From Acidobacteriota bacterium (GTDB lineage: Bacteria > Acidobacteriota > Terriglobia > Bryobacterales > Bryobacteraceae), in NCBI GenBank assembly GCA_017307505.1, contig JAFKEE010000034.1, forward strand, positions 186,001 through 250,000: a DNA stretch of 64,000 nt. Direction: 5' to 3'. Of the stretch, positions 1 through 64,000 are shown one piece after another. Numbering within the stretch: the first letter of the stretch is position 1; every line of letters starts with the position of its first letter. The notes beneath the pieces are model-generated. The model saw only the letters and a list, made by a program, of their open reading frames with translations. It ran no database searches and was not told the DNA's origin. The position numbers and the translations under genes are program-made.

Positions 1-53
1 GGCACGGGCTCCACGCTGATCTGGCCCTGACCCGTGTAGACGGCGGCCATCAT
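1..53 (-). CDS. Zinc-type alcohol dehydrogenase-like protein, N-terminus only (cut by window edge)
   Basis: Only the first 17 codons lie in the window, reading leftward off the edge. The peptide begins MMAAVYTGQGQISVEPVP, which resembles the usual start of medium-chain dehydrogenase/reductase (zinc alcohol dehydrogenase, threonine dehydrogenase) proteins: a short first strand, then a statement of the substrate-binding GroES-like fold. It sits 25 nt downstream of the hpnG stop on the same strand, so it may be the last gene of the hopanoid operon. Two adjacent ATG codons (53 and 50) could serve as start; no clear ribosome-binding site precedes either. The family call rests on a very short stretch and the substrate cannot be guessed. 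Confidence 0.5.
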   Translation of the reverse strand, partial: MMAAVYTGQGQISVEPV

Positions 54-78
54 TGTGCCGTTGGGAGAACCGTTCGGT

Positions 79-795
79 TTAGAATCGGCAGTCGGCAAGG
101 AAATCCCCCAGATTCGTGGAAGCGCGGCGGCAGTGGGCGTCCAGGCGCACAAGCCCGGCAAAACTGGCTGGCCGCATTAGTGCGGCGGCCACAATGCGTC
201 CGCGCGAAAAACGACCATCCCGGTCGCGGTACAGGTTGAAATCGAGTGGCATCTCATCGCGCGCTGTGTCACTTACGACGCGGATGCAATAAAACGGAGT
301 TTCCGATCTTTCCGCCCGATCAGCGACGGCGGCGGCTTCCATCTCCACCACGGACGATCCTTCCGCCCATAGTGCGGCTTTCTCGGCGGCTGTCACCGCC
401 ACCCGGTCCACCGAAAGCAGGCGGCCCTGGGCGTGTGGAACATCAACATTTGTTGGATTGGATTCGAATTCGCGGCCCTGGTCCCTCGCCTCGACCGTCG
501 ACGCCACAAACACCTGGCAGGCATCCAGGGCGGGGTCCAAAGCTCCGCAGAATCCGGTACTTATGAAGGCGCGAGGCTCGCATTGCCGGGCGGCCACGTC
601 GGCTGCTTCGCCGGCCAGCCTGGGACCCGGGCCATTGGCCGAAAGGATCCACGACGCCCCGCCGATCTCGGCCCGGCGGGCAAACTGCACCGGCCAGTCG
701 AGTTCCGACACGGAGGACGCGTGCCGCAACAGCCCCTCAAACTCGCGGGCCTCCGCGGCAATCGCCACTATCGGGTTTCCGTCAACAGTAGCCAT
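79..795 (-). CDS. hpnG: HpnG-like nucleoside phosphorylase (adenosylhopane nucleosidase)
   Basis: A purine-nucleoside-phosphorylase/MTA-SAH-nucleosidase fold protein of 238 residues. It has the substrate-binding VEMEAAAVA segment and, further on, VSDTARDEMPLDFN, whose Asp is the usual general acid that protonates the departing purine. In hopanoid clusters HpnG removes adenine from adenosylhopane to give ribosylhopane, in the cytoplasm or at the inner face of the membrane. The context fits: hpnA directly upstream, shc and ispH before that. The ATG at 795 overlaps the hpnA stop (782-784), consistent with translational coupling; a TTG at 804 is the only further upstream option. A generic MTA/SAH nucleosidase is the alternative, but the neighbourhood favours HpnG. 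Confidence 0.82.
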   Translation of the reverse strand: MATVDGNPIVAIAAEAREFEGLLRHASSVSELDWPVQFARRAEIGGASWILSANGPGPRLAGEAADVAARQCEPRAFISTGFCGALDPALDACQVFVASTVEARDQGREFESNPTNVDVPHAQGRLLSVDRVAVTAAEKAALWAEGSSVVEMEAAAVADRAERSETPFYCIRVVSDTARDEMPLDFNLYRDRDGRFSRGRIVAAALMRPASFAGLVRLDAHCRRASTNLGDFLADCRF

Positions 796-1756
796 TTGCC
801 TCAAACCAGGTCACAGCCTTGCGCAATGCAAGATCAGCGCCAGAGGGACGGAAGCCCAACTCCCGCTCCGCCTTGGCGCAACTTACCCACATTCTCTTCC
901 GGGCCATCCGGACCGCGTCCAGAGGCACCCGCGGGGCTACCCCGCTGATATTCGCCCAGGCCGTTGAAAACGCGCCAGCTACCAGGGCCACCAGCCACGG
1001 GATTCTTGTCTTGGGTGCCGTCTTGCCGCTGATGGCGGCCAGCTTGCCCAGAATCTGCTCCAGCGTCAGGTTCTCGCTGCCGAGTATATACCGTTCGCCG
1101 GACTTTCCCCGTTCGCACGCCAGCCAGTGTCCTTCCGCCGTCTCCCGGGCGTCCACAATATTCAAACCGGTATCGACGAAAGCCGGAATCCGGCCGGCCA
1201 GGAAATCCACGATGGTCTGCCCGGTAGGGGTTGGTTTCACGTCGTGGTCGCCTACGGGTGCCGTAGGGTTCACAATCACCACCGGGAACCCTTCCTGGGC
1301 AAACCGCAGCGCCTCCTGCTCCGCCAGGAATTTCGACCGTTTATAGTGTCCGGTCATGTCTTCCAGGCTCACAGGCGTCGTCTCATTCCCCAGACCGCCC
1401 GGAACAAAGCCGATACACCCGACCGTGCTTGTATAGACCACCCGTTCGACGCCCGCCTTGCGGGCCGCGCCCAGCAGGTTCCTCGTCCCGGCGACGTTGG
1501 AGTCGTACATTTCCTGCGGATTCTTCACCCACAGCCGGTAGTCGGCGGCGACGTGGAACACCAGGCTGCAGCCGGCGACAGCCCTGCGCAGGGAATCAGC
1601 GTCGCGCAGGTCGCCGGGCACAATCTCGACGTCCAAACCGCGCAGATTCTCCGGTTTACGTGCCATGGCGCGGACGGGAATACCTCTCTCTACTAGCCCG
1701 TTTGCCACGTGCCAGCCGAGAAACCCCGAAGCGCCAGTCACTAACGCCGGCTTCAA
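782..1756 (-). CDS. hpnA: Hopanoid-associated sugar epimerase/dehydrogenase HpnA
   Basis: Extended short-chain dehydrogenase of 324 residues. The N-terminal Rossmann glycine motif G8-A-S-G11-F-L-G14 binds NAD(P), and the catalytic Tyr-Lys pair is Y138-K-R-S-K142, preceded by the TSTVG strand carrying Ser110/Thr111. HpnA proteins are a recognisable family next to squalene-hopene cyclase; they are thought to modify the sugar or polyol side chain of bacteriohopanepolyols, though the exact reaction is not settled. Start is TTG at 1756, the first start with a purine-rich stretch upstream. The gap to the shc stop is 82 nt and the gene overlaps hpnG, so it belongs to the same minus-strand unit. Confidence 0.88.
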   Translation of the reverse strand: MKPALVTGASGFLGWHVANGLVERGIPVRAMARKPENLRGLDVEIVPGDLRDADSLRRAVAGCSLVFHVAADYRLWVKNPQEMYDSNVAGTRNLLGAARKAGVERVVYTSTVGCIGFVPGGLGNETTPVSLEDMTGHYKRSKFLAEQEALRFAQEGFPVVIVNPTAPVGDHDVKPTPTGQTIVDFLAGRIPAFVDTGLNIVDARETAEGHWLACERGKSGERYILGSENLTLEQILGKLAAISGKTAPKTRIPWLVALVAGAFSTAWANISGVAPRVPLDAVRMARKRMWVSCAKAERELGFRPSGADLALRKAVTWFEANGYC

Positions 1757-1838
1757 ACTTTCGCCTCGCTAAGATCAGACCCCATTTGCTACCGCGACGC
1801 CTTCCTGGAGCCGCCGAACGTTCGCAACCCCGTCACCC

Positions 1839-3782
1839 TCATGGGTGCACGGCGCCTCGTCCGCCCTTTAGTTTCATATATTCCGCGAGCGCAAGCGCCG
1901 GGAAAGAATGCCGGTAGAGATGATAGGTGAGGTAGAAGACCCTCGGGAAACCAGTCCCCGTCGCCAGATTCTCATCCCACCCGCCATCCTGGCGCTGATT
2001 CCGGATCAGGAAATCGACGCCCAGATGAACACTCTCGCTGGTCGTATCTCCGCCCGCCAGCAGGCCGAGCACAGCCCAGGCCGTTTGCGAGGCCGTGCTC
2101 TCCGCCCCGACGAACGTGTTGCGGGCGTAGCTTTCACAGCTCTCACCCCAGCCGCCGTCCGCATTCTGGACGGAACGAAGCCATTCACCGGCGCGCAGCA
2201 CCTCTGCCTCGCGCTCGTCGAAGCCGGCGGCGCGCAGCCCGCGCAGAGCCAGAAACGTGCCGTAAATGTAATCCACGCCCCAACGGCCATACCAGCTGCC
2301 GTCGGGCTCCTGCGACTTGCGCAGATACTCCACACCCCGGCGCACCGCCGGGGAATCCTTGCTAACGCCCCACAAACAAAGCGCTTCCAGGACCCGGCCA
2401 GTGATATCCGGGCAAGTGGGGTCGAGCATCGCGTTGTGGTCCGCGAAGGGCACTTCGCTCAGGCTGTGCGTGTCGTTATCGACATCGAACGCCGCCCAGC
2501 CGCCATCCTTGCTCTGCATGGCCAGCAGCCAGTCGATGGCGCGATGCACAGCGGCATCGAACTCCGGTTGCCGATTGGACCGGGTATGCCACAGGCCCAG
2601 CAAAACCATCGCCGTATCATCAATATCGGGGTAAAACTCGTTGGCGAATTCGAAATACCAGCCGGATGGCTGGGTGTTCGGCCTCTTGACGCTCCAGTCG
2701 CCTTTCTGGCGAACTTCCTTCGTCAGCAGCCAATCGCCGCACAGCTTCATCCGGTCTTCCGGCGCGAAGCCGGCTTCCCCCAGCGCGTATGAGGCAATCG
2801 CCGTATCCCAGACTGGCGAGAAACAGGGTTGGAAGAAGAAACGTTCGCCATCGTCCACGAGCAGGGCGTCAAACTGCTTCTGCGCCTCCACCCGTTCCGG
2901 CGAATCCGCACCATACCCCAGCGAGTCCAGCGCCATGATGGCGTACTGCATGCTCGGATAGATGGCGGCAAGCCCCTCGGAGTGACGGAAACGTTCCAGA
3001 ATCCACTCTTTTGCCCGCTGGATGGCCTTGGCCCGCACGCCGCGCGGTCCACTGCGCTCCCACACCTTAATCAGTTTGTCCGCCATCAGGAACCCGTTCT
3101 TCCAGGAGAAGAACGAATCCGCCTGGTGGAAGGAGATATCCGCTCCGGGCTTGAAGAGTTCCTGAAGATCGAAGCCCTGCGGCACGGGACGAGGGTTGCC
3201 GAGCGTGTGCGCCTGGACGATGGACAGGGGCACCACAATCGCCCTGGTCCAGGAGGACATTTCGTACAGCAGATTGGCCGGCAGCAGCATGATCTCCGGC
3301 GGAACGCTGGGCACATGCTGGCGCGGGAACAATCCGAACAACGCCATGTTGATCTTGACGTAACTGTTGGCCGCCTGGATGCCGCCCAAGGCGAGGATCC
3401 GCTCCCGCAGCCGCACCATCCGGTCGTCGTCCACCGCCAGCCCGGACAGCTTCAAGGCGAAGTAGGCCTTCACACTGGCGCTGCAATCCGAGGGGCCCTG
3501 GGGATAGATGGCGAAACCGCCGTCGGCATTCTGGCGCGCCAGAATCGAAGCCACGGCCCGGTCCACCTTGGCACGATCCGGCGGTACCCATTGCCCGTCC
3601 CGCGGCGGATGCAACCAGAGCAGCAGCAGCAGCCAGTCCGACTCCAGTGTGGAGTCGGCCGTCAGGTCGCCCCACCAGTAGCCGGCCGGATTCTGTCGGG
3701 AAAGCAGGTAGTCAGAGGCGCTCCGCGCGGCTTTCGCCGTGGCGGTGAGTAGTGCGTCCTCCACCTGCAATCCTGGGCTCAT
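1839..3782 (-). CDS. shc: Squalene-hopene cyclase
   Basis: Cyclises squalene to hopene/diplopterol at the cytoplasmic face of the membrane. The 647-residue length is normal for bacterial enzymes. The protonating class II motif is seen at residues 386-391 (DIDDTA). Several QW repeats that tie the alpha-barrels together are visible, for example QNPAGYWWG near residue 30, QNADGGF near 84, QSKDGGWAAF, QEPDGSWYGRWG, QNADGGWGE and QRQDGGWDE near the C-terminus. The start codon overlaps the ispH stop in an ATGA arrangement (3779-3782), so the two genes should be translationally coupled. It is the defining gene of the operon; the enzymes that make squalene (hpnCDE or sqs) are not in this window. Confidence 0.97.
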   Translation of the reverse strand: MSPGLQVEDALLTATAKAARSASDYLLSRQNPAGYWWGDLTADSTLESDWLLLLLWLHPPRDGQWVPPDRAKVDRAVASILARQNADGGFAIYPQGPSDCSASVKAYFALKLSGLAVDDDRMVRLRERILALGGIQAANSYVKINMALFGLFPRQHVPSVPPEIMLLPANLLYEMSSWTRAIVVPLSIVQAHTLGNPRPVPQGFDLQELFKPGADISFHQADSFFSWKNGFLMADKLIKVWERSGPRGVRAKAIQRAKEWILERFRHSEGLAAIYPSMQYAIMALDSLGYGADSPERVEAQKQFDALLVDDGERFFFQPCFSPVWDTAIASYALGEAGFAPEDRMKLCGDWLLTKEVRQKGDWSVKRPNTQPSGWYFEFANEFYPDIDDTAMVLLGLWHTRSNRQPEFDAAVHRAIDWLLAMQSKDGGWAAFDVDNDTHSLSEVPFADHNAMLDPTCPDITGRVLEALCLWGVSKDSPAVRRGVEYLRKSQEPDGSWYGRWGVDYIYGTFLALRGLRAAGFDEREAEVLRAGEWLRSVQNADGGWGESCESYARNTFVGAESTASQTAWAVLGLLAGGDTTSESVHLGVDFLIRNQRQDGGWDENLATGTGFPRVFYLTYHLYRHSFPALALAEYMKLKGGRGAVHP

Positions 3783-4780
3783 ATGGAGGCCGGCGCCGCC
3801 GTGGAAGTGGAGATTGTGGTCAATCTGACCATGCCGCCCTGCAGCTCGTGCGGCAACTGGAAGCGGACATCCTCATCGACGATGTCCATCTCCTCCAGCG
3901 TGGCGAAACCGCGATCCATCAGGTACTGGATCAGGTCCTGCACCAGGTTCTCCGGCGCGGACGCGCCCGCTGTCACCGAAACCGTGTCGACACCCTGCAG
4001 CCATTCCTCCTTGAGGAACGACTTATCGTCGATCAGGTAGGCCGGAACACCGGACTTGCCGCAGACTTCCACCAGGCGTTTGGAGTTCGAACTGTTCTGC
4101 GAACCCACCACCAGCAGCAGCTGGCACAGCGGAGCCACGGCCTTCACCGCCATCTGGCGATTCTCGGTGGCGTAGCAGATGTCCTGGGACTTCGGTCCCT
4201 CCACCTTGGGGAACCGGCGCCGCAGAATCTCGATGATCCCGCGGGTCTCGTCCAGGCTGAGCGTGGTCTGGGTGAGGAAGCAAACCCGTTCGGGATTCGG
4301 GACCTCTACCGCCTCGGCGTCAGCCTCGGTCTGGATGATGAAGGTATTCTTCGGTGCTTCGCCGTAGGTGCCTTCGATCTCCTCGTGCTCCTTGTGGCCG
4401 ATGAGCAGAATGCTGTAGCCCTGGCGCGCAAACTTCACGGCTTCCAGATGGACCTTGGTCACCAGCGGACAGGTGGCGTCGATCACTTCCAGTTGACGTT
4501 CCTTCGCCTCGGTGCGAACCGCCGGCGACACGCCGTGCGCGCTGAAGATCAGCCGGTTACCGGCCGGCACCTCGTGGAGGTCGTCCACGAAAATCGCGCC
4601 CAGACCCTTCAGCTCTTCCACCACGTGGCGGTTATGCACGATCTCCTTGCGTACGTAGATCGGCGCTCCATACACGTCCAGGGCGATTTTCACGACATCG
4701 ATCGCTCGAACGACACCGGCGCAAAATCCCCGTGGACGCAGAAGGATAACCTTCTTCCCAGCGCTTCCGTTGTTCTGCAT
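3779..4780 (-). CDS. ispH: 4-hydroxy-3-methylbut-2-enyl diphosphate reductase IspH
   Basis: Last enzyme of the MEP pathway: reduces HMBPP to IPP and DMAPP with an oxygen-sensitive 4Fe-4S cluster. The three conserved cluster cysteines are visible at C20 (RGFCAGV), C104 (DATCPLV) and C202 (DICYATENR). The 333-residue length is typical of the longer IspH forms. It is the first gene of the isoprenoid/hopanoid operon and overlaps shc by 4 nt. An extended -10 promoter lies 16 nt upstream of the ATG, leaving a very short leader without an obvious ribosome-binding site. Coupling ispH directly to shc suggests that precursor supply and cyclisation are co-expressed. Confidence 0.97.
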   Translation of the reverse strand: MQNNGSAGKKVILLRPRGFCAGVVRAIDVVKIALDVYGAPIYVRKEIVHNRHVVEELKGLGAIFVDDLHEVPAGNRLIFSAHGVSPAVRTEAKERQLEVIDATCPLVTKVHLEAVKFARQGYSILLIGHKEHEEIEGTYGEAPKNTFIIQTEADAEAVEVPNPERVCFLTQTTLSLDETRGIIEILRRRFPKVEGPKSQDICYATENRQMAVKAVAPLCQLLLVVGSQNSSNSKRLVEVCGKSGVPAYLIDDKSFLKEEWLQGVDTVSVTAGASAPENLVQDLIQYLMDRGFATLEEMDIVDEDVRFQLPHELQGGMVRLTTISTSTAAPASI

Positions 4781-4796
4781 AAAAGAGACTTAGCCC

Positions 4797-4805
4797 ATTA
4801 TAGCA
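4797..4805 (-). promoter_or_regulatory. Extended -10 promoter of the ispH-shc-hpnA-hpnG operon
   Basis: Reading the minus strand, the sequence TGCTATAAT gives a perfect TATAAT with an upstream TGn extension, ending 16 nt before the ispH ATG. Predicted transcription start is near 4790, giving a leader of about 10 nt. No convincing -35 hexamer is present at the right distance, which is common for extended -10 promoters. Prediction from sequence only. Confidence 0.5.
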
Positions 4806-4904
4806 ACCCCTTGGGCGTACCCCGGTTGGCCGTCCGGCTATTTCGTCTCCTGTTTGCCTCTCGTTTGGATGGAGAGGGCCGCAACTATCCCGTCAGGCCT
4901 GTGT

Positions 4905-5861
4905 TCAACGTAGTTGCAGCTCAGTCACTTCAACTTTCCGGAACTCCACCGGACCGTGATCGCCCTGTAACATTAGGGGCCCCGGTTTGTCCTCGTCAGG
5001 GTCCATGCACATGGCCGTAGGTCCAACTACGTCTTTCCGGTCAATGATCTTCACCCCGTTCAGAACGACAGTCAGGTCGCGGCCGACAATGCGCGCGGTG
5101 AGCGTCTGCCACTCCCCGGGAGCCTTGCTCGCGTTCGTGCTGGGCGCGATCCGGCTGTAGAGTGCTCCGTTGCCGTGCCAGTCCGGCGCCTGTCCGAAGT
5201 TGTCGAAGATCTGGATCTCATAGCGGCCGCGCAGCGCCATGCCGCTGTTCGAGCCCTTCGCGTAGCGGTACTCGAGCTTGACCTCGAAGTTCAAGAACCG
5301 GGCTTCGCTTAACAGATCCGACGCTTTCTCCCTGTTCTTCAAAACGCCGTTCTCGACATACCAGCCCGGCTCCGCCGGCAGCAGTTGCCGCCAGCCCGCC
5401 AGGCTCTTCCCGTCGAACAGGGAAACCGTCCGGCCTGCCTTCCACCGGCCGTCGTCGTGTTCATTGATCACCGGCGCTCGCACGCCGGTCCAGGTCAGAA
5501 CCGGAGACGCTTTCCCGCCGACCTGCTCTTCGCGAGTCCCCTGCAGTTGCCCGCCCACGAGCTTCGCGCGGTAGACCTGCTTCACGATGGGGCTTTTGGA
5601 ATCGCGGCTGGAGGCATGGTTCTCGAAGGTGAAGCTCAGCTCCCCCTTCTCGATCTTCATGTCCTTCACCACGTCCACCTGTCCGCCGGGCGCGCCGACG
5701 AACGAGCCATGCGGCTTTCCCGTGCCGGCGCCCTGGACCTCCAGCCACCACATACGGCCGCGCGGCGTCTTGACTCGGATATTCCAACGGCCGTCGAAAT
5801 TCGAGTCCTGTGCGGAAAGTGACAGCATGGTGATGGCGAAAAGCAGGAAGCAGCGGGTCAT
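4905..5861 (-). CDS. Secreted DUF1080 (3-keto-disaccharide hydrolase-like) protein
   Basis: 318 residues with a cleavable signal peptide (residues 1-17, ending LSLSAQ). The C-terminal half is a DUF1080 domain starting at the typical VSLFDGKSLAGWRQL (about 147-160), a concanavalin-like beta-sandwich fold; some members hydrolyse 3-keto-glycosides produced by secreted or periplasmic oxidoreductases. The N-terminal 130 residues form a separate beta-rich segment (GRWNIRVKTPRGRMWWLEVQG) of the kind often seen before DUF1080 in this phylum. It lies 8 nt after the transglutaminase stop on the same strand, so it is probably co-transcribed. The substrate is unknown; expected location is periplasm or cell surface. 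Confidence 0.8.
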   Translation of the reverse strand: MTRCFLLFAITMLSLSAQDSNFDGRWNIRVKTPRGRMWWLEVQGAGTGKPHGSFVGAPGGQVDVVKDMKIEKGELSFTFENHASSRDSKSPIVKQVYRAKLVGGQLQGTREEQVGGKASPVLTWTGVRAPVINEHDDGRWKAGRTVSLFDGKSLAGWRQLLPAEPGWYVENGVLKNREKASDLLSEARFLNFEVKLEYRYAKGSNSGMALRGRYEIQIFDNFGQAPDWHGNGALYSRIAPSTNASKAPGEWQTLTARIVGRDLTVVLNGVKIIDRKDVVGPTAMCMDPDEDKPGPLMLQGDHGPVEFRKVEVTELQLR

Positions 5862-5869
5862 CGAACGAA

Positions 5870-8041
5870 TTATGGCAGATGTTCGATTCGCTCCAGCAGT
5901 GTGGCCAGGCGGGCCGCGTCGTCCTTGCGCCCGCCGAAGCGAAGCGCGTTATACACAACGGTGAATTCCCTGACGATCTCCGCCAGCCCTTCGCTGCGGA
6001 CGCTGCGCGCGAACTCAGACGGAGTCCACGCCGGCGGTTTCTCCACGCCCCGCCGTTTCAATTGTTTCAGCATCTCACGGTAAATCAGGGCGGCATCGTG
6101 CGAATCGGCCTCGCCGCGCAGCAGCCTCTTGCGGCCCACCCAGCGAATCCGCCACTCCTTCAGTCGCGGCCAGCAGATGGCCAGCATTACCAGGCATGCA
6201 ATGGCGATGAACCCTCCGGCATAGACGCGCGGATTGACAGCCGTAGCGCCTTGCCCAGCCCTGGAGAGCCTGCGCCAGAGCGGCGAGAACCAGTCGAGAC
6301 TCAACCGGTGCCGCGACTGCTCCATGCGCAGGGCCAGCGTCAACTGCCGGTCCAAATCGTAGCCCAGCACCCACTCCTGCCAGAACATCTCCACGGCGTC
6401 CGACCACAGCGCCAGCTGGTTCAGCGGGCCGCCCGCGGTCAGGTTCGGATCCGACGGCGTGGGGTCGTAGGTCATCCAGCCCTGTCCGGGAATGAAAGCC
6501 TCCACCCAGCTGTGCGCGTCGGAGGCCCGGATCACACTCCAGCCGCTGAGCGGGTTATAGCTGCCGCTCTGGAAGCCTGTCGCCACGCGCGAGGGCACCC
6601 ACACCGCGCGCAGCATCACGGCCATAGCCGAGGCGAAATACTCGCAATGCCCCTGGCGGCGCTCGAACAGGAAGGTCGCCAGCGGATCCTCTACTTCGTG
6701 CTCCAACGGAGTGAGCGAGTAGCGGAAGTTGTTCTTGAGGTACTGTTCAATGGCCCTCGCCCGCTCCGCATCATTCCTGGCCCCGGCCGTGATCTCCTGC
6801 GCCAGCGCCGTCACTCGCTTATCCAGCGGCGGCAGGCGCAGATGGAAATTGCGCTCGTTCTCGGGCAGGCGTTCCAGCGCTGCGTGGGCGGCCGCCGACA
6901 GGCGGGGCCCGGCGCCCGGCCGCCCTTGCAGAGGCTGCCAGCCAAAGGAGGCGTGAACGACATAGCGGAAGCCGTCCGGGTCGATGAACGGGACCCGGAA
7001 GCTGCCGTTCGGCATCTCCAGCACGAGCTTTGACGGGACGCGCAGGTACTCCGGCGTACCCGCCACAAAGATGGAATCGCCGCCGGTCGAATTCAGCACC
7101 ACTTCATACGTCACCCGCTTGTAGCTCTGCTGCAGGTGCTCGTCGTCGGCCAGTTTCAACAGCCCCATCTCGGGCCGCAGTTCGCGCCCGGGCGAACGGG
7201 AGTTGTACCACTTCCAGTTGTTGAACTCCGACAGGGCGCTGCCGCGCCATTTCAGGCTGGGCGGGTTGTAGCCGTCCTCAAACCGGACATGCATCACCAC
7301 CGTGCTCTGCCGGCGGATCTCCCCCACCTGGCCCAGCGTCACTTCGCTGGCGAAGCCCGAGACGCTTTGCCGGCCCGGCAGCAGCCGTTCCAGCGCCGCA
7401 CGGGCGGTGCGCGGCAGCACGAAGAACAGCGCCATAGTGACAAAGAGGATGCCCGTTGTCGTCAGGCCGGTGATCCAGCCCAGGCGCCGCCCGAACGAAC
7501 CGATGCCCAGGGTGACCAGCTTGCGGCCCTCGCGCGCCCTCAGGATCTCGGTGCTGGCGAAGGTAGCCACCGTACACAGCAGAAACAGCGTCAGAAAGAC
7601 GAAGAATGTGAGATTCGTGGAAAGGATAGAGGCGGCCAGCAGTTCCAGGAACGCGATGATCTTCAGGAAGAAGAAATCGCGCGGCCGGCTCGCCGTCAGA
7701 ACCTTGACAATCGCCACGAAGAACACCATGTGGACCGTGGCCCGCAGGAAGTCTCGGGAGATGTAGAGGTAGTCCAGCGGGTAGAAGCCGGTATAGAGCA
7801 GGGTGGCCGCGGTCACCCAACGCGAGGCCACGTTCACCTTCCACCAGCCCGCCACCAGGAAGATCCGCAGAACCAGCGCCATGCCGGCCAGCGCCGCACT
7901 GGGCGCGTCGACAGCGCCGCCGGTAAGACCCTGGCCCAGCAACAGGGCGCAGTATCCGCTCACCAGCATCCCCAGCAGGGAAGCCTCGAAAAAGCGCCGG
8001 ATCGCGCTCTCCTCGAACTCTACCGCCCGCCTCGCAGCCAT
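5870..8041 (-). CDS. TgpA-like membrane protein with periplasmic transglutaminase domain
   Basis: 723 residues. The N-terminal third has several hydrophobic segments (roughly 20-210), corresponding to the DUF3488/TgpA membrane part. A soluble stretch follows, then a transglutaminase-like cysteine protease core with an intact triad: C466 (RQGHCEYFAS), H510 (DAHSWVEAF) and D526 (MTYDPTPS). A last membrane segment lies near 605-625 and a C-terminal DUF4129 domain follows. Such proteins usually accompany a MoxR ATPase and a DUF58 protein; neither is next to it here. The start overlaps the upstream lipoprotein gene by 22 nt. Substrate unknown. Confidence 0.88.
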   Translation of the reverse strand: MAARRAVEFEESAIRRFFEASLLGMLVSGYCALLLGQGLTGGAVDAPSAALAGMALVLRIFLVAGWWKVNVASRWVTAATLLYTGFYPLDYLYISRDFLRATVHMVFFVAIVKVLTASRPRDFFFLKIIAFLELLAASILSTNLTFFVFLTLFLLCTVATFASTEILRAREGRKLVTLGIGSFGRRLGWITGLTTTGILFVTMALFFVLPRTARAALERLLPGRQSVSGFASEVTLGQVGEIRRQSTVVMHVRFEDGYNPPSLKWRGSALSEFNNWKWYNSRSPGRELRPEMGLLKLADDEHLQQSYKRVTYEVVLNSTGGDSIFVAGTPEYLRVPSKLVLEMPNGSFRVPFIDPDGFRYVVHASFGWQPLQGRPGAGPRLSAAAHAALERLPENERNFHLRLPPLDKRVTALAQEITAGARNDAERARAIEQYLKNNFRYSLTPLEHEVEDPLATFLFERRQGHCEYFASAMAVMLRAVWVPSRVATGFQSGSYNPLSGWSVIRASDAHSWVEAFIPGQGWMTYDPTPSDPNLTAGGPLNQLALWSDAVEMFWQEWVLGYDLDRQLTLALRMEQSRHRLSLDWFSPLWRRLSRAGQGATAVNPRVYAGGFIAIACLVMLAICWPRLKEWRIRWVGRKRLLRGEADSHDAALIYREMLKQLKRRGVEKPPAWTPSEFARSVRSEGLAEIVREFTVVYNALRFGGRKDDAARLATLLERIEHLP

Positions 8042-8442
8042 TCGTTCTCCACCAGTTTGGTGAACTCCAGCAGATTCGACATCGCCTCTGTCTCAGAGGA
8101 ACAGACGACAAACAGGTTGCTCTTGTGGAATGACGTGGACCGCTCTCCGCCCTGCCACTTCTGTCGAGCCTCGAACGCCGAAGCCTCCGTCGGCATGCCG
8201 AACACCTGCACCTGCACCATGCGGTCCAATTGCCGGTAGCTGGTCCTCACCCATTGCACCGGCTTGAGCGCCTGGACACTCGACGGAGCCCCGGCGAGAT
8301 CCGGTGTTTCCACCCCGGTCCGTTTCCAGTCCGCGCCCAGTTGAAGCGGAGGTACGGGAATCAGCGGTTTGTGCGGAAGACTCGTACAGGCGCCCAGGAC
8401 CAGCGCCGCCGCGCACAGCCACAGCCCCGCCATTACTCTCAT
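8020..8442 (-). CDS. Small putative lipoprotein, function unknown
   Basis: 140 residues. The first 19 form a lipoprotein signal peptide ending in the lipobox LGAC with C19 as the lipidated residue. The mature part is small, soluble and rich in charged residues (QWVRTSYRQLDRMVQVQVFG, then a segment with ARQKWQGGERST). I do not recognise a family. The last 22 nt overlap the start of the transglutaminase gene on the same strand, so the product may serve the same envelope function. Start is ATG at 8442; a TTG two codons upstream is possible. It is divergent from the isomerase-like gene, with a 55-nt gap that must hold both promoters. Confidence 0.7.
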   Translation of the reverse strand: MRVMAGLWLCAAALVLGACTSLPHKPLIPVPPLQLGADWKRTGVETPDLAGAPSSVQALKPVQWVRTSYRQLDRMVQVQVFGMPTEASAFEARQKWQGGERSTSFHKSNLFVVCSSETEAMSNLLEFTKLVENEWLRGGR

Positions 8443-8497
8443 GTCCAAACCATATCATTCCGCTTCTGTCCGCGTGCGACTGTGCTACAACCAGAAC

Positions 8498-10372
8498 GTG
8501 AATCTTGCGCTGTTCCACGATCTTCCTCCCTCCGCCCTTCACGCAGCACGCTTCGCCGAAGACCGGATTCTCTCCAAGTTGCAGGCCATCGACGCCAAGG
8601 CACGCCGCAAGGGCTTCGACGTCCTGGATGCCACACGCAGCCCATTCGTCCGCATCGGCATGGAGACCACGCCGGATGGCAAGGTCACGAAGAACAGCCT
8701 GGGGGTTCTGCATCTGGCCTGGCTGGCCGCCCAGCACCCCGAGTGGCCGGACACGGTCCAGGCCGAACTCGAGGCGATTCGCGCCGCCATCAAACAGACG
8801 CACCGCAAGCCGCTGAAGTTCCTCATCTGGGCCGGTATGGGCGGCTCGGCTGAAGACAAGTCGATGTACAACGCGGCCGGACTCCTGGCCAAGGGGCCCA
8901 AATGCTATGTGCTCGACTCGACCGATCCCGCCAAGCTGAAGGCGATCCTGGCCGATATCACCAAGCGCTCCAAGGGTTCCCTCAAAGACGCCCTGCAGTC
9001 CTCCCTGGTCGTCGGCATGGCCATGGGGATGACTTCCTACGAGCCCGTCGTGAATCTCGAAAAGCTGGCGAAGCTCTACGAAAAGCACAAGCTCGACTCC
9101 CGTCCCAACTTTGTCTATATGACTCTACCCGGCTCGCTGCTGGACCAGTTTGCCGGTCCACGCGGCTATCGCAGGGTGGAACTGCAGCTCGATAACGGCA
9201 ACAGCACGGCGGGCCGCCACAGTGCTCCTCTCACTCGCGGCAGCCTCTACCCGCTGGGTCTCGCCGGCATCGATCTGAAGCAGTGGATCGCCGGGACCCA
9301 GCTCGACGAGCAGGAAATCCATACCGCCTGGTCGCTCTCCTCCTTCCTCCAGAAGCAGGGCGAGGCGGGCCGCGACAAGGTCACGCTCATTCTCTCCAAA
9401 TCGCTGGCGGCCGCCGCGTTGTGGACGAAGCAGAATTTCGAAGAAAGCCTCGGCAAAAGCGAAGAGCTCGGCATCAAGATCGTTATCGGCGAACCCACCC
9501 GCATGGCCGACTATCAGCCGCCGAAGCATCCGCAGCAGGATCGGGCCTTCGTCGTCGTGGAACGCAAGGGCGAGCCCGCCTTCGACCGCCAGAAGATGGC
9601 CCTGTTGAAGCGTGCCGGCTACCCGCTGGCCGTCCTGACCCTGCCCAAGGAAAAGCCGCTCTCGTTCTACATGCAGACCATCCACTACGTGGTCTTCGGC
9701 CTCGCCTGGTTGCGCAAGATGAACTTTGTGACGCAGCCCAGCGTCGAGCTTTACAAATCCATCACCAATCCGCTCTACCAGAACGCCATCTTCCAGGGCG
9801 GCATCGAGAAGACGCCTGAGTGGAAGCAACTCAGGGAATCGCCCCGGCAGGTCAAATGGCGCGGTGGCATCACCCTTCACTACGACCGGCTGCCGTGCGG
9901 TGTCGAACTTACAGATCGCGATGCGCCCTCGGCTTACGCGGCGCTGCTGCGCCAGCTTTCAGCCGCCCGCAGCATTGAATACGGCGAACTCACCTTCTTC
10001 GGCGATACCCGCTACTCCGCGCCTGGCATCGCCCTGCGCAAAGTCCTCGATAAAGCCGCCGCCGACCTGTTCCGGGCCCGCCTGAAGATGCCCGTGGATG
10101 TCTACGAAGGGCCGGCCATGAATCACTCCTTCCATGAGATGATCATCGGCCACGGCCGCTGCCTGTCCACCGTCCTTCTCAGCGAGAAAGCCGAGAGGCT
10201 GCCGGAGGCCGGATATACGGCTGACTACCACCGGGCCCAGTTCCTGGCCACCCAGATGGCCCTGGAGCAGCGCGCGCGGCTGGTAGTCGCCATCACGCTG
10301 AAAGATCTGGAACCGGCGTCGCTCAAAGCCCTGGGCGAGTTCTTCCGGGCCGCCGCCGTCGCGCTGAAGTAG
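8498..10372 (+). CDS. Glucose-6-phosphate isomerase-like protein (divergent, SIS fold)
   Basis: 624 residues from the GTG at 8498. The chain follows phosphoglucose isomerase order: the sugar-phosphate loop GMGGSAEDKSMYN near residue 120, a degenerate family signature AGRHSAPLTRGSLYPLGLAG, and QPSVELYKSITNP, matching the QPGVE region. Known isomerases convert glucose-6-phosphate to fructose-6-phosphate. The signature is not canonical (AGRHS instead of GGRxS), and the C-terminal ~150 residues (GPAMNHSFHEMIIGHGRCLS) recall fused transaldolase-isomerase tails, so substrate identity is uncertain. The open frame extends upstream to an ATG at 8441 and beyond, but those starts would run into the divergent lipoprotein gene; GTG 8498 aligns best with a normal N-terminus. 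Confidence 0.72.
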   Translation: MNLALFHDLPPSALHAARFAEDRILSKLQAIDAKARRKGFDVLDATRSPFVRIGMETTPDGKVTKNSLGVLHLAWLAAQHPEWPDTVQAELEAIRAAIKQTHRKPLKFLIWAGMGGSAEDKSMYNAAGLLAKGPKCYVLDSTDPAKLKAILADITKRSKGSLKDALQSSLVVGMAMGMTSYEPVVNLEKLAKLYEKHKLDSRPNFVYMTLPGSLLDQFAGPRGYRRVELQLDNGNSTAGRHSAPLTRGSLYPLGLAGIDLKQWIAGTQLDEQEIHTAWSLSSFLQKQGEAGRDKVTLILSKSLAAAALWTKQNFEESLGKSEELGIKIVIGEPTRMADYQPPKHPQQDRAFVVVERKGEPAFDRQKMALLKRAGYPLAVLTLPKEKPLSFYMQTIHYVVFGLAWLRKMNFVTQPSVELYKSITNPLYQNAIFQGGIEKTPEWKQLRESPRQVKWRGGITLHYDRLPCGVELTDRDAPSAYAALLRQLSAARSIEYGELTFFGDTRYSAPGIALRKVLDKAAADLFRARLKMPVDVYEGPAMNHSFHEMIIGHGRCLSTVLLSEKAERLPEAGYTADYHRAQFLATQMALEQRARLVVAITLKDLEPASLKALGEFFRAAAVALK

Positions 10373-10408
10373 GCCCGGAGACACCCCCTCAGGTACCATA
10401 GAGTCCGT

Positions 10409-10549
10409 ATGGCGAAGATTAAGCCGGCGGGCGGGAAGAAAACCTCCGCCGGACCGAAGAACCCGGGCGCCGTGGGCTGCCTCATCCTCATAGGGTCGAT
10501 TCTTGTACTCGTTTGCCTCGTGATGTACTTTTCCCTAGCACGTTCTTAG
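10409..10549 (+). CDS. 46-residue single-span membrane peptide upstream of rph
   Basis: An ATG-started frame too short for most gene finders. The N-terminal 22 residues are basic ([17 protein letters not shown]), followed by one strongly hydrophobic segment (about 23-43, [20 protein letters not shown]) and a short Ser-Arg tail. The layout is typical of an N-in single-pass membrane peptide. It fills the gap between the isomerase-like gene (36 nt) and rph (16 nt) on the same strand, so it is probably in that transcript. Function unknown; it could stabilise a membrane complex or tether an RNA enzyme, but there is no evidence for either. Confidence 0.55.
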
Positions 10550-10565
10550 CGGAAGGACCCAAACT

Positions 10566-11285
10566 ATGCGCAGTGACAAGCGGCAGCCGGACCAGCTCCG
10601 GCCCGTCAAGATCCAGACGAACTATCTGATGACCGCCGAAGGCTCGGCGATGATCGAGGTTGGCCATACCCGCGTCCTGTGCGCCGCCAGCATCGAGGAC
10701 TCTCTGCCCTCGTTCCTGCGCAACTCCGGCCGCGGTTGGGTCACGGCGGAATATGCCATGCTGCCGCGCGCCACGGCGGAACGCACGCCGCGCGAGATCA
10801 CCAAAGGCAAACAGTCCGGCCGGACGCACGAAATCCAGCGCCTCATCGGCCGCTCGCTGCGTGCCGTGGTCGATATGGAGGCCCTGGGTGAACGTACCAT
10901 TGTCGTCGACTGCGACGTGATCCAGGCCGATGGGGGCACGCGGACGGCGGCCATCACCGGAGGGTATGTCGCTCTGGCCCTGGCCGTGAAAAAACTGCTG
11001 GAATTCGGGGTTCTCAAACGCAATCCGCTGCGCGACCTCATCGCCGCCACCAGCGTCGGCGTGGTCAAGGGCGCCAGCCTGCTCGACCTCTGTTACGAAG
11101 AAGATTCAGCGGCCGAGGTCGATATGAACGTCGTCATGACCGGCGCCGGTGAGTTTGTCGAACTGCAGGCCACCGCGGAAAAACTGAGTTTTAAGGACGA
11201 ACGCCTGCTCGAAATGATCGCCCTGGCCCGCAAGGGGCTGGCCGAGATCTTCGAAATGCAGCAGGCCGCCATACAAGGAAAATGA
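10566..11285 (+). CDS. rph: Ribonuclease PH
   Basis: Phosphorolytic 3'-exoribonuclease that trims tRNA 3' ends and degrades structured RNA; acts as a cytoplasmic hexamer. 239 residues, normal length. Family landmarks are visible: [15 protein letters not shown] at the start, [35 protein letters not shown], the phosphate/metal-binding [20 protein letters not shown], and the late [19 protein letters not shown] ribosome-binding site (GGAAGGA) lies 8 nt before the ATG. The stop overlaps the rdgB start in ATGA fashion; the rph-rdgB pairing is common in bacteria. Confidence 0.98.
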
Positions 11286-11869
11286 TCATTCGTTGCGCAA
11301 CTACCAACTCCGGGAAGGTTCGTGAGTTTCACATGGCCGCCGCCCACTTCGGCTACCCGGAGATCGACATCCAACTGCTCGAAGACATGAAGTCGATTTC
11401 GCCGGCCGTCGAGGACGGCGAATCGTTTGACGAGAACGCCATCAAGAAGGCGCTGCACTACTCGAAGCACACCGGCGACCTCGTCTTTGCCGACGACTCA
11501 GGCCTGGAAGTGGACGCCCTCGATGGCGCGCCCGGCGTGCTCTCCGCCCGCTACAGCCCGGAAGGGACGGACGAGGCCAACAATCGCCTGCTGATCGAGA
11601 ACCTGCGCGATCAGGACGACCGCATCGCCCGTTTCGTGTGCGTCATCGCTCTGGCTCGCAAGGGCGAACTGGTGGGCATGTTCAAAGGCGACGTGGAAGG
11701 CATCATCCTGGACGAGGCTTCGGGCCCGAACGGCTTCGGCTACGATCCCCACTTTTTCTACCCGCCCTTCAATTCCACGTTCGGAGAAGCGAGCGAGGAA
11801 AAGAAGATGTCGGTGAGTCATCGCGGCCAGGCCCTGAAGGCCATGCTGGCTTTTATTTCGAAGCTGTAG
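11282..11869 (+). CDS. rdgB: Non-canonical purine NTP pyrophosphatase (RdgB/HAM1)
   Basis: Hydrolyses dITP, dXTP and ITP to monophosphates, keeping deaminated purines out of nucleic acids. 195 residues. The N-terminal [10 protein letters not shown] is the family phosphate-binding start; the metal-binding centre is [20 protein letters not shown]; the C-terminal base-recognition segment [12 protein letters not shown] and the closing [10 protein letters not shown] are intact. It is translationally coupled to rph by a 4-nt overlap and followed by a hairpin shared with the convergent Nudix gene. Confidence 0.97.
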
Positions 11870-11878
11870 CTTCCGGAC

Positions 11879-11904
11879 GGGCTGCGGCTTTGCGTCCGCA
11901 GCCC
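11879..11904. terminator. Hairpin between convergent rdgB and Nudix genes
   Basis: A perfect 9-bp GC-rich inverted repeat (GGGCTGCGG ... CCGCAGCCC) with an 8-nt loop sits in the 48-nt gap between the two convergent stops. No T-run follows on either strand, so it is not a textbook intrinsic terminator. Its position suggests a bidirectional end signal or a 3'-end stabiliser. Confidence 0.5.
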
Positions 11905-11917
11905 TCGTTCTCCACTT

Positions 11918-12442
11918 CTACTTCTTTCCGCGCAGCTTCCAAAGACTCCAGCCGATGAGAGTCTTCGCGTCGCAGATCTCTCCTTTTTCGATCATCTCGC
12001 CCATCTGTTTCCAGGTGAACCAGCCGGTTTCAATGCGCTCGTCATCCATGGGCGTGGCCTTGCCGGCTTTTAGCTCCTGGGCAATGTAGATCGTCATCGC
12101 CTCGGCCACGAAGCCCGGGCTGGGGTAAAACTTCGTAAGCTTCGTCCACTTCTTCGCGCGGTAGCCGGTCTCTTCGATCAACTCGCGCTTGGCGGCCTGC
12201 AGCGGCGTCTCGCCCGGATCCACCCGGCCCGCCGACAACTCCCACATCGACTTCCTCGCCGGCAGCCGGTATTGCCGCACCAGCAGCACCCGCCCTTTCT
12301 CGTCCACCGGCATAATGACGGCCGAGCCGTCGTGCTGCACGATGGCCCGTTTGATCTCGAACCCATCCGGATCCACCGCGTGGTCCATCGTGACGCGAAA
12401 GATCGGAGTGTCCAGCAGCTTCTCCGACGAAATCAGTTTCAT
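11918..12442 (-). CDS. Nudix hydrolase, ADP-ribose pyrophosphatase type
   Basis: 174 residues. The Nudix box GRVDPGETPLQAAKRELIEE (GX5EX7REUXEEXG) is complete and continues with the expected TGY. N-terminal strands (IFRVTMDHAVDPDG, then VQHDGSAVIMPV) and the downstream FYPSPGFVAEAMTIYIA match the ADP-ribose pyrophosphatase subgroup (NudF/TrgB-like), which hydrolyses ADP-ribose to AMP and ribose-5-phosphate. Start chosen at ATG 12442; ATG 12448 two codons earlier is equally possible. The open frame runs much further upstream, but that part lies inside polX in another frame. It follows polX with an 11-nt gap, so it should be co-transcribed. Confidence 0.93.
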   Translation of the reverse strand: MKLISSEKLLDTPIFRVTMDHAVDPDGFEIKRAIVQHDGSAVIMPVDEKGRVLLVRQYRLPARKSMWELSAGRVDPGETPLQAAKRELIEETGYRAKKWTKLTKFYPSPGFVAEAMTIYIAQELKAGKATPMDDERIETGWFTWKQMGEMIEKGEICDAKTLIGWSLWKLRGKK

Positions 12443-12453
12443 GGGCATAGGTT

Positions 12454-14157
12454 CTATTTCCGCACTGCGGCGGCGAACTCCGCAACGCCGCGCGTATTCA
12501 TGACGTCGTCCTTCGTCAGCCAGCCGCGCCGCGCCATCTTGACGCCATACTTCATATTCGCCAGGTGCTTCGGATGATGGGCGTCGGTCGAAATGGTGAA
12601 CTTCACCCCCAATGCCTTCGCCCGGCGCAGCAGATTGGCCGAAAGATCGAGCCGTTCCGGACTTGCGTTGACCTCCATCCATACCCCTCGCCGGCCCGCC
12701 TCGCCGGCCACCTTGTCGAAGTCGTAGGTGTACGCCTCGCGATGCAGCAGCACTCGTCCGGTCGGGTGCCCCAGTACCTTCACTGACGGACTCTCCAGGC
12801 AGCGCAGCAGCCGGTCGGTCATCTCGGTGGTCTCCAGGTTCATGTAGCCGTGGACACTGGCCACCACCCAGTCCAGTTCGGCCAGCGCGTCTTCGCTCAG
12901 GTCCATCCGGCCGTCGCGCAGAATGTCGCACTCCAGCCCGGAGAAGATGCGGATGCCGCGATCCTCTTTATTGAACTCGCGCACTTGCGCCGCGAACTGC
13001 ACCGCACGCGCCTCGTCCAGCCCGTTGGCCATGGCCAGCGCTTTGGAGTGGTCCGTGATGGCGACGTACTCGTACCCCATCGCCTTGGCCGCTTCGGCCA
13101 TCTCCTCCAGCGTGGCGCGGCCGTCACTCTCCCGCGTATGCATGTGGAGGTCGCCGCGCAGGTCCTCCAGTTCGATCAGTTGGGGCAACTGGCGCTTCTC
13201 GGCGGCTTCGATCTCGCCCTGGTTCTCGCGCATCTCCGGCGGAATCCAGGCCAGCCCCAGCGCTTCGTAGATCTCTTCTTCGGTTGCCCCGGCTACCCGC
13301 GTCTCGTCGCTGAGCTTGAACAGGCCATACTCGTTCAATGTCAGCCCCATCTTCAGGGCGCGCTGCCGCAGAGCGACGTTGTGCTCCTTATTGCCGGTGA
13401 AATACTGCAGGGCCGCGCCGTAGCTTTCCGCAGGAACTGCCCTGACGTCCACCTGCAGCCCCTCAAGACCGAACAGCGCCGATGCCTTGGTCGTCCCCTG
13501 GCCCAGCACGTCGTGCACCCTCGGATGCTTGACGAACTTCGCCAGTGCCTCTTCCGCATTGTCACCGGTCACCAGCAGATCCAGGTCGCCTACGGTTTCG
13601 CGGCCGCGCCGGAAACTGCCGGCCGGCGTCGCGCCCAGGTAGCCGCCCAGTTCCGTCGCCGCGGCATCGGCAAAGTTCATGAGGAAGCGTCCGGCGCTCT
13701 GCCGGTACTGGCTGATCCCTTTCAGGATCTTGTCTTCCAGCTTGGCGCCCATGCGCGGCAGGTCCCGCAGTTTGTGGTCGCGGCACAGCCGCTCCAGGTC
13801 TTCCAGCGTGCTGACGCGGAAGTGCTCCCAAAGCGTACGCACCGTCTTCGGGCCAAGCCCCTGGATGCGGAGCATCTCCAGCGCGGTCGGCGGATACTTC
13901 TCCAGCATCTCGTCGCGCCGGGCAAACGAACCGCGCGTCACAATCTCTTTCAGCGCCTCCGCGATGCCCTTGCCGATGCCCTGGATGTCCGTCACCTTGC
14001 GGGCCGGATCCATCACGATGTCTGCAATTCTTTCCGGGTAGCCCTCGATCACACTGGCCGCGTTCCGATAGCTTCGAATGCGGAACCCGTCTTCGCCACC
14101 GATCTCCATCAGGTCGCCGGTTTCGGCCAGCATCCGTGCAATTTCAAGATTCTCCAT
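12454..14157 (-). CDS. polX: DNA polymerase/3'-5' exonuclease PolX (pol beta + PHP domains)
   Basis: 567 residues from the ATG at 14157. Order: helix-hairpin-helix lyase-like domain ([15 protein letters not shown]), the second HhH motif ([12 protein letters not shown]), the nucleotidyltransferase palm with [17 protein letters not shown] carrying the metal-binding aspartates, then a C-terminal PHP domain starting near residue 340 ([13 protein letters not shown]) with further His/Asp motifs ([31 protein letters not shown]). Bacterial PolX enzymes fill short gaps in base-excision repair and the PHP domain gives Mn-dependent 3'-5' exonuclease and AP-endonuclease activity. Its start overlaps the 3' end of the cation efflux gene by 14 nt. 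Confidence 0.96.
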
Positions 14158-15127
14158 GCCATTCCCTTTCCCCGTAGGGCTCCACATGAACCAGGACGTC
14201 CGCCACCCAGGGCAGATCGGCCTTCACTTTGTTACGAACCTCCTCGGCAATTGAGTGGCCGCGCCGGACGCTCAGTTCCGGGTCCACCTCCAGGTGGAGG
14301 TCGACGTGATAGCGCAATCCGGTCTTGCGGGCATAGCACTTCTCCACGTCCAAAGCGCCCTTTACCGAAATCGCCGACTTGCGGATGTCATTCATCCGGT
14401 CATCGTCAGGCATGGTGTCCATCAGGGTCAGGGAAGTCTCGCGAACCACCTGCAGTCCCAGCACGATGACAATCAAACCTACCGCCGCCCCGCCGTAGTG
14501 GTCGGCCGCCAGGAATCGCACCGGATCGTAGAGGGTCAGTGAGAGGGCGATCAGGGCGACCGTGCCGGACAGGATATCGACCGTGTCGTTCCAGGCGTCC
14601 GCGACAATCGCCGAACTGCCGATCTTGCGCCCCACCTTGAATTTGTATGTGGAGAGGGTCGCCTTCAGAACGACGCTGGCGATCAGCGGCCAGACCGCAT
14701 AAAAATGCGGCGGAGCGTGCACGGCGTCGACGTTTTGCAGAGAGTGCCAGGTGATTAGCGCACCCACCGCGGCCAGCGCCAGGCCGACACCCAGTCCGGT
14801 GAGCGTTTCAAACCGCCCATGTCCATAGGGATGATTCTCGTCCGGCGGGCGGGCGGCCACACTCAGGCCCAGCAGGATAAACCCCGACGCAAGAACGTCT
14901 CCAGCGCTTTCCACACCGTCGGCGAGGACCGAGTTCGAGCCGCCCAGCCAGCCGGCCAGCAGTTTGGCAACCGCGAGGCCGCCGCTGACAGCCATGCTGA
15001 GAATCGATACCTTCTTGCCGAGATCTTCCGCTTGCGCCACCAAAGAGAATGTACCGCAACCGAGGAGCAGGCTGGTGCCATGCGTTCCAGGACTGATCGA
15101 CACTCGACCCCGAACTCCTTTCGGCAT
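14144..15127 (-). CDS. Cation diffusion facilitator (Zn/Fe/Mn efflux) family protein
   Basis: 327-residue CDF protein: six hydrophobic segments in the first ~220 residues and a cytoplasmic C-terminal ferredoxin-like domain (VKGALDVEKCYARKTG, then VDLHLEVDPELSVRRGH). Transport-site residues are visible in the second and fifth helices (LADGVESAGD; DAWNDTVD) and the linker carries HPYGHGRFETL. CDF proteins export divalent metal by proton antiport as dimers. The metal specificity is not readable from these motifs. First gene of a minus-strand unit with polX and the Nudix gene. The N-terminal 28 residues before AEDLGKKVSILSM are atypical, so the true start may be somewhat downstream of ATG 15127. 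Confidence 0.92.
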   Translation of the reverse strand: MPKGVRGRVSISPGTHGTSLLLGCGTFSLVAQAEDLGKKVSILSMAVSGGLAVAKLLAGWLGGSNSVLADGVESAGDVLASGFILLGLSVAARPPDENHPYGHGRFETLTGLGVGLALAAVGALITWHSLQNVDAVHAPPHFYAVWPLIASVVLKATLSTYKFKVGRKIGSSAIVADAWNDTVDILSGTVALIALSLTLYDPVRFLAADHYGGAAVGLIVIVLGLQVVRETSLTLMDTMPDDDRMNDIRKSAISVKGALDVEKCYARKTGLRYHVDLHLEVDPELSVRRGHSIAEEVRNKVKADLPWVADVLVHVEPYGEREWHGES

Positions 15128-15324
15128 GAGGCACTTGCCCGGCCCTTACAATCGGGATTACACTCATGGGCAGCCCAATCGAACGGAAGAACCTCGATCC
15201 GCCCGATTCGATAAGCTAGGTGGTATGGGTGATTTGTGCCCGGATGGGTGCAGTTTCCATGCCCAGCGTTGATCCTCGGAATGGTCACGCAATTTGCAGG
15301 CAGAGAAGGGAGGGGCAAAACAAT

Positions 15325-15663
15325 ATGGACGAAATGAGAAAGGCCCCATTGGGCCCCAAACGGCCCGGCGCAGAGAAGCAGGCTCAAAACATACAGGAAG
15401 CATTCCTGAACAACGCCAGGAAGGAAAAGACCTTCCTGACCATCTACCTCATGAGCGGCGTCAAGCTCTCGGGCCGTATTAAAAGCTTCGATAAGTATTC
15501 GGTCATCCTGGAAACCAACAATCAGGAACAGCTGATCTTCAAGCACGCCATTTCCACCGTCGTGATTTCGAAGCCGGCCCACGGGATGTCCGGCCATTCC
15601 TCGCAATCCACCGGTGCGCCCGGAGTCCCCGCGGCCCCCGTCAATGACGGCTCGGAGGTCTGA
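15325..15663 (+). CDS. hfq: RNA chaperone Hfq
   Basis: 112 residues from ATG 15325, preceded by a good ribosome-binding stretch (GGGAGGGG, about 10 nt upstream). The Sm1 part ([20 protein letters not shown]) and Sm2 part ([11 protein letters not shown], the family KHA-I-S signature) are both present, so the hexameric ring that pairs small RNAs with mRNAs should form. A low-complexity tail of about 35 residues (Ser/Pro/Ala/Gly) follows. The open frame extends 35 codons upstream but without ribosome-binding sequence. Followed 8 nt later by hflX, the classical hfq-hflX pairing. Confidence 0.96.
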
Positions 15664-15671
15664 CACACTCA

Positions 15672-16997
15672 TTGCCTGAGCAAAGCCGAGAGCGGGCCAT
15701 TCTGGTGGCCGTGGAGTTGACCGGACGAAGGAAAGAGCCGGATGCTCCAGAACCGGAAGAGTCTCTTCAGGAACTGGCGACCCTGGCCGAAAGCGCCGGA
15801 GCGCAGATCATCGAAAAGATCCTGCAGAGCCGTGCTGCGTTCGATCAGGCCACCCTGGTCGGTTCCGGCAAACTCGAAGAACTCCGCTCGGTGGTGAAGG
15901 CGATGGATGTGGACGTGGTCATCGTCGACCACGAATTGGGCGGCACCCAGCAGCGCAATCTGGAACGTTCTCTGGACTGCAAGGTGGTCGACCGCACCCA
16001 ATTGATTCTGGACATCTTTGCTCATCGTGCCCGGACCCGCGAAGGCCAGTTGCAGGTGGAGCTCGCCCAGCTCAACTACCTGCTGCCGCGCCTTACGGGA
16101 AAGGGCATCGCCATGTCCCGGCTCGGCGCTGGTATCGGAACGCGCGGCCCGGGCGAAACGAAGCTTGAGACGGACCGCCGCCGCATCCACCACCGCATCA
16201 AGAGGATTCAGCACGATCTGGAGTCAGTCCGCGGCTCGCGCGGCATTCAACGCCGCCTGCGTCAGGCCGTGCCGCTGCAGACGCTGGCCCTGGTGGGCTA
16301 TACGAATGCCGGCAAGTCCACGCTTTTTAATCGCTTGACCGGAGCAGGCGTACTGGCCGACGCGCGCATGTTCGCGACGCTCGATCCCACCGTCCGCCAG
16401 GTCCAGTTGCCCAGCCGCCGCCGGATCCTGCTCAGCGACACTGTCGGTTTTATTCGCCAGTTGCCCACCACGCTGGTGCAGGCCTTCCGGGCCACTTTGG
16501 AAGAAGTGACCGAGGCCGCCCTGCTGTTGCATGTGGTGGATGCCTCCTCGGCGGCCGCCGCCGGGCATTCTTCCCATGTGCGCCGTGTTTTGAATGAGAT
16601 AGGAGCGGAGAACACTCCGCAGATCCTCGTCTTGAACAAGGCCGACCTGCTGGGCGGCATCGGCGAGAGCCCGGCCACGTTGCTGCGGCGTCTGTCCGGC
16701 GAGGCCGGCGGCGCGCCCTGCGTCTCCGTTTCCGCCCACAATGGAGACGGCATCGACGACCTGCTCGACCTGATCGACCGGATGCTGCCCGAAGATCCTG
16801 TCGAGTTCGCCACCTTCCACATCCCTGTGACGGATTTGGGTGTTGTTCACCTGCTCCACGAGTTCGCCCGCGTCACTTCGGAGCGCTATCTGGCCGACTA
16901 CTGCGAGGTGGAAGCCGAGGTTTCCGCGTCCGTCCTGCGGCGAGTTGTTCAATACAGGGTGGCCCAAACTGTACGAGACACAGCACCCTTCGTCTGA
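15672..16997 (+). CDS. hflX: GTPase HflX
   Basis: Ribosome-associated GTPase that splits stalled 70S ribosomes under stress. 441 residues: N-terminal HflX domain (AGAQIIEKILQSRA, SGKLEELRSVV), a coiled middle with GRGPGETKLETDRRR-type sequence (TRGPGETKLETDRRRIHH), then the G domain with G1 GYTNAGKSTLFN, G2 region MFATLDPTVR, G3 DTVGFIRQLP and G4 NKADLL. The start is TTG at 15672, 8 nt after the hfq stop; a GTG at 15702 is an alternative. A C-terminal segment (RVVQYRVAQTVRDTAPFV) follows the G domain. Confidence 0.96.
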   Translation: MPEQSRERAILVAVELTGRRKEPDAPEPEESLQELATLAESAGAQIIEKILQSRAAFDQATLVGSGKLEELRSVVKAMDVDVVIVDHELGGTQQRNLERSLDCKVVDRTQLILDIFAHRARTREGQLQVELAQLNYLLPRLTGKGIAMSRLGAGIGTRGPGETKLETDRRRIHHRIKRIQHDLESVRGSRGIQRRLRQAVPLQTLALVGYTNAGKSTLFNRLTGAGVLADARMFATLDPTVRQVQLPSRRRILLSDTVGFIRQLPTTLVQAFRATLEEVTEAALLLHVVDASSAAAAGHSSHVRRVLNEIGAENTPQILVLNKADLLGGIGESPATLLRRLSGEAGGAPCVSVSAHNGDGIDDLLDLIDRMLPEDPVEFATFHIPVTDLGVVHLLHEFARVTSERYLADYCEVEAEVSASVLRRVVQYRVAQTVRDTAPFV

Positions 16998-17018
16998 TTT
17001 CCGCCGTTTTCCAGAGGC

Positions 17019-17115
17019 TGTGGAAAACGTTGTGGATTTCGCTTGGAACATCTGTGAAGTAACACAAAAATATGGACTTACTGGTCTGTTGATTTCCACA
17101 GCCGGCTGTGGATTC
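17019..17115. repeat. Cluster of four TGTGGA motifs including an 18-bp perfect palindrome
   Basis: Within the 267-nt gap between hflX and pgsA, TGTGGA or its complement occurs four times: TGTGGAAAA (17019-17027), TGTGGATTT (17031-17039), ATTTCCACA (17092-17100) and TGTGGATTC (17107-17115). The last two form a perfect palindrome, TCCACAGCC|GGCTGTGGA (17095-17112). The first is one base from the DnaA-box consensus TTATCCACA on the reverse strand; the others differ by about two. This could be a DnaA-responsive or other operator for pgsA, or an hflX 3' structure. The remaining part of the spacer (17116-17264) shows no clear element besides the pgsA leader. Confidence 0.45.
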
Positions 17116-17264
17116 TGCATTCGTTTGGGGACAGTAAGATCTCCTGCTTATTCTCTCCCCGGGGGTCCGCTTTCCGGCTCTCCTCATCCTGGAGCCCGAA
17201 CCGGGAGAAAGCCATCCAATCAGTTGGTGTCTGTCTCCGATTGGTTTATCTTGGGTGAAGGCCG

Positions 17265-17921
17265 ATGAACATCCCTAACGCACTCACGCTGCTGCGGATC
17301 TTCTTCGTGCCCATGCTGGTGGCTGTGCTGGTTCAGGATGATTCGGTTTACCAGATCTTCGGCTTCAACCTGACCAACGACATCGTCGCCCTGCTCATCT
17401 TTCTCTCCGCCGCGTTTACTGACCTTCTGGATGGCTACCTGGCGCGCCGCTGGAACCAGATCACCACGGTCGGCATGCTGCTGGATCCCATCGCCGACAA
17501 ATTATTGATCTCCGCGGCTTTGATCTCCCTGGTCCAGGTGCACCGCGTGCCGGGCTGGATGGCGGTGCTCATCATCGGACGCGAGTTTGCCGTTTCCGGG
17601 CTGCGCAGCATCGCCGCCAGTGAGGGATACACCATCCAGGCCAGCGACCTTGGCAAGACAAAGATGGTGTCCCAGGTGGTCGCCATTTCACTCACGCTGG
17701 CGGCCGAGGATCACGGCTGGCTGTTGGGGCCGGCCAACATTTGTATGTGGGGGACCATGATCTTCGCCCTCGCTTCCGCTGCTGACTATGCCCGCAAGTT
17801 CTGGCGCCTGATCGACGAAAGCATCAAGGAACGCCGCCGGTCGGAGTTGCTGCGGTTGGAGAAGGAGCGGCAGAAGGTAGCCATGAAGGCGGCTGCGGTC
17901 TCTCGCGAACGCAGCCGCTGA
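17265..17921 (+). CDS. pgsA: CDP-diacylglycerol-glycerol-3-phosphate 3-phosphatidyltransferase
   Basis: Integral membrane enzyme that makes phosphatidylglycerol phosphate, the committed step to PG and cardiolipin. The CDP-alcohol phosphotransferase signature is complete: D53-x2-D56-G57-x2-A60-R61-x8-G70-x3-D74-x3-D78. About five membrane segments are visible. The C-terminus has a short charged extension (KERRRSELLRLEKERQK) beyond the usual end, making the protein 218 residues, slightly long for PgsA. Ribosome-binding sequence GGTGAAGG lies just before the ATG. Another CDP-alcohol transferase is possible but the overall match to PgsA is good. Confidence 0.92.
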   Translation: MNIPNALTLLRIFFVPMLVAVLVQDDSVYQIFGFNLTNDIVALLIFLSAAFTDLLDGYLARRWNQITTVGMLLDPIADKLLISAALISLVQVHRVPGWMAVLIIGREFAVSGLRSIAASEGYTIQASDLGKTKMVSQVVAISLTLAAEDHGWLLGPANICMWGTMIFALASAADYARKFWRLIDESIKERRRSELLRLEKERQKVAMKAAAVSRERSR

Positions 17922-17935
17922 ACGCCCGGAGCCGC

Positions 17936-19306
17936 TTACTGCGTCTCCACTTCCTTCCGCCACTGCATCAGGACCGTCTGGAGTTCGTCCACCACGACGG
18001 GATTGCTCCGCCGCAGATTGCGGGTCTCCCCCGGATCCACTTCCAGGTCCGAGAGGAACACCGCGTCCTCGCCCTCCAGCGGCTTCTGGCCCGCGGGTGT
18101 ACCGTCGTGAGTCACCCCATTCAGCACCAGCTTCCATTTGCCTTTCCGGATGGCCAGTTGCGGGCCCTCGGCCCAGGCCACGAACTCGTGCTGCGAAGCC
18201 GCTCCTGACGTCAGCACCGGCCAGAGATTCCGGCCGTCCAGCTTGCGATCCGAGGGCGGATCTACCCCTGCCGCGTGGCAGATGGTGGGCAGGATATCCG
18301 CCGTCAGCGCCAGCTGATTGCGTTGTTGCCCCGCGGGGATATGCCCTGGCCAGTTCAGCAGCGCCGGCACGTGCATGCCGCCGTCGAACGTGCTGAATTT
18401 GTACCCCCGGAAGGGCAGGTTGCGGCCGGCCGAGGCGATATTCTGGCCCAAACCCGCCCGCCGCTCCGTCGTGGCGCCGTTATCGCCGACCAGGAAGAGC
18501 AGGGTCCTCTCGCGCTGGCCTGTACTCTCCAGGGCGGACACCATGGCCCCAATCTGATCATCGGCGGCCGAGAGCATGGCCGCGTACATCCGCCGTTCGG
18601 GCGGCAGGTTGGTGAAGCGGTCGAGGTACTTCTGCGGAGCGTGCATTGGATAGTGAACCGCATTGAACGCGGTGTAGAGGAAGAAGGGCTGCTGCCGCCG
18701 CTGCCGGATGAAACTCACCGCCTCTTCTCCAATGCGTTCCGTGAGATAGCGGCCGTCTTCAAAGATCTCCTGGCGGTTGCGCCAAAGGTCATGGAAGTTC
18801 GCCCGCTTCGGCTCGCCCCAGTAGAAACGATGGGAATAGTAATCGACGCAGCCTTCCAGGAAGCCGTAGAACGAATCGAACCCATGCGCATTCGGCACCG
18901 TCTCGGGCGTGCTGCCCAGGTGCCACTTTCCGCACAGGCCCGTATTGTAGCCGGCGCCCTTCAGCACAGTGGCAATGGTCTTCTCGCTGGGTGGCAGCGG
19001 CCGCCCATTGCCGGAGACGCCATTCCGCAACGGGTACCGGCCAGTCATCAGGGCACCCCTGGCCGGAGCGCAGACCGGTGCGCAGGAGTACCAGTTGGAG
19101 AATGTGGTGCCCCCCGCCGCCAGCTTGTCGATATTGGGCGTCTGCAGGTCCTTTGCGCCCAGGTAACCCAAGTCGCGGACGCCAAGATCGTCAAACATCA
19201 TGACGATGACGTTCGGTCTGCCCGTGGGTGCCGGCCGCTGGGCCTGCAACTCCAGGGCGGTGACGGCGCTGCCCAGCAGCGTCCTGCGTGAAAGATGGTC
19301 CCGCAT
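17936..19306 (-). CDS. Exported sulfatase (formylglycine type)
   Basis: 456 residues with an export signal containing a twin-arginine start (HLSRRTLLGSAV). The alkaline-phosphatase-like fold begins RPNVIVMMFDDLG, giving the metal aspartates. The sulfatase core motif is C79-A-P-A-R83 followed by GALMTGRYP; C79 is the residue converted to formylglycine by a maturase, which is not encoded in the window. Such enzymes remove sulfate esters from polysaccharides or other substrates. The gene begins 2 nt after the stop of a TonB-dependent receptor gene on the same strand, so enzyme and receptor are almost certainly co-transcribed, pointing to a sulfated polymer as the ligand. Arylsulfatase is the generic alternative. 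Confidence 0.93.
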   Translation of the reverse strand: MRDHLSRRTLLGSAVTALELQAQRPAPTGRPNVIVMMFDDLGVRDLGYLGAKDLQTPNIDKLAAGGTTFSNWYSCAPVCAPARGALMTGRYPLRNGVSGNGRPLPPSEKTIATVLKGAGYNTGLCGKWHLGSTPETVPNAHGFDSFYGFLEGCVDYYSHRFYWGEPKRANFHDLWRNRQEIFEDGRYLTERIGEEAVSFIRQRRQQPFFLYTAFNAVHYPMHAPQKYLDRFTNLPPERRMYAAMLSAADDQIGAMVSALESTGQRERTLLFLVGDNGATTERRAGLGQNIASAGRNLPFRGYKFSTFDGGMHVPALLNWPGHIPAGQQRNQLALTADILPTICHAAGVDPPSDRKLDGRNLWPVLTSGAASQHEFVAWAEGPQLAIRKGKWKLVLNGVTHDGTPAGQKPLEGEDAVFLSDLEVDPGETRNLRRSNPVVVDELQTVLMQWRKEVETQ

Positions 19307-19308
19307 GA

Positions 19309-22300
19309 TTAGAATGTAAACCTCAATCCAAGTTGGAGTTGGCGATTGTCCGAAGCGGTGCCGGTGATGACGCCGTAGGTGGCGTTGCCCACCGTCAGGC
19401 CCGGCGCGCCGAGTTGCGGATGATTCAGGGCATTGAAGCCCTCCGCACGGAACTGCAGGATCTGCGGATGGTCGGGCCGGATGCGGAAGTCTCGCTGCAG
19501 GCTCAGGTCGACCGTCTGGACGCCTGGGGCCCGCAACACGTTGCGGCCTGAATTTCCAAAGACATAAGACGTGGGCACGCTGAAGCAGGAGGTGTCGAAC
19601 CAGCGCTGGGCGTTGCCGCCGCTCAGCTTGCCGTCACAGGTGCGGTTGGGCCGCGAAGTAGTGCCCGCATTGGCGCTGTCGAATGACAGTCCAGGCGTCA
19701 GTGCCAGACCGGTCTGTGTCTGGAAAATGACAGCCAGCCGCCAGCCGCCCAGTGCGGCGTCCGCCGCCTTGTTTTGCGACAGGAAGCGCTTCCCGCGGCC
19801 GAATGGAGCCTCGAAGCTGCCCGCGATCACATAACGCAGCCTCACGTCGTTGTCGGACGATGCGTAGTTCGCTTTCCTGTTGTAGTTGTCCTGGATGGTG
19901 GTGCCGCTGCCGCAGCCGTCACACAGGTCCAGCGCCGGGTTCTGGTAGTCCCGCGCATGACCATAGGTGAACGTGGTCAGCAGGCTGAGCCCGGCGCCGA
20001 ACCGCCGTTCCAGCTTGGCCGACAGGCCGTTGTAACTGCTCATGTTCCAGTTGCCCAGGGCCTTCACCGAGGCGCGCGTATACTGCGCCAGCGGACGGCG
20101 CGAGACCACCGTGGTCGAACTGAGCGTGAGCGGCTGATTGCCCTCCCCGATGCCAATTGCCTGCACACCGTGGTTGCCCACATAGTTGACCTCCGCCAGC
20201 AGATTCATCGGTAGCTGCTTCTGCAGGCTGAGGCTCCACTGCTGCACATAGGGCGTCTTGGGCCGTTCCGGCCAGCTCACCAGGGTTGCGGTCGCCGTGG
20301 GATTCAGGACGAAGTCGGCGGGCTTGATCGGTGTGGGCCGGGTGATGGTGGCGCCGTCCACCAGGACAAAGCCGCTGGAAGGAAATAGCTGATCGCTGCT
20401 GATGGTCTGCGCGCCGAAGCCGAACGACGGCGGATTGCTGGTCATGCGGTTGGTGACGCCGGTGCCCTGGTCCTGGCCGTAGAAGATGCCGTAGGAGCCG
20501 CGAACCACCAGGTCCTTCACTCGGTTGCTGCGCCAGGCGAAGCCGACGCGCGGTGCCCAGTTGTTGAGGTCCCGGTCGATGAGCGCCCGCGGACGCGCCG
20601 CATTTCCCGATTGGATCAACTGGCCGTAGAGCGGGTCGCCCACATCCAGAATGAAGTTCGCCATGCGGTTCTGGGTCTCGATGTAGGGGGACGAATACTC
20701 ATAACGGATGCCGAAGTTTAAGGTGAGCTGGCGGCTGACGGTCCATTGATCCTGGAAGTAGCCGGAGCCGAACCAGCCGCGCTCAATCGCTTCGGCGATG
20801 GTTCCTGTTGTCAGCGAATTGGCGCTCCCCAGCAGCAGGTCGGCCACTGGACTGCCGGTGCCGGACCGCGCCTGCGGGTTCTGGGTGAAGACTCCGCTGA
20901 AGCCGAAGCTGCTGCGGCCGTTGCTGGTGGCGAAGGTCGACGGCCGGATGAGCATGAACTCGGTGCCGAACTTGAACACGTGCGCGCCGAAGGATTTGGA
21001 GATGTTGTCCGACCAGTCCCACACGCCGGAAGTCTTCACCAGGGGGCTGTTGCCGCAGCAGCCGGGCTGGCTGCCCAGGCTGGCATAGCCCGAGACGTTG
21101 AAAACAGGAATGCCGGAAGTGACGCGGGGATCGAGCGATCCGGGTATGATCTCGTCGCGCGGCAGCGTCGAATCCTGGTGCATGTTGATGGTGGTCCAGG
21201 TGAACCGGAACTCGTTCACCAGGGTTGGACTGATCGTGCGTGTATACCCTACGCCGGCGCTGGTCGAGTCGATGTTGCGATCGGCTGCCGACTGGGCCGG
21301 TTGCGCCAGGGGCGAGGCGGCCAGCAGGGAACTGCGCGCAATCGAATAACGGGCAAAGATCGAGTCACGGCTCGAAGCTTGGTAATCGCCACGCACCACG
21401 CCATTCTTCGAATCCTGCCGCTGCGGCGCCAGCGACTTGAACAGGTTCGGCGAGCCGTCCACGTTCGAAACCGGATAGAGGCTCATCATCCGCTGGCCCA
21501 GCGCATTCAGGCGATTGGTGGGGATTGAGTTGTTGGGAAACACGTCCCGGATGTAGCCGGAACCGGCTGGATTGGCGCGGGTGGTCGCCGGGTCGTAGAT
21601 CGCGGTGGAACCATAGCTGCCGGCGCGTTGGGCCGGCGTGGGAATGGTGGACGTCGCGGCGCCCTCGCTGCGGTTGTGGACGCCTTCGTAGGCTCCAAAC
21701 GCCCAGAGCTTGTCTTTGATGATGGGGCCGCCCACGGAACCGCCGTACTGGTTGCGAACCAGCAGCGGTTTCGAACCTGCGAGAGCAAAATAGTTGACGG
21801 CATCGAGGTTATCGTTGCGCAGGAACTCAGACGCGGAGCCGTGCAGGGTGTTGGTGCCGGTCTTCGTGACCGCGCTGACCACACCGCCGGCGGCGGCGCC
21901 GAACTCGGCCGAGGTGTTGCTGGTCTGGACCGTGAACTCAGCCAGGGCGTCGAGCGGGGGCCGGATCATGTCGCGGGCGCGGTTGTCGAGGCCGCGCAGG
22001 TAGTTCTCGTTGCGGGCGCCGTCCAGCAGAAACGCGTTCTGCAGACCGGTGTTGCCGTAAGCGGAGAACGTCTGATCGCGGCTGCCGGAAGCGGGAATCG
22101 CACCCGGCGTCAGGTTTGCCAGGCTCAGATAGTTGCGGCCGTTGAGAGGCAGCGACTGGATCTGCTGCTCGTTCACAACCTGGCCCAGGGTCGCCGACTT
22201 CTCCTCCAGCAGCGGCGCCTCGCCGCTGACGGTGATCGACTCCGACGAACTGCCGGTTTCGAGCTGGATGGGGAGACTCAGGATGGAGCCGGCGCTAACC

Positions 22301-22638
22301 GTGACGGCTTTTCGCACGGCCGATTTAAACCCCTGCATGTTTACGGCGATGTCGTAACTGCCGGGCGGAAGCAGCGGGACGGTCGCGGTGCCGCGCTCAT
22401 TGGTCGTGAGGGTGCGCAGCAGGTTGCCTGTTTCAGAGCCGGTGACCGTCACCGTGGCGCCGGGCACCAGGGCCCCGGAGGCGTCCGAAATGTTGACCGA
22501 AATCTCACCGGTCGAGGTCTGGCCGGCCAACGGCGGCAGGGGAATCAGGAGCAAACAAATGGCAAAGTAAAGAGCGGCTGGCCATCGGAACAGGATGACG
22601 GCGGGACTGAGCCGTGGGGCGGACGACAGGTGTTGCAT
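19309..22638 (-). CDS. Oar-type TonB-dependent receptor with N-terminal carboxypeptidase-regulatory-like domain
   Basis: 1109-residue outer-membrane protein. After a signal peptide (ending near residue 39, PPLAGQ) comes a carboxypeptidase-regulatory-like domain of about 80 residues (GEISVNISDASGALVPGATVTV), then a plug (LPLNGRNYLSLANLTPG, NAFLLDGARNENYLRG, EFTVQTSNTSAEFGAAAGGVVSAVTKTGTN) and a long beta-barrel ending in the outer-membrane Phe signature (LQLGLRFTF). No classical TonB box is recognisable. Acidobacterial Oar-like receptors are thought to import or sense oligosaccharides or peptides. It is flanked upstream by a membrane-anchored regulator and downstream by a sulfatase, all on the same strand. 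Confidence 0.93.
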   Translation of the reverse strand: MQHLSSAPRLSPAVILFRWPAALYFAICLLLIPLPPLAGQTSTGEISVNISDASGALVPGATVTVTGSETGNLLRTLTTNERGTATVPLLPPGSYDIAVNMQGFKSAVRKAVTVSAGSILSLPIQLETGSSSESITVSGEAPLLEEKSATLGQVVNEQQIQSLPLNGRNYLSLANLTPGAIPASGSRDQTFSAYGNTGLQNAFLLDGARNENYLRGLDNRARDMIRPPLDALAEFTVQTSNTSAEFGAAAGGVVSAVTKTGTNTLHGSASEFLRNDNLDAVNYFALAGSKPLLVRNQYGGSVGGPIIKDKLWAFGAYEGVHNRSEGAATSTIPTPAQRAGSYGSTAIYDPATTRANPAGSGYIRDVFPNNSIPTNRLNALGQRMMSLYPVSNVDGSPNLFKSLAPQRQDSKNGVVRGDYQASSRDSIFARYSIARSSLLAASPLAQPAQSAADRNIDSTSAGVGYTRTISPTLVNEFRFTWTTINMHQDSTLPRDEIIPGSLDPRVTSGIPVFNVSGYASLGSQPGCCGNSPLVKTSGVWDWSDNISKSFGAHVFKFGTEFMLIRPSTFATSNGRSSFGFSGVFTQNPQARSGTGSPVADLLLGSANSLTTGTIAEAIERGWFGSGYFQDQWTVSRQLTLNFGIRYEYSSPYIETQNRMANFILDVGDPLYGQLIQSGNAARPRALIDRDLNNWAPRVGFAWRSNRVKDLVVRGSYGIFYGQDQGTGVTNRMTSNPPSFGFGAQTISSDQLFPSSGFVLVDGATITRPTPIKPADFVLNPTATATLVSWPERPKTPYVQQWSLSLQKQLPMNLLAEVNYVGNHGVQAIGIGEGNQPLTLSSTTVVSRRPLAQYTRASVKALGNWNMSSYNGLSAKLERRFGAGLSLLTTFTYGHARDYQNPALDLCDGCGSGTTIQDNYNRKANYASSDNDVRLRYVIAGSFEAPFGRGKRFLSQNKAADAALGGWRLAVIFQTQTGLALTPGLSFDSANAGTTSRPNRTCDGKLSGGNAQRWFDTSCFSVPTSYVFGNSGRNVLRAPGVQTVDLSLQRDFRIRPDHPQILQFRAEGFNALNHPQLGAPGLTVGNATYGVITGTASDNRQLQLGLRFTF

Positions 22639-22728
22639 CGTGACTCCGGACGAGCATTCATAGTGGCAGCGCGGCAGCGCCGCGCCGGCCCGTCCTCACT
22701 ATGCACGCTAAGAGATTGAAAATTCAGT

Positions 22729-22756
22729 GTTTTGCCAGTGATTTCCCTGGCAAAAC
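22729..22756. promoter_or_regulatory. Perfect 10-bp inverted repeat in the leader of the receptor-sulfatase unit
   Basis: GTTTTGCCAG (22729-22738) and CTGGCAAAAC (22747-22756) are perfect inverted copies separated by 8 nt. The repeat starts 91 nt upstream of the receptor start and 8 nt past the stop of the regulator gene. It could be an operator for the neighbouring regulator or a hairpin ending the regulator transcript; no T-run follows directly on the minus strand, which makes the operator reading at least as likely. Confidence 0.5.
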
Positions 22757-22763
22757 GAGACCG

Positions 22764-24056
22764 TTAACGTGCCGGATCCGCCGAGTTGGGCGAATCCACC
22801 CCCCGGATGGCCACAATCCGCATCGAGATGGGGTCCAGACTCAGGGTCCTGCTCTCCACGACCGCCTCGAACCATGGAACGGGCTCTGAGCGGTGAATGT
22901 GCAGGTGGCGCCGGATGGACTCCAGGGAATCGGCCCGGGTAAGGAACTGGCCGGCCGCCTGGGTGGAGGCGTGATGCGGTCCGCCGGTGAGCATGATGTG
23001 GGAACCGGGACGGGGGCCGGGCAGATAGGCCAGGCGGGCATAGCAGACGGTGGTCTTGCTCGCGTCCGTGTAGTTCCGGTAATACTCCTGCTCGCCGGCG
23101 ATGGGTTTTCGATTATGCACCCAGGTGGACTCCATCTCCTCATTGGCTTCGATTTGGAAGTTCAGGTCGCGGTCGAACATCTGCACCCAGGGATTGCCGA
23201 ACGGGCCGGAGATGAGCACGGCATTGTCGTGATCGAAGTCGCGCGTGGTGATGGAATCGGCGGCGAGGACAGACAGTGAGGTGCTGGGCAGCGCGCGGGC
23301 GAACTCGGGCAGAATGTTGAGGAAGATGGTCTCGGTTACTGACCGGCTGGCCAGCAGGGAAGAGAACATCGCCTGATCCATGCCGGGCGGAAGGTGGCCC
23401 GAATTCTGATAGCGTCCGTCGATATACTCCTGCAGCGTCACCCGCCGCTTGGCGAGTCGGACATAGAGTTGGACGTTCGCATCGGAGCCGACCACAAGCA
23501 GGCGCTGGCCGGGCCCCGGCCGGAGAAGGCTCAACAGGCAGTCTTTCGGTTGCGGGCCCAGGGAACGAAGCCACCAGACCAGCGCCACGACTGCCAGCAG
23601 GACAGCGGGCACGGCGATAAGATCCGGCAGCCGCCATGGCCGGACGAGCAGCGCCGGTGGACTCGTCTGGACCGCAGGTTCCAGTTTGAGCAGATAGGAC
23701 CCTTTCGGGACGCTGATGCGCCACGGGTCCTTCTCGCCCTCCGACGAGTAATACTCCTCCAGCTTGAGGCGGAGCTGGCGCACATTCGAGCGGACGATGT
23801 TGTCGTCGGAGGCGATATAGTCGGCGGGCCGGCCGAACACGCGCTGGCCGATGATGGGTTCCTTCAAGCTGGCGGTGTCGCCGCTGGTAGTGTGATCCGC
23901 CAGGTAGCGCAGCAGCGCGGAGAGACGATGCGTACGCTCAAAGGACTGGCTCGCAAGGATCCGCTCCACCGCTGATTGCAGTGGACTGGCTGATTCCGGT
24001 GGACCGGGGCTGACGGGCGCGGCCGGGTCAGCACCTGGAGCCGGGGGGAGCCTCAT
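22764..24056 (-). CDS. Membrane-anchored winged-helix-like regulator, family A (paralogue of the protein at 45752-47050)
   Basis: 430 residues in three parts. Residues ~25-125 carry a DNA-binding-type domain widespread in this phylum (HRLSALLRYLADHTTSG, then RVFGRPADYIASDDNIVRSN, LRLKLEEYYSSEG, and RISVPKGSY, resembling the last strand of an OmpR/CadC-type winged helix). One membrane span follows near 145-165 (LIAVPAVLLAVVALVWWL), then a ~250-residue domain expected in the periplasm. That domain matches the second regulator in order: NAVLISGPFGNPW, YARLAYLPGPRPGS, PWFEAVVES. By analogy to ToxR/CadC it may sense an envelope signal and directly control the receptor gene 125 nt downstream. The DNA-binding role is inferred, not shown. 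Confidence 0.65.
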   Translation of the reverse strand: MRLPPAPGADPAAPVSPGPPESASPLQSAVERILASQSFERTHRLSALLRYLADHTTSGDTASLKEPIIGQRVFGRPADYIASDDNIVRSNVRQLRLKLEEYYSSEGEKDPWRISVPKGSYLLKLEPAVQTSPPALLVRPWRLPDLIAVPAVLLAVVALVWWLRSLGPQPKDCLLSLLRPGPGQRLLVVGSDANVQLYVRLAKRRVTLQEYIDGRYQNSGHLPPGMDQAMFSSLLASRSVTETIFLNILPEFARALPSTSLSVLAADSITTRDFDHDNAVLISGPFGNPWVQMFDRDLNFQIEANEEMESTWVHNRKPIAGEQEYYRNYTDASKTTVCYARLAYLPGPRPGSHIMLTGGPHHASTQAAGQFLTRADSLESIRRHLHIHRSEPVPWFEAVVESRTLSLDPISMRIVAIRGVDSPNSADPAR

Positions 24057-24093
24057 GAACTGATTCTATGCGAATCCGGGCGGCCCACCCGGT

Positions 24094-25005
24094 CTAGACT
24101 TGGCCTTCAGGTTTCGGCGCGGCAGGCGGAGGAGGTTGAATCACCGTGTACCCGTCCGTCCGGAACTCCACGGTGCGCACCTGACCCTTCGGTCCCACCT
24201 GTTCGACGGCCTGGCCATTCCATTCCATCTGGACGCCACCCGCATTGCCGAGTCGGACCCGCAACTGGCTGGGGGCACCGAAGCCGCGCGTCTCGCCCGC
24301 GCGAATGACATCCGCAAAGAGCTGTTTGTCGCCCTGCCAGACCGCAACCCAGGTCATTTCCGTGGCACGGATGATCAGCCGCACCGCGCCGCTGGTGGGC
24401 ACTTCGGGGGCTGTTGGGATGATGGACGCCTGGATGGGCGCTGGCGTCGGCTCTGCCGGCGTCTGCTGAGTCTCGGTCGCGGGCGGGGTAGTCGGCGCAG
24501 GCTGGACCGGGGCGGGCGGTTTTTCCACAGGCTTCGGAGCCGCCTGTTCCATCTTGGCCGCGGCAATCCGGTCCTCTTCTCTCTGGAGCCGCCAGCGCTG
24601 CCAGAAGGTGAAGACCCCCGAACAGAGCGCGATGACAAGTACCAGGACGCCCAGGCGCCAGGCCCAGCGGCGCAGCTCGAGCGCGGCATCGAAGCGGCCG
24701 GTGGGAATTGGCGGGACCTCAATCGTCTTCTCCGGCAGGGCCGTGGTGCGCACCGCCGATTGGGCCGACTCGTCGGCCAGGCTGCGATCGAGTTCGGCCT
24801 GGTAATCCGACTCCGGCAGGTCCATCAGCCGGGCATACTGGCGAACGAAGCTGCGGTAGAAGAATCCACCGGGCAGGGACGCGATGTCGTCGGCCTCAAT
24901 GTATTGGAAATACTGCACATTGATGCGCGTTTGAGCGGACAACTGCTCAATGGTCAAACCGCGTTTTTCGCGCTCCTGGCGGAGCTTTTGGCCCAAGCTC
25001 GGCAT
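24094..25005 (-). CDS. RodZ-like protein: HTH domain, membrane span, DUF4115 domain
   Basis: 303 residues from ATG 25005. A cytoplasmic helix-turn-helix of the RodZ/HTH_25 type (LGQKLRQEREKRGLTIEQLS, then TRINVQYFQYIEADD) is followed by a membrane span near 120-138 (LGVLVLVIALCSGVFTFW), a Pro/Ala/Glu/Gln-rich linker and a C-terminal beta-rich DUF4115 domain (VRLIIRATEMTWVAVWQGDKQ). RodZ links MreB filaments to the elongation machinery in rod-shaped cells; in other members the role is less clear. Divergently arranged with a GT2 gene. The open frame extends upstream of 25005, but that part lies in the opposite-strand GT2 gene. Confidence 0.85.
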   Translation of the reverse strand: MPSLGQKLRQEREKRGLTIEQLSAQTRINVQYFQYIEADDIASLPGGFFYRSFVRQYARLMDLPESDYQAELDRSLADESAQSAVRTTALPEKTIEVPPIPTGRFDAALELRRWAWRLGVLVLVIALCSGVFTFWQRWRLQREEDRIAAAKMEQAAPKPVEKPPAPVQPAPTTPPATETQQTPAEPTPAPIQASIIPTAPEVPTSGAVRLIIRATEMTWVAVWQGDKQLFADVIRAGETRGFGAPSQLRVRLGNAGGVQMEWNGQAVEQVGPKGQVRTVEFRTDGYTVIQPPPPAAPKPEGQV

Positions 25006-25022
25006 GGAATCGTATGCCTGAA

Positions 25023-25031
25023 TGGTATGAT
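25023..25031 (+). promoter_or_regulatory. Extended -10 promoter for the GT2-methyltransferase unit
   Basis: TGGTATGAT provides TATGAT (one mismatch from TATAAT) with an upstream TGn. The predicted transcription start, near 25038, falls at the TTG start codon of the GT2 gene (25040), so the message would be almost leaderless. No good -35 element is seen. Prediction from sequence only. Confidence 0.38.
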
Positions 25032-25039
25032 ACAACACG

Positions 25040-26113
25040 TTGTCATTCCAAGGTCTGGAGCAACTTCCCGCAGGGTTTGTCTCCGTCGTTATCGTCAACT
25101 GGAATCGCCGCGCGCTGCTGGCGGAATGCCTCGACAGCCTCACCCGCGACCAGGCAGTACTTTTTGAAGTTATCGTGGTGGACAATGGCTCGACGGATGG
25201 CTCCGCCGGGTGGGTGAAGGACTTTGCGGCCCGCGCGCCGTACCCCTTGACCCTCATCGAGAACCGGGAGAATCGCGGCTTCTGCGGCGCCAACAACCAG
25301 GGCATCGCGGCCGCCCGCGGGGAATTTGTCGCCCTGCTGAACAACGACGCGGTGGCGGAAGCCGGATGGCTGGCCGCATTGCGCGCCGTCTTCGCGGATC
25401 CCGAAGTCGGCATGGCCGCTTCCAAGATTCTGGTGCACGAGGATCCGCGCATCATCGACAAGGTGGGTCATCTGATCTATCCCGACGGCCAGAACCGGGG
25501 CCGAGGCACGGGCGAATTGGACCAGGGGCAGTACGACCAGGTGGAAGAAGTGCTGTGGCCGGACGGCTGCGCCTGCATGTATCGCATGTCGATGCTCAAA
25601 ACCATCGGCTCGTTCGACGAAGATCTCTTCGCGTACGGGGATGATGCGGAACTCGGCCTGCGGGCCCGTATCTGTGGCTATCGCTCGATTTACACCCCGC
25701 ACGCAAGAGTGCGGCACCATCGCGGGGCGACTCTGGGCCAGCTCAACCCGCTGCGAATTACACTGATCGAACGCAACCGGCTGCTATTAGCCGTTAAACT
25801 ATTTCCTGGAAGTCTTCTGTGGCGAAACGGCGTGTACTATCTCGCAAGGCTTCTCGCCGGACTGTGGGCAGCCCTTCGGAAACGAGGGGAAATCAGCCGG
25901 TTCCAGAGCCCGTCGAGCAAACTGAAAGCCTTTTTGGCGCTCTTGAAGGGCGACTGGCAAGCACTACGGATGCTGCCGGCGACGCTGAGGAAGCGCCGCG
26001 CCCTGAAACCGTTGCACCGGCTGAGCCCGAGCCAGGTGCACCAGCTGATCCTAAGCCATCGCATTTCGCTGAAAGATCTGAGCCAGAAGGTGGCGGGGCC
26101 GAACCAGCTGTAG
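25040..26113 (+). CDS. Glycosyltransferase family 2 (rhamnosyl/WbbL-like)
   Basis: 357 residues. GT-A fold with VSVVIVNWNRRALLAECLDS at the start, VVDNGSTDGSAG, and the acceptor/metal region VALLNNDAVAEAGWL; further on CMYRMSMLKTIGSFDEDLFAYGDDAELGLR is the typical GT2 C-terminal catalytic part. It transfers a sugar from a nucleotide donor to a lipid- or polymer-linked acceptor at the membrane; the C-terminal ~100 residues are basic and amphipathic (RKRGEISRF, LRKRRALKPL), as in WbbL-like enzymes. The start is TTG at 25040; no in-frame ATG precedes it without a stop. Its last 295 nt overlap the open frame of the following methyltransferase gene. Confidence 0.9.
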   Translation: MSFQGLEQLPAGFVSVVIVNWNRRALLAECLDSLTRDQAVLFEVIVVDNGSTDGSAGWVKDFAARAPYPLTLIENRENRGFCGANNQGIAAARGEFVALLNNDAVAEAGWLAALRAVFADPEVGMAASKILVHEDPRIIDKVGHLIYPDGQNRGRGTGELDQGQYDQVEEVLWPDGCACMYRMSMLKTIGSFDEDLFAYGDDAELGLRARICGYRSIYTPHARVRHHRGATLGQLNPLRITLIERNRLLLAVKLFPGSLLWRNGVYYLARLLAGLWAALRKRGEISRFQSPSSKLKAFLALLKGDWQALRMLPATLRKRRALKPLHRLSPSQVHQLILSHRISLKDLSQKVAGPNQL

Positions 26114-27084
26114 GCGACCTGTCGGCCACCACGGAGTTCGACTCCTGCCCCGCCTGCGGGTCGGCCCAGATGCGGACCCTGTGTCACGGCACTGACAAAC
26201 TGTACAACACCACCGACAAAGTGTTCCTCGTGGTGGAGTGCCGCGAATGCAAGCTGATCCGCCTGTATCCCTGGCCTGAGGCCGATGAGATCCGCCAATA
26301 CTACCCGGAGAACTACTGGTATGACCCGGGCGGCGATACAGCGGACCGTCTGGCCGAGTTCTGGCGGCGTTTTGTTCTGCGGGATCACGTCCGCTTTGTG
26401 CGCAAGGCTCTGGAGTCGTGCGAAGGCACCGCTCCGGTGTTGGATGTGGGCTGCGGCGGCGGGTTGTTCCTGCGCGAGCTGAACCTGCCCCAGAACCAGA
26501 TTGTCGGGCTGGACTTCTCGGTGAACGCGGCCTCGGTCGCGTGGTCGAGCAATGGCGTCCCGGTTGCCTGTGGAGCGCTGCCGCGCGCCCCATTCCGGCC
26601 GGGTTCGTTCCGCACCATCACGATGTTCCACGTGCTGGAGCACCTGTACGATCCCTCGGCCTATCTCAACGCGGCGCACCGCCTGCTGCAGCCCGACGGC
26701 CGCCTGGTGGTGCAGGTGCCGAACGCCGCCAGCTGGCAGTTCCTGCTGTTCGGCGAAAACTGGAACGGGCTCGACATCCCGCGCCACCTGATCGATTTCA
26801 AGGAGCAGGACCTCATCAACCTGCTGGAGTATTGCGGCTTCGAAGTCGTGCGGCGCAAGCACTTCTCGCTGCGGGATAACCCGGCGGGCCTCGCGACCAC
26901 GCTGGCGCTGGGGCTCGACCCGATGTCGAGGCGGATCCGCGGAGTGCAGGATGCGCCACGGATCAAGCTGCTGAAGGACATGGCCTACTTCGCGCTGGTG
27001 CTGGCCTCGATACCGCTCACCATGCTCGAGGCGGCCTGCCGCTGCGGCGCCAGCATCATGATCGAGGCAAAGCGCAAGGCATGA
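25819..27084 (+). CDS. Class I SAM methyltransferase with N-terminal zinc ribbon and disordered leader
   Basis: 421 residues if read from GTG 25819. Residues ~1-107 are low complexity and rich in Pro, Glu and Ala; they lie entirely over the 3' end of the GT2 gene in another frame. A four-cysteine zinc ribbon follows (C110-P-A-C113 ... C141-R-E-C144), then a Rossmann methyltransferase with VLDVGCGGGLFL, VGLDFSVNAA and TMFHVLEHLYDP. The zinc-ribbon/methyltransferase layout is common in polysaccharide clusters. Between GTG 25864 and ATG 26170 the frame has no ATG, GTG or TTG, so keeping the ribbon requires a start inside the GT2 gene. GTG 25819 has a GGAAG 6 nt upstream. The start is uncertain; the catalytic part is not. 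Confidence 0.8.
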   Translation: MAKRRVLSRKASRRTVGSPSETRGNQPVPEPVEQTESLFGALEGRLASTTDAAGDAEEAPRPETVAPAEPEPGAPADPKPSHFAERSEPEGGGAEPAVGDLSATTEFDSCPACGSAQMRTLCHGTDKLYNTTDKVFLVVECRECKLIRLYPWPEADEIRQYYPENYWYDPGGDTADRLAEFWRRFVLRDHVRFVRKALESCEGTAPVLDVGCGGGLFLRELNLPQNQIVGLDFSVNAASVAWSSNGVPVACGALPRAPFRPGSFRTITMFHVLEHLYDPSAYLNAAHRLLQPDGRLVVQVPNAASWQFLLFGENWNGLDIPRHLIDFKEQDLINLLEYCGFEVVRRKHFSLRDNPAGLATTLALGLDPMSRRIRGVQDAPRIKLLKDMAYFALVLASIPLTMLEAACRCGASIMIEAKRKA

Positions 27085-27779
27085 GGTACGAGACGGCCCG
27101 GCGTGTGTTGCCAGACCGGCTGCGGCGGTACATCTACTCCTTCGAAGCGATGATTGAGGATGCGGTCAACGGGCTGGCCGCGCGACTGCCGGCCGGATCG
27201 CGCGTGCTGGACGCGGGCGCCGGGGAAGGGCAGTACTCCAGCTATTTCCGCCAGCATCGCTATACCGGCGTCGACCTCGGAGTAGGCGACACCGCCTGGG
27301 ATTACGGAGAACTGGACGCGATCGCGGACCTGAACCAGTTGCCCTTTCGCGACGACACGTTTGACGGCTCGCTCAACATCGTTACGCTGGAACACCTGAA
27401 GGAGCCGAAACTGGCCCTGCGTGAGATCGCGCGGGTGTTGAAGCCCGGCGGGCTGCTGTTGATCGTGGCTCCGCACGAGTGGGAAGTGCACCAGTCGCCG
27501 CACGACTTCTTCCGGTATACGAAACACGGGCTGGCGTTTCTGTTCGCGGAGGCCGGGCTGGAAGTGCAGACGCTGGAACCCGCGGGCGGATACTTCCGGC
27601 TGGTGGCGCGCCGGCTACTGAACGGCCTGCAGTTCTTCCCGGGTCCGCTCAAATTGATTCCGGCTTTGTTCTTCCTGCCGCTGGCGTTGGTGCTGCCGTT
27701 GCTCGAAGGTTTGGACAAAGAGAAGAACTTCACGCTGGGCTACCGGTGTGTGGCGGTGAAGCCCCTGCCTCACGGCTAG
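27081..27779 (+). CDS. Class I SAM-dependent methyltransferase
   Basis: 232 residues with an almost canonical methyltransferase-11 order: SRVLDAGAGEGQYSSYF (SAM-binding glycines), YTGVDLG (acidic second strand), ADLNQLPFRDDTFDGSLNIVTLEHL and LREIARVLKPGGLLLIVAP. The tail HQSPHDFFRYTKHGLAFLF is typical of methyltransferases linked to surface polysaccharide or lipid synthesis. Starts at ATG 27081 overlapping the stop of the previous methyltransferase (ATGA), so both are translated from one message with the GT2 gene. The target is unknown. Confidence 0.9.
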   Translation: MRYETARRVLPDRLRRYIYSFEAMIEDAVNGLAARLPAGSRVLDAGAGEGQYSSYFRQHRYTGVDLGVGDTAWDYGELDAIADLNQLPFRDDTFDGSLNIVTLEHLKEPKLALREIARVLKPGGLLLIVAPHEWEVHQSPHDFFRYTKHGLAFLFAEAGLEVQTLEPAGGYFRLVARRLLNGLQFFPGPLKLIPALFFLPLALVLPLLEGLDKEKNFTLGYRCVAVKPLPHG

Positions 27780-28642
27780 GGATGGGTGTGCAGGTAGTAG
27801 CGCGTCGCCTCGATGATCTCCTCATCCGGAGGGTCTTCGCCCGTATAGCCGTGCAAGTCACGGATAGCCATCATGTCGCCACGGACCCACGCGTCACGCT
27901 GAAATCGTTTCAGCAATTCTTCGATCGCCTCGCGATCATGCAAGCGCACTAGACCCCAAATCGCCTCGTCCCGGGCATCCTCAAAGGTCTCTTCCCGCCA
28001 TCGCTTTCGGAGTGCTTCGATCACTTCGGGGGAAGACTCGGCCCCCTGGCCGACGGCCATGGTTGCCCAGTCCCGCACGTTCTGATCCTCGTCCTCCATC
28101 AACCGTAGCAGCGCCTGCTGCGCAGGCTCAGAGTTCGTATATAACAGTCCGAGGGCCGAGGCCAGCCTGACCTCCGGATCCGCGTGCATCGCCAGCGCGA
28201 GTAGCGCTTCCGGGCACGGGCAGTCTGCGTTGAGATGCGCCAGAGCCATGGCCGCGGAGCGCGCCACATGGATGTTGGGATCTTCCAGGCCCCGCAGCGC
28301 CAGGTCGCGGCACAACGGCAGGTAGGGCCGTTTGTCGACCGGACGTCCGGATCCAAACTGGGCGAGCACATCGAGGCCGATCTCCCGCCACCGCGGATCG
28401 CGCGAGTCGCAGTACCCAACGGCCATGTTGAAGACCTCCGCCGTGGGGCGCAGGCGGAGTTCGTGGATGAATCTCCACGTGGCGTCGTCCTCGCGATCGC
28501 CGTCGTAAGCCTGTTCGAACAGGAGCGGTGCGGGTGTGGGCGCTTGCGCCAGATACTCGGCGGCACCGAACTCATCGGGTCTCGCACCGAAGGCCTCGAT
28601 GTAGAGCAGGCGGGCATTGCCGAGACGTTGGTGAGAACTCAT
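27776..28642 (-). CDS. HEAT-repeat protein
   Basis: 288 residues made mostly of helical repeats of the HEAT/PBS-lyase type, for example VARSAAMALAHLNAD, EVRLASALGLLYTNS and NVRDWATMAVGQGAES, each about 30 residues apart, with the region ~85-250 best defined. Such solenoids mediate protein contacts and have no catalytic motif here. No signal peptide. The stop region overlaps the convergent methyltransferase by 4 nt. A 98-nt gap separates the start from the divergent M28 gene. A specific role cannot be assigned. Confidence 0.78.
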   Translation of the reverse strand: MSSHQRLGNARLLYIEAFGARPDEFGAAEYLAQAPTPAPLLFEQAYDGDREDDATWRFIHELRLRPTAEVFNMAVGYCDSRDPRWREIGLDVLAQFGSGRPVDKRPYLPLCRDLALRGLEDPNIHVARSAAMALAHLNADCPCPEALLALAMHADPEVRLASALGLLYTNSEPAQQALLRLMEDEDQNVRDWATMAVGQGAESSPEVIEALRKRWREETFEDARDEAIWGLVRLHDREAIEELLKRFQRDAWVRGDMMAIRDLHGYTGEDPPDEEIIEATRYYLHTHP

Positions 28643-28741
28643 GGGATTGGCACCGGACGACTATCGGCTGATCCCATTCTATTCCGCGCGCACCGGCCCG
28701 GTTTCGCCTGTCCGCCTCCCCCCGCTACACTAGATATCTGG

Positions 28742-29611
28742 ATGCAACGATCCCACCGACTGCTGGCTTGCCTGATTTTTGCCTTGCCGCTGATGGCGGC
28801 GGAATTCTCCGGCCAACGCGCGTACGACCAGACCAAGGCGCTCGTGGCCCTGGGCCCGCGGCCCTCGGGGACTCCGGCGATCAAAAAGGCACAGGATTAC
28901 ATCTCCGCCCAATTGAAGGCTGCCGGCTGGACAGTGGTCGAAGACGTCTTCACGGCGAAGACGCCCGCAGGGCCCGTTGTGATGAAGAACATCATCGCCA
29001 AGCGGGCCGGGCAGAGCGGCAAGATCGTGGCGGTGAGCGGTCACTACGACACCAAGCGCTTCTCCTTCCCCTTCGTGGGCGCCAACGACGGCGGCTCCTC
29101 GGCTGGCCTGCTGCTCGAGATGGCCGTGGCGCTCAAGAGCATCCCGCTGAAGAACGAGGTCTACCTCGTGTTCTTCGACGGCGAGGAAGCGGTGAAAGAC
29201 TGGACCGCCACGGACTCCGTCTATGGCTCACGCCACCTGGCCGACAAGTGGGCTGCTGACGGCACCCTGGGCCGGATGAACGCGCTGATCAACGTCGACA
29301 TGATTGGCGACCGCGATCTGCACCTGGTGCGCGAACAGTACTCCTCGGAAGTGTTGCGCAGCATCGTCTGGCAGGTAGCCTCGCAGTTGGGCCAGGCCAA
29401 GCACTTCGACGGCATGGAAGGCGCGATCGAGGACGATCACATGCCATTCCTCCGCAGAGGCGTGCGCGCCCTCGACCTCATCGATTTCGACTACGGTCCG
29501 GACAATTCCTGGTGGCATACCAACCAGGACACGATGGATAAATTGAGCGCCTCCAGCCTGCAAACGGTGGGAAGCGTCGTGCTGGAAACCCTGAAAAGAC
29601 TGGAGCCCTGA
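28742..29611 (+). CDS. Exported M28-family enzyme, glutaminyl-peptide cyclotransferase type
   Basis: 289 residues from ATG 28742 with a signal peptide (CLIFALPLMAA). Zinc-aminopeptidase fold: AVSGHYDTKRFSF (H101, D103), GANDGGSSAGLLLEMA (D116), YLVFFDGEEA (E148/E149), NVDMIGDRDLH (D186) and the late SWWHTNQDTMDKLS (H259). The combination FDGEEA, EDDHMPFL and WWHT is closer to animal-type glutaminyl cyclases than to aminopeptidases; those form N-terminal pyroglutamate on exported proteins using one zinc. The open frame extends upstream of 28742, but that part overlaps the divergent HEAT gene and lacks a signal peptide. An M28 aminopeptidase remains the alternative. Confidence 0.82.
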   Translation: MQRSHRLLACLIFALPLMAAEFSGQRAYDQTKALVALGPRPSGTPAIKKAQDYISAQLKAAGWTVVEDVFTAKTPAGPVVMKNIIAKRAGQSGKIVAVSGHYDTKRFSFPFVGANDGGSSAGLLLEMAVALKSIPLKNEVYLVFFDGEEAVKDWTATDSVYGSRHLADKWAADGTLGRMNALINVDMIGDRDLHLVREQYSSEVLRSIVWQVASQLGQAKHFDGMEGAIEDDHMPFLRRGVRALDLIDFDYGPDNSWWHTNQDTMDKLSASSLQTVGSVVLETLKRLEP

Positions 29612-29616
29612 TCCCC

Positions 29617-30027
29617 ATGCCCAAACGCCGCGATCTCTTCAAAGCCGCTGCCTTTCTCGCCCCGTTTGCCGCCGCACAAGGCGCCGGGAAGCTCCCGGAC
29701 GCCGCCCTGAATCCCGCCCAGGCGAAGCTGGTGAAGGAGCCGTTTGGCGACCACCGGATTTACTTCGACGGTCCAACGGATCAGTTGAAGTCGATGACCT
29801 CGGGTAGCCTGCAACTGAAAGCGGGCATGCAGCCGCATCCTCCGCATCAGCACCCGGAAGAGGAGTTTGTCCTGGTGACGGAAGGGACCGGCGAAATCAC
29901 GGTCGGCGGCAAGGTGACGAAGGTGGCCGCGGGCTCGATGATGTACTGCGCGGGCAACAAGGTTCACGGCATTGTGAACACGGGGAAGGTGCCGATGACC
30001 TTCTTCTACTACAAGTGGAAGGCGTAA
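29617..30027 (+). CDS. Exported cupin-domain protein
   Basis: 136 residues. The N-terminus has a signal-like segment (RRDLFKAAAFLAPFAAAQG), possibly recognised by the Tat system. The rest is a single cupin: metal-binding motif 1 is H74-x2-H77-x-H79-x3-E83 followed by FVLVTEGTGE, and motif 2 is seen around GNKVHGIVN. The metal and reaction are not predictable. The gene starts 5 nt after the cyclotransferase-like gene, so both are in one transcript and are probably exported together. Confidence 0.82.
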   Translation: MPKRRDLFKAAAFLAPFAAAQGAGKLPDAALNPAQAKLVKEPFGDHRIYFDGPTDQLKSMTSGSLQLKAGMQPHPPHQHPEEEFVLVTEGTGEITVGGKVTKVAAGSMMYCAGNKVHGIVNTGKVPMTFFYYKWKA

Positions 30028-30084
30028 GCGGGCCGCCTGCTTCGCGTGGGATCCCGGTAGAATTCTGCTCCGAATTCGACGCGT

Positions 30085-30098
30085 GTGACTTGCGTCAC
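30085..30098. promoter_or_regulatory. Palindromic CRP/FNR-type operator upstream of the NO-repair gene
   Basis: GTGAC-TTGC-GTCAC is a perfect 5-4-5 palindrome centred at 30091.5, followed by CGACTT. A nearly identical site precedes the nitrate operon. The half-site geometry (TGAC-N4-GTCA) is that of CRP/FNR-family dimers such as FNR, NNR/DNR and HcpR. If centred at -41.5, transcription would start near 30133; a -10-like CATGAT lies at 30121-30126, 23 nt before the gene start region. Confidence 0.6.
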
Positions 30099-30155
30099 CG
30101 ACTTACCTGGATTTTCTAGTCATGATTGCCTCAGAAAGGAATTCTGAGGAATTCG

Positions 30156-30866
30156 ATGACTACCACGACGACTTTAGCTGACATTGCCGCGACTTCCCTG
30201 GTGGCGGTGAGGACTCTGGAACGCTACGGCCTGGACTACTGCTGTGGCGGCAAACAGGCGATTGGGGACGCCTGCTCGGCGAAGGGCCTGGATGCCAGCG
30301 CCGTGATGCAGGAGATCGAGCAGTCGCTGAACACAGGCGGCGGCGACAGGGACTGGCAGAATGCGCCCCTGGGTGAACTGGCTCGACACATCATCGCCAC
30401 GCACCACGAGTATTTGCGGCAGGAATTGCCGGCCGTGGGCGCCCGCATGGCGAAGGTATTGCGCGTTCATGGCGGCCGCGATCCGCAGACGCTGACCCGC
30501 ATGGCGACGGTCTACGACGGCCTGCGCAGCGAACTGGAAGCGCACATCGCCAAGGAAGAGCAGATCCTTTTCCCGTTCATCGCGAAGTACGCCCAGGCGG
30601 AAGCCCAGGGCCAGCCCATGCCTCCGGTTCCCTTCGGATCCATCGCCAATCCCATCGCCATGATGGAGCGCGAGCACGAAGGCGCCGGTGACGCGCTGGT
30701 GGAGCTCCGCACGCTGACCAACAACTACGAATTGCCCCCTTACGCGTGCACTACGGTACGCATGCTGTTCGACGGACTGCAGGCGCTGGAAGCAGACCTC
30801 CACGTGCACATTCACCTCGAAAACAACATCCTGTTTCCGCGTGCCATTGCACTGGAGCGCCGGTAG
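30156..30866 (+). CDS. scdA: Iron-sulfur cluster repair di-iron protein (Ric/ScdA/YtfE family)
   Basis: 236 residues from ATG 30156, preceded by the ribosome-binding sequence GAGGAATTCG. The short N-terminal ScdA_N domain has the hallmark LERYGLDYCCGG (C29-C30); the rest is a hemerythrin-like helical bundle with His/Glu ligands (IIATHHEYLRQELP, EAHIAKEEQILFPF, MEREHEGAGD, ADLHVHIHLENNILFPR). These cytoplasmic proteins repair Fe-S clusters damaged by nitric oxide or peroxide. A CRP/FNR-type palindrome in the leader matches one in front of the nitrate operon 0.8 kb downstream. Confidence 0.94.
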   Translation: MTTTTTLADIAATSLVAVRTLERYGLDYCCGGKQAIGDACSAKGLDASAVMQEIEQSLNTGGGDRDWQNAPLGELARHIIATHHEYLRQELPAVGARMAKVLRVHGGRDPQTLTRMATVYDGLRSELEAHIAKEEQILFPFIAKYAQAEAQGQPMPPVPFGSIANPIAMMEREHEGAGDALVELRTLTNNYELPPYACTTVRMLFDGLQALEADLHVHIHLENNILFPRAIALERR

Positions 30867-30918
30867 CCGGCGCTCCGCTTCCCTTTTTTGTACAAATTGG
30901 TATAGGTTTAAACGCGGG

Positions 30919-30932
30919 GTGACTTTTGTCAC
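30919..30932. promoter_or_regulatory. Palindromic CRP/FNR-type operator upstream of the nitrate operon
   Basis: GTGAC-TTTT-GTCAC (perfect 5-4-5 palindrome), centred at 30925.5 and 51 nt before the GTG start of the transporter gene. Sequence around it matches the upstream site: both read CGCG-N-GTGACTT-N2-GTCACCGAC. With the site at -41.5 the start of transcription would fall near 30967, 16 nt before the start codon and just ahead of the GAGGGGGAG ribosome-binding sequence. Confidence 0.62.
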
Positions 30933-30982
30933 CGACCTGGCCCGATGGCGCGTGCCATGATGCAGCGTGAGAGGGGGAGTGT

Positions 30983-33235
30983 GTGAGCGAATCTGAGAGC
31001 AGTTTGCAGAGGCTCCAGTTGTGGCTGGGCACGATATCGTTCTTCCTGTGCTTCGCCGTGTGGGGCATCGTCAGTTCGTTCGCCCCGGCTTACCGGCAGC
31101 AGTTTCACCTGACGGCCACACAGACGTCGCTGATCGTCGCGATACCGGTGCTGTTGGGCTCGCTGGGCCGCATCCCCCTGGGGATGCTGACAGACCGGTT
31201 TGGCGGCCGGCTGGTGTTCACGCTCCTGTTCCTCGCTTCGGCCGGAGCGGGGGCGGTGCTGGCCAACGTAACCACCTACAACGGACTGCTGGCCGCGGGC
31301 TTCTTCGTCGGCGTGGCCGGATCGTCCTTCTCGGTGGGCGTCGGCTTCGTCTCCAAGTGGTTTGCGGCGGAACGGCAGGGCACGGCGCTGGGGCTCTATG
31401 GGATGGGCAACATGGGCCAGTCGGCGGTGGTCTTTCTGGGCCCCGTCCTGGCTGCCATGATCGGCCGCTCGAACTTCATCTACGGCATCTCAGCCCTGTT
31501 GGTGGTTTGGTCGGTCGTCTTTTGGACCCTGGCGCGGAATGCACCCGCTTTCGTGCCGAACAAAAAGGGACTGGGGCCGATGATCCAGATCCTTACGAAG
31601 GAGCCGCTGGCCTGGGTCCTGTCGCTGTTCTACTTCCTCACCTTCGGCGGCTTTGTGGCGTTCTCCATCTATCTGCCATCGCTGCTGAAGGATGACTTCG
31701 GCCTGGCTCCGGCGGACGCCGGCTTCCGGGCTGCGGGCTTCGTGGTCTTGGCGACGCTGCTGCGGCCCGTAGGCGGAGCCCTGGCCGACCGGTTGGGCGG
31801 CGCGCGCGTGCTGTGGGGCGTCTTCCTGGGCATCGCGCCGTTCGCCTTGCTGCTGGCGTGGCCCTCGATGGTGCCGTTCACTGTGGGCGCGCTGGGTTGT
31901 GCGGCGCTGCTCGGGTTGGGCAACGGAGCGGTCTTCAAGCTGGTGCCGCAATACTTCCCCGGCAATACGGCCACGGTTACCGGCCTGGTGGGCGCCATGG
32001 GCGGTCTGGGCGGCTTCTTTCCTCCGCTACTGCTGGGCCGGTTTCGCGACTCGCTCGGCGTCGTCTGGCCGGGCTTCGTCCTGCTGGCCGCGACATCCCT
32101 GGCGCTGTGGTTCCTGAACCTGCGGGTCTTCATCCCCCGCCAGCAGGCGTTGGAACTGAATCTCCAGCCGGACTTCGTGCGCCGGGCCGATCAACTGCGT
32201 GCCGGAGCCTGGGCCGTCGCGGTGACCGCGCTGCTCGTCGCCTCCATCGTGATCGGCTCCAGGAACCTGCAGAACTTCGATGCGGCGCTGGTGGTCTATA
32301 CGTTCGCGGTCATCTTCGCCACGTTCGGCGTGACCTTCCATTACGCGGTCTGGCTGCAGAAACCGCCGACGAAACGCTACTGGCAGCGGAGCCTGGAGTT
32401 GGCTCGGTCGCGCGGTTGGCTGAAGACCATCGCTCTCGTCACGCAGACCGCGGGCACCCACCTGATCGCGCAGAAGTTCATCGCCAAACGCAGCCGGACC
32501 CGCTGGTGGATGCACCAGTTGCTGTTCTGGGGCTGCCTGTCCGCGGCCGCCATCACGTTTCCGCTGGTCTTCGGCTGGGTCAATTTCACGTCCCATCCCG
32601 ACGATCAGATGACCTACATCACCTGGCTGTTCGGCTTCCCGGTGGGGACCATGCAGGCGCGGTCCGTGATTGCCTGGGTCCTCTTTCACGGGCTCGACTT
32701 CTCGGCCGTGCTGGTACTGGGCGGAATCGCTCTATCCCTGGGCCGCCGAATGAAGGACGAAGGCGCGCTGGCACTGGAAACGCTGGCGGCGGACTTCCTG
32801 CCCCTGGCGCTGCTCTTCGCAATCTCCGTGACCGGCCTGGCGCTGACAGTGTCCACGCTCTGGTTCCGCGGAGCTTTCTATGGATTCCTGGCCGTGATCC
32901 ACGCCATCACCGTGATCGGCGCGCTGCTGTTCCTGCCGTTTGGGAAGTTCTTCCACATCTTCCAGCGGCCGGCACAGTTGGGCGTGAAGGTCTACCAGCA
33001 GGCCGGCGGCGAGGATGAGGGCTCGCACTGCCCCCGCTGCGGCCAGCGGTTCGCGTCCAAAATGCATATCGAAGACCTGAAAATTGTGCTGCCGCAACTG
33101 GGGTTCGACTATACGTCGAACGACGGCACTTCGCACTGGCAGGCGCTCTGCCCGCCGTGCAAACGCAAGACCCTGGCGACCGTGCAGATGAGAGTGAAGG
33201 AGAACGCGCATGGCCAAGCCTCCGCAATCCGTTGA
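30983..33235 (+). CDS. NarK-type nitrate/nitrite transporter fused to a NarI-like cytochrome b and a zinc ribbon
   Basis: 750 residues, about 300 longer than a plain NarK. Residues ~10-395 are a 12-span MFS transporter with NarK hallmarks: the helix-2 arginine in GSLGRIPLGMLTDRFGGR, nitrate signature one GLYGMGNMGQSAVV (137-150), the helix-8 arginine in LLRPVGGALADRLGG and signature two GLGNGAVFKLVPQYFP (311-326). Residues ~408-665 are a second membrane domain with five spans and membrane-proximal His residues (H453, H493, H511, H569, H640, H658); VIHAITV and LPFGKFFHIFQRP resemble NarI/DsrM-type haem b subunits. The tail has C683-P-R-C686 and C723-P-P-C726. The GTG start at 30983 has a strong ribosome-binding site. 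It leads the operon and overlaps the reductase gene by 26 nt. Confidence 0.88.
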   Translation: MSESESSLQRLQLWLGTISFFLCFAVWGIVSSFAPAYRQQFHLTATQTSLIVAIPVLLGSLGRIPLGMLTDRFGGRLVFTLLFLASAGAGAVLANVTTYNGLLAAGFFVGVAGSSFSVGVGFVSKWFAAERQGTALGLYGMGNMGQSAVVFLGPVLAAMIGRSNFIYGISALLVVWSVVFWTLARNAPAFVPNKKGLGPMIQILTKEPLAWVLSLFYFLTFGGFVAFSIYLPSLLKDDFGLAPADAGFRAAGFVVLATLLRPVGGALADRLGGARVLWGVFLGIAPFALLLAWPSMVPFTVGALGCAALLGLGNGAVFKLVPQYFPGNTATVTGLVGAMGGLGGFFPPLLLGRFRDSLGVVWPGFVLLAATSLALWFLNLRVFIPRQQALELNLQPDFVRRADQLRAGAWAVAVTALLVASIVIGSRNLQNFDAALVVYTFAVIFATFGVTFHYAVWLQKPPTKRYWQRSLELARSRGWLKTIALVTQTAGTHLIAQKFIAKRSRTRWWMHQLLFWGCLSAAAITFPLVFGWVNFTSHPDDQMTYITWLFGFPVGTMQARSVIAWVLFHGLDFSAVLVLGGIALSLGRRMKDEGALALETLAADFLPLALLFAISVTGLALTVSTLWFRGAFYGFLAVIHAITVIGALLFLPFGKFFHIFQRPAQLGVKVYQQAGGEDEGSHCPRCGQRFASKMHIEDLKIVLPQLGFDYTSNDGTSHWQALCPPCKRKTLATVQMRVKENAHGQASAIR

Positions 33236-35402
33236 GGCGCTGACCGAGCAGTACGGACCGCACCTGAAGTACGTTCCGCCCGGTGGTTGGCAGGGAGAAT
33301 CGCTGAAGGGGCCCGAGAAGCTGGTCAAGACGCATTGCTGTTTCTGCGGGCAGCAGTGCGGCATTCAGTTGAAAGTGCGCGACAACCAGGTGACCGGGTT
33401 TGAGCCCTGGGAAGAGTTCCCGTTCAACCGCGGCATGCTGTGTCCCAAAGGCGTACGGCGCTACATGCAGAGCGAGCACCCGGACAGGCTGCTGGCGCCA
33501 CTGATCCGCACCGACAGCGGATTCCGTCAGGCCGGCTGGGAAGAGGCGATGAGCCTGACGGCGCGGCGGCTGCAGGAGATTCAGGCGAAGTACGGCAAAG
33601 ACTCGGTAGCCGTCTACGGTGGAGCCTCGCTCATTACCGAGAAGTCCTACCTGCTGGGGAAATTCGCGCGCGTTGCCCTGGGCACGCGGCATATCGATTA
33701 CAACGGCCGCCTGTGCATGGTGTCCGCCGGCACTGCCTACAAGCTGGCGCTGGGCGTCGACCGCAATCCGAATCCCTGGGAAGACATTCCGAAGGCCCAG
33801 GTCGTGCTGGTCGCCGGCGCGAATGTCGGCGAATGCTTCCCCATCACCACCGACTACCTGTGGCGCATGCGCGACAACGGCGGCCGCCTGATCGTCGCCG
33901 ACCCGCGCATGACGCCCATCACGCGCAACGCCGACCTCTATCTGCCCGTACGGCCCGGCACCGACGTCGCGCTGTTCTCAGCCATGCTCCATGTGATCGT
34001 GCGCGATGGCCTGGCGGATCTGGAGTTCATTGGGAACCACACCAACGGGTTCGACCAGGTGGCCGAGTATGTGAAGGCCTGGGACCCGCGCCGCGCCGCC
34101 GATGTCACCGGAGTCCGTCCGGAAGATATCGAGAAGGCGGCCCAGTGGTTCGGTACGGCGGAGCGCGCCATGGCCCTGCACGCCCGCGGTATCGAGCATC
34201 ACTCGCACGGCGTGGAGAACTGCCTGGCGCTGGTCAACCTCTGTCTGGCCACCGGCAACATTGGCCGGGAGGGCGCCGGTCCGAACATGATCACGGGGCA
34301 GGGCAATGGCCAGGGCGGCCGCGAGCACGGCCAGAAGTGCGACCAGTTGCCGGGCCAGCGGCACATTGCCGATCCGGTCGCGCGCGAGCACGTCGCGAAG
34401 GTCTGGGGCATCACGCCCGACGAGATCCCACAGGCCGGCTACAGCGCGGTGGAGATCATGGAAGCGATCCATCGCGGCGAGATCAAGGCCCTGTTTTCCA
34501 TGTGCTTCAACCCGCTGGTGTCGTTGCCGGACAGCGAGTACACACGGGCGGCGCTGGAGAAACTCGAGTTCTTCTGCGTGGTCGATTTCTTCCTCTCCGA
34601 GACCGCCCATCACGCCGATGTCGTGCTGGCGGGGAGCCTGCAGGAGGAGGAAGAGGGCGTCGTGGGCAGCGGCGAAGGCCGCGTCATCAAGATCAACAAA
34701 GCGGTAGACCCGCCCGGACAGGCGCGCGGCGACAGCGCGATTGTCGTGGATCTGGCCCGCCGCCTGGGTAAGGGGCAGTACTTCCCCTTTGAGTCGACCC
34801 GGGAGATCTTCGATGAGCTGCGCGAGGCCTCGCGCGGCGGCCACGCCGACTACTACGGCATCACCTACGAGCGCATCGAGAAGGAGATGGGCATCTTCTG
34901 GCCCTGCCCCACGCTCGACCATCCAGGGACGCCGCGCTTCTTCGAGGGTGGCAAGTTCGCTCATCCTGACGGACGCGCCCGGTTCGTGGTGGCGGAAGTC
35001 CGCCCCAGCGGCGACCCGGTGGCGGAGGACTTCCCGATTCATCTGACATCCGGCCGCGTCGTCAGCCAGTACCTCTCCGGAGCGCAGACGCGCCGCATCG
35101 GAGCCCTGGTCGACCAATACCCGAACCCCAAGGTGGAGATCCACCCCAAGCTCGCGGAACGGTACGGCATCAAGACCGACGACTGGGTGACGGTGACCAC
35201 TCGCCGCACCTCCATCACCGTGCAGGCAATGGTCGTTCGCACCATCCGGCCTGATACGGTCTTCATCCCCTACCACTGGCCCGGGCGCAAGAGCGCCAAC
35301 CGGCTGACCCACCGCACGCTGGACCCGCGCAGCAAGATCCCCGAGTTCAAGGTCTCGGCCTGCCGCATCGAAAAGGCCGCCGGTCCGCAGGGAGGCCAGT
35401 GA
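33210..35402 (+). CDS. Molybdopterin oxidoreductase, assimilatory nitrate reductase-like catalytic subunit
   Basis: 730 residues. N-terminal 4Fe-4S site C43-x2-C46-x3-C50 ... C78 (GMLCPKG), then the three molybdopterin-binding domains and a C-terminal dinucleotide-binding beta-barrel ([36 protein letters not shown]). The residue at the expected molybdenum position is C169 in NGRLCMVSA, matching NasC/NarB-type nitrate reductases rather than Ser/Asp or selenocysteine enzymes. No Tat signal is present, so a cytoplasmic location is expected. The start is ATG 33210 with AAGGAG upstream. Formate dehydrogenase-like activity is the main alternative, but the fused NarK transporter argues for nitrate or nitrite. 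Confidence 0.88.
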
Positions 35403-35983
35403 GCATGTTCGGCTACGAGTTCTACGTCGACCCGTCGCGCTGCATCGGCTGCCAGTCCTGCGTCAACGCCTGCGCGGAATGCGGCACCCACCGCGGTGTT
35501 TCGATGATCCACCTGGACTTCATCGACAGGCCCAACACGATCGCCACGGCGCCGATGGTCTGCATGCACTGCGAGGATCCCACCTGCGCCCAGGTGTGCC
35601 CGGCGGATGCGATCAAGAAAGGCGAGGACGGCGTCGTGCGCACGGCGTTGAAGCCGCGCTGCATCGGCTGTTCCAACTGCGTGCTGGCCTGCCCGTTCGG
35701 CGTGCCGAATGTGATCACTGAGATGGAGCTGATGATGAAGTGCGACATGTGCTACGACCGCACCAGCATCGGCAAGCGGCCCATGTGCGCCACCGTCTGC
35801 CCCAGCCAGGCTCTGATGTACGTGCCCGCGGAGCAGGCCGCGCAGAAGCGGCGCGAGCGCGCCTCCAACGAGTTCCACTTCGGCGGACAGGTGGTGCGCA
35901 CGAAGGTTCATTACATGCTGCCGGCGTCGGAGCCGGTGATGAGTGTGGATGTGGCGGATGCCATCTGGGAGGGAGAGGAATGA
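35399..35983 (+). CDS. Four-cluster 4Fe-4S electron-transfer protein (NarH/FdhB-like)
   Basis: 194 residues with sixteen or more cysteines arranged for four 4Fe-4S clusters: C15-x2-C18-x2-C21-x3-C25, C55-x2-C58-x4-C63-x3-C67, C88-x2-C91-x2-C94-x3-C98, and C115-x2-C118 ... C130-x3-C134. This is the usual layout of electron-relay subunits of molybdopterin oxidoreductases. It would pass electrons between the membrane partners and the catalytic subunit. GTG at 35399 overlaps the reductase stop; ATG at 35405 is an equally good start and sits better relative to GGGAGG. The Rieske gene starts at its stop (ATGA). Confidence 0.93.
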
Positions 35984-36498
35984 GCCAGCAGAAGGAGTGC
36001 CCCAAGCAGCGCCTGTGGAGCGAAGAGTTCTCGGTACGTTCGGGCGAGTCGAGTTTTGTCGAGCGGCGGCAGTTCACGAAGTTCCTTACCCTGACGAGCT
36101 TCGCCATGTTCGCCGGCCAGCTGTGGCTGGTGGCGAAGAATCTCTTCACCCGGCGCAAGTCCGCCTTTCCGGAGGTCGTCGTGAAGGACGCCGATGGACT
36201 GGCCGTGGGCAGCGCCAAAGTCTTCCAGTATCCGACTCCGCAGGACAACTGCCTGCTGGTGCGTGTCGACGAGCGGAAGTTCGTGGCCTACAGCCAGAAG
36301 TGCACCCACCTGTCGTGCGCGGTACTCTACTCGGCGAAGCACAACAGGCTGGAATGCCCGTGCCACGAAGGATACTTCTCCATCGAGGACGGGCGCGTGC
36401 TGCAGGGCCCGCCGCCCAGGCCTCTGCCCAGGGTGGAACTGGAACGGCGCGGCAGCGAACTGGTGGCGATCGGAATGGCCACCGGAGAGGAGTCGTAG
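35980..36498 (+). CDS. Membrane-anchored Rieske 2Fe-2S protein
   Basis: 172 residues. The N-terminus has RRQF followed by one membrane span (~36-53, [17 protein letters not shown]), resembling a Tat-type anchor. The soluble domain has C108-T-H110-L-S-C113 and C126-P-C128-H129, the cluster ligands plus the disulfide pair of high-potential bc1/b6f Rieske proteins. In this operon it probably connects the quinone pool or the cytochrome b domain of the NarK fusion to the Fe-S/molybdenum subunits. The membrane side of the Rieske domain is unclear because positive residues flank both ends of the span. Start overlaps the previous stop and uses GGGAGAGGA. Confidence 0.92.
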
Positions 36499-36500
36499 CC

Positions 36501-36746
36501 ATGACCGACGGCGAATCGCCCCTGCGGCGCAGGAGTCTCAAAGGGATCAACGGCGCGCTGGCTCTCATCGTCGTGCTCCTGGTCGTGCAGATCTGGATGC
36601 TGATGGCCTCCGTCGAAACTTACCTGGCCGGCCACCACGAGGCCGCCGTGCCGGGCGCTGTGTTGTCCGGCTTACTCTTTGCGGGCTGCGCGCTGCTGCT
36701 GCGCTTCGTCAACCGGTTGGACCGCCAGACGCGCGACCAGTCCTAG
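36501..36746 (+). CDS. Small two-span membrane protein (DUF6755-like) of the nitrate operon
   Basis: 81 residues with two hydrophobic segments, about 16-38 (GALALIVVLLVVQIWMLM) and 50-70 (AVPGAVLSGLLFAGCALLL), a basic N-terminus (RRRSLKGING) and a charged tail. The frame begins 2 nt after the Rieske stop, so it is the fifth gene of the operon. It resembles the small membrane proteins found beside Rieske/cytochrome modules; the DUF6755 assignment is from memory and unverified. A plausible role is assembly or stability of the membrane complex. Confidence 0.75.
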   Translation: MTDGESPLRRRSLKGINGALALIVVLLVVQIWMLMASVETYLAGHHEAAVPGAVLSGLLFAGCALLLRFVNRLDRQTRDQS

Positions 36747-36813
36747 GCAAAGCGAGCAGCGATCCGGCCCGCTCTGCGAGAATGGTGGACCGAGGCACGG
36801 TCACCCCATTCCC

Positions 36814-37353
36814 ATGACTCTTCTGGCAATTCCGGTCCAATACGTCCTGGCCGCTCTTGTTCTTATCGCCGCCGCCTGCGACATCCGAAGCCGGAACATT
36901 CCCAATTGGCTGACTCTGGGCGGTGTCGTCGCCGGCCTCGCGCTTCACCCCTACCTCGCAGGGTGGGCGGGCCTCAAGTTCTCCGCCGCCGGACTCGGCC
37001 TGGCGGCGCTGATGTTCCTGCCGCTGTTTGTACTTCGCTGGCTCGGCGGTGGCGATGTCAAACTGATGGCCGCCATTGGGGCCCTGGCCGGCGCCGGGAA
37101 CCTCTTCATCGTTTTCATCATGGACGCCATTCTTGGCGGCGCAGTGGCTCTCATCGCGGTCCTGCTGCGGAAGCGAGGCGCCAAAACCCTCAGGAACATG
37201 GGCCGCATGATCACGGCGCTCTTCCGGGGCAAGGCCCCCTACGAGGAAACCCAGGAGCTCGAGGCCGGCAGCGAGGCCTCCATGGGCATGCCGCGGGCTG
37301 TCACCATTGCCGTGGCCACATTACTTGTTTTGTGGGCTACGCCGAAATCCTAA
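36814..37353 (+). CDS. Prepilin peptidase, A24/TadV-CpaA type
   Basis: 179 residues from ATG 36814. Aspartic-protease membrane enzyme without the N-terminal methylase domain: the two catalytic aspartates are D23 in ACDIRSRNIPNWL and D81 in LGGGDVKLMAAIG. About six membrane segments follow this pattern. Such short peptidases (TadV/CpaA) mature Flp-type prepilins, but no pilin, ATPase or secretin gene is in the window. The C-terminal ~50 residues after VLLRKRGAK are less conserved. The gap to the nitrate operon is 67 nt; it is probably a separate unit. Confidence 0.88.
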   Translation: MTLLAIPVQYVLAALVLIAAACDIRSRNIPNWLTLGGVVAGLALHPYLAGWAGLKFSAAGLGLAALMFLPLFVLRWLGGGDVKLMAAIGALAGAGNLFIVFIMDAILGGAVALIAVLLRKRGAKTLRNMGRMITALFRGKAPYEETQELEAGSEASMGMPRAVTIAVATLLVLWATPKS

Positions 37354-37404
37354 GCGTCCTGCCGCTCCACCCGCTCTATAATGAGGGGCATCCGGGGGAG
37401 CACC

Positions 37405-37578
37405 ATGCGTGATCGGCTGACCTATTTCGGCGGTGGAGCCTTGATGCTGGGCCTGTTGTGTCTGGTTGCGGCCCGGGCGTGGCCGTTGGACGGCTGGACG
37501 TTGGTGGCGGCCGAGATCCTCGTCGCCGTGGGTGTGCTTCTCCTGCTCGCCCGGCTCTGGCGTCACGGATTGAATTAG
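37405..37578 (+). CDS. Small two-span membrane protein, unknown
   Basis: 57 residues from ATG 37405, preceded by the ribosome-binding stretch GGGGGAG. Two hydrophobic segments are visible (GGGALMLGLLCLVAARAW and TLVAAEILVAVGVLLLLARL), with a short polar start and a basic tail. It begins 51 nt after the prepilin peptidase on the same strand. No family recognised. An ATG at 37381 would extend it by eight residues but lacks a ribosome-binding site. Confidence 0.6.
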   Translation: MRDRLTYFGGGALMLGLLCLVAARAWPLDGWTLVAAEILVAVGVLLLLARLWRHGLN

Positions 37579-37588
37579 CGCGGTCCGG

Positions 37589-38257
37589 TCAACTCGAACC
37601 TTTGATCCTGCGCCACAACGTCAGCCGGTTGTCCATCCGCAAGCCCAGGGCGTGGCGGATCGGCTCCGACACATCGAGCAGCCACTGGTACAGCCAGCGC
37701 CGGCGCGAGTAGTAGTGATACAGCACCGGTTCGATCATCACTTCCCGCTGCAGGGCGCGGTCCCGCACCATGCGCATCGCCCAGTCGAAATCCTCTGAGT
37801 AGCGGACCTCCGCAAACGGATAGCGCAACGCAATGTCCCGCCGGATCGGGTTGAGAATATACGGCGGACGGTAGTAGCGGCCGCCCTTGGAGGACAGGTC
37901 GGTATACCGGATCGAGTGCGTCGCCTCCGACGGATGGGCGCCCCGAAAGTAAATGAGGACCCGGATCCCCAGGCAGTCGATGCCCGGATTCGCCTTCAGC
38001 GCCTGGGCAATCAGCGACACATAATCACGGCTTACCTCATCGTCGTCGTCCGTGAAAACCACATACTGCCCCTGCGCCCGCCGCAGTAGTGTATTGCGCT
38101 TGGCGCCGACCGGAACCGCGCCGTCGTCGCACAGCCCCAGGATCTCCACTTCACTTTCGAGACCCGCGGCCTCGACCTGGCGCTGCAACTCCGCACTGAG
38201 CCGCCGGTATAGCTCCGCGCGGGCTTCCAGGGTCGGAATGAGGATACTCAGCAGCAT
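37589..38257 (-). CDS. Glycosyltransferase family 2-like protein
   Basis: 222 residues from ATG 38257. The GT-A start LLSILIPTLEARAELY, then AKRNTLLRRAQGQYVVFTDDDDEVSRDYV, which is the nucleotide-sugar/metal-binding region with a run of four aspartates, and RYSEDFDWAMRMVRD, the usual downstream catalytic ED motif. Last gene of the minus-strand glycan cluster. With ATG 38257 a gap of 14 nt separates it from the FkbM gene; starting eleven codons earlier would overlap that gene. Donor and acceptor unknown. Confidence 0.85.
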   Translation of the reverse strand: MLLSILIPTLEARAELYRRLSAELQRQVEAAGLESEVEILGLCDDGAVPVGAKRNTLLRRAQGQYVVFTDDDDEVSRDYVSLIAQALKANPGIDCLGIRVLIYFRGAHPSEATHSIRYTDLSSKGGRYYRPPYILNPIRRDIALRYPFAEVRYSEDFDWAMRMVRDRALQREVMIEPVLYHYYSRRRWLYQWLLDVSEPIRHALGLRMDNRLTLWRRIKGSS

Positions 38258-38271
38258 CGGATCCGTCCCGC

Positions 38272-39228
38272 TCAGCCTTTCAGCCTGCAATTGCCCGGCA
38301 GGAAGAGCACGTCCACCGTCGCATCGGCCGGCAGTCCATTCAGCAATGCGGCGAACTCAGCAATGGGGTGGGTAGGCGCCGCACCACGGCGAGCCACAAT
38401 GTCTTTGGCTTCAATGTAGCGGTCGAAGTAACGCCCGGCCAGGCCGGCGAAGGTGTCCAAAGCGCCCTGGCGCCTCAGGGAAAGAGGCTCGATCTCGGTA
38501 TAGAACGGAGCTCCGCGAGACCAGAACTCCACGCCCGTCTCCATGACCTCCGCCTCACAACCCTGCGTGTCCGACCAGACCAATGCGACTTGATCCACGC
38601 TGACACCGCTTTCCAGCGCGATGGCGTCAAGGCGGTCCGCCCGCGCCTCCACCAGGCTGTTCAAGGCCTGCTCCGACAGACCGGCTCGAACAGTTCCGCG
38701 GTCGACGCAGTAGCCGCCGGGGTCGTCCGTGGGCAACAGAAGCTGGATGACCCCCGGTTCCCGCAGCACTGCGCGCGGCGCAACGGTGACCTGGGCGGCG
38801 CAGCCGTTCGCCCGGAGATTCTCCTCCAGGAAGCGGAGATTCAGGGGCGCAGGCTCCACCGCCAGGATGCGGCAGCCCAACCGGCGCGCAATGGGCACGC
38901 TGGTGGTGCCCAGGTTCGCACCGACATCGATAATCGTGTCCCGTCCTGCCTGCAGCAGACCGTGGTGACCGATCCACTCGCAAAGCGCATCCACTTCCTG
39001 CCCCTGAAAGTCTCCTGACCGGAACAATTCCAGCGGGAGGCCCAGCTTCATCGGAACGTGCCACGTGAAGCCGTTGGTCCGGAAGCAGGCCGAGTCTACG
39101 TGCTCATCTGCCATGATGCGCCAGATCAGCTCCCGGCGGTTATAGGCCGGCATGCGCCGCAGGAAACGGTAGGCGAGATCGAAACGGAAATAGGCGCTGA
39201 TCGCTCCCAGTGCGCCCAGCAGGCTCAT
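38272..39228 (-). CDS. FkbM-family methyltransferase
   Basis: 318 residues. The SAM-binding core is IIDVGANLGTTSVPIARRLG, ILAVEPAPLNLRFLEENLRANG, and the FkbM motifs follow (VTVAPRAVLRE; IALESGVSVDQVALVWSDTQGCEAEVMETG). FkbM enzymes methylate hydroxyls of sugars in polysaccharides, glycolipids and antibiotics. It overlaps the upstream GT4 gene by 4 nt, so the cluster probably makes an O-methylated glycan. The N-terminal ~65 residues are unusual for the family and mostly helical. Confidence 0.9.
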   Translation of the reverse strand: MSLLGALGAISAYFRFDLAYRFLRRMPAYNRRELIWRIMADEHVDSACFRTNGFTWHVPMKLGLPLELFRSGDFQGQEVDALCEWIGHHGLLQAGRDTIIDVGANLGTTSVPIARRLGCRILAVEPAPLNLRFLEENLRANGCAAQVTVAPRAVLREPGVIQLLLPTDDPGGYCVDRGTVRAGLSEQALNSLVEARADRLDAIALESGVSVDQVALVWSDTQGCEAEVMETGVEFWSRGAPFYTEIEPLSLRRQGALDTFAGLAGRYFDRYIEAKDIVARRGAAPTHPIAEFAALLNGLPADATVDVLFLPGNCRLKG

Positions 39229-40436
39229 GCCGATCCCTCCTTGGCCGGTGCCGCCGCTCTGTGAGCGAGAAACCGGTCGACGTTCTCGAGTAGCCCGCCG
39301 GCAAACGCCTCAGGCGAAAAGAGCTCAGCCCGGCGGCCGACGATTTCGCGCAACTCCTCCTGAGCCGTGGGACTTTGCAGCACGCTGACTATCTTCTCCA
39401 CGGCCTCTTCAGCCGAACCGTACCGCAGTCGCGGCTCCTCATCCACGATCTCCACTTGTCCGCCACTGTCGTGCACAAACGGCAGGCAGCCCGCTCTCGC
39501 CATCTCGGCCGGCGCCATCCCGAAGTGTTCGTCAATCTTGGCGTGCAGGCCGAACCGGTTCTCCGCCAGCAGATTCGATAGGCGGTCCCGCGAGAGGTTG
39601 TAGTGCACGTGGACCCAGTCGCCCGCCGCCTGGGCGAGTTCCGCCACTCGTTGCTCCGTGGCCGGCTCCGCCCAGACATCGTCGCGATGCGTGCAGATAT
39701 GGAGCTCCACATCGGGTACTTTGCTGCGCACCCGCGTCATGGTTTCAATCATCCAGTCGAAGCGCTTGCCGGCCTCCATGCGCCCGATGGCCACGAAGCC
39801 GTTGCGCCGCCCGGACCATGGGAGGGAACGCGCGCAGCCGGCGGCCGGCGGGTAGACCACGACACTCGGCATGTCGTACAACTCCCGGATCCTGCCCGCG
39901 GTCCAGTGTGAATTGGTCAGCGTGAGGTTCCGCCGCATCCGGTCAAACGAGAAGCGGGAAATGGCCATCCAGGGGGGCGTCCGGCGCTGCAACAGGGACG
40001 CCGTCAGCTTCGGCCACGAAGAATCTCCGGGTACCTGATTCCGCCAATCCGAATGGCCCAGGTAGGGGTAGTGCAGGTATTGAATGGCCGGTCGGCCCAG
40101 GTCGCACTCCAGCGAGCAGCACGCGAAGGCCGCATCGAACTGCCCGGCAATCCGGCGAGCCCGCTTCTGCAGAACGTTCACCCGTTGAAAGCGGGTTGGA
40201 TCGGGAATGGCCCGGATCAGCAGCCGCTCAGCGGTGGTGGGCCCGAGATACTGCCAGCGGCAATCCGCCAGCCGTGTATCGCACCATTGGTCCGTCGCCT
40301 CGCAATCCGGCGGCGAGTAGCACAACAGCGTCACATCGTAGTGCTGCGACAGGGTCTGCAGCACGTGCGCGGCTACGCCCTTGCCTCCTCCCCCTGGCCC
40401 CATCTCCTCGCTAAGCAACAGCAGGCGCTTCTTCAT
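39225..40436 (-). CDS. Glycosyltransferase family 4 (Alg11-like arrangement)
   Basis: 403 residues, GT-B fold. The N-terminal domain begins RLLLLSEEMGPGGGGKGVAAHVLQTL; IQYLHYPYLGHSDW recalls the Alg11-type acceptor region; the C-terminal donor domain has GFVAIGRMEAGKRFDWMIE, VHVHYNLSRDRLSNLL and EHFGMAPAEMARAGCLPFVH, with the EX7E-type pair in the last. Transfers a sugar, often mannose or a related sugar, to a lipid-linked or nascent glycan. Overlaps its neighbours by 4 nt on each side. Confidence 0.9.
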   Translation of the reverse strand: MKKRLLLLSEEMGPGGGGKGVAAHVLQTLSQHYDVTLLCYSPPDCEATDQWCDTRLADCRWQYLGPTTAERLLIRAIPDPTRFQRVNVLQKRARRIAGQFDAAFACCSLECDLGRPAIQYLHYPYLGHSDWRNQVPGDSSWPKLTASLLQRRTPPWMAISRFSFDRMRRNLTLTNSHWTAGRIRELYDMPSVVVYPPAAGCARSLPWSGRRNGFVAIGRMEAGKRFDWMIETMTRVRSKVPDVELHICTHRDDVWAEPATEQRVAELAQAAGDWVHVHYNLSRDRLSNLLAENRFGLHAKIDEHFGMAPAEMARAGCLPFVHDSGGQVEIVDEEPRLRYGSAEEAVEKIVSVLQSPTAQEELREIVGRRAELFSPEAFAGGLLENVDRFLAHRAAAPAKEGSA

Positions 40437-41635
40437 GACGTCATTTGCTGCCGGGCAGCCATCAGTTGATTGTAGAAGGCGATCTGGCGCCGGCCAAGTG
40501 CGGGCCAGTCGTGGTTCTGCTCCACAAACTTCCGCGCGCTGCGCACCAGACCCCTCCGCAACGAGTCGTCCGTCAACACCGCAACCATGTGACCCGCGAG
40601 CGTCTCGGGCGAATCCCCAATCAGCAACTGCTGCCCGTGCGACACACCCAACCCCTCACAGCCCACGCTCGTAGAGACTACCGGCCGCTCCAGGGCCATC
40701 GCCTCCAGGATCTTCAGGCGCGTCCCGCCCCCGGCCCGCAGCGGCACCAGGCTGAGGCGGCAGCGGCGGTAGTACGGCAGGATCTCGGGCACATCCGCGT
40801 GCAGTTCAAACGCCCCGGTTGCCGCCAGCGATCGCAAGCCGGCGCCCGGTCCGCGGCCCACCACCACCAGCCGTGCATCCGGAATAGCGGCCCGGATCCG
40901 CGGCAGAATCGCTTCCACCAGCCACCGCACGGCGTCGGCATTGGGCGGATAACCCAGCGTGCCGATGAACAGCAGGTCGTTGCCCGCCTCCGGTTCCGGT
41001 AGGGGCTGCAGTGCGCCGCAGTCCACCCCGTTGGGAATGACGGCCACCGGCGTCCGGGGCGACCGGCGCAGCAGCCACTCCTTCTCCTCCTCAGAGACGG
41101 TGACCACCCCGTCGAAGCGGCCCGCCCACTCGGCTTCCCACCCGCGCATCGCCATCGCCTTCAGCCAGGCGGCCGGACTCGTCCGCTCCATCCGCGCCAT
41201 GCTGGCATACTGGCGCTCGCCAATGTTGTGGAGCGACTGCACCCGCACGCAGCCCCGCGGAATCGCCGAGACGTAGGGCGCCAGAAACGAGTGCTCCACC
41301 TGAACGACATCCACCTGGTGCTGGCGCGCCAGGGCGGTCACCCGAGCCGCGAATTCCGGAAAGTAGAACGGGAACGTCGCCAGCGGCCGGCCCGACATCA
41401 GATGCGGCAGCATCCCCGTTGGCGCCTTGCTCTGCGGAACGGCATAAGTTTCCACCGAGCTGCAGAAGGACGGCAGCGGACCCAGGTCCTTCGGATCGGG
41501 GTCGTCTTTGCAGAAACACAGCAAGTGGACTTCGACTTCGCCCGCCATGGCCCGCAGCAGGCAGTGATCGCGGATCTTGCTGCCCTCGAAGAGCGGAAAA
41601 GGCAGGCCGTAGGTCACAGCCAGAACCTTCTTCAC
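40433..41635 (-). CDS. Glycosyltransferase family 4
   Basis: 400 residues, GT-B fold. N-terminal YGLPFPLFEGSKIRDHCLLR binds the acceptor; the linker shows VVTVSEEEKEWL and VIPNGVDCGAL; the donor domain has NDLLFIGTLGYPPNADAVRWL, VGRGPGAGLR, VPLRAGGGTRLKILEAMALERPVVST and the usual closing helices. The GGGTR..KILEAMA segment with the conserved glutamate is characteristic of GT4 enzymes acting in capsule, exopolysaccharide or lipid-linked glycan synthesis. It is translationally coupled to genes on both sides. Confidence 0.93.
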   Translation of the reverse strand: MKKVLAVTYGLPFPLFEGSKIRDHCLLRAMAGEVEVHLLCFCKDDPDPKDLGPLPSFCSSVETYAVPQSKAPTGMLPHLMSGRPLATFPFYFPEFAARVTALARQHQVDVVQVEHSFLAPYVSAIPRGCVRVQSLHNIGERQYASMARMERTSPAAWLKAMAMRGWEAEWAGRFDGVVTVSEEEKEWLLRRSPRTPVAVIPNGVDCGALQPLPEPEAGNDLLFIGTLGYPPNADAVRWLVEAILPRIRAAIPDARLVVVGRGPGAGLRSLAATGAFELHADVPEILPYYRRCRLSLVPLRAGGGTRLKILEAMALERPVVSTSVGCEGLGVSHGQQLLIGDSPETLAGHMVAVLTDDSLRRGLVRSARKFVEQNHDWPALGRRQIAFYNQLMAARQQMTS

Positions 41636-42621
41636 GCCGGCCGCACCTCACGCGAACGGAGTTCCTGCGAGGCGGCCCGGCTCAGCCCCAGCATCAGGCC
41701 GACGCCGGACAGGCAATAGATCAGCCAGTGCATCAACGCGGCTCTCGCGGCGAACCACATTCCGTGCGTACTCACGGCCAGGCGCAGCAGATCCGCATTC
41801 AACAGCAGAAAGACCAGCGCCAGCACGGCGAACAGCGTCGGAGTGAACAGGCTCGCCAGCAGCAGGTAGCTGAGGGGGACGCTGAGGACGTTCCGGTAGC
41901 CCGTATTCAGATCCGCCCGGAAAATGCGATGCCGGATCATCAGCTCAGTCCACGGAATTGCCCGGTGATGCAGATCGGAGATCAGCAGTCCGCGCAGCGT
42001 ATAGTACTTCGCGTGGCTCGCCTGCAGGTCCTTGCACAGGCGGATCCGATGGCCGGACTTGTGCATCCGGTAACCCAGGTCGATATCTTCCAGCGCGAAT
42101 AGCGACTCGTCGAAGCCGCCGCATTCCGCAAACACCGGCCGCCGCACGAAGCCATATCCGCCGCAGAACGTAATCGCCTCCGGCAGCGCCTGCTGGTGGG
42201 TGTGGTGGTGCACCAGGTTCTTATACCGCGAGCAGAAGTTCTTGGGCAGGCTGTCGCGCTGATACGAAGCGAACAACGCGGCCCAGTCCGGATTGTCGTC
42301 CAGATAACCGATCGCCCTGCGGATGAAGTCCGGCGGGATGGTCACATCGGCATCCAGGAAGAACAGGATCTCCGCCGTGGTGGCCTCCACTCCGATGTTC
42401 CGTGCCCGCGAAGGTCCGCCGCGTGCCGGCAGCGCCACCAGTTTCACCGCGAACTGCTGGGCAATCGCACGCGTGTTGTCGGTCGAGCCGTCATCGACGA
42501 CGACAATCTCGCCCAGTCCTTCCGCGGCCGCCACGGCGTGCCGCAGGCAGTCCGCCAGGTGCTTCTCGCCGTTGTACACGGGAATGATGACCGCCACCCG
42601 CGGCTGCGAAGCGTCAGGCAT
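41632..42621 (-). CDS. Glycosyltransferase family 2 with C-terminal membrane segments
   Basis: 329 residues. The N-terminal GT-A domain has VAVIIPVYNGEKHLADCL, IVVVDDGSTDNTRA, ARNIGVEATTAEILFFLDADVTI and CGGFDESLFALEDIDLGYR. The C-terminal third carries two hydrophobic segments (about 243-270 and 285-315, YLLLASLFTPTLFAVLALVFLLL), so the enzyme is probably attached to the inner face of the membrane. It overlaps the next gene by 4 nt and the Anp1-like gene by 8 nt. Confidence 0.9.
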   Translation of the reverse strand: MPDASQPRVAVIIPVYNGEKHLADCLRHAVAAAEGLGEIVVVDDGSTDNTRAIAQQFAVKLVALPARGGPSRARNIGVEATTAEILFFLDADVTIPPDFIRRAIGYLDDNPDWAALFASYQRDSLPKNFCSRYKNLVHHHTHQQALPEAITFCGGYGFVRRPVFAECGGFDESLFALEDIDLGYRMHKSGHRIRLCKDLQASHAKYYTLRGLLISDLHHRAIPWTELMIRHRIFRADLNTGYRNVLSVPLSYLLLASLFTPTLFAVLALVFLLLNADLLRLAVSTHGMWFAARAALMHWLIYCLSGVGLMLGLSRAASQELRSREVRPA

Positions 42622-43447
42622 CCTTATGGCGCACCTCCAACCGGGGCATGCCCCAGCACGGGACCCCCATGTCGTGGGCCATCATGGCAAAGCCTTCGGT
42701 CTCGATCTCCCCCGGCACCAGTTGCCGGGCGAGCCGCGCCAGCCAGTGGGAAGCCCTGCCCCCGCGCCTTCGAGCCCGGTCGTGCAGCCGGCCGTAGTAG
42801 AACGGCGGAAACACCAGGCCCTCCCGGTGCAGATCCGCCTTCACCAGCAGCATCGTCCCGCCTACCGAATCCAACTCGACCAGTTCCCCCTGGCTCCGCA
42901 GGTCATGCATCAGGAACCGCTGCTGGTCTTTCCACGCATTCCAGTCGAAGCTGCGCCCGCCGTACTCCTTCACACAGTTCGGATGCACGATCTCCTTGCC
43001 CGTCGCCAGCAGTCGCTGCAGGATGTCCGGCGGGTAGTCCACCAGATCCACGTCGATCCACAGCGCCCAATCCGCGTCAGCCAGCGCGACACTCGCCAGG
43101 TAGTTCCGGCTGCGCGCCAGCGTCGCCCGGCGCGGGTGCTGCTGGCTGGCCGCCCAGCGCGGTACTCCAGCAGGCAGGTGAAATCCGTAATCGCGCTTCC
43201 AGACGCCGGCCGCTCGAAAGTCTTTTGCTAATTGAGGCAGCCGGGCCTGCAGTTCCTGGTAAGTGTTATCGGTGCTATCGCTTTCCAGAAAACCAAGGGA
43301 AATACTCTCGCGCGGATAATCGAGGCTGTAGAGAAGTTCAAAATAACGGCCCAGGTGCGGAACGGCATCTTTGACGGGAGTCAGAATGCAGACGCGGGCA
43401 CATTTCGAATGTGCCAGTTTCACTGGGATCTCGTCCAACTGGTCCAC
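42614..43447 (-). CDS. Anp1/Mnn9-like glycosyltransferase
   Basis: 277 residues starting at GTG 43447 with a strong ribosome-binding site (GGAGGAGAGC). The sequence follows the Anp1 family (GT62-type, best known from fungal mannan polymerase): VCILTPVKDAVPHLGRYF, LGFLESDSTDNTYQELQ, the long DADWALWIDVDLVDYPPDIL segment with the metal-binding Asp pair, KEIVHPNCVKEY, and VELDSVGGTMLLVKADLHREGLVFPP. First gene of the six-gene glycan operon, so it may start elongation of a mannose-type chain. Bacterial members exist but are uncommon; the substrate here is unknown. Confidence 0.88.
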   Translation of the reverse strand: MDQLDEIPVKLAHSKCARVCILTPVKDAVPHLGRYFELLYSLDYPRESISLGFLESDSTDNTYQELQARLPQLAKDFRAAGVWKRDYGFHLPAGVPRWAASQQHPRRATLARSRNYLASVALADADWALWIDVDLVDYPPDILQRLLATGKEIVHPNCVKEYGGRSFDWNAWKDQQRFLMHDLRSQGELVELDSVGGTMLLVKADLHREGLVFPPFYYGRLHDRARRRGGRASHWLARLARQLVPGEIETEGFAMMAHDMGVPCWGMPRLEVRHKDA

Positions 43448-43844
43448 GCTCTCCTCCGCAAAACAGCAAAAAACAAATCAGGAGGGAAGCTGCGCGTCGC
43501 GCCGGGGGGCTCCCTGCGCAATTTGCTGCGGCGTCGCTGTCAAAATCCACTACCACGCGAACTCCGGAACCAGCCGGTCAAGTTGCGTCTGCTCAACGCC
43601 AGTTTCCGAGGCTACTATCTCCCATCCTGAGAGAATGTTCTACCGTACCCTAAACTTATGACTTTACGCAACTTGGAATGATCTTAGCGCCGGCCTTAGC
43701 GCACCCCGGCGCCAGCCTTCGGGCCCTTCCAGCCGCCAATTCAGTCAAACCGCCAGTCTTTTGCATTCTTCCTTGGGCCACCCCCTGGCCTCCTCGATTG
43801 GTGCACCTATCGAACGGTCTGATAGGATACCCATTCTCCTCCCC
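43448..43844. other. 397-bp non-coding spacer between the glycan cluster and the FAD oxidoreductase gene
   Basis: I see no convincing gene here: the open frames are short, lack ribosome-binding sites and show no family resemblance. The left part supplies the Anp1-like gene with its leader (GGAGGAGAG before GTG 43447). At 43683-43702 the octamer CTTAGCGC occurs twice in direct orientation, 12 bp apart. Near the right end CCTATC (43806-43811) and GATAGG (43821-43826) are inverted copies. A possible promoter is TTGGTG (43799-43804) with TAGGAT (43823-43828) for the FAD gene. All are weak. Confidence 0.3.
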
Positions 43845-45749
43845 ATGTCACTGAAGATTACTCGCAGGGCGGTCTTCCCGCTCACCGCCGCCACCGCCTT
43901 TCTCCAGGCCCAGTCCCGCCGGAGCGCCGACGTCGTGATCTACGGAGCCACCCCCGCCGGCATCGGCGCCGCCGTCGCGGCTGCCCGGTTGGGACGCACC
44001 GTGATCCTCAGCGAATACGTTGACCACATCGGCGGCATCGTCTCCAACGGCCTGACCAACGCCGATATCGGCAAGCGCCAGGCGGTGGGTGGACTCTTCT
44101 ATGAATTCACGCGCCGTGTGCTGGAAACCTACACGGCCCAGGACAAGGCGAACCCTTCACTCCAGAACGTCAAGTTGTGTAAGGACGGCTACTGGTATGA
44201 GGCCAGCCTGGCCGAGAAGATCTTTCATGACATGATCGGCGCCGAAGGCGGGCGCATCCGGCTTCTCCTCAGCCACGAATTGAAGCGGACCAGCGTCCGC
44301 GGCAACCGTCTCACCTCCATTTACCTGGAGGACCGCGCGAAGCCGGGTCCGCTCGTCGAACTCACCGCCGCGGCTTTCATCGATGCCACCTACGAGGGCG
44401 ACCTCGCCGCCATGGCGGGCGCTCCGTTCAGGATCGGACGCGAGAGCCGCGCCGAATATAACGAACCGCACGCCGGGCGGATCTACATGAAGTTCCGTGA
44501 GAACACTCCGCTGCCCGGCTCCACAGGCGAAGCCGATCAGGCGACCCAGGCGTACTGCTTCCGGATGCACGTCACCAACGTGCCGGAGAAGCGGATCCCC
44601 ATCGAGAAGCCGGCCACCTATAACCGGGACGAATACGCGCTAACCCTCGAAGACATCCGGGCCGGCCGCATCACCAGATTCCGCGAGGTGATCCAGGTCT
44701 ACGCCATGCCGAATGGCCGGTTCGAACTCAATAGCGATCACGTCCATCCCGACACCGGCATCCCGCGCGAGTCGCTCGATCTCGCCGAGGAGTGCTGGCC
44801 CTGGCCCACCGCCACGCCCGCGCAGCGGCAGAAGATCTACCAGCGCTATCTGGACCACAACGTCGGTATGATCTGGCTGCTCCAGAACGACCCCGAGGTG
44901 CCCGAGGCTCTCCGCAAGGATGCGAGCCAGTACGGCTGGCATCGCGACGAATGGGTGAACAATGGCAACAGGCCGCGTCAGGTGTATGTGCGCCAGGGCC
45001 GCCGGATCCTCGGCGATTACGTCCTCACCGAGAACGACGCGAACCTGGATCCGGAGCTGAAACGCACTCGCATCCAACCCACTTCCATCGGAGTGCTCGA
45101 GTGGGCCTTCGACCCCCATGGCCATCACCGCTACGACCCGGCGCATCCCGGCGTACGCGAGGGCTACTTCTACGTGGACCACGAGCCCTTCCAGGTGCCT
45201 TACGGGGTCGTGGTGCCCCGCAAGATCGACGGCCTGCTCGTACCCGTGGCCTGCTCCTGCAGCCACGTGGCCTACAATGCCCTGCGCATGGAGCCGGTCT
45301 TCATCGTCCTGGGTGAGGCCTGCGGCGTGGCCGCCCACCTGGCGATTCAGCACAAGGTCCCACTGCGGCGCATCCCGACAAATCAGTTGCAGTCGATCCT
45401 GGCGGAACGCCGGGGCGTTCTCACTTTCTATGAGGACCTGCCTTTCACCGACCCCGACTTCGCGCCCTTCCAGTGGCTGGGAGCCCGAGGCCTGAACCCG
45501 GGCTACCGTGCGGAGAAAACACAGAAGCTCACGCGCGCTGAGGGCGCGGCGCGTCTGTCCAGGATCCTGCACCACGAAGGGAAAAAGTCGGCGGGGCCCG
45601 CCGATGGCGCGGATCTGCCCTTAACGGCGGAAGTACTCGCGGGCTGGCTCAAGACCGCCGGTTACTCCGCGGGCAGTGAGCCTGCCGGTCCGCTGGATCT
45701 GGCCGGATTTGCCCGCATGGTCTACGCGGCTTTGCGGCCCGCAATCTGA
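43845..45749 (+). CDS. Exported FAD-dependent oxidoreductase, family copy 1
   Basis: 634 residues from ATG 43845. The leader LKITRRAVFPLTAATAFLQAQ includes a twin-arginine-like start. The nucleotide-binding strand is DVVIYGATPAGIGAAVAA (G34 ... G39-x-G41) followed by VDHIGGIVSNGLTNADIG; the second family landmark is FIDATYEGDLAAMAG. Late motifs include KIDGLLVPVACSCSHVAY and FIVLGEACGVAAHLA. The PF12831-type FAD oxidoreductase family is abundant in polymer-degrading Bacteroidetes and Acidobacteria; substrates are mostly unknown. Ends 2 nt before the convergent regulator stop. Divergent from the glycan cluster. Confidence 0.87.
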   Translation: MSLKITRRAVFPLTAATAFLQAQSRRSADVVIYGATPAGIGAAVAAARLGRTVILSEYVDHIGGIVSNGLTNADIGKRQAVGGLFYEFTRRVLETYTAQDKANPSLQNVKLCKDGYWYEASLAEKIFHDMIGAEGGRIRLLLSHELKRTSVRGNRLTSIYLEDRAKPGPLVELTAAAFIDATYEGDLAAMAGAPFRIGRESRAEYNEPHAGRIYMKFRENTPLPGSTGEADQATQAYCFRMHVTNVPEKRIPIEKPATYNRDEYALTLEDIRAGRITRFREVIQVYAMPNGRFELNSDHVHPDTGIPRESLDLAEECWPWPTATPAQRQKIYQRYLDHNVGMIWLLQNDPEVPEALRKDASQYGWHRDEWVNNGNRPRQVYVRQGRRILGDYVLTENDANLDPELKRTRIQPTSIGVLEWAFDPHGHHRYDPAHPGVREGYFYVDHEPFQVPYGVVVPRKIDGLLVPVACSCSHVAYNALRMEPVFIVLGEACGVAAHLAIQHKVPLRRIPTNQLQSILAERRGVLTFYEDLPFTDPDFAPFQWLGARGLNPGYRAEKTQKLTRAEGAARLSRILHHEGKKSAGPADGADLPLTAEVLAGWLKTAGYSAGSEPAGPLDLAGFARMVYAALRPAI

Positions 45750-45751
45750 CC

Positions 45752-47050
45752 TCAGTTCGTTGGCAGGTAACGATGCGTGACGTAGATTGAGGCTCGGGCC
45801 CGGTTGTTCTTGCCTTCCACTCGAATCAGCACCTGGAAGTAGGGACTCTTCTTGCCTCTCGGTCCGTCGGGCGGGTCCTGGTCGATGCGCCGCTGAAGGT
45901 CCGTTAATCGATCCTGGTCGATGGCATAGTTGGCCGCGCCTTGCGTCGACCAGGTTTCAAGTCCTGACAGATAAAGCATGCGGGTGTTCGGCTGCCGGCC
46001 AGGCCAGAGGCTCAGCACGGCATAGCTGGTGCTGACGCCGACAGTCCCGGTGGGCCGGTACACCGGCAACTCGCCGGGCAAGGGACTCAGCACAGAGAAC
46101 CCGCTGCCCGGCCCATCGTTGCCGGGATCAAACGGGAAAAGGTTCGGCCGCTTCAGCTGCTGCAGCAGAGTTTGGAAGCGGGCGGAAGAGACCACCACCA
46201 GGTTTTTGTCTTCGATATCCGAAAGCCCCAGGTAGTTGGAGTTGGCAACAGTGGTCCTGACGCCATGGTCCTGCAGCCAGTTCGCGACGTAATGCGTCCC
46301 GATGGCGTCGCCGATCCCGGTGTACACATCTTCCTGCGGCCGGAAGGTGTAGCCGAACGCGTCAAAGAGGTGTTTGATGCGGCCTGTGTTCTCGAAGATG
46401 GTGTTCACGGAAGTGTCGCGGACGAAAAAGCCGTTGCCGCCGGCGAAGAAGAGAGGCACGCCGAAACTCACAACCGTCTCCGCCTTTGAGTCGATGATCG
46501 AGCCCCATAGGGCACGGGAGGCAGGCTTGCGCGGCCAGCGGTCGCGGTTCAACCACAGCGCCACCGTCGTCGCCAGTAACGCGCCCAAGGCCACTCCGGT
46601 CAGCAGCGCCGGCCAGTAACGTCCTCGTCCAAGCTGTTGAACGGGCTCGTCTTCCGTCTGCGGTAACGCCGCCGGCGGTACATCCAGGGCCGCGTTCTTC
46701 GCCTCAACGAATCGCACCGCATAGCCGCCGCGCGGTAACTCGATGCGGAGTGCGGAATTCCGGCCCTCATGCTCGTAATACTCTGCCAGGCGCTTGCGCA
46801 GCAGGCTGGCCTGCACCCGCACAATGGCGTCGTTCCGCGGGTCGTAATCGGGCGGCCGGTTGAACACCTGGAGCCCTAGAATGTACTCTTTAAGCCCGTC
46901 TTCGCGTCCTGCCAGCGTCTCGTGAACGGCATGGGTCAGCAGGGCGCACAACTGCTTCGATTCCCGCAGAAACCGGCTCTGGAGAATCCGGTCGAGTTCT
47001 GCGAGGGCTACCGAGTGCCATGCAGGGGCTTCGGAAGTACCTGACATCAT
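45752..47050 (-). CDS. Membrane-anchored winged-helix-like regulator, family A (paralogue of the protein at 22764-24056)
   Basis: 432 residues. N-terminal domain ~10-115 with FLRESKQLCALLTHAVHETL, GLQVFNRPPDYDPRNDAIVR, LRKRLAEYYEHEG and RIELPRGGYAVRF, the same order as in the other copy; one membrane span near 140-162 (ALLTGVALGALLATTVALWL); then a ~270-residue domain expected in the periplasm with NLVVVSSARFQ, YAVLSLWPGRQPNTRMLYLSG and PYFQVLIRVE, each pairing with a segment of the first copy. Divergent from the second Oar-type receptor gene with an 83-nt gap, which is too short for anything but a shared regulatory region. Start is ATG 47050 or 47047. Regulation of the receptor operon is inferred from position and architecture. 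Confidence 0.65.
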   Translation of the reverse strand: MMSGTSEAPAWHSVALAELDRILQSRFLRESKQLCALLTHAVHETLAGREDGLKEYILGLQVFNRPPDYDPRNDAIVRVQASLLRKRLAEYYEHEGRNSALRIELPRGGYAVRFVEAKNAALDVPPAALPQTEDEPVQQLGRGRYWPALLTGVALGALLATTVALWLNRDRWPRKPASRALWGSIIDSKAETVVSFGVPLFFAGGNGFFVRDTSVNTIFENTGRIKHLFDAFGYTFRPQEDVYTGIGDAIGTHYVANWLQDHGVRTTVANSNYLGLSDIEDKNLVVVSSARFQTLLQQLKRPNLFPFDPGNDGPGSGFSVLSPLPGELPVYRPTGTVGVSTSYAVLSLWPGRQPNTRMLYLSGLETWSTQGAANYAIDQDRLTDLQRRIDQDPPDGPRGKKSPYFQVLIRVEGKNNRARASIYVTHRYLPTN

Positions 47051-47133
47051 TGGCCCATAACCGTTAATTGACCTGAAATTAGCCTAAGTGGAACGAGCGG
47101 TCCACGTAGACTTGGCCCCGAGGAGCTGAATCT

Positions 47134-50100
47134 ATGTTTCGATCCACCCACCTGGTTCTGGCTACCATCTTACTATCCGCGTCGCTATCTGCCCAGACCG
47201 CTCTGGGCACCATCACCGGCACCATCTCCGATCCGCAAGGCTCGGGAGTCCCCAACGTGACGGTCACGGCGACAGCCCTAGCCACGAACCTTAAGTACAC
47301 CGGCACCAGTTCGTCCGATGGCACTTATTCTATTTCCCAACTGCCTGTAGGCCGGTTTGAGCTGACCGCCACTGCCGCCGGTTTCAAGACCTTCAACCAG
47401 ACCAACATCACCATCGAAGTCTCGCAGCGTCTGCGCGTGGACATCGCCCTGGAAGTAGGCGCGCTGACCGAAAGCGTCAACATCACCGCCGAGATCCCCC
47501 GCGTCCAGACGGAAGACTCGAGCCTCGGCGCCACCGTCGAGCGCAAGCGCATTGAAGAGCTGCCGCTCAACGGCCGCCACGTCTTCAACCTGGTGAAAAT
47601 CGTCGCCGGCGTGCAGCCCCGCAGCAGTTCTACCGACGGTTTCGCCGAAGTCAACAACCAGACCTTCTCCCAGATCCGTATCAACGGCGGCCCGGCCTAC
47701 GGCAACCAGTTCTTACTGGACGGCAGCGTCAACTCGGCGCCGGTCCATAACGAAATCGCCGTCGTCCCCATGTCGGACTCTGTCGAAGAGTTCCGCGTCG
47801 AAACCAACGCCCTCAAGGCGGAGTACGGCCAGACCTCCGGCGGCGTCATCAATGTCGTCACCAAGATGGGCGGCAACGAGTTCCACGGCTCCGCCTACGA
47901 GTTCCTGCGCAACGACGCCTTCGACGCGCGCAACGCCTTCTCCACCCAGCCCGATCCCCGCACCGGCCGCATCAAACAGGTGCTGCGCTACAACCAGTAC
48001 GGCGGCACGGTAGGCGGCCCGGTCTGGATCCCCAAGGTGTACGACGGCCGCAACCGCACCTTCTTCTTCGCCGGCTATGAGCAGTGGAAATGGCGCTCCA
48101 CCGGCGCGCCCAGGCTCGGCACCGTCGCCAAGCCCGAATGGCGCGACGGCGACTTCTCGAACCTCCGCAACGGCTCCGGCGCGCTCATCGCCCTGTTCGA
48201 TCCCGCCACCACCCGCGCCAATCCCAACGGCTCCGGCTATATCCGCGATCCGCTGCCCGGCAACATCGTGCCGGCCAACCGCATCGATCCGCTCTCCAAG
48301 CGGGTCCTGGCCTACATGCCTGCCGCGAACGCCACGGCCACAGATCCCTACACTGCCGCCAACAACTTCATCGCCCTCATCCCGTCCAGTTCGGACCAGG
48401 GTGTGACCACCGCTCGTGTGGACCACCGCCTCACCGACAAGGACATGCTGTTCTTCCGCTACTCAGCCACCCGCAACACCCTTCGCAACCGCGGCTATGG
48501 CCTGGAAGAGGCCGATTCCGTGGCCCGCGACGACCAGCGCGACAACCACAACGCCATCTTCAGCTACACCCGCGTCGTGTCGCCCTCCATCGTGAACGAC
48601 TTCCGCCTCGCCGGCTCCCGCCAGTGGCTGCCCTTCAAGCACCCCAGCTTTGACCAGGGTTGGCCCGCCAAACTCGGCTACCCCTCCCAGATCCCTCAGG
48701 ACCAATTCCCGCCCGTCCAGATCTCCGGCCTGATGACCATCGGCCAGCCGAGCTTCTCCGCCGGCCTGCGCGCCCAGCAGTACGTGCAGATCGTCGACAG
48801 CGTCACCTATGTCCGCGGCAAGCACAACTTCAAGACCGGCTTTGATCTCCGCTGGTCGCGCCTGAGCTTCATCAACCGCTCCAACCCCTCGGGCCGTTTC
48901 GACTTCAGCGCCGCGCTCACCGGCAATCCGCTGGTCCCGGCCAACACCGGCTTCGGCCTCGCCTCTTACCTGCTGGGCGAAGTCGGCGGCGGCCAGATCG
49001 GCTTCCGTCCCTTCTTCCAGTACCGCTCGCTGCCTCTGGGCATCTACTTCCAGGACGACTGGAAGATCACCCGCCGCCTCACGCTCAACCTCGGCCTGCG
49101 CTACGACATCAGCGGCGGACCCACCGAACTGCACGACCGCCACTCCAGCTTCGATCCGTTCGTCATGAACCCCGAAACCAAGATGCCGGGCATCATGACC
49201 TACAGCGGCGTCAACGGTGTCCCGTCCAGCTATGTGGACCTCGACAAGAACAACCTCGGACCCCGCATCGGTTTCGCCTGGGATCCCAAGGGTGATGGCA
49301 AGACCGCCATTCGCGGCGGCTACGGCATCATCTACACCATCTCCGAAATCGGTCACACCCAGGGCGACAACTCCAACGCTCTCGGCTTCTCTATCGATAC
49401 ACCGTTCACCGCTTCCGGCAGCGTCCCCGTGAAGGCCTTCCAGTTCAGCCAGGGCCCCTCCACCATCCTGCAGCCCGCCGGCGCCAAGGGCGGCCCCTCG
49501 GCCTTCCGCGGCTTCAATGGCCAGTATCAGGACCGTCATGGCCTCACGCCGTATGTCCAGTCCTGGAATTTCACTGTCCAGCGTTCGCTGTTTGCGGGCT
49601 GGACCGCCAGCGCCGTCTATGCCGGCAGCCGCGGCGTCAAGCTCTTCGGCGGCAACTACAACCTGAACCAGCTCGATCCGAAGTACTTCGCGATGGGCCT
49701 CGACCTGCAAACGACGGTGCCCAACCCGTTCTTCGGCCAGATCACCTCCGGCGCGCTCTCCGGCGCCACCGTGCAGAAGCAGGTTCTTCTGCGCGCCTTC
49801 CCCGACTACCAGTCGGTCACCACGTTCGCCGCCAACAACGCCAGCTCCACCTATCACTCCCTGCAGGTGCTCGTCGAGAAGCGCTTCTCGTCCGGCATCT
49901 CGGCCCTCGCCAGCTACACGAAGAGCAAGCTGATGTCCGACACGATCAGCATCGGCGGCGGCGGCAACGGTACCTCCGCGGCCGACTTCCGCATCGGCGC
50001 CTACAACCGCCGTCTCGATCGCGCCATCGATCAGGATGACGTCTCCCAACGCCTTGTCACCAGCGGCGTCGTGGAACTCCCCTTCGGCCGCGGTAAGAAG

Positions 50101-50598
50101 TTCGGCGGCAACATCAATCGCGTTGTCGATGCCGCTCTCGGCGGCTGGCAGTTCAACGGCATCGCCACCATGCAGACCGGCACGCCCCTCACGGTCCGCG
50201 GCAGCAACAACTTTACGGGCATCAACTACCCCGACCTGGTAGCCGATCCCTCGCTGCCCGGCGGCACGCAGTCGGCCAACAAGTGGTTCAATACCGACGC
50301 CTTCCGCAACCCCGCCAACTTCGTCATCGGCAATGCCCCCCGCACCCTGCCGCATACCCGCACGCCGGGCCTGCTCGACGTGAGCTTCTCCATCTTCAAG
50401 ACCTACCAGTTCCTGGAGCGCTACCGTCTGGAAACCCGCTGGGAAATGTTCAACGCCCTGAATGCCGTCAACCTCAACGGCCCGGACACGAACTTCTCGC
50501 CCAACGCCGCGGGCGTCAACACGAATGCCAATTTCGGCCGCATCTTCAGCTCGCTGGAAGCGCGCCGCATGCAGCTTGGCATGCGCCTGACGTTCTAA
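47134..50598 (+). CDS. Oar-type TonB-dependent receptor with N-terminal carboxypeptidase-regulatory-like domain
   Basis: 1154-residue outer-membrane receptor. Signal peptide (LVLATILLSASLSAQ), then a carboxypeptidase-regulatory-like domain (GTITGTISDPQGSGVPNVTV), plug (IEELPLNGRHVFNLVKIVAGV, NQFLLDGSVNSAPVHN, EFRVETNALKAEYGQTSGGV) and a large barrel ending MQLGMRLTF. The codon pattern is notably C-rich in third positions compared with the flanking genes. The gene is followed after 22 nt by FAD oxidoreductase copy 2, on the same strand. Probable ligand importer for the substrate handled by those enzymes. Confidence 0.93.
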   Translation: MFRSTHLVLATILLSASLSAQTALGTITGTISDPQGSGVPNVTVTATALATNLKYTGTSSSDGTYSISQLPVGRFELTATAAGFKTFNQTNITIEVSQRLRVDIALEVGALTESVNITAEIPRVQTEDSSLGATVERKRIEELPLNGRHVFNLVKIVAGVQPRSSSTDGFAEVNNQTFSQIRINGGPAYGNQFLLDGSVNSAPVHNEIAVVPMSDSVEEFRVETNALKAEYGQTSGGVINVVTKMGGNEFHGSAYEFLRNDAFDARNAFSTQPDPRTGRIKQVLRYNQYGGTVGGPVWIPKVYDGRNRTFFFAGYEQWKWRSTGAPRLGTVAKPEWRDGDFSNLRNGSGALIALFDPATTRANPNGSGYIRDPLPGNIVPANRIDPLSKRVLAYMPAANATATDPYTAANNFIALIPSSSDQGVTTARVDHRLTDKDMLFFRYSATRNTLRNRGYGLEEADSVARDDQRDNHNAIFSYTRVVSPSIVNDFRLAGSRQWLPFKHPSFDQGWPAKLGYPSQIPQDQFPPVQISGLMTIGQPSFSAGLRAQQYVQIVDSVTYVRGKHNFKTGFDLRWSRLSFINRSNPSGRFDFSAALTGNPLVPANTGFGLASYLLGEVGGGQIGFRPFFQYRSLPLGIYFQDDWKITRRLTLNLGLRYDISGGPTELHDRHSSFDPFVMNPETKMPGIMTYSGVNGVPSSYVDLDKNNLGPRIGFAWDPKGDGKTAIRGGYGIIYTISEIGHTQGDNSNALGFSIDTPFTASGSVPVKAFQFSQGPSTILQPAGAKGGPSAFRGFNGQYQDRHGLTPYVQSWNFTVQRSLFAGWTASAVYAGSRGVKLFGGNYNLNQLDPKYFAMGLDLQTTVPNPFFGQITSGALSGATVQKQVLLRAFPDYQSVTTFAANNASSTYHSLQVLVEKRFSSGISALASYTKSKLMSDTISIGGGGNGTSAADFRIGAYNRRLDRAIDQDDVSQRLVTSGVVELPFGRGKKFGGNINRVVDAALGGWQFNGIATMQTGTPLTVRGSNNFTGINYPDLVADPSLPGGTQSANKWFNTDAFRNPANFVIGNAPRTLPHTRTPGLLDVSFSIFKTYQFLERYRLETRWEMFNALNAVNLNGPDTNFSPNAAGVNTNANFGRIFSSLEARRMQLGMRLTF

Positions 50599-50620
50599 TA
50601 CCCTGAGCGAGGATCCCTTC

Positions 50621-52279
50621 ATGAGAATGTTCCTTGTTCTCCTGCTGGCAGCGGCTTCGGCCGCTGCCCAGCAGCAATACGACCTGGTCGTCTACGGCGG
50701 CACCGCCGCCGGATTTGCCACCGCCGTCTCCGGCGCCCGCCAGGGCCTTAAGACGGCCCTCCTGGAACCCAGAAACCACATCGGCGGCATGATCAGCGGC
50801 GGATTGTCCGGCACCGACGTCGGCCGCCGCGAAGTCATCGGCGGACTGTCGCTCGAGTTCTACTATCGCGCCGGCCGCTACTACCAGCTGGATCGCCACC
50901 TCCAGGAGATCGCCTGGATGCCCGAGCCCGGTGTCGCCGAAAAGCTGATGCGCGACATGCTCAAGGAAGCCGGCGTCACCCTGCTGGAACACCACCGCCT
51001 GCGCGAGAAAGACGGCGTGAAGCGCGAAGGGACCCGTGTGACCGAAATCGTCATGGAGAACGGAGCCAGCTTCCGGGCCAAGGTCTTCGCCGACGCCACC
51101 TATGAGGGCGACCTCATGGCGCAATCCAAGGTCACCTACACCTACGGCCGCGAAGGCATCAGCCAGTACGGCGAATCGCTCGCCGGCGTGCGCGCCGTCA
51201 CCGAAAGCCATCAGTTCGCCGTCGACATCCCCGCTCGCGACGAGCAGGGCAAACTGCTGCCCGAAATCTCCGCCGAACCCCGCGGCGAACCAGGCACCGC
51301 CGACAAGCGCATCCAGGCTTACAACTTCCGCGTCATCGCCACCAATGTCCCGGAAAACCGGCTCCCCTGGCCCAAACCCGACGGCTATGACCCGAAGCGC
51401 TATGAGCTTCTGGCCCGCTACCTGACGGCCATGACGAAGTACATGGGCCGCCCCCTCAACTTCAACGAAGTCGGCCTCTTCCGCATCATCCCCAACGGCA
51501 AACTCGACCTCAACAACCGCGGCGGCTTCTCCACCGACTACATCGGCAAGAACTACGGCTACCCCGAAGGCACCTACGCCGAGCGCGCGAAGATCTGGAA
51601 GGAGCACGAGGATTACCAGAAGGGCTTCTATTACTTCCTCGCCAACGATCCTCGAGTCCCCAAGGAACTCCAGGACGAAGTCCGCAGCTACGGACTGACG
51701 AAGGACGAGTTCACCGACAACGGCCACTGGCCGAACCAGCTCTACGTCCGCGAAGCGCGCCGCATGGTCGGCGAGTTCGTCTCCACCCAGAAGGACCTCC
51801 AGACGGAACGCACCAAACCGGACGTCATCGGCATGGGCAGCTACAACTCCGACTCCCACAATCTCCAGCGGTTTGTGAATGCCAAGGGATTTGTCGAGAA
51901 CGAAGGCGATGTCCAGGTGCCTGTCCAGCCCTATCAGATCCCCTACCGTGTACTGGTGCCGAAGAAGAGCGAAGTCACCAACCTATTGGTGCCGGTCTGC
52001 TTCTCGGCCAGCCACATCTCATACTCCAGCATGCGCATGGAGCCGCAGTACATGATCCTCGGCCATGCCGCCGGCATCGCCGCGGCGCTCTCGATCCGGA
52101 GCGGATCCACCCTCCAGGAAATCAGCATCCCCGAACTCCAGAAGAAGCTCAAGGACGAGGGCGCCGTGTTCGAAGCGGGCATCGAGTTCCAGAATCAGGG
52201 CCTCGCCGCGATCCGCAAACGCTATGCCCCCGCGCCCAGAAAAGGACCCGTGCCGTGGGGCCGGCCGGCCTCGAAGTAG
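50621..52279 (+). CDS. Exported FAD-dependent oxidoreductase, family copy 2
   Basis: 552 residues. Signal peptide MRMFLVLLLAAASAAAQ, then DLVVYGGTAAGFATAVSG and NHIGGMISGGLSGTDVG (dinucleotide-binding region) and FADATYEGDLMAQSK, the family landmark also in copies 1 and 3. C-terminal KKSEVTNLLVPVCFSASHISY and YMILGHAAGIAAALS complete the pattern. The gene follows the TonB receptor by 22 nt and precedes copy 3 by 18 nt, so the three are probably one transcript. Expected periplasmic; substrate unknown. Confidence 0.88.
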   Translation: MRMFLVLLLAAASAAAQQQYDLVVYGGTAAGFATAVSGARQGLKTALLEPRNHIGGMISGGLSGTDVGRREVIGGLSLEFYYRAGRYYQLDRHLQEIAWMPEPGVAEKLMRDMLKEAGVTLLEHHRLREKDGVKREGTRVTEIVMENGASFRAKVFADATYEGDLMAQSKVTYTYGREGISQYGESLAGVRAVTESHQFAVDIPARDEQGKLLPEISAEPRGEPGTADKRIQAYNFRVIATNVPENRLPWPKPDGYDPKRYELLARYLTAMTKYMGRPLNFNEVGLFRIIPNGKLDLNNRGGFSTDYIGKNYGYPEGTYAERAKIWKEHEDYQKGFYYFLANDPRVPKELQDEVRSYGLTKDEFTDNGHWPNQLYVREARRMVGEFVSTQKDLQTERTKPDVIGMGSYNSDSHNLQRFVNAKGFVENEGDVQVPVQPYQIPYRVLVPKKSEVTNLLVPVCFSASHISYSSMRMEPQYMILGHAAGIAAALSIRSGSTLQEISIPELQKKLKDEGAVFEAGIEFQNQGLAAIRKRYAPAPRKGPVPWGRPASK

Positions 52280-52297
52280 TACCTCAAGGAAGAACCT

Positions 52298-54388
52298 ATG
52301 AAGAAATCACTACTCCGGCGCGGCTTCGCGGCGCTGCTCGCGCCTGTGCTCGCTCTCACCGTCGTCTCGTGCAGCGGCACGGGACCTGAAACGGACATCC
52401 TCATCTACGGCGCCACCTCCGGCGGTCTGGCCGCCGCCATCCAGGCTCGCCGTATGGGCAAGACAGTGGTCGTCCTCGACCCCGGCACGCACATCGGCGG
52501 CCTCACCACCGGCGGCCTCAGCTGGACCGACATCGGCAACAAGATCGTCGTCGGCGGCATCGCCCGCGAGTTCTACCAGCGCATCAAGAAGAAGTACGAA
52601 GATCCGAAGATCTGGACCTCGGAGACCCGCGACGAGTACTTCGACCGCCGCAAGGGCCAGAACGCCAAAAACGAAGACGCCATGTGGACGTTCGAGCCCA
52701 AGGTGGCCAGCGCCCTCTACTCCGAGATGCTGGCCGAGGCCGGCATAAAGGTCATCACAAAGGCGCGCCTCGACCTCAGTCCCGGCAAGGGCGTGGTCAA
52801 AGAGAACGGGCGCATCAAAGCGATCGTGCTGGAAGGCGGCCAACGCTATGAGGCGAAGATGTTCATCGACGCCACCTACGAAGGCGACCTCATGGCCAAG
52901 GCCGGCGTCTCCTACGCCATCGGCCGCGAGAACAACTCCGACTACAAGGAGACCTGGAACGGCTCGCAGCCCAATCACTTCCACTACCATCAGTTCCCCG
53001 ACGGCGCGAACGTCGATCCCTATGTCGTCAAGGGCAAACCCGAGAGCGGCCTCCTGCCCATCATCGATCCCACCGGACCCGGGGAAGAGGGCAAGGGCGA
53101 CAAGCGCATTCAGGCCTACTGCTACCGCATGTGCCTGACTAACGATCCCAAAAACCGCCTGCCCATCGAGAAGCCCGAAGGCTACGACGAGAAGGATCAC
53201 GAACTCCTCCTCCGCTTCGCGGAGACGGGCAAATATCACGATCCGTCCAGCAAGTACGACCCCATCCCCAACATGAAGACCGACACCAACAATCACGGCG
53301 CGGTCTCCACCGACTACATGGGCGCGAACTGGAACTATCCTGAGGCCGGCTATGCCGAACGCGAAAAGATCAACAAGCGGCACGAGGTCTATCAGAAGGG
53401 CTACATGTGGACCCTCCAGAACAACCCGCGCGTGCCGGCCAAGCTCCGCGAATATTACAAGCAGTGGGGCCTGCCCAAGGACGAATTCACGGAAAACGGC
53501 GGCTGGCCCACCCAGCTCTACATCCGCGAAGCGCGGCGCATGATCGGCGCGCTCGTCATGACGGAGCACCACGTCATGGCCCGCGAAATCGTGGAAGACT
53601 CCGTCGGCATGGGCGCCTACGGCATGGACTCCCACAACGTCCAGCGCTACATCACCAAAGCGGGCTTTGTCCGCAACGAGGGCAACGTCCAGGTGGGCGG
53701 CTTCCCGCCTTATCCCATCGGCTACCGCGCCCTCACGCCAAAGAAGGACCAGGCTTCGAACCTGCTCGTGCCCGTGGCCCTGTCGGCGACCCACATCGCC
53801 TACGGCTCCATCCGTATGGAACCCGTCTTCATGGTCCTCGGCCAGTCAGCCGCCACCGCCGCCGCAATGGCCATCGACGCCAACCAGGCGGTGCAGGATG
53901 TGCCTTACCCGAAGCTGCGCGAACGCCTGCTCGCCGACAAACAGGTGCTTGAGGCTCCGGCCGCCCTCAGCAAGGGCGACATCGACCCCCGGCAGCTCGA
54001 AGGTACGGTGATCGACAGCCAGTTTGCGGAACTCACGCCCGCCTGGAAGGGCAGCCGCGCGCACTCGCCGCGGCTCGGTCCTTCCTACTTCGACGACCTG
54101 GATGCGCGCGACGGCAAGGCCCGGGCGCAGTTCACCGTGAAAATGGAGAAAGCCGGGCGCTACCGCGTCAAGCTGCTCTTCCCGCCCTTCGCCAAACAGG
54201 CAACCAACGTCCCGGTCGAGATCTCCGGCGGCGGCAAGACCTACCAGGCCACCGTGAACCAGCGGCAACCCGCCGACTGGATCGGCACCTACGACCTGCC
54301 GGCCGAGTTCACTGTGACCATCACCAATCAGGGCACCAACGGAGCCGTGGCCGTGGACGGTCTCCAGGTCGCTCCGGCCGCGAAGTAA
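52298..54388 (+). CDS. FAD-dependent oxidoreductase lipoprotein, family copy 3, with C-terminal golvesin-like domain
   Basis: 696 residues. Lipoprotein signal peptide with C25 in VVSCSG. FAD part: DILIYGATSGGLAAAIQA, THIGGLTTGGLSWTDIG, FIDATYEGDLMAKAG, NLLVPVALSATHIAY and MVLGQSAATAAAMA. After about residue 565 a separate beta-sandwich begins (VIDSQFAELTPAWKGS, then GKARAQFTVKMEKAGRYRVK and FTVTITNQGTNGAVAVDGLQV), resembling the golvesin/xanthan-lyase-type domain fused to some FAD enzymes. Ribosome-binding sequence AAGGAAG lies before the ATG. Last gene of the receptor transcript; a strong hairpin terminator follows. Confidence 0.87.
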   Translation: MKKSLLRRGFAALLAPVLALTVVSCSGTGPETDILIYGATSGGLAAAIQARRMGKTVVVLDPGTHIGGLTTGGLSWTDIGNKIVVGGIAREFYQRIKKKYEDPKIWTSETRDEYFDRRKGQNAKNEDAMWTFEPKVASALYSEMLAEAGIKVITKARLDLSPGKGVVKENGRIKAIVLEGGQRYEAKMFIDATYEGDLMAKAGVSYAIGRENNSDYKETWNGSQPNHFHYHQFPDGANVDPYVVKGKPESGLLPIIDPTGPGEEGKGDKRIQAYCYRMCLTNDPKNRLPIEKPEGYDEKDHELLLRFAETGKYHDPSSKYDPIPNMKTDTNNHGAVSTDYMGANWNYPEAGYAEREKINKRHEVYQKGYMWTLQNNPRVPAKLREYYKQWGLPKDEFTENGGWPTQLYIREARRMIGALVMTEHHVMAREIVEDSVGMGAYGMDSHNVQRYITKAGFVRNEGNVQVGGFPPYPIGYRALTPKKDQASNLLVPVALSATHIAYGSIRMEPVFMVLGQSAATAAAMAIDANQAVQDVPYPKLRERLLADKQVLEAPAALSKGDIDPRQLEGTVIDSQFAELTPAWKGSRAHSPRLGPSYFDDLDARDGKARAQFTVKMEKAGRYRVKLLFPPFAKQATNVPVEISGGGKTYQATVNQRQPADWIGTYDLPAEFTVTITNQGTNGAVAVDGLQVAPAAK

Positions 54389-54407
54389 CCTTTCCCTCCA
54401 CAAACGA

Positions 54408-54441
54408 AATGCCCCGGGGATCGCAACCCCGGGGCATTTTT
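54408..54441. terminator. Strong bidirectional intrinsic terminator after the FAD oxidoreductase unit
   Basis: A 12-bp perfect stem (AATGCCCCGGGG with CCCCGGGGCATT) and a 7-nt loop, followed by TTTTT on the plus strand and preceded by an A-rich stretch that gives a weaker T-run on the minus strand. It sits 20 nt past the stop of copy 3 and 16 nt past the stop of the convergent permease gene, so it can end both transcripts. Confidence 0.9.
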
Positions 54442-54456
54442 CTGCGAACACGCGCT

Positions 54457-57030
54457 TCAGTCGCAGCGCAGCGCGTTCGTCGGATTCACCCGCAGGGCCC
54501 GCCGCGCCGGGATCAACGCGGCCACCAGCACCGTCCCCACGAACAACGCAGTGGCCGCCACGTAGGCGATGGGATCCAGCGGGCTGATCCCGAACAACTG
54601 CCGGCGCAGCAGATCCGACAAGGCCGCCGCACCCCCGATGCCCACCACAAGCCCCGCCGCCACCGGCCGGGAGAACTGCGCCAGCACCAGCGACAGAATA
54701 TGGCCTGGCCGTGCGCCCAGCGCCATCCGGATCCCGATCTCCTTCATCTTCCGCGACACCGCATATGCCACCAGGCCCACGATGCCCAGACACGCCAGCA
54801 ACAACGCACTGGCGCCCAGCACCGCCGCCGCCGCCGTCCCTCGTTCAATCCCCTCCATCTTCTGGCGGAAGGCGCCCTTCAGCGTCTGGACTCGAGGATG
54901 AACCCGCGGATCAATCGACCGTGCGATCGACGACACCGCCGGTACAATCGACTCCAGCGAGCCCGACATGCGCACCACCACCGCCATCTTCGGCAGGTCG
55001 TCCTTGCCCGCCAGCATGTACGCATCCACCGAGTCCGGATCCTCCAGCGCGTCCATCCGCGCATCCCGCGTAATCCCGATCACCGTGTAGGGCACTTGCG
55101 CGCCCGTTGCGTCCTCCCCGGAGAGAAAGTGCTTTCCCAGCGGATTCTCATTGGGCCACGACTTGCGGGCCAGGCTCTCGCTGATGAGAATCCCCGCCAT
55201 ATCGGAAGACGTCAGCGTCCGGCCTGCGCGAATCGGGATCTTCATCGTCTCCAGGAACCCCGGATCCACGCGGTTCCAGTGCACATCCAGGTGCCGGCCA
55301 TCATCGATGGTGACGCCCACCACCATCACATTGCTGCCGGCCAGCGGCGGTGTCGCCGTGGCGGACACCGAAGCTACACCGGGCAACTCTCGCAGGCGGT
55401 CCTTCAACGCATCGACATAAGCCCGCGATTGTTCCGGCGTGTAGCCATGCGAGCCCAGGCCCGGCATCACCGCAACCGCCCCCTCGTATTCAAAGCCCGG
55501 ACTCGCGGACAAGGCATGGTCCAATGCGCGGATCAGCAGCCCCGCCACGATGAGCAGTACGCAACTCGCCGCCACCTGCGCCCCAATCAGCAGCTGCTTC
55601 GAGAACGTCGACCGGTGCCGCTGCCGCGCCACCTGGATCGCGGGTGCCAGTCCAAACAGGATCGCGGACACAAAGCCGGTCCCGGTTGCGAAGGCCGCCA
55701 CCGGCCAATCCGGACTCGCGTCCAGCCATTCCGGAGCCCCTGTCCAGGCCATCATCAGCTTCAACACCAGGTAGCCCAACGCCAGCCCTGCCGCCGAGCC
55801 CAGCAGCCCCAGCACCACGCTCTCCGTGAACAACTGCCGGATCAACCGGCCCGTCCCGGCGCCGATGGCCGTTCGAATCGAAATCTCCCTCTCCCTCGAA
55901 ACGCCTCTCGCCAGCAGCAGCCCGCCCAGGTTGCTGCACGCCGCGGCCAGAATCAGAAACACCAGCGATCCAATCAGCATCGCCAGCGGATACAGCTTGT
56001 CCGGTTGTTCCGTGCCCGTGCCGCTGCGGTCGCCAATCATGAGGCTCTTCGCATAGCCGCCCGGCTGGCTCACCAGCGATTCCTTCTCCCAGATCTCCGC
56101 CGGATGCTGCTGCCGGAACTCGGCGACGATGTACCGCAGTTCCTGCTCCACGCCCTGCGGCGTGACGCCCGGCTGCATGCGCCCCCAGGTCCGCACCCCG
56201 ACGCCCTCATTCAACTCCGTCAGCAGATGGCTGCCCGTGACAATCTGCGGCTGCTGCACCAGCGGAACCCATAGATCCGGTTTGTCCATGCTCAGGCCGC
56301 TGAATTCCTCCGCCGTAATGCCAAGCACCGCCAGAACCCGCCCATTCAGCCGGATCGTCCGCCCCACAATAGAGGGGTCCGAGCCGAACTGGCTGCGCCA
56401 GAACCCGTGACTCAACACCACCACCAGCGGCGCGTCCGGAGCCTCGTCGCGGCTCGCATCCAACAGCCGCCCGAACTTCGGCGCCGCCCCCAGCTCACTG
56501 AAGAAGTTCGTCGTGACGAAGTGCACCAACGCCGGGCCTTCCTTGCCCTCCATCGTCAATCGCGTTGTATTCAGGGCCAGCACCGCGGACAACGTCTTCG
56601 CATGGCTGCGCACAAACGCCATCTCCTGGTAGGGCAGGGAATACGCATACCGCTCCGGAGCGCTTCTCTTGAAGCGCAGCAGCGTATCCGGATCCCGCAC
56701 CGGCAGCGGCTTCAGCACAATCAGGTTGAAGAACCCGAACGCCGCGACATTCACGCCAATCCCCAGCGCCAGCATCAGCACCGCCGCCAGAGTGAAGCCC
56801 GGCGCATTGCGCAACACCCGCAGGGCGTACCGCAGATCCTGCCCCAGCCGGTCGATCCACATCCAGCCCCACGCCTCGCGCGCATCCTCCCGTAGCCGCA
56901 GCGTGTCGCCGAAGTTGCTCCGGCCCCCGCGCTGCGCCATCTCCCGGTGGAACTCCATGTCGCCGGCAAGTTCCTCGTCCATACGGCGTCGGTTCAGCAA
57001 ATATTGGATACGGCGGAAAATCTCGCTCAT
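54457..57030 (-). CDS. ADOP-family duplicated orphan ABC permease (MacB-like)
   Basis: 857 residues from ATG 57030. A short cytoplasmic N-terminus (FRRIQYLLNRRRMDEELAGD), then two MacB/FtsX-like permease halves, each with a periplasmic domain followed by three membrane segments; the first span is FTLAAVLMLALGIGVNVAAF, later ones include LYPLAMLIGSLVFLILAAAC and the C-terminal AALFVGTVLVAALIPARRALR. Such acidobacterial duplicated orphan permeases have no ATPase partner, and none is encoded nearby. A PadR-type regulator lies 11 nt upstream on the same strand, a standard pairing in Acidobacteria. The substrate is unknown. Confidence 0.93.
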   Translation of the reverse strand: MSEIFRRIQYLLNRRRMDEELAGDMEFHREMAQRGGRSNFGDTLRLREDAREAWGWMWIDRLGQDLRYALRVLRNAPGFTLAAVLMLALGIGVNVAAFGFFNLIVLKPLPVRDPDTLLRFKRSAPERYAYSLPYQEMAFVRSHAKTLSAVLALNTTRLTMEGKEGPALVHFVTTNFFSELGAAPKFGRLLDASRDEAPDAPLVVVLSHGFWRSQFGSDPSIVGRTIRLNGRVLAVLGITAEEFSGLSMDKPDLWVPLVQQPQIVTGSHLLTELNEGVGVRTWGRMQPGVTPQGVEQELRYIVAEFRQQHPAEIWEKESLVSQPGGYAKSLMIGDRSGTGTEQPDKLYPLAMLIGSLVFLILAAACSNLGGLLLARGVSREREISIRTAIGAGTGRLIRQLFTESVVLGLLGSAAGLALGYLVLKLMMAWTGAPEWLDASPDWPVAAFATGTGFVSAILFGLAPAIQVARQRHRSTFSKQLLIGAQVAASCVLLIVAGLLIRALDHALSASPGFEYEGAVAVMPGLGSHGYTPEQSRAYVDALKDRLRELPGVASVSATATPPLAGSNVMVVGVTIDDGRHLDVHWNRVDPGFLETMKIPIRAGRTLTSSDMAGILISESLARKSWPNENPLGKHFLSGEDATGAQVPYTVIGITRDARMDALEDPDSVDAYMLAGKDDLPKMAVVVRMSGSLESIVPAVSSIARSIDPRVHPRVQTLKGAFRQKMEGIERGTAAAAVLGASALLLACLGIVGLVAYAVSRKMKEIGIRMALGARPGHILSLVLAQFSRPVAAGLVVGIGGAAALSDLLRRQLFGISPLDPIAYVAATALFVGTVLVAALIPARRALRVNPTNALRCD

Positions 57031-57041
57031 GGCTTCCTCTC

Positions 57042-57368
57042 TCAAGCGGTCTTCAGGACGGACTGGATGGCCTCCGCCACACGGCTGTAGTCCGCGAGTT
57101 CGGCTTCCAACTGCGCCCGGCCCGCCGGCGTCAGGCTGTAAAAACGCACCTTCCGGTTCGTCTCGGAAAGGCCCCACTCCGACGTCGCCCACCCCTTCAA
57201 CAGGATCTTCTGCAGTGCGGGATACAGCGACCCCTCCTCCACATGCAACACCTCCGCCGAGAGCACGTAGATCTTCTGCGCAATCGCATACCCGTGCAGC
57301 GGCCCCGATTGCAGCACGCGCAGGATCAGCAGCACCAACGAACCGGCAGGCATTTCTTTCTTAGGCAT
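57042..57368 (-). CDS. PadR-family transcriptional regulator
   Basis: 108 residues: winged helix with LVLLILRVLQSGPLHGYAIAQKI, EGSLYPALQKILLKGW, and a short C-terminal helix, the size of the small PadR-s type that pairs with ADOP permeases. Represses or derepresses target genes by binding a pseudo-palindrome on a small-molecule cue; the cue is unknown. A promoter sits almost on the start codon, which suggests a leaderless message. Immediately upstream of and probably co-transcribed with the permease gene. Confidence 0.93.
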   Translation of the reverse strand: MPKKEMPAGSLVLLILRVLQSGPLHGYAIAQKIYVLSAEVLHVEEGSLYPALQKILLKGWATSEWGLSETNRKVRFYSLTPAGRAQLEAELADYSRVAEAIQSVLKTA

Positions 57369-57372
57369 AGAT

Positions 57373-57378
57373 ATTATA
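57373..57378 (-). promoter_or_regulatory. -10 promoter element at the PadR start codon (leaderless candidate)
   Basis: On the minus strand TATAAT ends only 4 nt before the PadR ATG (57368), so the predicted transcription start falls at or just inside the codon. Upstream, GTATGATAC with a central mismatch could be a PadR half-site. No reasonable -35 hexamer at 16-18 bp. Confidence 0.4.
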
Positions 57379-57460
57379 GGGGTATCATACCGATGCCTGG
57401 CCGCCAGGGCAAGCCTTAGCCGTGTTTTCCCGAACTAGTTACAAGAGTTGCCCGCCGCGC

Positions 57461-57874
57461 TTAATGGACGGTATAAGGAGCCCGCAGCGCGAACGGGGCG
57501 ATCACGATATCGAACTGCTCCCCATTGGAGCGCGTGATCTGGTACGTTCCGTGCATCATCCCGGTGGGCGTCTTCAGCGGGCACCACGACGAGTACTTGA
57601 ACGATTCGCCAGGCGCCAGCACGGGCTGTTTCCCCACGACCCCCGGCCCGATCACAGTCTCGGTGTTCTCCAGCGCGTCGGTGATGATCCAGTGCCGGCT
57701 GACGAGTTGGACCGTCTCGGCGCTCTCATTCGTAATGCGCACCGTGTACTGAAAGACCCATTTGCCCTGCTGGGGCTGCGAATGCTCCGGCGTGTGCCGG
57801 GCAATCACTTCCACGCGGATTCCGCTGGTTACTGCTTCGGACACGGGAGAAAACACAGACGGTCGTTCCGGCAT
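57461..57874 (-). CDS. apaG: ApaG protein
   Basis: 137 residues; the usual ApaG beta-sandwich with IRVEVIARHTPEHSQPQQGK, FQYTVRITNESAETVQLVSRHW, the family GPGVVGKQPVLAPGESFKYSS and PTGMMHGTYQ. Named for Co/Mg efflux phenotypes in enterobacteria; the molecular function is not established. No signal peptide. It lies between the PadR unit and the GT-C gene, both on the same strand, with gaps of 92 and 44 nt. Confidence 0.95.
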   Translation of the reverse strand: MPERPSVFSPVSEAVTSGIRVEVIARHTPEHSQPQQGKWVFQYTVRITNESAETVQLVSRHWIITDALENTETVIGPGVVGKQPVLAPGESFKYSSWCPLKTPTGMMHGTYQITRSNGEQFDIVIAPFALRAPYTVH

Positions 57875-57918
57875 GGGGTCACCTCCAGGATACCAAGCCG
57901 GTTGGTGCAGATTCCTTC

Positions 57919-59586
57919 CTATTGTGTCGACAGGCTGTGCCCCAGCCCGAACAGATAGAGGTCCAGGTGCGGCTCGCGCCGGGCCGGTAACGGCTGGTGG
58001 CCCGAATACTCGTAGATCTCCAGTGTCCTGTCCGCCACCGCCACTCGCCGGAACCGCTCCGGATGCTCCTGGATCGTCCGGTTCAGCAACACTTCGTGGA
58101 GGCCCGCGCCCTTCCTGGGCGGCTGCACCACCACCAGGTCCACGGGAATCTCGTCCAGCAGGCGCAGCACGTCATCCTCGACTCTTGCCTTCGACGTGTA
58201 GGATTCCATCCGCATGGAGGTCACGGCCAGAACCTTCGAGGCCCTCACCACATACCGGCTCGGCCGTCTCTGGTCCTTCTCCGCGATGCCCACGGCAACC
58301 GAGCCTTCCGCCAGCCCGTCCCCCGAGACGAGAATCATGCGGTACCGCTCCGGCAGATCGCTGGTCAGCCAGTGGAACGCCGGTCCGGCCGCCGGCCCCG
58401 CCTGATGCGGACCCGCGTACAGGTTGTACGCGCACACACCCACCAGCAGCGCGGCCAGGCACTGCGACGCATAACGAAACCGGAACGCCCCCCGCCCGGT
58501 CCACACGAAACACAACAGCGGAGCCACCATCGGGATTGCCATCCGCGGTACCCACGCCGCAGACACCAGCACAAACCGGAACACGAGAAACCCGGCCAGC
58601 AAACCGGCGACCGCCTGCCCCGTCCTGTCCCCGGTCTTCACCGCCCGCGCCACGCCCACCAGCGCCACCAGCAGCAGCGGACCCAGCCACCCCGCCAGAA
58701 TCGGCACCGCCAGCAGGGAGCGCCGAGCCCGGTAAGCCACCTCCGTCAGACCCGCCGACGCTGTATGCGCCTCCTGGGTGGCTGGCAGAAGCTTGGTCCC
58801 GGCATTCACCCCGATCAGGCCTACAAACTTGTTCCCCGTCGCCTCGTGGCGCGCGCCCGGTGCCAGCAGATACCAGGGCAGCGTGGTGCCCGCAAGCAGC
58901 ACTCCGGCCAGGATCAGCGAAGGTTCCAGCAGCAGCGCCCGCCGCCGAGCGATCAGAATGGCGCTCGCCGGCAGGAAGGCCAACCCGCCCCCCACCGCCT
59001 TCGTCAACAGCGCCAGCGAGGACCACAGCGCGAACAGACACCCGCTCCTCGCGTCCGGCCCGTCCAACCAGCGCGCAAACGCCATGCACGCCTCGAACAC
59101 CAGCCACGCCAGCAGGATCTCAGACATCACTTCCACGAACGACGACACAACCGGAGGCAGGGTCAGGAAGCACACCGCCACCAGCCACGCGGCCCAGGCC
59201 GGAGCCTCCCCCCGCATCCGGAAGTAGATCCTCGTCGCCAGGCCCGCCGCCGCCACCGCCAGGAACAGGAACGCCGACGCCGTGACCGGCGGCAGCAGCA
59301 ACAGCCACAAGCCGTTCAGCACGTAGAGAAACGGCGGCCAGTGCCCGATCGCGACCTTCGGGTAGTGCAGATAGTAGTTCTCGGCGTAGTGCACCGGATT
59401 GCCCGGCAGGCCCGAAGCCAGGTAGTCCCGCACCATGAGAGACGACAGATAATGCGATGCTTCGTCGTAGTTGCCGGCCAGCACCTTGGAGTACGCGCCC
59501 GTAGTGAACTGGATCGCCAGGACAACCAGCAGCAGGCTGCCGAATGGCCAGGCGCTCCGCACGAATCTCACAGCACGCAAGGACAA
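57919..59586 (-). CDS. GT-C membrane glycosyltransferase (GT39/PMT-like)
   Basis: 555 residues with about ten membrane segments. After the first span the loop GNYDEASHYLSSLMVRDY carries the Asp-Glu pair typical of GT-C enzymes, and the second loop AENYYLHYPKVAIGHWPP is a conserved lumenal segment. The C-terminal ~170 residues are soluble and not recognised. Such enzymes transfer sugars from polyprenyl phosphate on the periplasmic face. Starts with TTG at 59586 (no ATG option). Acceptor unknown. Confidence 0.78.
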   Translation of the reverse strand: MSLRAVRFVRSAWPFGSLLLVVLAIQFTTGAYSKVLAGNYDEASHYLSSLMVRDYLASGLPGNPVHYAENYYLHYPKVAIGHWPPFLYVLNGLWLLLLPPVTASAFLFLAVAAAGLATRIYFRMRGEAPAWAAWLVAVCFLTLPPVVSSFVEVMSEILLAWLVFEACMAFARWLDGPDARSGCLFALWSSLALLTKAVGGGLAFLPASAILIARRRALLLEPSLILAGVLLAGTTLPWYLLAPGARHEATGNKFVGLIGVNAGTKLLPATQEAHTASAGLTEVAYRARRSLLAVPILAGWLGPLLLVALVGVARAVKTGDRTGQAVAGLLAGFLVFRFVLVSAAWVPRMAIPMVAPLLCFVWTGRGAFRFRYASQCLAALLVGVCAYNLYAGPHQAGPAAGPAFHWLTSDLPERYRMILVSGDGLAEGSVAVGIAEKDQRRPSRYVVRASKVLAVTSMRMESYTSKARVEDDVLRLLDEIPVDLVVVQPPRKGAGLHEVLLNRTIQEHPERFRRVAVADRTLEIYEYSGHQPLPARREPHLDLYLFGLGHSLSTQ

Positions 59587-59624
59587 CTCTGACCCTCTCC
59601 TCCCAAGGCACGCCCCACGTTCCG

Positions 59625-62378
59625 TTACGGAACCTGGTACGTCGAAACCTGCACCCAGCCGGAGTCTCGGTTGAGCACATCCAACGACCGCATGAACACC
59701 TTCTTACTGCCGCTCATCGCCGGTTTCATTACCACCGGTATCGTAAGTGCCTCTACGCCCAGATTGGTAATCGTCGCGGCGGTTGCTGTCGCTGGATCGA
59801 CTGAACAAGCGGAACTGTTCAGGACATTCGACGAAACTCCAGGTGCCACAGGGCCCAGGAAGAATCCGACGTCTGACGAATACATCCAGAAGCCGTTCCC
59901 GGCGCGGTCATAGTGCAAGAAGCAGAACGGCTGCCCGCCGCCGGTGCTATCGTCCGCGATCAGGAACTGGTCCCAACCTTTGGGGATCCCCACGAAGCCC
60001 ACCGGATCGGAGTACATCAGCGAAAAGAACTGCGATGCTCCGCCCGCAGTCGCCAGCGCGATGGTAAACTGCGAAGCCTGAGCCGCCTGCTGCGTCCAGG
60101 TCCCCTGCTTCACCCAACCCGTATCCGTCAACGTATCGTCCATCACGCGCAGATACACGTTTCGCGCGCCCGCCACCTTGAACTGCGTGTTCAGGTTGAG
60201 CTGCAGCGTCGATCCGCCCGCCGACACCGTCGACAGTGAGGTGCTCAGCGCGCATGCCGTCCCCTGCAGGTCGTTCGAAGCCACTCCCGGCGTGATCGGA
60301 CCCGCGAAGAACCCATACGTATCGGAGTACAGCCAGAACTTCTGCCCCCGCGCGTCATAGTGCATCAGGCAGAACGGCTGCCCTCCCCCATCCGCCGCCG
60401 TGGCCACCAGCACCTGCGCCCAAAGGATCGAACTATTCCCGCGCGCGCCCTGGAACACCGCCTGGAAGGTCGGATTCGCGCCCGTGCCACTGGCTGGAGT
60501 CAGACTCACCGTCGAAGTCACCGCATTGGGCGCGAACTCCGCCGTCACCGTCGTCGGAGCCGTCAACTGGAATGTCTGCGGGTTCGTGGGCCCCGTCACT
60601 CCGCCCTTATAGCCCGTGAACCGGTAACCCGCGGCCGGCGAGGCCGTCAGTTGGATATACGTGTTGGCATCATAGAACCCGTCCACGGACGACGGACTCG
60701 CCGCCACCGTGCCCGTCAGCGCCGGCGAGACCCCGGCCGTCAACAGATACTGCGATTTGAAAATGGCCGTGAACGTCGTCGGCGTCCCTGGCGCGCTGAT
60801 GTTGTGCGTCAACGCACCCCCGTCGCTCCAGCCCTGCGCGATGAGCCTCGTATTCGCGCCCGGTGCCGGCGAACTGAAGCTCAGCACGTGCGAACTGCCC
60901 GGCGTCCAGTTGAACGACTGCTGGGTCGAATACACAAACCCGTCCACACTGAATCGCACGCCGCTGCCCGTCACGGAGGGCCCCACCTTGATCGAACCGC
61001 CGGAGCACGTCGGTTGCAGGCTGAACAACGGCTGCGTCGTCGCCTCGTCCACAAACCGCGGAATCGGCGCGTCGTCGCTCGACGTCCTGTCGGCGGACAC
61101 CGGAGCGAGTTGGATCCGCACCTGCGCCGGATTCGGCGACGCCACATTCGCCAGGTAGGAGATCCACACCGGGAAGTCCACGCTCGCCGGCGTGTTGCCC
61201 GCGAACTGAATCTCCCACACCGCCCGTGCGCTGCTGTTATTGATCGTCAGCGCGGTCACGGGAATGCCGTCGATGAGGGTGGTCGCCGCCTCCGGCGCGA
61301 AGGCCCACCGGTCGGTCGTGATGAGCCGCGCCCGCACTTGGCCGACCCCGTTCGCCACCGGGTTGCCCCCCGAATAAGTCACCGGAACAGTCCCGACATA
61401 TAGCGTCACCCCCGCCGGGAGCTGGCTGAAGGTCGCCTGCACTCTCGTTCCGTACTCGCCCAGCCCCGCCAGGTTCATATTGCCCGTCGTCGGGAAGCTC
61501 GGATTGTAGAAATCCGACTCCGACGTGTACACGGTATTCACCAGATTCTGTGCGGCCGGCGTCGAAGAAACGTCCGTCGCCGTAAAGGGCGCAATCGTCC
61601 GCGCCAGCAGCGGGATCCCCAGCGGCGTCACCCGCAGGTTCGCGATGCGCTGCTGCGTGCCCGCCGCGCAGGTAGGCAGCCCCGCGCCAGTCATCCCGTC
61701 CACCGCGGCCGAACTCGTTCGATCCATCACCTGCACCGTCACCGCCGGCATCGCTGTCCCCACCACCAGGTTCGGGTTCTGCACCGAGACCGTCGACATG
61801 CTCACCGCGGCCGTAATCGGCACGCCATTGGCCGGTGTCGGCACTGCAATCGCCGACACGTCCAGCCGCACGTTGCGGATCGTAAAACGGCGCGTCCCGG
61901 CATTGCCCGGCGGGTCCAGCGGGATCCCGTTGAACGCCACCGCATTCAAGGCCGGCGACTGCGACGGAAACACGTTGGGCCCCTTCGTTCCGCCTGTCCA
62001 GCCGCACTGATTCGGGTTCGTCGTGCACGGCACCTGGCTCGCCGGAGCCGGCCGGTCAATCAGCAGCAGCGTCTCCGTGAACGTCCCTAGGATGCGGCCC
62101 GTGTAGTCTGTGTTGAAGTAGACCTGCACGTCTACCGTCGGCACCGGCTGCCCCGCCGCCGTCGGTGTGCCGCCCGTGCAGGCAATCTCGATCTCGCTCA
62201 CCAGCGCGGCAATTTCGGTGGCCCGCACCGGCCGTGTGGTCGTCGTACTCGCCGTACAGGATAACGGTCCGTTCTGCGCCGCCAGCGGCAAAACGCTCCC
62301 GCCAATGAAAAGCACACTCCAGGCAGCCGTCCGTCCGAGGACTCTGAGAACAGATACAGATCGATTGTTGGACCGCAC
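59625..62378 (-). CDS. Large secreted protein with tandemly duplicated C-terminal domain
   Basis: About 917 residues, start uncertain: GTG 62378 gives a reasonable signal peptide (TAAWSVLFIGGSVLPLAAQ), GTG 62390 or TTG 62441 would lengthen it. The N-terminal ~480 residues are beta-rich, Ser/Thr/Pro-rich, with sparse cysteines. Around 530-600 is an InlB/divergent-repeat-like segment (ITLTASPAAGYRFTGYKGG-type). At the C-terminus a ~115-residue unit occurs twice (copy one near 60080-60430, copy two near 59630-59985), each with GGGQPFC, HYD, FW-YS, GFF-GP and a closing DSGWV or DTGWV motif. No catalytic motif is seen; a surface adhesin or polymer-binding role is inferred. Confidence 0.7.
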   Translation of the reverse strand: MRSNNRSVSVLRVLGRTAAWSVLFIGGSVLPLAAQNGPLSCTASTTTTRPVRATEIAALVSEIEIACTGGTPTAAGQPVPTVDVQVYFNTDYTGRILGTFTETLLLIDRPAPASQVPCTTNPNQCGWTGGTKGPNVFPSQSPALNAVAFNGIPLDPPGNAGTRRFTIRNVRLDVSAIAVPTPANGVPITAAVSMSTVSVQNPNLVVGTAMPAVTVQVMDRTSSAAVDGMTGAGLPTCAAGTQQRIANLRVTPLGIPLLARTIAPFTATDVSSTPAAQNLVNTVYTSESDFYNPSFPTTGNMNLAGLGEYGTRVQATFSQLPAGVTLYVGTVPVTYSGGNPVANGVGQVRARLITTDRWAFAPEAATTLIDGIPVTALTINNSSARAVWEIQFAGNTPASVDFPVWISYLANVASPNPAQVRIQLAPVSADRTSSDDAPIPRFVDEATTQPLFSLQPTCSGGSIKVGPSVTGSGVRFSVDGFVYSTQQSFNWTPGSSHVLSFSSPAPGANTRLIAQGWSDGGALTHNISAPGTPTTFTAIFKSQYLLTAGVSPALTGTVAASPSSVDGFYDANTYIQLTASPAAGYRFTGYKGGVTGPTNPQTFQLTAPTTVTAEFAPNAVTSTVSLTPASGTGANPTFQAVFQGARGNSSILWAQVLVATAADGGGQPFCLMHYDARGQKFWLYSDTYGFFAGPITPGVASNDLQGTACALSTSLSTVSAGGSTLQLNLNTQFKVAGARNVYLRVMDDTLTDTGWVKQGTWTQQAAQASQFTIALATAGGASQFFSLMYSDPVGFVGIPKGWDQFLIADDSTGGGQPFCFLHYDRAGNGFWMYSSDVGFFLGPVAPGVSSNVLNSSACSVDPATATAATITNLGVEALTIPVVMKPAMSGSKKVFMRSLDVLNRDSGWVQVSTYQVP
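59630..60430 (-). repeat. Two tandem ~115-residue repeats within the secreted protein
   Basis: The units begin with GGGQPFCLMHYDARGQKFW and GGGQPFCFLHYDRAGNGFW and end with DTGWVKQGTW and DSGWVQVSTY; in between both have GFF-GP, PGV-SN and a cysteine following (TACAL and SACSV). The DNA is also similar over these stretches. The sequence divergence suggests an old duplication. No family was recognised for the unit. Confidence 0.75.
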
Positions 62379-62502
62379 AAGACCCCACACAGTGATGTTG
62401 ATTTGCGGCGCCCGTGACCCTCCAAAGCGCCGACACACCAATATACCGTCTCGCCGTGGCCGGCGGGGCGCCCCTTAGGGCGGAGTGGGGCCGTGGCCCA
62501 TG

Positions 62503-64000
62503 CTACTCGATCGTCGAAAGCTGGATCGCCGAGGGCGCCGAATTCGTCCGGTACACCCGCTGTGTCGCCTTCACGAAATCCTCGCCCTTCGCATCCTGGA
62601 TCTTCATGAACTTCTGCGGATTCCGATCGCCCAGCGGATACCACGAACTCTGCACCTGCACCATGATCCGGTGCCCCGTGCGGAACGTGTGAAACACATC
62701 CGGCAGCTCAAACTCGACCTTGTCCATCTTGCCCGGAGTGAACGCCTCCGGCTTGTCGAACCCCTTGCGGAACTTGCCCCGGAAGGGCTCCCCGCGCACC
62801 AGCATCTGATATCCGCCCATGCGCACGTTCTCCGGATTCGGCTGCGGATCCGCCGTGTCGTTCGGGAACACATCAATCAGCTTCACCACCCAGTCCGAGT
62901 CCGTGCCCGTCGTCGACACGAAGAGCGACGCCTTCAGCGGACCGGCCACCCGCACATCCCCCTCCAGCGGTTCCGTCTGGTACACCAGCACATCCGGGCG
63001 CGCCGCCGCGAACCGCTGGTCGTCGGTCATGTACGGATACGACATGCCGCTGGTGATATACGGCGTAAACGGCACGGGCTTCGCCGGATCGCTGACATAC
63101 TCATCGAACGCCTCGGCCTTGTCTACCGGTTGCACCGTGCTCAGCTTCCCGCCTGCCTGGAAGTACATCGTCTTCCACTTGGCCTCCTTGGGCGGCCAGG
63201 CATCGAACTTGTGCCACTCGTTGCGCCCCGTTTCGAAGACAAACGCCTCGGGCAGCTTGTCTCCGTCGCCCTTCCCCTTCAGGTGGAACAGGAAGAACGG
63301 ATACTCGATCTCATCCTGGAAGTACTTCGACGTGTTCGACGCGAAACTGATGTTGCCCAGCTTCGTCCCATCCGCGCGCGCCCAGCCGCCATGCGACCAC
63401 GGCCCCTCTACCAGCATGTTCTTCGCGCCCGGATTCTGCGCCTCCGCCGTCTTGTACAGGTTCAGCGGACCAAACACATCCTCCGCATCGAACCACCCGC
63501 CCACCGTCATCATGGCCGGCTTCAGGTTCTTCACATACTGCCGCGGATCACGCGACTTCCAGAAATCCGTATACGTGTCGTTCTGCGTCAGCTCTTTCCA
63601 GAACTCCGTCTGGCCGTGGAAATACTTCTCGTCATAGTTGGCCAGCGCACCCGTGCGCAGGTGGAAATCGTAGGCGTCCGGCGTCTTCATGTCCACCCGC
63701 CCCACGTCCGGACCGTCCGGAGGATGCGTGCGCCCGAAACTCGAGAAGAAGTTGAACGCGTGCGCCAGGAACAGCACCCCATTGTGATGGAAGTCGTCCC
63801 CGATAAACCAGTTGATCACCGGCGCCTGCGGCGATGTCGCCTTCAACGCCGGATGCGACTCCACCGCGCCCATCGCGGCATAGAAGCCCGGATACGAAAT
63901 CCCGTACATCCCCACACGCTCGTTGTTGTTCGGGATGTTCTTCACCAGCCAGTCGATCGTGTCGTACGTATCGCTCGGCTCATCCACGTCCTTCGGACCG
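62503..64000 (-). CDS. CocE/NonD-family alpha/beta hydrolase (5' end cut by window edge)
   Basis: At least 498 residues are visible; the frame continues past the right edge (GPKDVDEPSDTYD), so the N-terminus including any signal peptide is missing. The nucleophile elbow is GISYPGF with Ser, the downstream WSHGG presents the catalytic His region, and the C-terminal jelly-roll-like domain ends with VWYPLGDRN-type sequence (QSSWYPLGDRNPQKF). The family covers Xaa-Pro dipeptidyl peptidases, cocaine-esterase-like enzymes and beta-lactam acylases; the substrate cannot be told. Upstream (right side) context is out of view. Confidence 0.88.
   Translation of the reverse strand, partial: GPKDVDEPSDTYDTIDWLVKNIPNNNERVGMYGISYPGFYAAMGAVESHPALKATSPQAPVINWFIGDDFHHNGVLFLAHAFNFFSSFGRTHPPDGPDVGRVDMKTPDAYDFHLRTGALANYDEKYFHGQTEFWKELTQNDTYTDFWKSRDPRQYVKNLKPAMMTVGGWFDAEDVFGPLNLYKTAEAQNPGAKNMLVEGPWSHGGWARADGTKLGNISFASNTSKYFQDEIEYPFFLFHLKGKGDGDKLPEAFVFETGRNEWHKFDAWPPKEAKWKTMYFQAGGKLSTVQPVDKAEAFDEYVSDPAKPVPFTPYITSGMSYPYMTDDQRFAAARPDVLVYQTEPLEGDVRVAGPLKASLFVSTTGTDSDWVVKLIDVFPNDTADPQPNPENVRMGGYQMLVRGEPFRGKFRKGFDKPEAFTPGKMDKVEFELPDVFHTFRTGHRIMVQVQSSWYPLGDRNPQKFMKIQDAKGEDFVKATQRVYRTNSAPSAIQLSTIE

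Follow-up and report, generated by a model that had tools for sequence, protein, structure and literature searches.

The locus studied here raises the question of why a nitrate importer and a cytochrome-b-like membrane domain should be encoded as a single protein. Within the window, which is the whole 64,000-nucleotide stretch of the Acidobacteriota contig JAFKEE010000034.1 that was analyzed, an uninterrupted GTG-start open reading frame on the plus strand (30983-33235) encodes a chain of 750 residues. An earlier note had read this chain as a complete NarK-type domain followed by a five-span cytochrome of the NarI/DsrM type, and had suggested that nitrate import is thereby coupled to quinol-linked electron supply. 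We found three parts in the order NarK-type domain, six-helix cytochrome-b-like domain, and CxxC-x36-CPxC tail. The AlphaFold2 model of the whole chain, made from 58 aligned sequences chosen from 80 loci (the window protein, 45 fused, and 12 stand-alone relatives), had a pLDDT of 87.9 and a pTM of 0.82 and placed 12 membrane helices up to residue 391. Past the linker, it showed helices at residues 396-428, 434-459, 505-529, 562-591, 596-627, and 633-650, an amphipathic helix at 463-495, a short beta stretch at 533-558, and, last, a mixed tail. The second domain is therefore predicted to start near residue 396 and to have six membrane helices rather than five.

The NarK-type domain (residues 1-392, 12 helices; 30983..32158, plus strand) was assigned by family models, AlphaFold2, Foldseek, and a site alignment. 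Residues 12-344 matched the NarK model TIGR00886 at 3.3e-67 with 227.1 bits, below the curated cut-off of 311.7, and the single-domain assimilatory NarK of the same genome likewise stayed under that cut-off (261.4 bits). Residues 18-346 matched MFS_1 at 1.5e-45, and among the MFS models only general ones were passed. Given these matches and the intact frame, the earlier claim of one chain with a complete NarK-type domain was borne out. In a Foldseek search with the whole model, the top matches were NarK/NarU structures (best 4u4w, E 7.6e-11). The substrate site of Escherichia coli NarK is described as F49, R89, F147, N175, Y263, F267, and R305 (PMC4432589), and all seven residues aligned with the window protein, as F24, R63, F116, N143, Y217, F221, and R261, respectively; the transport arginines pointed out before are present, their correct positions being R63 and R261. 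Six of the seven were invariant over 30 fused rows, the exception being N143, with N in 26 rows and T in the other 4. In eight separate NarKs, the first position was F in six and Y in two, the fourth was N in six and T in two, and the rest were invariant. The domain thus resembles E. coli NarK and NarU of the NNP family in its 12-helix fold and all seven nitrate-site residues, but differs in being joined to a second membrane domain and in lying under the NarK subfamily cut-off.

A chain of this kind could also arise when two genes are joined by an error of assembly or annotation, and trouble of that sort does occur at single loci, with a stop inside the cytochrome half in L034 and an assembly gap merging two frames in L021. 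The relatives refute this explanation, to which we give next to no credence. A contig scan of genomes gave 303 encoding stretches among 381 candidates, from which the best 80 loci were kept, and the shares given below describe those 80 only. Both halves lay in one frame in 66 of the 80, so that the search for the same architecture across genomes showed the fusion to recur; the MFS half was complete in 60, L034 and L021 included, whereas the six partial fusions were either cut by contig ends (four) or had shorter frames (L023 and L029). The other 14 loci have the cytochrome as a gene of its own within the operon, and as far as the contigs reach it is succeeded by the same genes. The fusion was conserved across several phyla, as judged by the assignments of the isolates and metagenome-assembled genomes (MAGs) that carry it. 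In the window's own phylum, a match to the cytochrome at E ≤ 0.001 was present in 69 of 396 sampled genomes, and in 58 it was nearly full-length. Nine of the 58 near-full-length matches lay in frames of at least 750 aa, and the four that were checked (the window, L103, L104, and L108) were fusions. The window's own genome (9.39 Mb, 75 contigs) had a single match to the cytochrome domain at E ≤ 0.001. We conclude that the transporter-cytochrome fusion is real, conserved, and functionally telling.

As to the origin of the fusions, L103, L104, and L108 fell among the stand-alone types in the cytochrome trees, and a single clade of fused cytochrome halves was rejected with an AU p value of 2.65e-5 (25 versus 20 rows), a value weakened by the fact that the test was performed with the quick tree already known. 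In the MFS trees, all 30 fused rows sampled stood apart from the eight separate NarKs with a support of 100/99, and the junction aligned without gaps in both fused groups. The two halves of L103, L104, and L108 therefore appear, from these trees, to have different histories, either because a single original fusion later had its cytochrome half replaced by one of the stand-alone type or because one NarK lineage underwent fusion twice. Separately, a MAG titled Acidimicrobiia (L014) carries a fusion near the acidobacterial ones (69% identity in the cytochrome half), which reflects either transfer or misbinning.

The cytochrome-b-like domain (residues ~396-673; 32168..33001, plus strand) contains the FFHIFQRP ending and the histidines at the positions pointed out before, including the conserved H511, H569, H640, and H658. 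Residues 430-664 matched QmoC at 3.3e-7 and residues 576-664 matched TcuB at 6e-6, and the match to DsrM was weak (0.059); with the QmoC model NF038018, the domain reached 30.8 bits and did not pass the cut-off of 300. In an NCBIfam comparison with a 19-member alignment (the window, 14 stand-alone, and 4 fused sequences), QmoC and one TcuB model were matched by all 19 members and the other TcuB model by 17, the best value being 3.7e-8. Scores for the NarI family PF02665 were sub-threshold, at 15.9 and 14.9 bits versus a cut-off of 22.9 (E 0.01), and Nitrate_red_gam was matched by 6 of the 19 members at E up to 0.1 (best 7.7e-5). No family cut-off was cleared among the QmoC, TcuB, NarI/PF02665, and DsrM models compared. 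Judged by these profiles, the domain is a distant relative of the QmoC/TcuB/NarI cytochromes b that lies nearer to QmoC/TcuB than to NarI; of the earlier NarI/DsrM label, the kinship with NarI holds at a distance and that with DsrM is weak. A domain-only model (59 sequences) had a pLDDT of 89.6, and Foldseek against the PDB found no credible match for it (best E 0.06, rmsd ~19), nor did a profile search of the PDB with the 19-member alignment find any for this half at E up to 1.

The heme ligands of NarI are H56 and H66 on one helix and H187 and H205 on the last helix. Alignment of the window domain with E. coli NarI by hhalign was weak (probability 3.4%, P 0.013) and laid H640/H658 on H187/H205, both pairs being spaced by 18. 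The NarI layout was only half matched: the last-helix pair fits, and the other two histidines sit on two different helices. In a conservation set of 65 fused sequences (window included) and 14 stand-alone ones, with L021 and L034 left out, H511, H640, and H658 were invariant in 79/79, and H569 was retained in 64 of 65 fused and all 14 stand-alone sequences; the concern that homologues might lack conserved histidines was thus answered by three invariant residues and a fourth kept in 78 of 79. H453 marks the fused form, being His in all 65 fused and Arg in all 14 stand-alone sequences, and might provide a further ligand or contact. Because MFS proteins have their C terminus inside, the helix order would place H511/H658 at the inner side and H569/H640 at the outer side of the membrane. 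The charge of loop 458-505 (11 K+R versus 1 D+E) fits an inner loop, and that of loop 531-560 (1 K+R, 2 D+E) agrees with the outer side; loop 588-600, with three K+R and three D+E, speaks for neither side. We infer that this half binds heme b, with H569/H640 as the outer and H511/H658 as the inner pair. It shares with the QmoC/TcuB/NarI cytochromes the sequence similarity given above and, with NarI, the spacing of the last-helix His pair, but it differs in being a six-helix domain behind a transporter with its own C-terminal metal-type domain.

Four genes follow the fusion on the plus strand, encoding a NasC-like Mo-bisMGD catalytic subunit (730 aa; 33210..35402) with the Mo-Cys motif NGRLCMVS, a DmsB/HycB-type polyferredoxin (194 aa; 35399..35983), a Rieske [2Fe-2S] protein (172 aa; 35980..36498), and a small DUF6755 membrane protein (81 aa; 36501..36746). 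As called, the fusion and catalytic genes overlap by 26 bases and the next two junctions by 4 and 4 bases, with DUF6755 following after a 2-base gap. Among the best 80 loci, the catalytic gene came next in 79; genes for the Fe-S and Rieske proteins followed in 68, the remaining contigs ending before them. The polyferredoxin is 31% identical to HycB, and the catalytic subunit belongs to the FdhF family.

This family membership bears on the substrate, which, instead of nitrate, could be formate or some different oxyanion that the NarK domain transports. In PDB scores, the catalytic subunit was indeed nearer to formate dehydrogenases than to nitrate reductases (best 7qv7, 476 bits), and it reached 599 bits with the FDH-alpha model; however, the NasC model NF047855 scored higher, with 800.9 bits, the best among the models listed, though under its cut-off of 1100. 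A Met after the Mo-Cys is of the nitrate-reductase type and a His there is of the formate dehydrogenase type. NGRLCMVS, which has the Met, was found in 76 of 80 catalytic subunits (the window and 79 relatives; four were unmatched), whereas three aligned formate dehydrogenases have His after the Cys/Sec. The surroundings, with NarK or SLAC1, RIC, and NnrS, also argue against another substrate, which we consider very improbable. The catalytic subunit is thus supported, from motif and model scores, as a nitrate-reductase-type Mo enzyme that is NasC-like and not NarG-like. With one search pattern, a Tat-like motif ahead of the Fe-S site was found in none of the 80 catalytic subunits.

The Rieske protein passed PF00355 (44.6 bits; cut-off, 20.3) and has one apparent membrane anchor, a Tat-like twin arginine, and a disulphide-type cluster motif; the motif and the twin arginine were present in 69/69 Rieske proteins (the window and 68 relatives). 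Since the twin arginine precedes the anchor in the Rieske sequences inspected, the cluster would be placed outside, and the protein is probably periplasmic. DUF6755 recurs as the operon's last gene.

The C-terminal domain of the fusion (33002..33235, plus strand) holds the two CxxC pairs reported before, which make up a separate conserved tail: the four Cys of C683xxC686-x36-C723PxC726 were invariant in 79/79 sequences. A profile search of the PDB returned HycF of formate hydrogenlyase as the only distinct match at E up to 1 (E 0.05). By hhalign, the tail aligned with E. coli HycF at E 7e-5 over 50 columns that included both Cys pairs, and hmmsearch against the HycF tail gave 18.0 bits, compared with 3.4 for the best of 1000 shuffles (500 with the Cys places kept and 500 with the Cys and Pro places kept). 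The tail thus shares with the HycF C-terminal domain both the Cys quartet and similarity beyond it, the spacing being x36 in the window and x34 in HycF. In the formate hydrogenlyase structure, the CxxC-x34-CPxC quartet holds a metal, tentatively iron, near the FdhF interface, and the C-terminal extension of HycF interacts with HycB (PMC9474812). Because an FdhF-family and a HycB-like protein are encoded in the same operon, the HycF-like tail probably serves, by analogy, to dock the reductase with its Mo and Fe-S subunits, a link that the earlier note did not draw. The window system resembles the input module of E. coli formate hydrogenlyase in its FdhF-family Mo enzyme, HycB-like polyferredoxin, and CxxC-x34/36-CPxC tail. 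Unlike there, where the tail is on a complex-I-type ferredoxin, it is carried here by a cytochrome-b-like domain, and the Mo subunit has a nitrate-reductase-type motif.

The complex might be assimilatory: its nitrite would go into biosynthesis, quinol would simply be a handy electron source, and the fusion would do no more than ensure stoichiometry. NasC is the closest catalytic model, and sulphite/nitrite-reductase-type genes, a family that includes sulphite reductases, occurred in 20 of 25 genomes. Against this, the window's own genome has a separate assimilatory operon elsewhere with siroheme methyltransferase, polyferredoxin, NasA-like, NirB, and single NarK genes, and family models found no nitrite reductase among the genes of the window operon. 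Instead, that operon lies beside a RIC/YtfE di-iron Fe-S repair gene (30126..30866, plus strand), a functional neighbor 116 bp upstream of the fusion. Two RIC genes of this genome were over the cut-off, one beside the fusion operon (C15) and one ~14 kb from narG (C49), where a full NarG is encoded, and none was at the assimilatory operon (C51). Near the best 80 loci, we found RIC cluster genes in 16, NnrS in 17, Crp/Fnr in 12, and Rrf2 in 7, all of which are lower bounds because many contigs end early; the NnrS, Crp, and Rrf2 clusters were each named from one representative (that of NnrS by Pfam). This setting, together with the separate Nas operon, favors a respiratory, NO-producing context. 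Thus, judging from gene content, the complex is probably respiratory rather than assimilatory, and an assimilatory role is unlikely. In the assimilatory operon, the polyferredoxin (L084:2484-3965) has 493 aa, and its matches to family models cover only residues ~43-202.

No FNR box with at most one mismatch was found upstream of 60 loci (0.32 expected), and none upstream of the window fusion, RIC, or cupin genes. NirK gave only weak matches in the window's own genome (39.1 and 36.2 bits versus a cut-off of 296.3); among 25 genomes, 10 had a NarG and 3 a NirK over the respective cut-off. Because the window's genome encodes a complete NarG and an assimilatory Nas system besides, this would be its third such enzyme, which counts against the reading proposed below.

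The loci with a stand-alone cytochrome were informative about the nitrate route. They numbered 24, i.e., the 14 above and 10 further non-duplicate ones, L105 and L109 having been dropped as duplicates of L077 and L072. A NarK gene was nearby in eight (in L075 on the other strand), a SLAC1 anion channel lay beside the operon in ten (L070, L073, L076, L077, L080, L081, L095, L101, L102, and L107), and a partial SLAC1 was found at the contig end of L079. NarK and SLAC1 occurred together in none of the 24, and neither transporter was found in five (L074, L078, L097, L098, and L100); two of these loci (L078 and L100) are short. Eighteen genomes of the stand-alone type contain 13 SLAC1 genes, and 10 of these are located at this operon. 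These counts indicate that an anion route accompanies the reductase in most of these loci, by way of a fused NarK, a separate NarK, or SLAC1. The coupling of import to electron supply proposed by the earlier note thus gained support from the split operon versions, from the fusion in several phyla, and from the nitrate-reductase-type Mo enzyme with its Fe-S partner.

It is nevertheless conceivable that the fusion is a tether only, serving co-expression and membrane assembly without nitrate channelling. Separate versions evidently suffice in other lineages, and the NarK1-NarK2 linker of Paracoccus denitrificans is described as most likely a mere tether (PMC5217062); that the fusion is retained in several phyla, and that three fusions carry a stand-alone-type cytochrome half, speak for more than tethering. 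We give the tether not quite an even chance, and it overlaps our main reading, which needs no channelling.

In our main reading, which we regard as fairly probable, the 750-aa protein would serve a quinol-dependent nitrate reductase of the cytoplasm as its membrane subunit and at the same time contain the nitrate importer. Its NarK domain would import nitrate and probably export nitrite. The six-helix domain would oxidize quinol near the outer face and pass electrons over two b hemes, from the outer (H569/H640) to the inner (H511/H658). The HycF-like tail would hold the DmsB/HycB-type Fe-S and NasC-like Mo subunits against the membrane, so that nitrate would be reduced beside the mouth of its importer, and the Rieske protein could act as an accessory electron carrier or as the partner of a second quinol site. 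A bolder version is a long shot in our judgment: one chain would import the oxidant, oxidize quinol, and clamp the reductase, nitrate would be channelled without cytoplasmic mixing, and the periplasmic Rieske protein would divide the electrons of quinol in the manner of a Q-cycle, so that the whole would be a nitrate reductase of a novel, proton-pumping class.

Compared with known systems, the proposed complex is like NarGHI in having Mo, Fe-S, and quinol-side cytochrome subunits. NarK associates with NarGHI as well: it was recovered in the E. coli NarGHI interactome, as was YtfE/RIC in an hcp strain (PMC6805990). The window system is unlike NarGHI in its NasC-like catalyst, covalent importer, and added Rieske and DUF6755 proteins, and no NarJ is among the five genes of its operon. 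The Haloferax mediterranei nar operon likewise encodes a Rieske protein (NarB) and a cytochrome b (NarC) with its nitrate reductase, for which a Q-cycle is proposed; there, however, the catalytic site is of the NarG type and outside the membrane, and the available part of the report mentions no NarK fusion (PMC2483277). Paracoccus NarK1-NarK2 is an instance of NarK fused to another membrane domain, but the partner there is a second NarK (PMC5217062). In a literature search by title and abstract start, with most subscription journals outside its reach, none of the papers listed described the fusion, the operon, or DUF6755. The operon is widespread and, as a type of nitrate reductase operon, apparently undescribed.

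In the studies consulted, the proximity of importer and reductase in nitrate respiration came from pull-downs of separate proteins, namely the NarGHI interactome (PMC6805990) and the Pseudomonas aeruginosa denitrification complex, which contains NarK2 (PMC5658584), whereas here it appears to be fixed in one chain. The operon provides a functional clue for DUF6755, and the stand-alone loci give a clue to SLAC1 channels as possible bacterial nitrate routes. Where genomes are scored by narG, napA, or nasA alone, nitrate reduction in carriers of this operon may be misassigned.
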